Program-made: the position numbers and the translations under genes | Shown: in pieces, positions 1 through 35,082 of the stretch | Layout: each line of letters begins with the position of its first letter | How positions within the stretch are numbered: the stretch's first letter is position 1 | From: an uncultured Acholeplasmatales bacterium | GTDB lineage: Bacteria > Bacillota_I > Bacilli_A > Acholeplasmatales > Anaeroplasmataceae | Direction: 5' to 3' | Length of the DNA: 35,082 nucleotides | Assembly (NCBI GenBank): GCA_944324725.1 | Contig: CALUXJ010000007.1 | Location: 1 to 35,082 of the forward strand | Notes under the pieces: model-generated | Told to the model about the DNA's origin: nothing | The model's input: the letters and a program-made list of their open reading frames with translations, nothing else | Databases searched by the model: none

Positions 1-16
1 TTTGTATTTTAAGGGC

Positions 17-69
17 AAAAGAAAAAAGAGTGGAAATTAATCCGATAAAATTCGAATTATTTCACACTC
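17..69 (-). terminator. Intrinsic terminator of the helicase gene
   Basis: An imperfect hairpin has outer arms GAGTG (28-32) and CACTC (65-69), continued by GAAAT/ATTTC pairing. On the minus strand it is followed by a T-rich stretch, the complement of 17-27. It lies 13 bp past the helicase stop codon. The plus-strand side also ends in CCCTTTTTAGCTTTTT, so it may serve a gene to the left as well. No other content is visible in positions 1-82. Confidence 0.6.
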
Positions 70-82
70 CCTTTTTAGCTTT

Positions 83-2395
83 TTAATACCAAAAATTATT
101 CAATTTATCTTCTAAATCAAAGGTATCTTTTACAACTTGATAATGTTGCCAATGTTCTGGAAAAATATTTAAATACCTGTTAGTTAAATATCTATCATCT
201 ATTAAAACAACTATACCTTTATCATTTTCTGTTCTAATAACTCTTCCAGCTGCTTGAATAACCTTATTAAATCCCGGATAGGTATAAGCATAGTCAAAAC
301 CATTAAGCTCTAAACTTTGAAAATACTCTTTTAAAATGTTGTTTTCCAAATTAATTTGGGGGAAGCCAACCCCAACAATAATAACACCATGTAATTTATC
401 ACCAATAAAATCAATTCCTTCAGCAAAAAGACCACCTAGAACAAAAAGTCCTAAAATATTCTGATCGCCATTAAATTTTTCTAATATTTTTTCCTGTTCT
501 AATTCATTTAGACCTTCATGTTGAATTAAGACCTCATAATCACTAACTGAAAGCTTGGCTAAATATTGATTTAAATATTGATAGGACGGAAAGAAGACAA
601 TATATTTTCCTGGTTTAGCTAAAATAGTTTTCTTAATTAAATCATCAACATAATTAATTGTATATTCTCTATCCTTATAGCGAGTAGAAACTCTGGCTAT
701 ATAAAGACCTAAATTTTTACTAGCAAAAGGTGATGGCAGGCAAAGGTATTTAAAATCTTTAGTCCCAATTAGCAAGGTTTTATAATATTCAATTGGATAA
801 AGAGTAGCTGAAAAGAAAGTTATACCAAGTGTGCTATTTTCGACTATATCGGAAATAAAACTTGATGCATCAAGGCAATTTAAATAAATTATTAAATTAT
901 CTCCCACTATTTTAACTAAAAAAACATGGGCTTGACTAAAAAACTTTGAAATTCTTAAATAGTCTCTTAGTTCTAAATAAATTTCTACAACTTGTTCTCT
1001 ATTACTAAGGTCAAGTTTATTTTCTAAAAGTTCTTCAATAAAACTACAAATATTAGCTAGTGAACTTTCAATTTCTAAATCATTATCTTTTTTTAAATAG
1101 TAATCATTTACCAATAAAATATCATAGGTCTTATGAATATAATTAACTAATTTAGTTAATTGCTTAGCAATATCTTCTGCCTCTACAGCTAATAGTTTTC
1201 TCAATAATAAAAGGCTTATAATACTCAAAGAAGAAGAATACATGCTTTGACTACGGCTTACTAAATTGTGAGCCTCATCAACTAGAATTAAATTATTATA
1301 TGGTGAGTCTTCAAAAAATCTAATTAGTTTAGCTTTAGGATCAAAGACATAATTATAATCACAAATAATAATACTTGCATATAAGGACAAATGTAGACTA
1401 AATTCAAAGGAACAAAGTTCGTAATTTTTAGCATAACTTAAAATTTTCTCTTCCGTAATTAGATTTTCTTTTGCTAAAATATCTGGAGTAGCTTTCTTCA
1501 ATTTATTAAAAAAGTCTTTGGCAAAGGGGCAATTTTCAGTATCGCAAACATTACTATTTAATAAGCAAATTTTTTTCTTTGCTGTTAAAACGATAGCTTT
1601 ACCTAGATAACCTTTATTTTGTAATAATTTAACTGCATTAACAGCAATATTTTTACCACTTGTTTTTGCCGTTAAATAAAAAATTTTATCATTAGGATTA
1701 GTAGCTTTTTTAACGGCACTAAAAATAGCGGCCATTGTTTTGCCAATACCAGTTGGAGCTAAAATAAAATTATATTTGCTAGTTAAGAGATTAGTAGCCA
1801 AAAAGTCTAACATTTCTTTTTGACCTGGTCTAATATTAGAAAAAGGAAAAGTAACATTTTTTCCTGTAATAATGCGTTTTTCTTCTATTTCATCAATAAG
1901 TTTTAAATGGCTAATATATTGATCTAGAGTAGTAAAGAAAAATGCTTCTAGTTCTTGAAAATTTGATCTAAATTTGAAGTTTCTACGTCTTAATGTTGTT
2001 CTTTCAATATATAACAAATTTAATTCTACATTTTTAGTTGGTTCATCTAACAACATTAAATAACCATAAATTTTTAACTGGGCTAAATGTTCTGGTTTTT
2101 CTAAAAAATCTTCCTCATAAACATTATTATCCGTCGTTTTAATTTCTTCTAGGACTAGCTGTTTGCGACTCTCTAAAAGACCATCAATATAGCCATGTAT
2201 TTCATATTCGACATTCTGATATTTAATAACCTTAGCTATATAATATTCTTTTTGACTTTCACCATCATATTCACTTTGTCTAATTTGATGTAAATATTTA
2301 CCATCAATGGCCTTTTGATTAAAAGAATTGGAGTTTGTTAAATTACCACTTTGATAAACAAAGTAAGCTAATTCTCTTACTGCTATTTTATGCAT
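83..2395 (-). CDS. Rad3/XPD (DinG)-family ATP-dependent DNA helicase with N-terminal PD-(D/E)XK-like domain
   Basis: This is a 770-residue superfamily 2 helicase. Walker A is APTGIGKT (213-220). Four cysteines (277, 284, 289, 328) are spaced like the [4Fe-4S] ligands of XPD/DinG helicases. The DEAH box is at 373-376, and a motif VI-like QAAGRVIR lies near the C-terminus. Residues 1-180 precede the helicase core and contain an IDG (D71) and an E84-I-K86, the pattern of a RecB/Cas4-type PD-(D/E)XK nuclease fold. Fe-S helicases of this group unwind DNA 5'-3' in repair; this exact protein's role is unknown. The start has an AGGAG Shine-Dalgarno 6 nt upstream. It lies only 31 bp after gyrA but behind gyrA's terminator, so it depends on read-through or on a promoter inside gyrA. 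The family is secure; nuclease activity is inferred. Confidence 0.85.
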   Translation of the reverse strand: MHKIAVRELAYFVYQSGNLTNSNSFNQKAIDGKYLHQIRQSEYDGESQKEYYIAKVIKYQNVEYEIHGYIDGLLESRKQLVLEEIKTTDNNVYEEDFLEKPEHLAQLKIYGYLMLLDEPTKNVELNLLYIERTTLRRRNFKFRSNFQELEAFFFTTLDQYISHLKLIDEIEEKRIITGKNVTFPFSNIRPGQKEMLDFLATNLLTSKYNFILAPTGIGKTMAAIFSAVKKATNPNDKIFYLTAKTSGKNIAVNAVKLLQNKGYLGKAIVLTAKKKICLLNSNVCDTENCPFAKDFFNKLKKATPDILAKENLITEEKILSYAKNYELCSFEFSLHLSLYASIIICDYNYVFDPKAKLIRFFEDSPYNNLILVDEAHNLVSRSQSMYSSSLSIISLLLLRKLLAVEAEDIAKQLTKLVNYIHKTYDILLVNDYYLKKDNDLEIESSLANICSFIEELLENKLDLSNREQVVEIYLELRDYLRISKFFSQAHVFLVKIVGDNLIIYLNCLDASSFISDIVENSTLGITFFSATLYPIEYYKTLLIGTKDFKYLCLPSPFASKNLGLYIARVSTRYKDREYTINYVDDLIKKTILAKPGKYIVFFPSYQYLNQYLAKLSVSDYEVLIQHEGLNELEQEKILEKFNGDQNILGLFVLGGLFAEGIDFIGDKLHGVIIVGVGFPQINLENNILKEYFQSLELNGFDYAYTYPGFNKVIQAAGRVIRTENDKGIVVLIDDRYLTNRYLNIFPEHWQHYQVVKDTFDLEDKLNNFWY

Positions 2396-2408
2396 AAAAT
2401 ACTCCTAT

Positions 2409-2441
2409 AAAAAAGAAGAAGATTGCTTAGCAACCTTCTTC
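2409..2441 (-). terminator. gyrA terminator; the stop codon is the triloop
   Basis: On the minus strand GAAGAAGGTTGC pairs with GCAATCTTCTTC, giving 12 pairs including one G-U, around a 3-nt loop TAA. Six T (complement of 2409-2414) follow. The loop at 2427-2429 is exactly the gyrA stop codon, and the 5' arm encodes the last four residues EEGC. Strong intrinsic terminator geometry. Confidence 0.9.
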
Positions 2442-4919
2442 AACCTCATCTTCCTCAGCTGGAATTGTCGCAATAGTAGAAATAGCTTGATCTTCTTTTA
2501 ATTTAATCAATTTTACCCCTTGCGTAGCTCGACCAGTGACAGAAATATCTTTAATATGCATTCTAATTATCATACCTTTATCGGTTGTAATAATTAAATC
2601 TTCTTTATCATTAACCGCTTTTAACGTTACAAGCTTACCATTCTTTTCGGTAACATTTAAAGCCTTAACCCCAGTTCCGCCTCTTGTTTGAAGTCTATAT
2701 AAGGTAGCGTCACTCCGTTTACCATAGCCTTTTTCCGTAACGACTAAAATTTCTTGACTATCATTGCCAATAACAGCCATACCAACAATGTAATCACTAT
2801 CATCTTTAAAGCGCATACCTGTAACACCAGCCGCACTTCGACCCATTACTCTAACATCATTTTCATTAAAACGAATAGATTTACCACTTGAAGCACCAAG
2901 AACAATTTCTTTGTTGCCATCAGTTAATTCAACGCCAAAGAGTTCATCGCCCTCTTTAAGAGTAATTGCATATTTACCATTAGTTCTAATGTTTTCAAAT
3001 TCCGTTAGACTAGTCCGTTTAACGACACCCTCCTTAGTAACAAAGAAGAGGTACTTATTATCATTTTCTTTAGCTGGTACACTTGTTACAGCAGCTAGCT
3101 TTTCGCCTTCCTTGAAAGAAATGTAGTTAACAATTGGACTACCCTTAGCTTGACGGCTAGATTCAGGAATTTGGTATGCTTTAATAGCATAAACCCGGCC
3201 TAAATTAGTGAAGAAGTAAAGATAATCATGGGTAGAAGTAGGCAAAATTTGCCATACATCATCATCTTCCTTGGTTTTGATACCGGTAATACCTACACCA
3301 CCCCGATTTTGCACCTTATAAACATCTTGTTTCATTCGTTTTGCATAACCAGAAGCAGTTAAGGTAATAATTACGTCTTCACGTGGAATTAAATCTTCAT
3401 TTTCAATATTTAAATCAGTATGAAGACAAATTTCTGATTTACGTTCATCTCCGTATTTATTCTTAATATCTAATAATTCCTTTTCAATTAATTCTAGTTT
3501 AGCTTCTTCGGAACCTAAAATGCGTTGATATTCTTTAATTTGAGTTTGTAATTCAGCTTGTTCTTGTAAGATTTTCTCTCTATTTAAACCAGATAGACGT
3601 CTTAATTGCATATCAAGGATAGCAGTAGCTTGAATATCAGTTAAGCCAAAGCGTTCCATTAACTTATCTTTTTCACTACCATCATTTGTTTCTCTAATAA
3701 TCTTGATAATTTCTTCAATATTATCTTGAGCAATGATATAACCTTCTAAGATATGGAGTCTTGCTAAAGCTTTATCATAATCAAATTGGGTTCTTCTAGT
3801 AATAATTTCAACTTGGAATTTTAAATACTCTTCTAAAGCTTCCTTTAAAGAAACTGCTTTAGGAGCATTATTTACCAAGCAAATCATGTTGATACCATAA
3901 CCAGTTTGTAGTTGCGTATATTTATAAAGATTATTGAGCATTACTTCCGGATTAACATCCTTACGTAATTCAATAACAATTCTAATACCCTTACGATTAG
4001 ATTCATCTCTAATATCCGTAATACCTTCAACTAATTTATTTTTAGCAATTTCAGCAATTCTTTCAATAAGCTTAGTCTTATTAACCATATATGGTATTTC
4101 GGTAACAATGATAGAATTTTTACCATTCTTTTCGTTACTTTCAATTTCAGCTTTAGAACGAATAACGATTGTACCATTACCTGTTGTATAAGCTTTATAT
4201 AAACCCGAAAGGCCTAAAATTTGCCCACCTGTAGGAAAATCCGGGCCTTTAACATAATTCATTAATTCTTCAATTGTTATATCTTTATTGTGAATTAAAG
4301 CAACTATACCATCAACAACTTCACCTAAATTATGAGGTGGAATATTGGTAGCCATACCTACAGCGATACCCGTTGTACCATTGACTAAAAGATTAGGAAT
4401 ACGGGCTGGTAAAACGACCGGTTCTTGTTCAGTACCATCGTAGTTATCAATAAAATCAACTGTATTTTTATCAATATCTCTAACCATTTCCGCAGCAATC
4501 TTAGACATTCTTGCTTCGGTATAACGCATAGCTGCGGCACCATCACCATCAATATTACCGAAGTTACCATGACCATCAACTAAAGGATAGCGATAACTAA
4601 ATGGTTGGGCCATCCGCACCATTGCATCATAAATAGATGAATCACCATGAGGATGATATTTACCCATAACATCGCCGACAATACGAGCAGACTTCTTATG
4701 GGCAACGTTTGCATAAACACCCATTTCATTCATACCATAAATAATCCGGCGTTGAACAGGCTTTAAACCATCTCTAATATCTGGTAAGGCTCTAGAAATG
4801 ATTACTGACATCGCATAGCTTAAAAATGATTTTTGTAATTTTTCATTAATATTTAGTTTTTCGATACGATCAATTTCTTGATTTTCCGCTTCTAAAAACT
4901 CTTTATTATCGTGATTCAT
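2427..4919 (-). CDS. gyrA: DNA gyrase subunit A
   Basis: This is the DNA-cleaving and rejoining subunit of the A2B2 gyrase that introduces negative supercoils. I place the start at the ATG at 4919 (830 aa). A GTG 9 nt upstream is in frame but is part of the AGAGGTG Shine-Dalgarno, which is correctly spaced for the ATG. The catalytic tyrosine lies in AAMRYTEAR (residue 133). The quinolone-determining region [12 protein letters not shown] keeps Ser and Asp at the E. coli S83 and D87 equivalents, so no resistance substitution is visible. A GyrA-box-like QNRGGVG at about residue 536 and the beta-pinwheel repeats separate it from ParC. The C-terminus is acidic. It follows gyrB by 11 bp and closes the yaaA-recF-gyrB-gyrA operon. 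Confidence 0.97.
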
Positions 4920-4930
4920 TAAATTCACCT

Positions 4931-7886
<2,956 letters not shown>

Positions 7887-7890
<4 letters not shown>

Positions 7891-8093
7891 ATAATTTTAT
7901 ATTCGTCATTAAAAATTTTTATTGTATCAGAAATATATAATTTACGACCTCTTCTTTGTTCTTGCGTATTATTAACTAAAACAGTATTTTCCGCTAAAAA
8001 GGATTTAGCTTCACCACCTGTACTAACATAGCCTTCAAGTTTTAAAACTTGGCCTAAAGTTATATATTCACCTTTTAATTTTATTTCTTTCAT
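7887..8093 (-). CDS. yaaA: S4-domain RNA-binding protein YaaA
   Basis: A 68-residue protein that is essentially one S4 RNA-binding domain. It reads EYITLGQVLK, then a Gly-rich GEAKSFL, then VNNTQEQRRGRKL, which is the core S4 pattern. It is the conserved small gene between dnaN and recF in Bacilli; its role is not well established, and an RNA or ribosome-associated function is assumed from the domain. I use the ATG at 8093 rather than the upstream TTG at 8108, because homologues begin at this point and GGTG lies just upstream. It is the first gene of the recF-gyrB-gyrA operon. Confidence 0.9.
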
Positions 8094-8111
8094 TTTTTCA
8101 CCAACCAAAAC

Positions 8112-8145
8112 AATTATATCATATTTAACATTATTTTTAAAGCGA
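8112..8145 (-). promoter_or_regulatory. Promoter of the yaaA-recF-gyrB-gyrA operon
   Basis: On the minus strand a perfect TATAAT (complement of 8112-8117) has a TTTAAA-type -35 about 17 nt upstream. The predicted transcript start is within about 15 nt of the yaaA ATG, so the leader is very short. Confidence 0.55.
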
Positions 8146-8185
8146 TATTAGCATAATTAGCCCAAAATGATAAAAAAGTCTATTT

Positions 8186-8215
8186 TAAAAAAAAGCTCTC
8201 AAAATTAAAATTTTG
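8186..8215 (-). terminator. Weak terminator-like hairpin in the dnaN-yaaA spacer
   Basis: On the minus strand CAAAAT-TTTA-ATTTTG is followed by GAGAGC and eight T (complement of 8187-8194). The stem is A-T only apart from its base, and the T run is offset by 6 nt, so its efficiency is doubtful. It could be a backup to the structured element at 8259-8359. Confidence 0.3.
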
Positions 8216-8258
8216 TAGTTTTTAAAAAAAATACCTATTCTAATTTAAGTTTATAGAT

Positions 8259-8359
8259 AAAAAATAACTCCAAATTAGACTACAATAATTTTTGAGGTCA
8301 CGAATACCTTAAGGAATCGTTATTCTTTAATTATTTTATTTGTCTGCTTTGGAGTTATT
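8259..8359 (-). ncRNA. Structured RNA element or elaborate dnaN terminator
   Basis: A perfect 12-bp inverted repeat, AATAACTCCAAA (8263-8274) and TTTGGAGTTATT (8348-8359), continues inward with AGAC/GTCT (8277-8280/8342-8345) and AATAATT/AATTATT (8284-8290/8329-8335). Inside, two hairpins can form: AGGT/ACCT (8295-8298/8306-8309) and AAGGAAT/ATTCTT (8311-8317/8322-8327, one bulged G). Their loops contain complementary ACG and CGT. On the minus strand the outer stem is followed by six T, so it would end the dnaN transcript. It matches no RNA class I recognise; SRP, 6S, tmRNA and purine riboswitch hallmarks are missing. Confidence 0.5.
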
Positions 8360-8389
8360 ATATTATTATCTAGTTTAGAAATATTTTAT

Positions 8390-9541
8390 TTAGTTTTCTA
8401 ATCTAAATGGTAAGATAATTTCTAAAAGAGTATTATCAGATACAGATTTAAGAACAAATTGTTTAGCTCCATCAATAAAGGCAATCTCAATTTCATTGCC
8501 TGGAAGAACTTTTAAAGCTTCTAAAAGGTATTTAGAACTAAAACCAATTACTAATGGGTTATAGGCTTTAATATCAATTGGAATAAGGATTTCTTTACCA
8601 GCACCTTGAATATTAGCACTAGATAACTCTACTTCATAGTTTTGATCAATTTTTAATACTACAGCACTAAAAGTCATTTCTCTTTCTCGGTCTTTATCGA
8701 TTGGAGATAAAATTGCAATACGATTAACAGCTGTTTGTAATTCATCTTTGTTAAATCTAACAATTACCTTGGTATCTTTTTCTTTTGGACATACATTAGA
8801 TGTATCTGGGAAATTACCATCTAAAAGTCTTGTTTGGAATAAGACATCGTTAAATTTGACTAAAATTTTATTTTTAGCTAAATATATTTCTAATGGTAAG
8901 CTTTCTTCATATGACTCTAAAATTTTCTCTAATTCATCCAAAGATTTAGCCGGAACAGTAATTTCAAAAGGATCATAAGTTTCAACATCTAAAGTCTTTA
9001 AACTTAAGCGATAGCTATTAGTAGCTGTTAAAGTAAGTTTATTAGCATTATTTTTAAAATTAACTCCTAAAAGCATTGGATTTTTATTAGTATTAGCACA
9101 AGCAAATACTGTTTCTTCAATAGCTTTCTTTAAATCCAAGCAATTAATTTTAAATGGATTTTCTAAAGCAACAAAATCAATATTAGGGTAATCGTTTGGA
9201 TCCATTATATTAATCCGGTATTCTTTTCTATCAGCTTTTATCATTAGCATTTTATCTTCAATTAAGAAGAAAGTTATTTTTCTAGAATCAAATGCCTTAA
9301 TTAAATCAATAAAGGTTTTACCAGGAACAACAGTTTTACCTCTTTCTTGAATTACTAAAGAAGAATCCTTAACTAACATTTCAATAGAAATATCAGAATT
9401 ACTAGCAGTTAAAAATAAATCATTATCAGTTACATCTATTTTGATACCTTCCATTACTTTCATTGGAGATTTAGAAGGTAAACCATGGCTAATAATATTT
9501 AATTTTTCTAAAAGTACTTCCCGATCAATTGTAAAATTCAT
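8390..9541 (-). CDS. dnaN: DNA polymerase III beta sliding clamp
   Basis: A 383-residue clamp with three tandem clamp folds. It dimerises into a ring that tethers the replicative polymerase. The N-terminus (NFTIDREVLLEKLNIISHGL), the central LDGNFPD and the C-terminal EIILPFRLEN are characteristic. The usual C-terminal MP(M/V)R(L/V) signature reads LPFRLEN here. I use the ATG at 9541: GGAGG lies 5 nt upstream, whereas the in-frame TTG 12 nt further up is itself part of that Shine-Dalgarno. It is downstream of dnaA but has its own extended -10 promoter at 9641-9649. Confidence 0.96.
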   Translation of the reverse strand: MNFTIDREVLLEKLNIISHGLPSKSPMKVMEGIKIDVTDNDLFLTASNSDISIEMLVKDSSLVIQERGKTVVPGKTFIDLIKAFDSRKITFFLIEDKMLMIKADRKEYRINIMDPNDYPNIDFVALENPFKINCLDLKKAIEETVFACANTNKNPMLLGVNFKNNANKLTLTATNSYRLSLKTLDVETYDPFEITVPAKSLDELEKILESYEESLPLEIYLAKNKILVKFNDVLFQTRLLDGNFPDTSNVCPKEKDTKVIVRFNKDELQTAVNRIAILSPIDKDREREMTFSAVVLKIDQNYEVELSSANIQGAGKEILIPIDIKAYNPLVIGFSSKYLLEALKVLPGNEIEIAFIDGAKQFVLKSVSDNTLLEIILPFRLEN

Positions 9542-9550
9542 ATGAGCCTC

Positions 9551-9611
9551 CAAATATTTATTATTAATTATTATATTATTATTGTTATTATGACTGTGGA
9601 TAAGTGGATAA
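9551..9611 (-). promoter_or_regulatory. Downstream oriC element: DnaA boxes plus TAA trios
   Basis: Read on the minus strand (dnaA to dnaN direction), a one-mismatch DnaA box (9603-9611) abuts a perfect TTATCCACA (complement of 9595-9603). A 4-nt spacer follows, then TAA-TAA-CAA-TAA-TAA and more AT-rich triplets. This fits the published DnaA-trio pattern of bacterial unwinding regions, in the same place and orientation as the incC region of Bacillus subtilis. The functional role is inferred. Confidence 0.65.
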
Positions 9612-9640
9612 GTTTAAATTTTCCCTTAACTACGCTTAAA

Positions 9641-9649
9641 ATTATAGCA
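9641..9649 (-). promoter_or_regulatory. dnaN promoter, extended -10
   Basis: TGCTATAAT on the minus strand (complement of 9641-9649) lies between the dnaA terminator and the DnaA boxes. No good -35 is visible 17 nt upstream (TTTTTA). The dnaN leader would include both DnaA boxes. Confidence 0.55.
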
Positions 9650-9664
9650 TATTTTAGGTGGATT

Positions 9665-9685
9665 AAAAAGTAGATAACTCTACTT
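9665..9685 (-). terminator. dnaA terminator overlapping its stop codon
   Basis: On the minus strand AAGTAG-AGTTAT-CTACTT plus further T forms a 6-bp hairpin with a U tail. The 5' arm is the last lysine codon plus the stop codon TAG (9680-9685). It is short and A-T rich, so probably leaky, allowing some dnaA-dnaN cotranscription. Confidence 0.55.
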
Positions 9686-11017
9686 ATTCACTTTTTTCAA
9701 AATTGTTTCAACAGCCATTTTAAGTTCTTTATTCGAATTAATTTCACTTTCAATTTTATTACAACCATTCATAATAGTTGTATGATCACGATTACCTAAA
9801 ATTACGCCGATTTTGGCATAAGGATAATTATAATGCTGTTTTAGAATATACATAGCAATGTGTCTTGGTAATACAAAGTTTTGTTTGCGTTTAGTCGAAA
9901 GAATGTCATTAACGCTAATTCCATAAAAATCAGCAATAATACTTAATAAATCATCATGATTTTCTTTGGTATCCACATTGCTTTTCTTATAAGCTAATAA
10001 AGCTTCTAAGGCATCTTTAGCTTTATCTAGGGTAATATTATTGTAATTACAAACATCGCTATGACCAATAACCCGATTTAGGGCGCCCTCAAGTTCTCTA
10101 ATATTATCAGTGAAGTTTTGGGCAATGAAGTATAAAACATCATCTGGAATATTTTTAGGTGTTAATTCTAAGGCTTTGCGTTTTAAGATATTAACTCTTT
10201 GTTCTAAATCTGGCCGTTTAATATCAACTGTCATGCCCTGAGCAAAACGGGACGTTAGACGTTCCATAATACCTTTTAATTGGTTAGCTGGACAATCGCT
10301 AGTAATAACAATTTGTTTTTTTCGATTAATTAAATCGTTAAATAATTTAAAAAATTCTTGTTGAGATTTTTTTCCAATTTCAAGCATTTGAATATCATCA
10401 ACTAATAGACAATCCAAATCATCATATTTTTCGTTAAAAGAATCCATATTGCCACTTTGGGTTGATTTAGAGTAATCAACGATAAAATCGTTAGCTTGGA
10501 CATAAAGAACCTTTTTATTAAGATCCTTATCTAATATATAGTTACCAATCGCTTGCATTAGGTGAGTTTTTCCTAGTCCAACCCCTCCAAAAATGTAAAG
10601 TGGGTTGGCAATGAAGGCTGGTTGTTCAGCAACATTTAAGCAAATTCGGTAAGCAAAGTTATTAGATTCACCAACAACAAAGGATTCAAAGCTATGATTT
10701 TCATTTAAATGGTTTAAATATAAACGATTATTAGTTGAAATTGGCGTTTCTTCCTTTTTAATCTCATTTTCACAAACAAACTTAAATTTTAATTTTTCGG
10801 TTGTAAAAGTATTTAAAACGGCATTAATCTTTTCAATGTACATATGATTAATTTTGGTTTTTATATAATTATCTGGTACTAAAACATAAATTACATTATT
10901 TTGAAACTTAACGACATCACAAACCTTAGCAAAAGTATCATTAAAGGTCGTCTCGTTAAAGCAAGTTGCTAAATAATCTTTAGTTTTGGTCCACAGGTCT
11001 TGATAGGTGTTTTGCAT
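9680..11017 (-). CDS. dnaA: Chromosomal replication initiator protein DnaA
   Basis: This AAA+ initiator (445 aa) binds DnaA boxes and melts the origin. Domain I (about 1-85) is followed by a short linker. The AAA+ core has Walker A GGVGLGKTH at about 143-151, Walker B LLVDDIQ, and the Arg-containing ELEGALNRV. Domain IV (about 345-445) is the helix-turn-helix with the signature region AKIGVILGNRDHTTIMNG. AAGGAG lies 9 nt upstream of the ATG. Autoregulation is likely: a one-mismatch DnaA box (11079-11087) sits just upstream of the promoter -35. Confidence 0.97.
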   Translation of the reverse strand: MQNTYQDLWTKTKDYLATCFNETTFNDTFAKVCDVVKFQNNVIYVLVPDNYIKTKINHMYIEKINAVLNTFTTEKLKFKFVCENEIKKEETPISTNNRLYLNHLNENHSFESFVVGESNNFAYRICLNVAEQPAFIANPLYIFGGVGLGKTHLMQAIGNYILDKDLNKKVLYVQANDFIVDYSKSTQSGNMDSFNEKYDDLDCLLVDDIQMLEIGKKSQQEFFKLFNDLINRKKQIVITSDCPANQLKGIMERLTSRFAQGMTVDIKRPDLEQRVNILKRKALELTPKNIPDDVLYFIAQNFTDNIRELEGALNRVIGHSDVCNYNNITLDKAKDALEALLAYKKSNVDTKENHDDLLSIIADFYGISVNDILSTKRKQNFVLPRHIAMYILKQHYNYPYAKIGVILGNRDHTTIMNGCNKIESEINSNKELKMAVETILKKVNK

Positions 11018-11043
11018 ACTATATCACTCCTTAGGCGAGACAT

Positions 11044-11071
11044 ATAATAACACAAAAAAAGGAAATATCAA
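11044..11071 (-). promoter_or_regulatory. dnaA promoter
   Basis: On the minus strand TTGATA (complement of 11066-11071), a 16-nt spacer, and TATTAT (complement of 11044-11049). The nearest DnaA box begins 8 bp further upstream, consistent with DnaA autorepression. Confidence 0.65.
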
Positions 11072-11078
11072 CTAAAAG

Positions 11079-11232
11079 TTATCCACCAAAAAATGTGGAT
11101 AACTACACTAAAAAAATTAAAAAAATTACAAAAAATGTGGATAACTATAGTAAAAAACCTATATTTTATAGGAAAAAAAGCCACTTATCCACATTTCCAC
11201 AGTGCGTTTTTACAGTGGATAACTTATCCACA
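11079..11232. other. oriC: DnaA-box cluster upstream of dnaA
   Basis: Four perfect boxes (TTATCCACA or its complement) lie at 11094-11102, 11136-11144, 11175-11183 and 11224-11232. One-mismatch boxes lie at 11079-11087 and 11214-11222. The boxes occur in both orientations and are separated by A-rich stretches. The gene-free interval 11018-11454 contains this cluster, the dnaA promoter and the rpmH promoter, with strands diverging on either side as expected at an origin. The stretch 11233-11386 holds only weak, two-mismatch box-like sites (around 11247 and 11271) and a small AGCA/TGCT hairpin followed by TTTTT near 11300, which I do not interpret. Confidence 0.9.
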
Positions 11233-11386
11233 ATTAAAGAAAAAATAATCCACTTTTTTTGCTAGTAGATGGTTGATAACTTTTGTTTATCACTTACAGC
11301 AGAGCTGCTTTTTAGCCTAGTTTGCTTTGCCTCCGTATTAAAAAAACATATCTTGTAATAGAATGTTTAAAAAAATAAAATTTAAC

Positions 11387-11415
11387 TTGACACTAGAAGT
11401 TTAATTTGTTATCAT
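11387..11415 (+). promoter_or_regulatory. rpmH promoter
   Basis: Consensus TTGACA (11387-11392), 17-nt spacer, TATCAT (11410-11415) with an upstream TG (extended -10). This is the strongest-looking promoter in the window, in keeping with a ribosomal protein gene. Confidence 0.85.
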
Positions 11416-11454
11416 TATTTAGCATGGTTTCAAAAAGAAAGAGAGGTTATATCA

Positions 11455-11589
11455 ATGAAAAGAACATATCAACCTAATAAACGTAAAAGAAAAGTTACGC
11501 ATGGATTCCGTGTTCGTATGGCTTCTAAAAATGGTCGTAAAGTATTAGCACGTCGCCGTCAAAAAGGTAGAAAAAGATTAACAGTTTAA
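11455..11589 (+). CDS. rpmH: 50S ribosomal protein L34
   Basis: This 44-residue, highly basic protein starts [18 protein letters not shown] and ends [12 protein letters not shown], a full-length and near-canonical L34. GAGAGG lies 8 nt upstream of the ATG. It is the first gene rightward from oriC, as in nearly all Bacilli, and is followed by an intrinsic terminator before rnpA. Confidence 0.97.
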
Positions 11590-11608
11590 CTTAATAAATA
11601 AAAAATAC

Positions 11609-11650
11609 CGGGACAACTAGAAAAAACTTTTTTTGGTTGCCCCTTTTTAT
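11609..11650 (+). terminator. rpmH terminator/attenuator before rnpA
   Basis: GGGACAAC pairs with GTTGCCC (one bulged A), and the interior AAAAAA/TTTTTT can extend the stem. CTTTTTATTT follows. It lies between rpmH and rnpA with no clear promoter after it, so rnpA, yidC and jag are probably expressed by read-through. That would keep the ribosomal protein at a higher level. Confidence 0.75.
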
Positions 11651-11664
11651 TTATAAGGAGTTCT

Positions 11665-12012
11665 ATGAAAAAAGAATTTCGCATAAAGAAAGCAAAAGAA
11701 ATTGAAAGAATATTAGATAATAAGAAAAGCATAAGTAATGAGTACTTTAGACTTTTTTTGTTTAAAAATCCTGAAACCAGCCATTTTCGTTATGCGATTA
11801 GTGTCGGAAAAAAAATAGGCAATGCAGTTTGTCGTAATAAGGTCAAAAGAAGATTACGGATGTTATTTTTAGCATATAGCAAAAATAACCCTGCTAATTT
11901 TGATTATTTTTTAATTGCAAAGCCAAAAATTCAAGAAATAAAATTTGGCGATTTAGAAAAAATATTTTTTAAATCAATGAAAAGATTAGTAAAACAAGGA
12001 GAAAACCAGTGA
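11665..12012 (+). CDS. rnpA: Ribonuclease P protein component
   Basis: The 115-residue basic cofactor of the RNase P ribozyme, which matures tRNA 5' ends. The RNR motif region GNAVCRNKVKRRLR (52-65) is intact, and the length is typical. AAGGAG lies 4 nt before the ATG, which is close. The stop overlaps the GTG start of yidC (GTGA), so the two are coupled. Confidence 0.96.
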   Translation: MKKEFRIKKAKEIERILDNKKSISNEYFRLFLFKNPETSHFRYAISVGKKIGNAVCRNKVKRRLRMLFLAYSKNNPANFDYFLIAKPKIQEIKFGDLEKIFFKSMKRLVKQGENQ

Positions 12013-12977
12013 AACTATTTTTTTACAAAAATTGGTTAAAGATAGCAGCTGTTTTTGTAATTTCTTTGTTATTAGTAAGCCTAACAAGCTGTAGAACAAG
12101 TTCAAATTATTGGTATAGCCATGTTTATACGACTTGGGGTGCTGAATTCCATTTCCAAAGTTTTTGGGATGGCTTTTGGGGTTGGCCTGTTTCTATTTTG
12201 TCTTATCCATTTGCTTGGTTATGTAGTTCTATTGGTAAAGCTTTAGGTAACTCATATATTTGGGGTATTGTCTTTACTACTATTATTATTAGAACTGTAG
12301 CTTGGCCAATTTATTCAAGACAAAATGGTGTTTCTGTTAAAATGCAATTAATGCAACCAGAAATGGACAAATTGCAAAAGAAATATGCTTTTAGAAAAGA
12401 TGAAGCTAGCCAACAAAAAATGAAACAAGAAATGATGTTGATTTATAAAAAATATAAATTCAACCCATTAGGCTGTGTATTTACTATGTTTATTCAATTC
12501 CCTATTTTCGTAGCTATGTATGAGGTTGTTAGAAGAATTAATTTAACTCAAGTTGTGGATGCGGGAAATGGTGTATTAATTGAAAGTTATGGTAAATTTG
12601 CTTTAGCTGATACTAAATTATTTGGCTTTTTTGAATTAAATGGAACATCTGCTACAGTTGGTGCCATCCAAGATAGAATCTTGTGTGTTGCTATTGCCAT
12701 CTTATATGCAGGCATTACTTTCTTAAGTCAAAAATTAGCTCAAAGAAAACCATCTTATATGAAAAAGACAACTTATAATCCTAAGGCTAATGATCAAGCA
12801 AAGCAAATGAAGATTATGAATATTGTTATGATAGTTATGTTCTTCTTTATTGCTTTAAGTTCTACTGCTTTAGGTATCTATTGGTTGATTGGTGCCATTT
12901 ATCAAATCTTCCAATCTTATATTGGTCGAAAAATGAATGAACGGGCTTACTATAAGATGAAGAAGGAGAGTATCTAA
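12009..12977 (+). CDS. yidC: Membrane protein insertase YidC (lipoprotein type)
   Basis: A 322-residue YidC/Oxa1/SpoIIIJ insertase that integrates proteins into the membrane. The signal peptide ends in lipobox LTSC (Cys28), as in Gram-positive YidC. Helices follow from about 58; the first core helix IWGIVFTTIIIRTVAW carries the conserved groove arginine (R95), and later ones include GCVFTMFIQFPIFVAMY. The tail is basic. The start is GTG at 12009, overlapping rnpA, with AAGGAG 8 nt upstream. Confidence 0.95.
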   Translation: MKLFFYKNWLKIAAVFVISLLLVSLTSCRTSSNYWYSHVYTTWGAEFHFQSFWDGFWGWPVSILSYPFAWLCSSIGKALGNSYIWGIVFTTIIIRTVAWPIYSRQNGVSVKMQLMQPEMDKLQKKYAFRKDEASQQKMKQEMMLIYKKYKFNPLGCVFTMFIQFPIFVAMYEVVRRINLTQVVDAGNGVLIESYGKFALADTKLFGFFELNGTSATVGAIQDRILCVAIAILYAGITFLSQKLAQRKPSYMKKTTYNPKANDQAKQMKIMNIVMIVMFFFIALSSTALGIYWLIGAIYQIFQSYIGRKMNERAYYKMKKESI

Positions 12978-12979
12978 TA

Positions 12980-13618
12980 ATGAAAAGACAAATTCAAGTT
13001 GTAGGTAAAACAGAAGCTGAAGTTATGGAAAAGGCGCAAGCTATTTTACGCGTTCCTGCTAATAAGATTTTCATCAATACTTTAGGTGAAATTGCTGAAG
13101 GTTTAAATTGTGAAGCTTTAATCGACGTTAATTTAGCCTTAGAAGGTCGAAGATATATTGAAAATATTCTTAAAGTAATGGGAATCAAATATCAAATTGA
13201 AACTCGTACTGTTGGCGGCGAAAAAGAGATTCACTATTTAGTAGAAAGTTCAGAAAACTCTCTTTTGATTGGTCATGATGGTAGATGCCTAGAAGCATTA
13301 CAAACCTTAGTTAGAAACTTAATTTCTAATTACTCACCTGAAAGACTAATTGTAACTTTGGATATTGGTTCTTATAAATCTCATAAGGATTCGCGTTTAG
13401 AAATTTTAGCTACTAAAACCGCAAAAGAAGTAGCGCGGACTAAAATACCAGCTAAATTGGCTCCGATGAATTCTTATGAAAGACATGTCATTCATGAGAA
13501 ACTAGCAGATTGGCGTGATGTTTATACTGAATCTGAAGGCGAAGGCGACCAAAGGGCTGTTGTTATCAAACCTAGATTAAATGAAAGGCTTAGGCCTTTT
13601 TTTTTTTACTTTTTGTAA
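12980..13618 (+). CDS. jag: RNA-binding protein Jag/KhpB, with a read-through C-terminal tail
   Basis: An RNA-binding protein tied to cell-shape and division control in Gram-positives and always near yidC. It has a Jag-N domain (1-50), a KH domain with the GHDG loop (98-101) and an R3H domain with R168-xxx-H172. Homologues normally end at the equivalent of VVIKPR (199). Here another 13 residues (200-212, Phe-rich) are encoded by the terminator hairpin and its 11-T run, and the TAA at 13616 lies beyond the T run. Transcripts ending at this terminator would lack a stop codon. GAAGGAGAG precedes the start. The extra tail could also reflect a homopolymer indel, although the adjacent frame would stop earlier, at IK. 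Confidence 0.93.
   Translation: MKRQIQVVGKTEAEVMEKAQAILRVPANKIFINTLGEIAEGLNCEALIDVNLALEGRRYIENILKVMGIKYQIETRTVGGEKEIHYLVESSENSLLIGHDGRCLEALQTLVRNLISNYSPERLIVTLDIGSYKSHKDSRLEILATKTAKEVARTKIPAKLAPMNSYERHVIHEKLADWRDVYTESEGEGDQRAVVIKPRLNERLRPFFFYFL
13584..13607 (+). terminator. Terminator inside the jag reading frame
   Basis: AAAGGC-TTAG-GCCTTT (13584-13599) sits directly on an 11-T run (13597-13607). It ends the rpmH-rnpA-yidC-jag unit. It lies entirely upstream of the jag stop codon. Confidence 0.85.
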
Positions 13619-13660
13619 AAATTATATTTTTCTTTTTGCGGTGAAATATTAGAAAAATAC

Positions 13661-13689
13661 TATAATTTCTAGCTAATATTTGCTATAAT
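13661..13689 (+). promoter_or_regulatory. Extended -10 promoter for the peptidase-dnaX-recR-rpoE group
   Basis: TGCTATAAT at 13681-13689 ends 6 nt before the next ATG (13696), so the predicted start of transcription is the start codon itself. A second TATAAT lies at 13661-13666. Neither has a good -35, and no Shine-Dalgarno precedes the ATG. Confidence 0.6.
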
Positions 13690-13695
13690 ACTACT

Positions 13696-14445
13696 ATGAA
13701 AAAAATAATAGGTCTCATTTTAACTGGTTTGTTGTGCTTTATTATTTGGGCAACTATTGGCTCAGGAATTGAGAATATAAAAATTGATTTAGAAGTAGCA
13801 AACTTTATTAAATCAGCCACCCTAATTCCCGAAAAAAGTACAGAAAAAACTAAATATTATGAAGTCAAAGCCGATTTTGTGCTAGATAAACCAACCACCA
13901 CTCAGGTTGGAAGTAAAAATTATCCAGGCTATATGGGTGATATTATTTGTACAAGAGAAGCTGCTATTGATTTTCCGGTTATTAAACAAGGAATAGAGTA
14001 CTATGTTGGTGGACATGCGGCCTTTTGTGCTTTTCCCTATCAGTCTAATGAGGTAAATTTTTCAGCCGGCGATACCTATGAAATTACTGGCTTTGGTAAT
14101 GATATTACTGCTAATGTGCAATCAGCTTATTACTTTTTAAATGGTGGCTATAAAGAATTTATGGTTTATCGCGTTAAAACTAGTTTTACTAATCGTTTTA
14201 GAGCTTTTATCAATGGTCTTAATTTTTATGGTCAAAGTTATAACTATAGTTTTATCGCCAATAAAAATTCTAAAAAGTATTGTTCAGATTTAGTAAGTGC
14301 TAGTTATAAATATGTAGGAATTGATTTAGACCCGGATGGTGTTGCAACAACAGTAACAGATTTAATGGCTAATTCACAAGTTTTTTTAACCTATTATTCT
14401 AATGTGGATGCTAGTGGAGTTAGATCAATTTATGTTTTAGTTTGA
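13696..14445 (+). CDS. Predicted surface cysteine peptidase-like protein, permuted NlpC/P60 (YiiX/YycO-like)
   Basis: A 249-residue protein with an N-terminal hydrophobic segment (about 4-22), so exported or membrane-anchored. The pattern G81-D-I-I, then G106-H107-A-A-F, then Y-C196-S-D-L-V-S-A-S-Y followed by GIDLDPDG is that of circularly permuted NlpC/P60 (DUF830-type) papain-like enzymes, where the His motif precedes the Cys motif. Such enzymes cleave or modify cell-wall peptides or amides; the substrate here is unknown. There is no Shine-Dalgarno, and the -10 box suggests a leaderless mRNA. It is separated from dnaX by 10 bp. Its place between jag and dnaX is unlike Bacillus. The family call is from motif order only. 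Confidence 0.65.
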   Translation: MKKIIGLILTGLLCFIIWATIGSGIENIKIDLEVANFIKSATLIPEKSTEKTKYYEVKADFVLDKPTTTQVGSKNYPGYMGDIICTREAAIDFPVIKQGIEYYVGGHAAFCAFPYQSNEVNFSAGDTYEITGFGNDITANVQSAYYFLNGGYKEFMVYRVKTSFTNRFRAFINGLNFYGQSYNYSFIANKNSKKYCSDLVSASYKYVGIDLDPDGVATTVTDLMANSQVFLTYYSNVDASGVRSIYVLV

Positions 14446-14455
14446 GGAGGAATAT

Positions 14456-16177
14456 ATGTCTTATGTAGCGTTATATAGAGCTTATCGACCGCAACTTTTT
14501 AGTGAGGTTGTTGATCAAAAGCCTATTGTTAAGACCTTAGAAAATGCCATAGTTAATGATAAGGTTGCCCACGCTTACCTCTTTTGTGGTCCGCGAGGGA
14601 CGGGTAAGACAACCTTAGCTAAAATTTTTGCCAAAGCAATCAATTGTGAAAATGGACCTACTCCAACTCCCTGTCAAACCTGTGAGGTTTGTAAAACTAT
14701 ACAAAGTGGAACTAATCCTGACGTAATTGAAATTGATGCGGCTTCTAACAATGGTGCGGATGATATTAGAGCCTTAAGAGATAGTGTTAAATTCTTACCA
14801 TCTAGTGCTAGATATAAAGTCTATATTATAGATGAGGTTCATATGTTAAGTAATGCGGCTTTTAATGCTTTGCTTAAGACCTTAGAGGAACCGCCTAAAT
14901 ATGTTGTTTTTATTCTATGTACAACGGAACCTTATAAAATACCAGAAACTATTTTATCAAGGTGTCAACGTTTTGATTTTAAAGCTATTTCTAGTACAGG
15001 TATTTTTAATCGCTTAAAACAAATAAGTGAAGAGGAAAAAATTGCTGTTTCTGATGAGGCACTAAGAGAAATAACTACTTTAGCTGAAGGTGGTATGCGA
15101 GATGCCTTAAGTCTTTTAGACCAGGTTATATCTTATGTTGGCAACAAACCAATTGAAGCTAACGATGTCTTTGAAGTTAGTGGCAATGTTTCAGCTACGA
15201 GTCTTTTAGAATTGACTAAGCTTATTTATGCTGGTGAATCAGAAAAAGCTATTGATTTAGTATCTGATCTTTACGATTCTGGTAAAGAAATTGATAAGAT
15301 TACTAGCGATTTAATCCTGTTTTTACGCGATATTTTGCTTTATAAAACAGGTATAAACTCTCAAAGTAAAGCTATCTTTAGTAATGAAGAATTTAAAAAA
15401 TTAGCTGATGATTTAGGAAAAACTTTAACTTTCTCATGGTTAGATTTATTAAATGATACGACTAATCAAATGAAATTTTCTAATCAAAAAAGATCCTATT
15501 TAGACCTTTGCTTATTAAAAATGAGTGATACAAAAATAAAACAAGAAAATTCCATTTATGATCAAATAAAATATTTAGAAGCCATAGTTGAAAAATTACA
15601 AGCCGATTTAAATAAGAGACCTGCCACTCCAGCCATTAATGTAAATCCGATTAATACGCAAACATTAAAAGAAATAAGTGATAAGGTTAGTAGTGGTGAT
15701 GAGTATGTTTCTATTAGTGAGATTAATGAAATTTTAAATAATGCTTCTAAAGAAACGCGGGAAAAGTTTAACAAAGAATGGCCATTGTTACAAATTAAGT
15801 ATCAAGATATTTTGGCTGTTTCTATCTTAAAGTATGGTAAGGTTGTGGCAGTTAGTAGTAATGCAATTATCTTTGTTTTGCAAGATGAAGGTTTTTGTAA
15901 TCGGGTTATGAAATACGAAAATTATATGCAAATGTATGAAATTGTTCATAACCAAATTGAGACAATTGAAAAAATTATTGCTCTCCCACAAAATATCTGG
16001 CGACAAATTAGAGATGATTTTAAAAATAAATATGATCAGGGTATTGAAAAACCTGTTTTGAATAATATAATAATACCCGTTAAAAAACCAGTTAAAATGG
16101 TAATTGCCCAAGAAAAAGATCCCATTTTAACTAAATTAGAGAATATTTTTGGTGACAAATTAGAAATAAAGGAGTAA
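14456..16177 (+). CDS. dnaX: DNA polymerase III subunits gamma/tau
   Basis: The AAA+ clamp-loader subunit (573 aa) that loads DnaN onto primed DNA. Walker A is GPRGTGKT (45-52). The zinc-binding cysteines are C64, C73, C76 and C79. Walker B is IIDEVHMLS (124-132), followed by LEEPP and the sensor/Arg-finger TILSRCQRF. The C-terminal half is lower in conservation, as expected for tau. No obvious A-AAA-AAG slippery heptamer was seen, so only the long product is predicted. GAGGAGG precedes the ATG. It is followed 6 bp later by ebfC, the usual dnaX-ebfC-recR cluster. Confidence 0.96.
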   Translation: MSYVALYRAYRPQLFSEVVDQKPIVKTLENAIVNDKVAHAYLFCGPRGTGKTTLAKIFAKAINCENGPTPTPCQTCEVCKTIQSGTNPDVIEIDAASNNGADDIRALRDSVKFLPSSARYKVYIIDEVHMLSNAAFNALLKTLEEPPKYVVFILCTTEPYKIPETILSRCQRFDFKAISSTGIFNRLKQISEEEKIAVSDEALREITTLAEGGMRDALSLLDQVISYVGNKPIEANDVFEVSGNVSATSLLELTKLIYAGESEKAIDLVSDLYDSGKEIDKITSDLILFLRDILLYKTGINSQSKAIFSNEEFKKLADDLGKTLTFSWLDLLNDTTNQMKFSNQKRSYLDLCLLKMSDTKIKQENSIYDQIKYLEAIVEKLQADLNKRPATPAINVNPINTQTLKEISDKVSSGDEYVSISEINEILNNASKETREKFNKEWPLLQIKYQDILAVSILKYGKVVAVSSNAIIFVLQDEGFCNRVMKYENYMQMYEIVHNQIETIEKIIALPQNIWRQIRDDFKNKYDQGIEKPVLNNIIIPVKKPVKMVIAQEKDPILTKLENIFGDKLEIKE

Positions 16178-16183
16178 TGAAAA

Positions 16184-16486
16184 ATGAACCAAGCAATGAT
16201 GATGAAAATTAGAAAGATGCAAAAGCAATTACAAGAAGCCCAAGAAAAGTTACAAAATTCTACTTTCATTGGTAAATCTGGTGGTATTTGTAGTGTTGAA
16301 GTAAAGGGTAGTCGGGAAGTTGTTAAAGTTACAATTGATCAAGATGCCTTTGAAGGTAAAGAAGATATCCCTATGATTGAGGATGCTATTGTTTCAGCTA
16401 TTAATGATGCTTTTAAGCAAATTGATGCCGAAACTGAAAAAATCATGGGACCTTATGCAAGTATGCTTGGTGGTGTTGGCTTTTAA
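16184..16486 (+). CDS. ebfC: Nucleoid-associated protein YbaB/EbfC family
   Basis: A 100-residue small DNA-binding protein. It has an N-terminal Met/Gln/Lys-rich helix (MMMKIRKMQKQLQEAQEKL), a central beta sheet with a G-rich turn, and a C-terminal helix ending KIMGPYASMLGG. It matches YbaB in length and layout and sits in the conserved dnaX-ybaB-recR order. AAGGAG precedes the start. Its stop TAA shares one base with the recR ATG. Confidence 0.93.
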   Translation: MNQAMMMKIRKMQKQLQEAQEKLQNSTFIGKSGGICSVEVKGSREVVKVTIDQDAFEGKEDIPMIEDAIVSAINDAFKQIDAETEKIMGPYASMLGGVGF

Positions 16487-17094
16487 TGTTTAAATACCCC
16501 CAAAGTATTTTAAATTTGATTGATTCCTTTGCTCTCCTGCCGGGTGTAGGTAAAAAGACGGCTGAAAGATATGCCTTTTATGTTTTAAATGAAATGAAAC
16601 AAGAAGAGGTTGAGGAATTTGTTAAAAATTTAGAAAGTGTAAAGAATGATGTTAGACATTGTTCAGTTTGTGGCAATTTGGCTGAGGACGATTTATGTCC
16701 TATTTGCCAAGATACTAGCCGCGATCATTCCATTGTTATGGTTGTTGAACAGGAAAGAGACGTCTTAAGCATGGAAAAATTAGATGAGTACAAGGGTCTT
16801 TATCATGTTTTAAATGGGGCGATTACCTTTTCTAAAGGAATTAGCCCACAAGATTTAAATATTGATTCTTTAATTGAACGAGTTAAAAAAGGAGATATTA
16901 AAGAGGTTATTTTAGCCACTAATGCTACCTTAGAAGGTGAGACAACGGCTAGATATATTAAAGAATTGTTAGTAAATTTTCCGGATGTTCGCGTTTCTCG
17001 AATTGCTTATGGTTTACCAGTAGGTCAAGATTTAATATATGCCGATCAAATGACCTTGCTTAAAGCTTTAGAAGGCAGAAGAGAGTATAAATGA
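16486..17094 (+). CDS. recR: Recombination mediator RecR
   Basis: This 202-residue partner of RecF/RecO displaces SSB and helps load RecA on gaps. It has a helix-hairpin-helix (LLPGVGKKTAERYA), a C4 zinc finger (C59, C62, C71, C74), a TOPRIM domain beginning VMVVEQERDVLSME, and the C-terminal signature GLPVGQDLIYADQMTL. It is translationally coupled at both ends: TAATG with ebfC and ATGA with the next gene. Confidence 0.96.
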   Translation: MFKYPQSILNLIDSFALLPGVGKKTAERYAFYVLNEMKQEEVEEFVKNLESVKNDVRHCSVCGNLAEDDLCPICQDTSRDHSIVMVVEQERDVLSMEKLDEYKGLYHVLNGAITFSKGISPQDLNIDSLIERVKKGDIKEVILATNATLEGETTARYIKELLVNFPDVRVSRIAYGLPVGQDLIYADQMTLLKALEGRREYK

Positions 17095-17462
17095 GACTAA
17101 TTTTTCGTACGATAGTTGATGAAGAAACAATTGAAAAAGAGGTTGATTTTGTTCGCGATAATGAAACAATTTCTTTTATGGACAATCAAACTAAAAATTC
17201 TTTTATTCCTTTAACTGAAGGTATTAAGTTAGTTAGAGAAGGGCAAATAAAGCAAGAAATTTTATTTCTACCTAACAAAATAACTAAAACAACTTTAACA
17301 GATGAATTTGATTTACAGATGGATTTTTTTGTCTATACAGAAGCTGTTAAACAAACAATGAAGGGTATCTATATTAAATATAGTTTGTTTGTTGGTCAAG
17401 AAAAGCTAAGTCAACATAAAATTTGGCTCAAATATCTTGCAAATACGAGCAAAATAGATTAA
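17091..17462 (+). CDS. DUF1934 (YwiB-like) small beta-barrel protein
   Basis: A 123-residue protein of alternating short beta strands with no signal peptide or membrane segment. The overall pattern (N-terminal RTIVDEETIEKEVDF, central GIKLVREGQIKQEI, C-terminal GIYIKYSLFVGQEKLSQHKIWLKY) resembles the YwiB/DUF1934 calycin-like family. That gene lies close to rpoE in several Bacilli, which supports the call because rpoE is the next gene. The function of the family is unknown. Its ATG overlaps the recR stop (ATGA). Confidence 0.6.
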   Translation: MRLIFRTIVDEETIEKEVDFVRDNETISFMDNQTKNSFIPLTEGIKLVREGQIKQEILFLPNKITKTTLTDEFDLQMDFFVYTEAVKQTMKGIYIKYSLFVGQEKLSQHKIWLKYLANTSKID

Positions 17463-17489
17463 AATATGTAGCGAAATTGGAGGGGTAAC

Positions 17490-18014
17490 ATGCCAAATTA
17501 CCAAGAATTATCAATGCTAGATACAGCAATTAGTATTCTAGAAAACAATAATGGAAAAATGAATATCCATGACTTAACTCAAAAAACATTAGAAGCTAAG
17601 GGAATTGAAGATAAAGATAATGAATACAAGACTCAACTTTACCTTGACATTACCACTAGTGCTAGATTTGTTTATATGGGTGAAGAAGAATGGGATTTAA
17701 AAGATAGACAACCATTGGCCATGTATGACAAAGATGGTTCAGAATTTAATACAGCTGAGGACTTAGACTTAGATAAAGAAGAGGATAACATCTTAACCTT
17801 CGACGATGAAGAAGAAAAAGAAGAAGATGAAGATTATGATGATTATGAAGATGAAGACGAAGATGACGAAGAAGAGGATGAAGACGACGATTTAGAGCGT
17901 GATGATAATGGTGATATCCTTGAACGTTATCATGAGGATGATTCTGATGACTTCGATGAAGATAAGTATAACGACTATATGGATGATTTTGAAGATATGT
18001 ATGATGACAACTAG
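17490..18014 (+). CDS. rpoE: DNA-directed RNA polymerase delta subunit
   Basis: A 174-residue auxiliary RNA polymerase subunit of Bacilli that helps recycle polymerase and tunes promoter sensitivity. Residues 1-75 form the HARE-HTH globular domain (YQELSMLDTAISILENN, ARFVYMGEEEWDLK). From about 85 on it is almost entirely Asp/Glu with scattered Tyr, the disordered acidic tail. The repetitive GAT/GAA codons create a long antisense His/Leu frame that I treat as an artefact. GGAGGGG precedes the ATG. It ends the dnaX-recR group with a terminator. Confidence 0.94.
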   Translation: MPNYQELSMLDTAISILENNNGKMNIHDLTQKTLEAKGIEDKDNEYKTQLYLDITTSARFVYMGEEEWDLKDRQPLAMYDKDGSEFNTAEDLDLDKEEDNILTFDDEEEKEEDEDYDDYEDEDEDDEEEDEDDDLERDDNGDILERYHEDDSDDFDEDKYNDYMDDFEDMYDDN

Positions 18015-18042
18015 AAGTGTTTAACACTTCTTTTTGTTTTTT
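18013..18042 (+). terminator. rpoE terminator starting inside the stop codon
   Basis: AGAAGTG (18013-18019), loop TTTAA and one base, CACTTCT (18025-18031), then TTTTGTTTTTT. The first two bases of the stem are the last two bases of the TAG stop. Confidence 0.85.
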
Positions 18043-18090
18043 AAAAGAAATATCAATACTTATATATTTTGTTTTATAGCAATATAAAGC

Positions 18091-18176
18091 AGCACTTAAA
18101 AAAACATTAAATTAAGTTGATTTTACAATTAGTTATTTTCAGTATTATTTTCATTTATATTCTCATTTTAAGTGCT
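18091..18176. repeat. Inverted repeat AGCACTTAAAA with 64-bp AT-rich interior
   Basis: AGCACTTAAAA (18091-18101) and its exact complement TTTTAAGTGCT (18166-18176) flank a very AT-rich 64 bp. The right arm ends on the first base of the next promoter's -35. It may be an operator pair or a transcript stem; nothing in it looks coding. Confidence 0.5.
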
Positions 18177-18204
18177 TGATTTTAAAAAATAGATATGATA
18201 GAAT
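18176..18204 (+). promoter_or_regulatory. Promoter of a candidate small RNA
   Basis: TTGATT (18176-18181), 17-nt spacer, TAGAAT (18199-18204). No reading frame follows for 180 bp. The downstream sequence is two hairpins and a U tract, so the product would be an untranslated RNA starting near 18211. Confidence 0.6.
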
Positions 18205-18208
18205 ACGT

Positions 18209-18271
18209 GTGTCCTTGTAAGAGGACACTTATCTATCACTCTCCCTTAATATAATGATAGATATCTTTTTC
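18209..18271 (+). ncRNA. Candidate small RNA with a CUCUCCC loop
   Basis: Hairpin 1 is GTGTCC-(8 nt)-GGACAC (18209-18228). Hairpin 2 is TATCTATCA (18230-18238) pairing perfectly with TGATAGATA (18255-18263), then TCTTTTTC, a terminator. The 16-nt loop of hairpin 2 begins CTCTCCC. A C-rich unpaired loop able to pair with Shine-Dalgarno sequences is typical of Gram-positive regulatory RNAs such as RsaE/RoxS and LhrC, but I see no homology to either. A second TATAACTCTCCC follows at 18282-18293. The alternative is a 5' leader/attenuator of the two-component operon. Confidence 0.5.
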
Positions 18272-18294
18272 ATAAGCAAACTATAACTCTCCCA

Positions 18295-18331
18295 GATAAA
18301 GGACAACCTTATTAAAAGGTTGTCCTTTATC
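18295..18331. repeat. Perfect 16-bp inverted repeat overlapping the response-regulator -35
   Basis: GATAAAGGACAACCTT (18295-18310), 5-nt loop, AAGGTTGTCCTTTATC (18316-18331). There is no T run on either strand, so it is a poor terminator. The right arm contains TTGTCC (18320-18325), which is 17 nt from the TATAAT of the next gene. It is therefore more likely an operator for the two-component system, or a hairpin in a read-through transcript. Confidence 0.6.
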
Positions 18332-18348
18332 ACTTTTAAAGGTATAAT
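18320..18348 (+). promoter_or_regulatory. Promoter of the two-component operon
   Basis: TTGTCC (18320-18325), 17-nt spacer, perfect TATAAT (18343-18348). The predicted transcript start, about 18355, leaves a 27-nt leader with GAGG before the ATG at 18382. The -35 lies within the 16-bp inverted repeat. Confidence 0.65.
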
Positions 18349-18381
18349 ATAAATGAATATGAATAATGAGGATGTGATAAA

Positions 18382-19044
18382 ATGTTTAATATTGCCGTTG
18401 TAGAAGATGAAAAGAATCTAGCAGCATTAATTGGGAAATATTTAGAGAATGAAGGCTATCAATATAAAATATTTAATAATGGAGAAGATGCCTTAAAAAA
18501 AATCAACGAAGATTTTCATCTTTGGATATTAGATATTATGTTACCCGGTGTCATTTCAGGTTATGATTTAATTAAAAAAATTAAAGAGGTAAGACCTGAT
18601 ACTCCGATTATTTTTACCTCAGCTCGTGATCAAGACATTGATAAGATTATGGGGTTAGAATTAGGCTCAGATGATTATTTAGCTAAACCATATAATATGC
18701 GAGAATTAATGCTCAGGATAAAAAAAGTCTTAGAAAGATGTTATAAAGATCATTCTAGTAATCTGGTTAATTATGCTAATTATGTAATTGATTTTGATAA
18801 GCGACGTGTATTTAATAATGATGAGGTTATTGTTTTAACCTCAAAGGAATATGATTTATTATGCTTTCTTTTAGAAAATAAGAATAAGGCTTTATCGCGA
18901 GAACAAATTATTGAGCATGTTTGGGGCGATGAATATTATGGTAGTGATCGAGTTGTTGATGACCTTTTACGCCGTTTACGGGCTAAGATGCCTAATATTA
19001 ACGTTGAAACAATTTATGGGTATGGGTATCGTCTATTATGGTAG
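18382..19044 (+). CDS. OmpR-family response regulator, CssR-like
   Basis: A 220-residue regulator. The receiver domain (1-115) has acidic E8/D9, phosphoacceptor D51 in WILDIMLPG, T79 and K102 in YLAKPY. The DNA-binding winged helix (about 125-220) includes LTSKEYDLLCFLLENKN and ends SDRVVDDLLRRLRAKMP with ETIYGYGYRLLW. The DRVVDDLxRRLRxKMP segment recalls CssR, the secretion-stress regulator of Bacillus, from memory only. No htrA-like target gene is in the window. It overlaps the kinase gene by 7 nt, so the pair is coupled. The inverted repeat over its promoter suggests autoregulation. Confidence 0.88.
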   Translation: MFNIAVVEDEKNLAALIGKYLENEGYQYKIFNNGEDALKKINEDFHLWILDIMLPGVISGYDLIKKIKEVRPDTPIIFTSARDQDIDKIMGLELGSDDYLAKPYNMRELMLRIKKVLERCYKDHSSNLVNYANYVIDFDKRRVFNNDEVIVLTSKEYDLLCFLLENKNKALSREQIIEHVWGDEYYGSDRVVDDLLRRLRAKMPNINVETIYGYGYRLLW

Positions 19045-20381
19045 AAGTAAAACCAATCAAAAGAAGTATTTCGGCTAAAGTTTTCTTGCTCTTTTTCTCA
19101 AGTATAGTAATTATTTTTTGCATTATAATTATTATTCTTGTCTTGGCCTTAAAAAACATTGCCATTCAAGAAACTTTCTATCGGATTGATAATTATGTTA
19201 GAATAACTTCTCCGCTTTGGCAAAAAGGTGAAATTGTTAATAAAGATGAAATGAATTATATTCAAGGAGACAATAAAAGCTTTAATCTAGGGATTATTCA
19301 GGGTATTTATATAAATAACTCTTTAGTCACAGCTTTTGAACCAGGACAAATTCAAGTTGAGGAACAAATTTTACCAGCAACCGAAATTAATCAATTTTTA
19401 GCTCAAATTAAAGAAGGAAACAATGTCTATTCAACCTCTTCGGCTGGAGAAATATATTATTCCTGTGCTATTGACCAAGACACTAAAAATTTTATTATTT
19501 TCTTGGTTGATGATACATATAACGAAACTTTTATTAAGCGAGTTGTTTTTAATATCATTATTGTTATTACAGCTGCCTTAATTATCTTGGCTTCTATTTC
19601 TTCTATTTGGGTAAATCACTTTGTTAAAAGAATTAAGAATTTACAAGATCATATTACATCAATGAATAAGAATAAATATGAAAAAGCTTATTTAGATGAT
19701 GGTGATGATGAAATTAGAGAATTATCTGAAAGTATAGAGGATTTAAGAATTGAAATTAAAGATAATGAAACTACAAAAAGGGAAATGTTACAAAATATCA
19801 GCCATGATTTTAAAACTCCAATTGCCGTTATAAAAAATTATGCTGAGGCTATAGTAGATGGGGTTATCTCTAAAGAAGATGCTAGTGTAATAGTTAAACA
19901 AGCGGATTTACTAAAATCGAAAGTCAACCAACTTCTCCAATATAATCGTTTGGAATATTTAAATAAGGATCGTCCTTTTGAACAAGTAGATATGATGGAA
20001 GTGGTTAAAGAAGTTGTTAACAATCACAAGGTAAAATCTAGTATTAAGTTTGTTTTAAATTTAGAAACTTGTTTCTTTGAGGGGTATCGGGAAAATTTAG
20101 ATACTGTCGTAGAAAATATTGTCGATAATGCCTTACGTTATGCTAAAACGACAATTAAAATTGAAACTAAGTCCAATAAGATTACCATATATAATGATGG
20201 CGAACCAATTGAAGAAAAATTTTTAAATACGAATTTTAAGCCCTATGAGAAAGGTTCAAAGGGTGTATTTGGTTTAGGTATGTCAATTGTTCAAAAAACA
20301 CTAGATTTTTTCGATTTACATCTTAAGGTTTACAATGAGTCTTATGGTGGAGTTTCCTTTGTTATTTATAAGGATGAATAG
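19038..20381 (+). CDS. Membrane sensor histidine kinase, CssS-like
   Basis: A 447-residue kinase partner of the preceding regulator. It has two membrane segments (about 15-38 and 167-190) enclosing an extracytoplasmic sensor of about 130 residues. A HAMP region (191-240) follows, then the dimerisation domain with phosphorylated H255 in QNISHDFKTPIAV. The ATPase domain has N box ENIVDNALRY (358-367), NDG (G1-like) and GLGMSIVQ (411-418). The G1 box reads YNDGEPI rather than the usual DxGxGI, a mild variation. Sensing of cell-surface or secretion stress is possible by analogy to CssS, but the ligand is unknown. Confidence 0.88.
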   Translation: MVEVKPIKRSISAKVFLLFFSSIVIIFCIIIIILVLALKNIAIQETFYRIDNYVRITSPLWQKGEIVNKDEMNYIQGDNKSFNLGIIQGIYINNSLVTAFEPGQIQVEEQILPATEINQFLAQIKEGNNVYSTSSAGEIYYSCAIDQDTKNFIIFLVDDTYNETFIKRVVFNIIIVITAALIILASISSIWVNHFVKRIKNLQDHITSMNKNKYEKAYLDDGDDEIRELSESIEDLRIEIKDNETTKREMLQNISHDFKTPIAVIKNYAEAIVDGVISKEDASVIVKQADLLKSKVNQLLQYNRLEYLNKDRPFEQVDMMEVVKEVVNNHKVKSSIKFVLNLETCFFEGYRENLDTVVENIVDNALRYAKTTIKIETKSNKITIYNDGEPIEEKFLNTNFKPYEKGSKGVFGLGMSIVQKTLDFFDLHLKVYNESYGGVSFVIYKDE

Positions 20382-20390
20382 TAGTTAAAG

Positions 20391-20428
20391 AAAAAGCGTG
20401 ATTTTCACAAAGGATAATCACGCTTTTT
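20391..20428. terminator. Bidirectional terminator between convergent genes
   Basis: AAAAAGCGTGAT (20391-20402) pairs perfectly with ATCACGCTTTTT (20417-20428), extendable by one T-A. The A and T ends give a U tract on both strands. It serves the kinase (stop at 20381) and pduL (stop at 20443). Confidence 0.92.
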
Positions 20429-20442
20429 ACATTATATAGATA

Positions 20443-21015
20443 TTACTTAACTAATTCGCCGTAAATAACGCCAGCTAAAGCACCAGCATTAGATTCATCA
20501 GTATCAATATGCATAGCTAATGCATAATTTTTTGATACTCTTACAACTGTATCTTCAAATACTAATTTACGACCAGTTTCGTTAACAACCTTAACAGCAA
20601 CGATGTCACCATTTTTAACACCGAATTCTTCAGCATCTTCAGGAGTCATATGAACATGACGTTTTGCTACGATAACACCTTCAGCAAGTTCAACTTCGCC
20701 ACATGGTCCAACTAATTTGCAAGCACCACTACCTTTAATATCACCAGATTCTCTTACTGGAGCAGTAACACCGATAGTACGGCAATCTGTAAATGATAAT
20801 TCAACTTGGTTATGGTTTCTTTCAGGTCCTAAAATAGAACAATTTAATTCACCCTTAGGTCCAACAACCTTAACCTTTTGGCAAGATGCAAATTGACCAG
20901 GTTGAGATAGCATCTTCTTTACTTCTAATTTAGCTTCTGGTCCGAATAATACTTTTAAAGCTTCTTCAGTTACATGAACGTGTCTAGCACTTGTTTCAAT
21001 TAAAATTTGTTTCAT
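20443..21015 (-). CDS. pduL: Phosphate acyltransferase PduL (phosphotransacetylase type)
   Basis: A 190-residue enzyme of the PduL family, unrelated in fold to Pta, that interconverts acyl-CoA and acyl-phosphate at a two-zinc site. The two pseudo-repeats carry ETSARHVHVT and VAKRHVHMTPEDAEEFG, with MHIDTDESNA near the C-terminus; the His clusters are the metal ligands. The ATG at 21015 (with AAAGGA) is chosen over an in-frame TTG 24 nt upstream. The protein begins directly with the catalytic domain and lacks the N-terminal encapsulation helix of microcompartment PduL, so it is cytosolic. With pflB nearby, I infer acetyl-CoA to acetyl-phosphate for ATP by acetate kinase, which is not in this window. 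Confidence 0.93.
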   Translation of the reverse strand: MKQILIETSARHVHVTEEALKVLFGPEAKLEVKKMLSQPGQFASCQKVKVVGPKGELNCSILGPERNHNQVELSFTDCRTIGVTAPVRESGDIKGSGACKLVGPCGEVELAEGVIVAKRHVHMTPEDAEEFGVKNGDIVAVKVVNETGRKLVFEDTVVRVSKNYALAMHIDTDESNAGALAGVIYGELVK

Positions 21016-21041
21016 AATACTTTTCCTTTCTTTCCACAATA

Positions 21042-21069
21042 ATTATAGCACTTTTGTTTTATTTTACAA
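21042..21069 (-). promoter_or_regulatory. pduL promoter
   Basis: On the minus strand TTGTAA (complement of 21064-21069), 16-nt spacer, TATAAT (complement of 21042-21047) preceded by TGC, an extended -10. Confidence 0.7.
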
Positions 21070-21088
21070 ATATTTTTACGTTTAAAAC

Positions 21089-21116
21089 TTGCTTTTAAAT
21101 GAATTTAAGATAAAAT
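21089..21116 (+). promoter_or_regulatory. Promoter of the HD hydrolase-rnmV-ksgA/ispE operon
   Basis: TTGCTT (21089-21094), 16-nt spacer, TAAAAT (21111-21116). It diverges from the pduL promoter with about 20 bp between the two -35 elements. Confidence 0.45.
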
Positions 21117-21144
21117 GAAGGAGTAAAAGAAAAGAGCTGATAAG

Positions 21145-22335
21145 ATGTTTAAAACTCTTCCACGCACAAAAGTGTTTAGAGATCCCCTTTATGGATATAT
21201 TGAAGTTGACTTAGAGGTAATAGCTAAGCTAATCGATAGTAAAGAAGTTCAAAGACTAAGAAGAATTAGGCAATTAAGTGGTGTTTGTATGGTTTTCCAA
21301 ACGGCAGAACATTCGCGCTTTTGTCATGCCCTTGGGACTTACCAAATGGCTAACTTAGTATTGGAAAAGGTAGAAGGGGCTAAAACAAACTTAAGTGAAT
21401 ATGAACAAGTTTTATTCTTATGTGCGGCTTTACTTCATGATGTTGGTCATGGTCCCTATTCTCATGCTTTTGAAAATATTTTAGATGTAGCGCATGAGGA
21501 AATGTCAGCTCGGATAATAACTTTTCCGGCGGGTGACATTTATCAAATTTTGCTTAATTATCAAATAAATCCCCTAGATGTAGCTAATATAATTAGAAAA
21601 AAATCGCCTTATAAATTAGTGGAGCAATTAATTTCTAGTCAATTAGATGTGGATCGGTTAGATTATTTAGCTAGGGATGCGTATTTTACAGGGGCAACTT
21701 ATGGTACTATTGATCGCAACCGGTTATTAAGAAGCTTAATTGTTACGAAGGATAAAGTTTTAGTTAGGGCTTCGGGACTGCATTCAGTGGAATCTTATTT
21801 AATGAGTCGGTATCACATGTATTTCCAAGTCTATTATCACCCAGTAGCAAGAGCTTATGAATTGTTGCTTGAAACAATTTATCTTCGCATTAAGGATTTG
21901 ACAGAACAAAATGTTAAAATTAACGCTAATTTAGAAGATTTTTTACAGGTTATTAAGAATAGTAATAATATAGAAAATTATATTGAAATTGATGATTCTT
22001 ATGTCAATGGTTTTATTAAGCAACTTTTAAAATCAAGTGATCCAATTTTAAACAAATTTGCCAATGCTTTAGAAAATAGACATCTTTTCTCTTATATTGA
22101 ATTAGAGGAAAATACCAATTTGAGTCAAGTTCTACCTTATAAGGATAAAAGATATTATTATTATGAATCAAGAGTTTCGGCAGTGGCGTATTTAACTAGT
22201 AAGGGGAAAGATAGTATTAAGATTCTCTTACCAGATAATAAAATTGTGGCTTTAGAAGAATATTCTAAAGTTATTAGTGCCCTAGCTGCTTCTAGCTATA
22301 AGGAAGTACAAAGAATTTATTATTTTGAAGGATGA
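21145..22335 (+). CDS. HD-domain dNTP triphosphohydrolase-like protein (YwfO family)
   Basis: A 396-residue HD-superfamily metal-dependent phosphohydrolase. The N-terminal RTKVFRDPLYGYIEV and the QRLRRIRQL...AEHSRFCHALG block are typical of the YwfO/EF1143 dNTPase group. HD residues are H61, H98-D99 (AALLHDVGHGPYSH) and the later D in DVDRLDYLARDAY. Characterised relatives hydrolyse dNTPs to nucleoside and triphosphate, often under allosteric nucleotide control. It is the first gene of an operon with rnmV and ksgA/ispE. The start lacks a strong Shine-Dalgarno (AAGAG 9 nt upstream; GAAGGAG is 21 nt away). Confidence 0.85.
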   Translation: MFKTLPRTKVFRDPLYGYIEVDLEVIAKLIDSKEVQRLRRIRQLSGVCMVFQTAEHSRFCHALGTYQMANLVLEKVEGAKTNLSEYEQVLFLCAALLHDVGHGPYSHAFENILDVAHEEMSARIITFPAGDIYQILLNYQINPLDVANIIRKKSPYKLVEQLISSQLDVDRLDYLARDAYFTGATYGTIDRNRLLRSLIVTKDKVLVRASGLHSVESYLMSRYHMYFQVYYHPVARAYELLLETIYLRIKDLTEQNVKINANLEDFLQVIKNSNNIENYIEIDDSYVNGFIKQLLKSSDPILNKFANALENRHLFSYIELEENTNLSQVLPYKDKRYYYYESRVSAVAYLTSKGKDSIKILLPDNKIVALEEYSKVISALAASSYKEVQRIYYFEG

Positions 22336-22339
22336 TATA

Positions 22340-22876
22340 ATGGATATAATTGTTGTTGAAGGCATACATGATTACGCTTTAATCAAAAAAATCTATCCCA
22401 CCAGTATAGTTATTACAACTAATGGTAGTGAAATAAGTCCAGAAACCTTAAAACTTTTAGCTACCTATAGTAAAGATAACGAAATTATTATTTTTACAGA
22501 TCCTGATTACCCTGGCGAACGGATAAGAAAAAAGATTAAAGAGGTTTGTCCCCAAGCTAAGGAAGCATTTATTCCTAAAAATGTTTGTATTAGTAAAAAT
22601 AAACGTAAAGTTGGCGTCGAACATGCTAGTGAAGCAGCTATTAAAGCTGCCTTAGCCAATGTTTATACCAATAGTTCTACTTTTAAATTTTGGGATTTAA
22701 GGAAATTAATTGCATTAGGGTTAGCTGATCAAGAACAGGCTAGTAATAGACGAGCTTATTTGGCCAGTCGGTTAAATATAGGCAATCCCAATACGAAAAC
22801 CTTGATAAACCGGCTTAATAGCTTTGGTATTACAGAAGAGAAAGTTAAGGAGCTTTTAGAAGAATATGGAAATTAA
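22340..22876 (+). CDS. rnmV: Ribonuclease M5
   Basis: A 178-residue TOPRIM nuclease that matures 5S rRNA precursors in Gram-positives. The N-terminal IIVVEGIHD holds the catalytic glutamate and IIFTDPDYPGERIRKKI the DxD metal motif. The C-terminal part is helical. The ATG at 22340 is chosen because GAAGGA lies 7 nt upstream and MDIIVVEG is the family start; the TTG 15 nt earlier overlaps the previous gene. It overlaps ksgA by 11 nt, and the rnmV-ksgA pairing is conserved in Bacilli. Confidence 0.93.
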   Translation: MDIIVVEGIHDYALIKKIYPTSIVITTNGSEISPETLKLLATYSKDNEIIIFTDPDYPGERIRKKIKEVCPQAKEAFIPKNVCISKNKRKVGVEHASEAAIKAALANVYTNSSTFKFWDLRKLIALGLADQEQASNRRAYLASRLNIGNPNTKTLINRLNSFGITEEKVKELLEEYGN

Positions 22877-24473
22877 GGCAAAAAAGGAATTTGGTCAGAA
22901 TTTTTTGACCAATCAAAAGGTTATTGATGATATTATTACTAACTTAGGACCAATTGATGATGCTCTTGTAATTGAAATAGGTCCTGGACGTGGAGCTTTA
23001 ACTAAAAAACTGGTTAAAAAGGCTAAATGTTTACTCGCTTATGAAATAGATAAAGACTTAATTAAACTACTTCAAAAAGAAATTCCCGATCCTAATTTTA
23101 TTCTAAAAAATTGTGATATTTTAACTGCCAATATTAAGAAAGATATTGAAAAGTATGGTTCTAGTTGTCAAAGCGTTTATGTAGTTGGTAATTTACCATA
23201 TTATATTACTACTCCTATTATGCTTAAGTTAATTGAAGAGAACTTAGAAGTTGCTAAATATTTATTCATGGTACAAGAAGAGGTGGCAGATCGCTACACT
23301 TCCTTAGAAAACAATAAGGATTATAATTCCTTAACTGTGTATCTAAACTATTTATTTGTTACACATAAATGCTTTGTCGTTCCTAATACGAGCTTTTATC
23401 CGATTCCTAAGGTAAGTAGTGCCATAATTAGTTTAGTTCCTCGTGAAAACAAGCTAACACCAATCAGTGAAGAATATTTCTTTATGATTAATAAATTAAT
23501 TTTTAGACAAAAAAGAAAAACGCTCCATAATAATCTTAAGGATAAATTTAGTTCTGATGTTATTACTAAAGCCTATGATAACCTTGGTTTTAAGCCTAGT
23601 ATCCGTGCCGAAGAGCTTAGTATTTTAGATATTGTTAATTTAGCTGATGAATTACTTAAATTAACTAATGTTTATGAAAAGGCTCATGCCAAAATTAATT
23701 TGACGCTACGGGTTTTCCCAGCAGAAGGTAGTTATCACCCGATTAATTCTTTAATGGTGCCTTTAGATTTGGCTGATGATTTAATTTTTACTTTTGGCGA
23801 AAAGGATACAATTTATAGTAATGTAGCAATTGAAAATAATATCTTGTTAAAAACTCTAGAGCTTTTTAAAACGACGTATAACTTAACGCAAGGTGTCAGT
23901 ATCTACTTAAGAAAAAGTATTCCCCTAGCTGCTGGTTTAGCGGGAGGTAGCAGTGATTCAGCCGCTTGTTTAAGAGGGTTAAACCGACTCTTTAATTTGC
24001 ATTTGAAATTAGAAGAATTAACTAATTTGGCTAATCAATTGGGTTCAGATAATAATTTTTGTCTTTATTCGCGTCCCGCTATTTGTAGTGGTCGTGGGGA
24101 AAAGCTAGAGTTTATTGCTCCAATTAAGGAGCTATCTCTAATTTTAATTAAGCCTAATTTTGGTTTAAGTACGAAAGAGATATATGATAATTACAAATTT
24201 TTAGAAGCCAATGATACAACTAATCTAGTAGTTAAAGATTTAACTAGTGATTGCAGCATACCAGGTGGTCTTTTTAATGATTTAGAGGCTCCGGCATTGC
24301 AAAATAAAAAATATCAAGACTTTGTAAATAAATTAAATGCTTTAGGCGTTATAACTTATCAAAGTGGTAGTGGTCCAACTCGCTATTCTTTTAAGATAAG
24401 TGATTTAGAAACCATCAAAAAGGCATTTCCAGATTGTTTTATTTGTCTTACTAAATTGACAAATGGTAATTAA
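22866..24473 (+). CDS. rsmA-ispE: Fusion protein: 16S rRNA dimethyladenosine transferase (KsgA/RsmA) + 4-diphosphocytidyl-2-C-methyl-D-erythritol kinase (IspE)
   Basis: One 535-residue frame joins two complete enzymes. Residues 1-267 are KsgA, which dimethylates two adjacent adenines near the 3' end of 16S rRNA: GQNFL (10-14), SAM motif VIEIGPGRGALT (35-46), N109-L-P-Y112, FxPIPKVSSAI (178-187) and RQKRKT. Residues 268-535 are IspE, the GHMP kinase of the MEP isoprenoid pathway: AKINLTL with K276, ATP loop PLAAGLAGGSSDSA (353-366), catalytic D395 and GSGPT (501-505). The IspE motif around D395 reads GSDNNF where GSDVPF is usual. There is no in-frame ATG, GTG or TTG at the junction (about 23664), so IspE cannot obviously be started separately. 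In Bacillus the genes are neighbours (ksgA, veg, sspF, ispE), so the fusion fits gene loss between them. It overlaps rnmV by 11 nt. Confidence 0.92.
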   Translation: MEIKAKKEFGQNFLTNQKVIDDIITNLGPIDDALVIEIGPGRGALTKKLVKKAKCLLAYEIDKDLIKLLQKEIPDPNFILKNCDILTANIKKDIEKYGSSCQSVYVVGNLPYYITTPIMLKLIEENLEVAKYLFMVQEEVADRYTSLENNKDYNSLTVYLNYLFVTHKCFVVPNTSFYPIPKVSSAIISLVPRENKLTPISEEYFFMINKLIFRQKRKTLHNNLKDKFSSDVITKAYDNLGFKPSIRAEELSILDIVNLADELLKLTNVYEKAHAKINLTLRVFPAEGSYHPINSLMVPLDLADDLIFTFGEKDTIYSNVAIENNILLKTLELFKTTYNLTQGVSIYLRKSIPLAAGLAGGSSDSAACLRGLNRLFNLHLKLEELTNLANQLGSDNNFCLYSRPAICSGRGEKLEFIAPIKELSLILIKPNFGLSTKEIYDNYKFLEANDTTNLVVKDLTSDCSIPGGLFNDLEAPALQNKKYQDFVNKLNALGVITYQSGSGPTRYSFKISDLETIKKAFPDCFICLTKLTNGN

Positions 24474-24512
24474 TTGTAAAGAAAAGGCTTACTTACTAAT
24501 AAAAATTTGAAA

Positions 24513-24526
24513 AAATAGTGCTATTT
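24513..24526. repeat. Palindrome in the prs promoter region
   Basis: AAATAG-TG-CTATTT forms a 14-bp inverted repeat centred about 24 bp upstream of the -10 box, over the place where a -35 would be. It may be an operator or an activator site for prs. No PurR-box similarity is claimed. Confidence 0.35.
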
Positions 24527-24537
24527 AATAAAAAATT

Positions 24538-24546
24538 TGCTATAAT
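24538..24546 (+). promoter_or_regulatory. prs promoter, extended -10
   Basis: TGCTATAAT at 24538-24546 within the 14-nt string ATTTGCTATAATAC that also occurs at the 13.68 kb promoter. No consensus -35 is present. AGGAGG lies 8 nt before the ATG at 24574. Confidence 0.7.
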
Positions 24547-24573
24547 ACACTTTGGTTTTAGGAGGATAAATAA

Positions 24574-25563
24574 ATGTCTATTTTGTTAGGTAAAAAAGTT
24601 AAATTATTTAGTTTATCTGCTAATCGCCCTTTAGCAGAGGAAATTGCTAAATCAATTGGGATTGAATTATCTAGTTGTGATGTTTTACATTTCGCTGATG
24701 GTGAAATTAATGTCAACATTAATGAAACAGTTAGAGGACATCATGTTTTTGTAATTCAACCAACTAGTGCTCCTGTTAATGAGCATTTAATGGAACTTTT
24801 AATTATGTGCGATGCTTTAAAGAGAGCATCTGCCAAAACTATTAATTTGGTTATTCCATATTATGGTTATTCTAGACAAGATCGTAAGGCTAGATCACGT
24901 CAACCAATTTCTGCTAAATTAGTTGCTGATTTATTACAAACAGCTGGCGCTGATAGAGTTATTGCGATGGATTTACATGCTGCTCAAATTCAAGGTTTCT
25001 TTGATATTCCAATTGATAACTTTTTAGGTCTACCTATTTTAGTTAACTACTTTATTGATGAACATTTAGATGGTAAGGATACTATTGTTGTATCTCCAGA
25101 CCATGGTGGTGTTACAAGAGCAAGAGAATTTGCTAAGGTTTTAGAATGTCCAATTGCTATTATTGATAAACGTAGACCAGAACCTAATAAAGCAGAGGTT
25201 ATGAATATATTAGGTGATGTTGTTGGTAAAACTTGTATCTTAGTTGATGATATGGTTGATACAGCTGGTACTTTAACTGCTGGTGCTGAAGCTTTAAAGA
25301 AGGCTGGTGCTAAAGAAGTATTTGCTGCTTGTACCCACGGTGTATTATCTAATCCAGCTGTAGAAAGAATTCAAAATTCTTGCTTAAAAGAATTAGTTAT
25401 TACTAACACTATTTGCTTACCAGAAGAAAAGAGAATTCCAAAGATTAAAGTTGTATCTGTTGGTTCTTTACTTGGTCATGGTATTATGCGTATTTTATCA
25501 GATGAACCATTATCTGGTTTATTCATGTATACATACGACAAATCAAAGAAAGAATTATTATAA
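24574..25563 (+). CDS. prs: Ribose-phosphate pyrophosphokinase
   Basis: This 329-residue enzyme makes PRPP from ribose 5-phosphate and ATP, feeding purine, pyrimidine, His, Trp and NAD synthesis. Recognisable are the N-terminal [18 protein letters not shown], the ATP-binding [12 protein letters not shown], the metal site [26 protein letters not shown], and the PRPP loop [18 protein letters not shown]. The length is slightly above the usual 310-320. It has a strong AGGAGG and its own promoter. The stop TAA shares its last A with the pth ATG. Confidence 0.97.
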
Positions 25564-26129
25564 TGAAGTTAGTTGTAGGTTTAGGCAATATTGGCGAAGC
25601 TTACGCTAACACTAGGCATAATCTAGGCTTTATTTGCCTAGATTATTATGCTAATACGCATAATTTGGTTTTTAAGGAAGAAAAAAAGCTTAAGTGTTAT
25701 TTAGCTAGTTTTACCAAAAATGGGGAACGCATCATTTTAATTAAGCCAACAACCTACATGAATTTATCAGGTGAAGCTGTTAGTGCAGTCATGAATTACT
25801 ATAAGGTTGATATTGAAGATGTTTTAGTAATTTGTGATGATTTAGATAGTCCAGTAGGTCGGGTTAGACTGAGAAGTGATGGTTCAAGTGGTGGTCATAA
25901 TGGTCTTAAAAATATCATTTTACACACTGGCACCCAAGGTTTTAAAAGAATTAAAATTGGTATTTCCCGCAATCCTTTAATTGATGTAGCAAGTTATGTT
26001 TTAGGTCACTTTAAGGAGGAGGAAATTCCATTAATTGAAGAAGCAGTTAAGGAAGCTAATTTAGCGATTGAAGAATTTATTTTAGGCGTTCCATTTAACA
26101 AAATAGCTTCAAAATATAGTAAGAAGTGA
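25563..26129 (+). CDS. pth: Peptidyl-tRNA hydrolase
   Basis: A 188-residue enzyme that releases tRNA from stalled or dropped-off peptidyl-tRNA. It has VVGLGNIGEAYANTRHNLGF with the catalytic His at 20, KPTTYMNLSG, the DDLDSPVGRVRLR strand and the GSSGGHNGLKNI motif. It is coupled to prs by TAATG. The order prs-pth-mfd matches Bacillus, where ctc lies between prs and pth but is missing here. Confidence 0.96.
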   Translation: MKLVVGLGNIGEAYANTRHNLGFICLDYYANTHNLVFKEEKKLKCYLASFTKNGERIILIKPTTYMNLSGEAVSAVMNYYKVDIEDVLVICDDLDSPVGRVRLRSDGSSGGHNGLKNIILHTGTQGFKRIKIGISRNPLIDVASYVLGHFKEEEIPLIEEAVKEANLAIEEFILGVPFNKIASKYSKK

Positions 26130-26147
26130 GTCTTAGGCTCACTTTTT
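26124..26147 (+). terminator. pth terminator containing the stop codon
   Basis: AAGTGAG (26124-26130), 7-nt loop, CTCACTT (26138-26144), T run to 26147. The pth stop TGA (26127-26129) is inside the 5' arm. mfd begins 25 nt later without an evident promoter, so mfd may rely on read-through. Confidence 0.8.
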
Positions 26148-26172
26148 GATGTTCGTTAAGGAGTTTTATAAT

Positions 26173-29100
26173 ATGGATGAATATTTGTATTATGCAAGTT
26201 TGTACCCCTTTAAGGATTTAATTCATAAGTCAGGTATTAAAATTGGTAAGTCCAATACAGAAATTAATGAGCTACTCATTATTCTAGATTATCTTACTAA
26301 TGATAATACTATTTTTGTCGTTCTCCCAACTTTGTCAGAGGCACAAACTTATTACGATGATTTAATTAAATATTTACCATTTAATCAAGTTCTTTTCTTC
26401 CCGGCTGATGAGCTTATTACGGCGGAAATGTTGTCTAGTTCAGGTGATTTTGTCTATGAACGCTTAGAGACAATGACCTCACTTTTAAATAGTGGTAAGT
26501 ATGTTGTTATTACAAACACTAATGGCATCTTAAAACGTGAATTTCCTGTTGAGAGCTTTAAACGTTATATTTTTACCCTTAAAAAGGGTATGGAAATCAA
26601 ACGGGATGATTTAATTCAAAAACTTGTTATTGCGGGCTATAAATTTAATTACACGACTTTAAAAACGGGTGATTTTTCTAAACGTGGTTCTATTTTAGAT
26701 ATCTTCCCTTTTGGTCAGGACAATCCCATTAGAATTGACTTTTTTGATGACGAGATTGATTCTATTAAATACTTTAATCCAGATAATCAACGTTCCTTTG
26801 CTGAAATAGCAGAAATCGTTATTAAGCCGGTTTGTGAAATGACTTATACGGATGAAGAAGTCAAAGAGGCCATTAATAATATTACTTATTTTAAAGAAAA
26901 TAATTTATTATCTGAACTAGAAATTAATCAGATTGATAAAGATATTGAGGATTTAACCTTGAGAGAAAATACAGTCAAATTAATGCGTTATGATGCGTTT
27001 TTTCATGATGAAGCTACTAGTATTTTTTCCTATGCTACAAACAAAAAATTATATTTTATAGATGCAGGAAAAATTAGAGACATTTATCAAAACATGCTAC
27101 TTGATTTATCAGAATATGAAGGACGTTTAGGTGGTAATTATATTTCTAAATTAGAACCCTATATTAATCTTAGTAGCTATAGTCCAGATATTTTAATTGA
27201 GGGTGCTAAAAGTATAGGTGATTTAGATTTTTCCTTTAATCATGATGAAATTACCTATTTTTGTGGCAACGAGGAAGCTATTAATAAAGAATTAGGTAAG
27301 CATCAAGGAATTAGAAAAATCTTAATAGCGACCAGTAATCAAAATTTAATTGAAAAGCTGAAGAAAAGCTTATTTGAGCATGAAATATTTTATAATGAAG
27401 GTCCTATTTACGCCCCTAAGGATTCTAGTACCATTTTCTTTACTAATAAAAATTTACCAAGTGTTAAATTTAAGGCAGAAGATATTTATATTTTAAATGA
27501 AACCTCCCTTATGCAAACGCCAAGTAGTAATAAGAAAAATCCGCGTTATAAATCAATTTATAAAAATTCTATTAAAATTAATAAATATGATGAATTAAAA
27601 ATTGGTGATTATATTGTTCATTATGACTATGGTATTGGCAAATATTTAGGTATTAAAACTTTAATTAATGCCGGGGTTAAAAGAGACTACATTTATTGCG
27701 AGTATGCTAATAACTCTAGTTTATATGTACCAGTAGAAAATATTTCTAGTATTATGAAATATGCCTCATATGATGTAGAAGGCATTCAAATGCATGAGAT
27801 AGGCGGTACAGCTTGGGCTAAAACGAAGGAAAAGGTTCGGAAAAAGGTTAGAGATATTTCAGAACGTTTAATAGCCTTATATGCTAAAAGAGAAAAAACG
27901 ACTGGTTTTGCTTTCCCACCGGATGATCCACTGCAATTAGAGTTTGAAAATGATTTTCCTTACGAACTAACTCCTGATCAAAAACAAGCCATCGAAGCAG
28001 TTAAGCATGATATGGAGCGCAGTGTGCCAATGGATAGATTAATTTGTGGTGATGTTGGTTATGGTAAAACGGAAGTAGCTCTAAGAGCGGCCTTTAAGGC
28101 GGTCTTAGGAGGTAAGCAAGCGGCCCTTTTATGTCCAACTACGATTTTATCTGATCAACATTATCACACCTTTTTAGATCGGATGAGTAAATATGGGGTT
28201 AAGGTTGAACTCTTAAATCGCTTTGTTTCTAGTAAAAAACAAAAGGAAGTTCTAGAGGGGTTATTGACAGGTAATATTGATGTCATTATTGGCACGCATA
28301 AATTACTGAATAAAGAAATTAAATTTAAAGATTTAGGTCTATTAATTATTGATGAGGAGCAGCGCTTTGGGGTTGTTCATAAAGAAAGAATTAAGGAAAT
28401 GAAGGTCAATGTTGACTGCATTACTTTATCAGCTACCCCAATTCCGCGCACTTTACAAATGTCAATGCTTGGCATTAAGGATTTATCAATGATTGAAACT
28501 CCGCCTAAAAATAGATATCCAATTCAAACTTATGTCATTGAACAAAATAATTCTATTATTCGCGATGCCATTGAGCGGGAATTAGCGCGTCATGGCCAGG
28601 TATTCTATTTATATAATAACGTGGCTCACATTGAAGAAAAGGCCATTGAAATTGCTAAGCTTTGTCCAGGAGCCCGGGTGGTTTTTGCGCATGGTCGATT
28701 AAAAAGTAGTGAACTGGAAAAAAGAATTTATGATTTCATTTATAAAAAATATGATGTTTTAGTATGTACAACGATTATTGAAACAGGAATTGATATTCCA
28801 GAAACTAACACCTTAATTATTAATGATGCTGATAGGCTTGGTTTAGCTCAGCTTTATCAAATTAGAGGCAGGGTAGGTCGTTCTAGTAAAATTGCCTATG
28901 CTTATTTGATGTATGAACCACATAAATTACTAACTCCAGAGGCAGAAAAACGCCTAGAAGCAATTAAGGAATTTAATGAATTAGGTAGTGGCTTTAAGAT
29001 TGCGATGCGCGATTTATCCATTAGAGGTTCTGGTGATTTATTAGGGGCGGAACAATCAGGTTTTGTGGAGTCAGTTGGTATTGAAATGTATATGAAAATT

Positions 29101-29613
29101 TTAAATGAAGAAATTAATCATGTAACCCCACCAAAACCAGATAATAACCCACTAGTTAAAAAGCCATTATTATCATTAACTGTTAATGAAAATTATATTC
29201 AAAATGAAGATATTAGAATTGAAGTTCACAAGAAAATTGAAAGCTTAGCTTCAAAGGAAGAATTTAATAACCTCAAAGCTGAATTGACGGATCGTTTTGG
29301 TTATATTGATGATGATACGTATGAATATATGTATGAAAAGCTCTTTAAAAATATGGCTAAGTCCTTTGGTTTTGAAGATGTTAATATCAATGAGTTAAAA
29401 ATGATTATTTTGACAATGAATAAGGAAAAAAGTAGTCAAATTAGGGGAGATTTGTGGTTTAGCGTTTTAAATAACCATAAAAATTTAATTTTAAAGTATA
29501 TCCATCCACATATTATTTTACAAACCCGTAAAGAAAATAGTGTTTTAGATGGAATGAAGGACATTATAAATTATCTATCAGAAGTAAAAAATAAGGTAGA
29601 AAAGTCCAGTTAG
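26173..29613 (+). CDS. mfd: Transcription-repair coupling factor
   Basis: A 1146-residue ATP-driven translocase that removes stalled RNA polymerase and recruits UvrA to lesions. It has an N-terminal UvrB-like module, an RNA-polymerase-interacting CarD-like domain starting KIGDYIVHYDYGIG (about 475), and RecG-type translocase motifs: Walker A GDVGYGKTEVALRA (about 625), DEEQRFGV (about 726), SATPIPRTLQMS and RGRVGRSSKIAYAYL. The C-terminal autoinhibitory domain follows. I use the ATG at 26173 because AAGGAG lies 9 nt upstream; a TTG at 26146 is in frame but sits in the pth terminator T run. Confidence 0.97.
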   Translation: MDEYLYYASLYPFKDLIHKSGIKIGKSNTEINELLIILDYLTNDNTIFVVLPTLSEAQTYYDDLIKYLPFNQVLFFPADELITAEMLSSSGDFVYERLETMTSLLNSGKYVVITNTNGILKREFPVESFKRYIFTLKKGMEIKRDDLIQKLVIAGYKFNYTTLKTGDFSKRGSILDIFPFGQDNPIRIDFFDDEIDSIKYFNPDNQRSFAEIAEIVIKPVCEMTYTDEEVKEAINNITYFKENNLLSELEINQIDKDIEDLTLRENTVKLMRYDAFFHDEATSIFSYATNKKLYFIDAGKIRDIYQNMLLDLSEYEGRLGGNYISKLEPYINLSSYSPDILIEGAKSIGDLDFSFNHDEITYFCGNEEAINKELGKHQGIRKILIATSNQNLIEKLKKSLFEHEIFYNEGPIYAPKDSSTIFFTNKNLPSVKFKAEDIYILNETSLMQTPSSNKKNPRYKSIYKNSIKINKYDELKIGDYIVHYDYGIGKYLGIKTLINAGVKRDYIYCEYANNSSLYVPVENISSIMKYASYDVEGIQMHEIGGTAWAKTKEKVRKKVRDISERLIALYAKREKTTGFAFPPDDPLQLEFENDFPYELTPDQKQAIEAVKHDMERSVPMDRLICGDVGYGKTEVALRAAFKAVLGGKQAALLCPTTILSDQHYHTFLDRMSKYGVKVELLNRFVSSKKQKEVLEGLLTGNIDVIIGTHKLLNKEIKFKDLGLLIIDEEQRFGVVHKERIKEMKVNVDCITLSATPIPRTLQMSMLGIKDLSMIETPPKNRYPIQTYVIEQNNSIIRDAIERELARHGQVFYLYNNVAHIEEKAIEIAKLCPGARVVFAHGRLKSSELEKRIYDFIYKKYDVLVCTTIIETGIDIPETNTLIINDADRLGLAQLYQIRGRVGRSSKIAYAYLMYEPHKLLTPEAEKRLEAIKEFNELGSGFKIAMRDLSIRGSGDLLGAEQSGFVESVGIEMYMKILNEEINHVTPPKPDNNPLVKKPLLSLTVNENYIQNEDIRIEVHKKIESLASKEEFNNLKAELTDRFGYIDDDTYEYMYEKLFKNMAKSFGFEDVNINELKMIILTMNKEKSSQIRGDLWFSVLNNHKNLILKYIHPHIILQTRKENSVLDGMKDIINYLSEVKNKVEKSS

Positions 29614-29625
29614 ATAAAGTATAAT
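29597..29625 (+). promoter_or_regulatory. Promoter of the FAD dehydrogenase-purA-DUF523 group
   Basis: TAGAAA (29597-29602), 17-nt spacer, perfect TATAAT (29620-29625). The -35 is inside the end of mfd. AGGTGA precedes the ATG at 29644. Confidence 0.55.
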
Positions 29626-29643
29626 TATAGTAGGTGATTTTTT

Positions 29644-31056
29644 ATGTATGATGTAATAATCGTGGGGGCCGGACCAGCCGGAATTTATAGTTCATATGAA
29701 TTAATAACTAAAAGACCTGATTTAAAGGTTTTATTAGTAGATAAGGGGCTTGACATTTATCATAGACATTGTCCAGTGTTAGAACATAAGCTAGAAAAAT
29801 GTCCAGTTAATAAAAATGGGGTAGCCGGTTGTTATCCAGCTTGTTCTATTACTAATGGCTTTGGCGGAGCTGGCGCCTATAGTGATGGCAAGTTCAATAT
29901 TACTAGTGAATTTGGTGGCTGGATGACGGATTACTTACCTAGTGATACAGTATTAGATTTAATTAAATATGTTGATTCCATTAACTTAAAATACGGAGCT
30001 ACAACATCAATTACTAATCCAACTACTGATAAGGTTAGAGAAATTGAAAAAAGAGGCTATGCCGTAGGCTTAAAGCTTTTACGGGCTGAGGTTAGACACT
30101 TAGGCACAGAGGTCAACCTTCAAATTATGAAGGCTATCTACGATTATCTTAAAGATAAAATTGAGATGCGTTTTAAAACAGAAGTAACAGATGTCATTAT
30201 TGAGAACGACACAATTAAAGGTATTGTTATTGGCGAAGAAAGATTAGAAGCTAAATACGTCTTTATGGGTGTTGGTCGTGATGGTGCTACTTGGTTACAA
30301 AATATTTGTGAAGAACACGGAGTTAAGCTTACTCATAATCAAGTTGATATTGGGGTCCGGGTTGAAACAAATGATGTCATTATGGAAGAAATTAACAAAA
30401 ATCTTTATGAGGGTAAATTTATTTACCGGGCTTCCGTTGGTACAGAAGTTAGAACCTTCTGTTCTAATCCTAGTGGCTATGTTGTAGTAGAAAACCATAG
30501 TGGTACTATTTTAGCTAATGGTCATGCTTATCGTGATCCGAAGTTAGGAAGTCATAATACTAATTTTGCTTTATTAGTTTCTCATAAGTTCTCAGAACCA
30601 TTTAATCGCCCTAATGAATATGCGCATGAGGTTTCTCGTTTGGCTAACCAACTATCTTGTGGTTCAGTTATCGTTCAGCGTTATGGTGATATTAAAAAAG
30701 GTCGAAGAACAACTCAAAAACGGCTTGATGAAGGCTTTGTAAAACCAACTTTAAAAGAAGCAGTTCCAGGTGATTTAGGTCTTGTATTGCCATATAATAC
30801 AATGAAATCAATTATTGAGATGATTGAAGCCCTTGATCATGTTACACCAGGTATTGCAAATGAACATACTTTATTCTACGGGGTTGAGGCTAAATTCTAT
30901 TCTGCTCGTCCAGTAGTTAATGAATATTTTGAAACAAAAATTAATGGTTTATATGTCGGCGGTGATGGCGCTGGCTTAACTAGAGGTCTTGCCCAAGCTG
31001 GTGCAAATGGTGTTTGGGTAGCTCGTAATATTATTAAACGATTAGGAGATAAGTAA
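29644..31056 (+). CDS. Uncharacterised FAD-dependent dehydrogenase (COG2509-like)
   Basis: A 470-residue cytosolic flavoprotein. The N-terminal dinucleotide fold reads VIIVGAGPAGIYSSYEL, and the C-terminal FAD-contact motif is YVGGDGAGLTRGLAQAGANG. Between residues about 40 and 80 lies a Cys-rich stretch with HRHCPVLEHKLEKCPVN and GCYPACSITNGFGGAGAYSDGK, characteristic of the COG2509 family. The substrate is unknown; the cysteines could bind metal or be redox active. It lies 4 bp before purA, probably cotranscribed, but a link to purine metabolism is not evident. Confidence 0.85.
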   Translation: MYDVIIVGAGPAGIYSSYELITKRPDLKVLLVDKGLDIYHRHCPVLEHKLEKCPVNKNGVAGCYPACSITNGFGGAGAYSDGKFNITSEFGGWMTDYLPSDTVLDLIKYVDSINLKYGATTSITNPTTDKVREIEKRGYAVGLKLLRAEVRHLGTEVNLQIMKAIYDYLKDKIEMRFKTEVTDVIIENDTIKGIVIGEERLEAKYVFMGVGRDGATWLQNICEEHGVKLTHNQVDIGVRVETNDVIMEEINKNLYEGKFIYRASVGTEVRTFCSNPSGYVVVENHSGTILANGHAYRDPKLGSHNTNFALLVSHKFSEPFNRPNEYAHEVSRLANQLSCGSVIVQRYGDIKKGRRTTQKRLDEGFVKPTLKEAVPGDLGLVLPYNTMKSIIEMIEALDHVTPGIANEHTLFYGVEAKFYSARPVVNEYFETKINGLYVGGDGAGLTRGLAQAGANGVWVARNIIKRLGDK

Positions 31057-31059
31057 AAA

Positions 31060-32343
31060 ATGAGATTAGTAGTTGTAGGAAGTCAATGGGGAGACGAAGG
31101 AAAGGGTAAGGTTACTGATTTTCTTGGTCAAAAGGCCGATGTTGTTGTTCGTAGCCAAGGTGGTAATAATGCTGGTCATACAATTATGATTGGCAATGAA
31201 AAGTTTGCACTACAAACTATTCCTTCAGGTATATTTAATCCGCATATTAAGAATGTCTTAGCCAATGGTATGGTTATTAACCCTAAGGAAGCTCTTAAAG
31301 AACTAAATAATTTAAAAGCCCGGGGAATTAAAGATTTCCAATTGTATATTTCTAATCGAGCTCATGTTATCATGCCATATCACATTTTACTAGATGGTGG
31401 CTATGAATCTTTAAAGGGTGATCACAAGATTGGCACAACTAAAAAGGGTATTGGTCCTTGTTATGCCGATAAGGTTAACCGAATTGGTATTAGAATTGGT
31501 GATTTAATTGATAAAGAAAGCTTTAAAGAAGTTCTAGCTAATACACTACCTATTAAAAACATGGAACTTAAAATGCTTGGTTTAGAACCACTTGATTTTG
31601 ATCAAATTTATAATGAATATATAGCATATGGTCAAGAATTAGCTCCATATGTTTGTGATACATCTTATCTTTTAAATGAAGAAATTGCTAACGATGCTAA
31701 CATTCTTTTTGAGGGTGCTCAAGGTAGTATGCTTTGTTTAGATCATGGTTCTTATCCATATGTTACTTCATCTAGTCCTACAGCTGCTTCAGTTCCAGTA
31801 AATGCTGGTATTGCTCCTAAATATATTGATCATTGTGTTGGCATTTGTAAAGCCTATACGACAAGGGTTGGTGAAGGTCCATTCCCAACCGAATTAAAAA
31901 ATGATTTAGGTAATTTAATTAGAGAAAAAGGTCATGAATATGGTACAGTTACTCATCGTCCACGTCGTGTTGGTTATCTTGATTTAGTAGTCGTAAATTA
32001 TGCTAAGCGCATATCTGGTATTGATAGTTTAGCTTTGATGTTATTTGACGTTTTAACTGGTATTGATGAACTTAAGATTTGTGTTGGTTATAAGCTTGGT
32101 GATAAGGAAATTAATACTATCCCGGCTACCTTAAGAGAATATGCTAAATGTGAACCTATTTATATTAGTTTAAAACCATGGCATGAAGATATAGCTGATA
32201 TTAGAGAGTATAATAAATTACCTCAAGCTTGTAAGGATTATATCGAAACAATTGAAAAATATACAGGTATTAGTGTTGATATTATTTCAGTTGGTCCAGA
32301 AAGAACAGAAACAATTATTAGAAAAGATGTTTTTAAGAAATGA
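31060..32343 (+). CDS. purA: Adenylosuccinate synthetase
   Basis: This 427-residue enzyme makes adenylosuccinate from IMP, aspartate and GTP, the first committed step to AMP. It shows GSQWGDEGKGKVTDFL with catalytic D12, NNAGHTI with H40, the KGIGPCYADK loop, EGAQGSMLCLDHGSYPYVT, and TTRVGEGPFPTEL. GGAGA lies upstream of the ATG. Its TGA overlaps the next ATG (ATGA). Confidence 0.97.
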   Translation: MRLVVVGSQWGDEGKGKVTDFLGQKADVVVRSQGGNNAGHTIMIGNEKFALQTIPSGIFNPHIKNVLANGMVINPKEALKELNNLKARGIKDFQLYISNRAHVIMPYHILLDGGYESLKGDHKIGTTKKGIGPCYADKVNRIGIRIGDLIDKESFKEVLANTLPIKNMELKMLGLEPLDFDQIYNEYIAYGQELAPYVCDTSYLLNEEIANDANILFEGAQGSMLCLDHGSYPYVTSSSPTAASVPVNAGIAPKYIDHCVGICKAYTTRVGEGPFPTELKNDLGNLIREKGHEYGTVTHRPRRVGYLDLVVVNYAKRISGIDSLALMLFDVLTGIDELKICVGYKLGDKEINTIPATLREYAKCEPIYISLKPWHEDIADIREYNKLPQACKDYIETIEKYTGISVDIISVGPERTETIIRKDVFKK

Positions 32344-32780
32344 AGATATTAGTCAGTGCTTGTTTATTAGGGGAAAATTGTAAATATAACGGCAAAAATA
32401 ATTTTAAGCAATTAATCGTGGATTTAGCTAGCAAATTTGAACTAGTTCCCATATGCCCTGAATCCTTTGGTGGTCTATCCATTCCGCGCTTACCTAGTGA
32501 GATTGCAAATGACAAGGTAATTAATGCCTCTGATATTGACGTTACCTTCGAGTTTAATAATGGAGCCTATAAGGCTTTACAAATAGCTTTAGATAAGCAG
32601 GTTAAATATGCTATTCTAAAGGAAAAAAGTCCTTCATGTGGTGTTCATTATATCTATGATGGTACCTTTACTGGCCAATTAATTCCTGGTCAAGGAATTA
32701 CGACAAGACTATTAGAGGCTAATGGAATAAAATGTTTTGCTGATACTGAAATTGATAAGTTATTAAAGGAGCTGGCTTAG
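32340..32780 (+). CDS. DUF523 protein (TudS-like Fe-S family)
   Basis: A 146-residue protein with the DUF523 pattern: SACLLGENCKYNG (C8, C14), VPICPESFGGLSIPR (C39) and KEKSPSCG (C100). The family includes the thiouracil desulfidase TudS, which holds a [4Fe-4S] cluster through three cysteines; C8, C39 and C100 are the likely equivalents. Whether this copy removes sulfur from thiolated bases is not known. It is translationally coupled to purA, which may hint at a nucleobase-related role. Confidence 0.82.
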   Translation: MKILVSACLLGENCKYNGKNNFKQLIVDLASKFELVPICPESFGGLSIPRLPSEIANDKVINASDIDVTFEFNNGAYKALQIALDKQVKYAILKEKSPSCGVHYIYDGTFTGQLIPGQGITTRLLEANGIKCFADTEIDKLLKELA

Positions 32781-32790
32781 CTCCTTTTTT
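32765..32790 (+). terminator. Terminator spanning the DUF523 stop codon
   Basis: AAAGGAGC (32765-32772), 7-nt loop, GCTCCTTT (32780-32787), then TTT. The TAG stop (32778-32780) straddles the loop and 3' arm, and the 5' arm encodes the end of the protein. Confidence 0.88.
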
Positions 32791-32800
32791 GAGGTTTTAT

Positions 32801-33577
32801 ATGACAAAGGAAAGTTTAATAAGAGATTTAATACAGGGTGGCTTGAAAAAGAACGATAAGGTCTTGCTTCATACTTCTTTAAAGCAAATAGGTGAAGTAG
32901 ATGCTAATGTTGTATTAGATGCAATTATGGAATATTTTAATCAGGGTTTAGTACTAATGCCAACCCATACATGGGACATTGTTAAGAATGATGATGATAT
33001 TTTTGATGTAATTAATTCAAAACCTAATACAGGAATATTGCCAACTTTATTTATGCAAAGACCTAACGTCTATCGCAGTCTTCATCCAACTCATAGTTTA
33101 GCAGCTTTTGGTAATGGGGCAAAAGACTATATTCTAGGTGAAGAATTCTTAACTACTCCATGCAGTCCTCAAGGAGTTTATGGGCGGTTATATGCTATAG
33201 ATGCTAAGATTTTGTTAGTTGGGGTTAATCATAGTAAGAATACTTATATTCATAGTATAGAGGAAAGTTTTGGGGTGACTAATCGCTTAAATCCCCAATT
33301 AAATTATTTCAAGGTACTTGATTATAACAGAAAAACATTAACTGTCGCTATGCACCGGCATTATTGTTCTCTCCACCCACATGTTTCGGAATGTTATCAA
33401 AAGCTTGACCCAATCTTTTTAGAATTAGGTGTTGAATATAAAACTAAATTTGGCAACGCTACAATGATAGTGGTATCAGCACAAAAGGCGTTTCAAGTCC
33501 TAGCTAAAATTTTTGCTAAAGAAAAACAAATTCTTGTAGAAAAAGAGTATATTCCTACTGAATACTATAGATATTAA
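32801..33577 (+). CDS. AAC(3)-family (aminoglycoside 3-N-acetyltransferase-like) protein
   Basis: A 258-residue protein of the Antibiotic_NAT fold. The family landmarks are present: VLLHTSLKQIG near the start, LMPTHTWD, TGILPTLFMQ, the RSLHPTHSLAAFG block with the likely catalytic His, PCSPQGVYGRL and ILLVGVNHSKNTYIHSIEE. Members acetylate aminoglycosides, but chromosomal relatives such as YokD and FrbF act on, or are suspected to act on, other substrates; resistance should not be assumed. I start at the ATG at 32801 (GAGG 6 nt upstream); an in-frame TTG 12 nt earlier lies in the preceding terminator. Confidence 0.8.
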   Translation: MTKESLIRDLIQGGLKKNDKVLLHTSLKQIGEVDANVVLDAIMEYFNQGLVLMPTHTWDIVKNDDDIFDVINSKPNTGILPTLFMQRPNVYRSLHPTHSLAAFGNGAKDYILGEEFLTTPCSPQGVYGRLYAIDAKILLVGVNHSKNTYIHSIEESFGVTNRLNPQLNYFKVLDYNRKTLTVAMHRHYCSLHPHVSECYQKLDPIFLELGVEYKTKFGNATMIVVSAQKAFQVLAKIFAKEKQILVEKEYIPTEYYRY

Positions 33578-33610
33578 CAAAAACTGTTCAAGTTAAAGAG
33601 GTGATTAACT

Positions 33611-34216
33611 ATGCAAAATAATAGAATTTACATCTATAAAGTTAAAGTAAAACATAAGAAATGGGTTAAGTGGGTTAAAATTTTGGTCGCTTTAGCTAAT
33701 GATAAGGGTGGTACATTTTATTTTGGTATGAAAAGTGAAAACGATGTAAAAGGAATTATAAATCCGGATAAAGAAATAGAATTTATTACAGAAAAAATAA
33801 CCAAGTTAATTCAACCACAAATAAGTTTCACTATCAGCAAAAAAACTATTTATAATAAGATTGTTATTCAATTAGAGGTTGCCGCAAGTTCACAGCTTGT
33901 TTGGTTTACTAATAAAGATAAACTATTAGTTAGTTATGTTTATAAGGATAGTAGAATTGTTCCACTTACTTATGCTGATTTAGTTACTAGTATGGTAAAT
34001 AAACCAAATAAAGATGAAAATCTAAAATATATGAAAGAAATTGTGGATTATTGTCAAACTCCTAAAACAAGACAAGAAATTCAAGATTATATTGGTATAG
34101 CTTCAAGACCTTATTTTCGAGAAGCCATTTTGTTACCTTTAATTGAAGCGGGCTTAATTTTACCAACAAACCCTAATCCGCGCGCTAGTAATCAAAAGTA
34201 TATAGCCAAGAAGTAA
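33611..34216 (+). CDS. Short AlbA_2/Schlafen-like ATP-binding domain protein with C-terminal winged helix
   Basis: A 201-residue protein. Residues 20-50 read VKILVALANDKGGTFYFGMK...VKGI, the core of the AlbA_2 (divergent AAA/Schlafen) domain. The C-terminal part (PKTRQEIQDYIGIASRPYFREAILLPLIEAGLI...NQKYI) resembles the winged helix that ends many AlbA_2-GHKL regulators. The glutamate and FK usually found before the ALAN motif are replaced by Lys/Trp, and the middle GHKL-like region of longer relatives is missing, so it may be a shortened or divergent form. AGAGGTGA precedes the ATG. It stands alone between an acetyltransferase-like gene and pflB. Function unknown. Confidence 0.6.
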   Translation: MQNNRIYIYKVKVKHKKWVKWVKILVALANDKGGTFYFGMKSENDVKGIINPDKEIEFITEKITKLIQPQISFTISKKTIYNKIVIQLEVAASSQLVWFTNKDKLLVSYVYKDSRIVPLTYADLVTSMVNKPNKDENLKYMKEIVDYCQTPKTRQEIQDYIGIASRPYFREAILLPLIEAGLILPTNPNPRASNQKYIAKK

Positions 34217-34221
34217 AATGC

Positions 34222-34253
34222 TTGCATAAAAGTAGGTATTTTGATATTATCAA
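34222..34253 (+). promoter_or_regulatory. pflB promoter with overlapping palindrome
   Basis: TTGCAT (34222-34227), 17-nt spacer, TATTAT (34245-34250). The palindrome TTGAT-ATT-ATCAA (34241-34253) covers the -10, so a repressor could block it. It does not match the Rex consensus well enough to name a regulator. Confidence 0.7.
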
Positions 34254-34286
34254 TGTGTAATTTTTAAAAGAAAGAAGTGATGTTTA

Positions 34287-35082
34287 ATGATGTATAAAGG
34301 ATGGGAAGGTTTTGTCCCGGGCAAATGGAGTAATGACGAAGTAAACGTTAGAGATTTCATTCAAAGAAACTATACTCCTTATGATGGCGATGAATCATTC
34401 CTTGCGGGTCCAACTGCCGCAACTAAAAAACTTTGGGACATTGTTTTAGACCTGTCTAAAAAAGAACGTGAAGCTGGTGGTGTCTTAAAAGCTGATACAG
34501 ATATTATCTCTACAATAACTAGTCATAAGCCAGGTTATTTAGATAAGAGCTTAGAAAAAATCGTCGGTCTACAAACTGATGAACCATTTAAACGTTCTTT
34601 ACAACCATTTGGTGGTATAAAGATGGCTATGCAGGCTTGTGAGATGTATGGTTATCAAGTTTCAGATAGAGTAAAAGAAATATTTACTAAGTATAGAAAA
34701 ACGCATAATGACGGTGTTTATGATGCCTATACACCTGAAATGCGTCGTGCTCGGACTGCTCATATTTTAACAGGTTTACCTGATACTTATGGTCGAGGAA
34801 GAATTGTTGGAGATTACCGTCGGGTGGCTCTTTATGGTATTGATTATTTGATTAAACATAAAGAATTAGATAAGAGTTTAATTGATGGTGAAATGCGTCC
34901 AGACCGCATTAGAGATAGAGAAGAGCTATCTGAACAAATTAAGGCTTTAAAGCAATTAAAAGAAATGGCACAATCTTATGGTTGTGATATTTCTGAACCG
35001 GCTACTTCAGCTAAAGAAGCTATTCAGGCTTTATACTTTGGCTATCTTGGTGCTGTTAAAGACCAAAATGGCGCTGCCATGT
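34287..35082 (+). CDS. pflB: Formate C-acetyltransferase (pyruvate formate-lyase), 5' part
   Basis: The first 265 codons of a glycyl-radical enzyme that converts pyruvate and CoA to acetyl-CoA and formate under anaerobic conditions. The frame is open to the window edge. The N-terminus [12 protein letters not shown] and segments [46 protein letters not shown] and [14 protein letters not shown] are characteristic of PflB. The active-site cysteine pair and the C-terminal glycyl-radical site are beyond the window. Two consecutive ATG codons are possible starts (34287 or 34290); the Shine-Dalgarno (AAGTGA) is weak. Confidence 0.96.

Follow-up and report, generated by a model that had tools for sequence, protein, structure and literature searches.

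In Bacillus subtilis, the genes for the 16S rRNA dimethyltransferase KsgA (RsmA) and for IspE, a kinase of isoprenoid precursor synthesis, lie in one gene string, which we take to be rnmV-ksgA-yabG-veg-sspF-ispE. In Mycobacterium tuberculosis, the ksgA-ispE pair is co-transcribed with rpfB in an rpfB-ksgA-ispE operon (PMC6009663). Among enzymes of the MEP pathway, to which IspE belongs, IspDF fusions are well known (PMC13001223), and KsgA is known to touch 16S helices 24 and 27, in the platform of the 30S subunit, through its C-terminal domain (PMC9032327). Papers searched for a KsgA-IspE fusion, largely outside the subscription journals, yielded the gene pair of actinobacteria and mentions unrelated to it but no account of the fused protein, which may nevertheless have been described before.

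Here we analysed a 35,082-nt stretch of DNA (the window), a 35 kb contig around dnaA, dnaN and gyrase, in which ksgA and ispE form one ATG-started, stop-free frame of 535 codons. The features of the locus are as follows.

22325-22876, forward strand: rnmV (ribonuclease M5; TIGR00334, 133.8 bits)
22866-24473, forward strand: ksgA-ispE fusion gene, ATG to TAA, 535 aa
22866-23651, forward strand: KsgA/RsmA part, residues 1-262, by sequence a 16S rRNA A1518/A1519 dimethyltransferase (TIGR00755, motif alignment, Foldseek)
23622-23672, forward strand: junction from the last KsgA helix to the first IspE strand, with neither a flexible linker nor an in-frame start
23668-23670, forward strand: out-of-frame ATG, recognized by comparison with the close-packed relatives G034 and G035
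23673-24470, forward strand: IspE part, residues 270-535, by sequence a CDP-ME kinase (TIGR00154, motif alignment, Foldseek)
24574-25563, forward strand: prs, the downstream neighbour, named by eye from the sequence

The rnmV gene shares 11 nt with the start of the fusion gene and adjoins it upstream in all four lineages in which the fusion occurs; prs also follows the fusion in G144 and G272, which belong to other families. A compact string at 20443-29613 comprises PduL (opposite strand), an HD hydrolase, rnmV, ksgA-ispE, prs, pth and mfd, with several overlaps of a few bases, and this PduL-to-mfd order recurs in G035, G144 and the named Acholeplasmataceae locus L039. Further along, the window encodes an AAC(3)-like acetyltransferase of the Antibiotic_NAT family (32789-33577) and, close to the contig end, an SLFN_AlbA_2 domain protein with a Fic-like C-terminal domain (33611-34216). 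Neither a tRNA nor an Rfam family above threshold was found in positions 1-35082.

Both parts of the protein pass the curated cut-offs of their families: NCBIfam TIGR00755 (ksgA) matches residues 3-262 with 233.1 bits against a cut-off of 171, and TIGR00154 (ispE) matches residues 270-508 with 163.9 bits against 138.7, in agreement with Pfam (RrnaAD, 4-263; GHMP_kinases_N, 325-398). In alignments, the KsgA part carries EIGPGRGALT, NLPYYITTP and FYPIPKVSSA unbroken, covering the SAM-binding and NLPY motifs, and the IspE part carries K276 (AKINL), the ATP loop PLAAGLAGGSSDSA and D395 (LGSD). These matches and motifs uphold the sequence-only reading, which had seen a complete KsgA and a complete IspE in one frame. 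The AlphaFold2 model has two domains (mean pLDDT 93.8, pTM 0.87); helix 253-267 at the end of KsgA leads directly into strand 269-283, where IspE begins, and pLDDT stays above 90 throughout this join; the pTM suggests that the domains are held in a defined, rather rigid mutual arrangement. Foldseek matched the KsgA half to 6ifs, 6ifw and 7o5h and the IspE half to 4dxl, 1uek and 2v2q.

On this evidence, the gene very probably encodes a genuine bifunctional protein whose two active sites are independent, and it probably came about through loss of a spacer and an indel that joined the frames. Late in 30S assembly, the N-terminal half would dimethylate 16S rRNA at A1518/A1519; the C-terminal half would phosphorylate CDP-methylerythritol in the MEP pathway, and the two active sites would work independently within one polypeptide. 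We infer that both enzyme activities are present and that the protein accumulates at full length without processing; if it is indeed unprocessed, KsgA and IspE would stand in a 1:1 ratio because they are a single polypeptide.

The fusion was seen in 11 genomes: six of the window's genus (g1), two of g2 (G010 and G020), two of another family of the same order, f4 (G144 and G145), and one of another family of the class (G272). A tree of the joined domains from 50 loci requires four state changes, also across the 5-95% bootstrap range, and the joins of g2, f4 and f19 are unlike the g1 join in sequence. Judged by the tree, the KsgA-IspE fusion has four or more separate origins; sampling was partial, and the real number of fusions may exceed that seen. 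A phylum-level sample contained no further fusion, a scan of genome contigs gave no fused relative that carries a name, viral contigs held no relatives, and the best matches over both halves in a plasmid collection were two separate pieces on very large replicons. Three candidates for additional fusions (G257, G321 and G435) were rejected, as their KsgA frames are of ordinary length despite the long frames reported for the hits. Readthrough at stops within joint matches (L007, L008, L011 and others) was likewise rejected; these are adjacent genes in the same frame, each with its own ATG.

Unfused relatives point to how the two genes may have come together. At the loci examined in relatives that keep a spacer, ksgA and ispE are about 810 nt apart, and the gap encodes a protein resembling YabG, a spore protease. 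We detected yabG in g3, g5, g7 and part of g2, amounting to 19 of 55 family genomes (0/19 fused), and the family's eight fused genomes all lack it; the matches to TIGR02855 are strong, the best having an E of 2e-65, but all fall under the curated cut-off, and a control search was positive only in Bacillus subtilis. Where yabG is missing, ksgA and ispE abut or overlap, and fusions are confined to such loci. The window's own genus includes two unfused genomes of this kind, with the genes 1 nt apart in G034 and overlapping by 8 nt in G035; in two named Acholeplasmataceae loci (L038 and L039), also unfused, the overlap is 11 nt, and these group, at a bootstrap of 94, with the two fused f4 loci (L031 and L032). 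The string rnmV-ksgA-yabG-veg-sspF-ispE is likely the ancestral order. It had been proposed from the sequence that loss of veg and sspF as spacers allowed the fusion; the loss of a spacer stands, but its identity has to be revised, since the gene that separates ksgA from ispE in unfused relatives is yabG. According to a published survey, Acholeplasmatales and related orders lost sporulation repeatedly, and many Anaeroplasmataceae genomes retain some sporulation genes (PMC10868615). The family studied here is probably Anaeroplasmataceae, of the Acholeplasmatales, judging by the two named Acholeplasmataceae loci in the tree and by the sizes of genomes in the order.

The junction can be compared base by base across the genus. 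From a conserved GAT codon to a GAA codon, the spacing is 27 nt in all six fused g1 species and 25 nt in G034 and G035 (hand count), a difference that corresponds to the shift bringing ispE into the ksgA frame. The same join is found, in frame, in G031, G032, G033, G036 and G037; the contig of one of these five species stops within IspE, and the complete proteins are 59-64% identical to that of the window. The out-of-frame ATG sits where ispE starts in the unfused relatives and probably descends from the earlier ispE start codon, which would once have overlapped the ksgA stop; an out-of-frame AATG is retained in three of the six fused g1 species, including the window, and is missing in the other three. 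In the history that we propose, yabG would have been lost from between ksgA and ispE during sporulation decay, leaving the two genes abutting or overlapping by a few bases, and an indel with loss of the ksgA stop would then have set them in one frame. The fusion would have been retained because the end of KsgA and the beginning of IspE can be joined without harm, and the same would have happened in at least four lineages. We infer this order of steps, from spacer loss to overlap to fused frame; beyond the family, the sequence of spacer loss and fusion is read from a tree in which some branches are long.

Neighbouring gene pairs in the same loci provide a control for packing. The rnmV and ksgA genes overlap or lie at most 30 nt apart in 43 of 44 loci and are fused in 0 of 44; for the HD hydrolase gene and rnmV the corresponding counts are 32 of 33 and 0 of 33, and 11 of 50 loci have ksgA and ispE fused. 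Expressed as events, four fusions of ksgA-ispE stand against zero for rnmV-ksgA and zero for HD-rnmV, where the first of the four is our starting observation and the choice of loci by match score favours fused ones. With moderate confidence, these sequence counts indicate that ksgA-ispE is more prone to fuse than the neighbouring pairs. A tolerant KsgA C-terminus would explain this readiness: in family f3 (G134 and G135; L033:1507-2757 and L035:1504-2754) the KsgA C-terminus is joined to a NUDIX hydrolase domain, and ispE overlaps the end by 8 nt; this is an independent fusion at the same KsgA end. Together, the moderate strength of the control and the tolerance of the KsgA end favour a joining that was tolerated rather than selected.

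The reading that fares best after this one is that the fusion was favoured by selection for tying the supply of isoprenoid precursors to 30S maturation, by a fixed ratio, co-localization or mutual control. We consider it unlikely. Slightly less likely again is its specific form, in which docking of KsgA on the immature 30S subunit would control or localize IspE, or vice versa, making isoprenoid supply track ribosome production in these genome-reduced bacteria. Recurrence of the same fusion at four independent origins fits selection, but most close-packed relatives remain unfused; the equally tight rnmV-ksgA (44) and HD-rnmV (33) pairs never fused, but the loci were chosen by a match score biased to fused ones. 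Co-transcription of ksgA and ispE with rpfB in M. tuberculosis (PMC6009663) and the predicted rigid, rather than floppy, join also agree with a coupling, whereas the two enzymes have no common substrate or product, and the NUDIX fusion in another family points to a permissive KsgA end and not to a special partner.

Another reading is that the frame yields two products by a cryptic internal start, re-initiation or proteolysis at the join, which appears quite improbable. As had been noted from the sequence, the junction has no in-frame start: ATG, GTG and TTG are absent in frame from about 23606 to 23699 of the window, and the first such codon in frame is a TTG at 23700, within the AKINL motif. 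An in-frame ATG, GTG or TTG is likewise lacking at the join in all six fused g1 species, the window's out-of-frame ATG, itself absent from three of the six, soon runs into a stop, and the AlphaFold2 model has no disordered linker. Separate products gain some plausibility outside g1, where in-frame ATGs precede the IspE part by no more than about 12 codons in G020, G010 and G145, those of G010 and G145 being inside the conserved KsgA C-terminus.

That one half has decayed or changed in role, leaving a single working enzyme, is more improbable still. Estimates of dN/dS are below 1 in both halves (0.087 for the KsgA part of the closest pair), rough values given that synonymous sites are AT-biased and partly saturated, and they indicate purifying selection on each half. 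The IspE half does evolve somewhat faster than the KsgA half, but K276, D395 and the GLAGGS loop are kept in all five fused g1 species with a complete IspE half, one D-to-N change being seen in G037 right after the glycine-rich loop. The catalytic Asp is followed in g1 by SDNNF or SDNVF instead of SDVPF, a departure already present as SDNAF in the unfused sister G035. A second ksgA or ispE was not found at E ≤ 0.001 in the window's genome (1.395 Mb), which is 89.5% complete and could hold such a copy in its missing part; more complete fused relatives (96-99%) likewise have one match apiece. The same genome contains dxs, dxr, ispD, ispF, ispG and ispH, the ispD match being below its curated cut-off (148.6 against 181.3 bits) yet adjoining ispF, and with these other six MEP genes present the IspE half is probably needed. 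In two members of the order, G059 and G113 (the latter of phytoplasma-like size), the single match covers the KsgA part only, and dxr, ispG and ispH are absent too.

An assembly or sequencing artefact is barely conceivable: although genes overlap in relatives and a one-base error deleting the intervening stop could mimic a fusion, the same junction occurs in six g1 species and a second lineage, f4, shares its join between two species, which refutes an assembly error for both.

The fusion represents a two-enzyme architecture whose likely birth stages (spacer gene, overlapping genes, fused frame) can be seen side by side, and the fused group consists of uncultured, genome-reduced relatives of mollicutes. 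Four independent origins amount to a small natural experiment that sets function against gene packing and a tolerant protein end. The fusion also calls for caution in 'Rosetta stone' inference and in automatic annotation, where only one half may be labelled.

Set against known systems, the N-terminal half contains the whole domain and all motifs of KsgA/RsmA (TIGR00755), with B. subtilis KsgA (6ifs) as its best Foldseek match, but the usual form is a stand-alone protein of about 270-290 aa and the last helix here continues into the kinase. Similarly, the C-terminal half has the whole GHMP kinase fold of IspE (4dxl, 1uek, 2v2q), with K276, the ATP loop and D395, and is the sole ispE found beside the MEP genes; unlike those enzymes, it lacks a separate translation start and is joined to an enzyme from a different pathway. 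Bifunctional IspDF also places an MEP enzyme within a fusion, but it unites two enzymes of one pathway, whereas KsgA-IspE joins unrelated pathways. Three of the KsgA-IspE-fused genomes have IspD and IspF in one frame of 369-394 aa as well (G144:C4:38630-39706, G145:C81:8228-9304 and G272:C35:3404-4543), and g1 does not. The M. tuberculosis operon shares the adjacency of ksgA and ispE but encodes separate proteins. The B. subtilis string, finally, resembles the yabG stage that persists in relatives, and differs from the locus described here, where the spacers have been lost and the frames joined.
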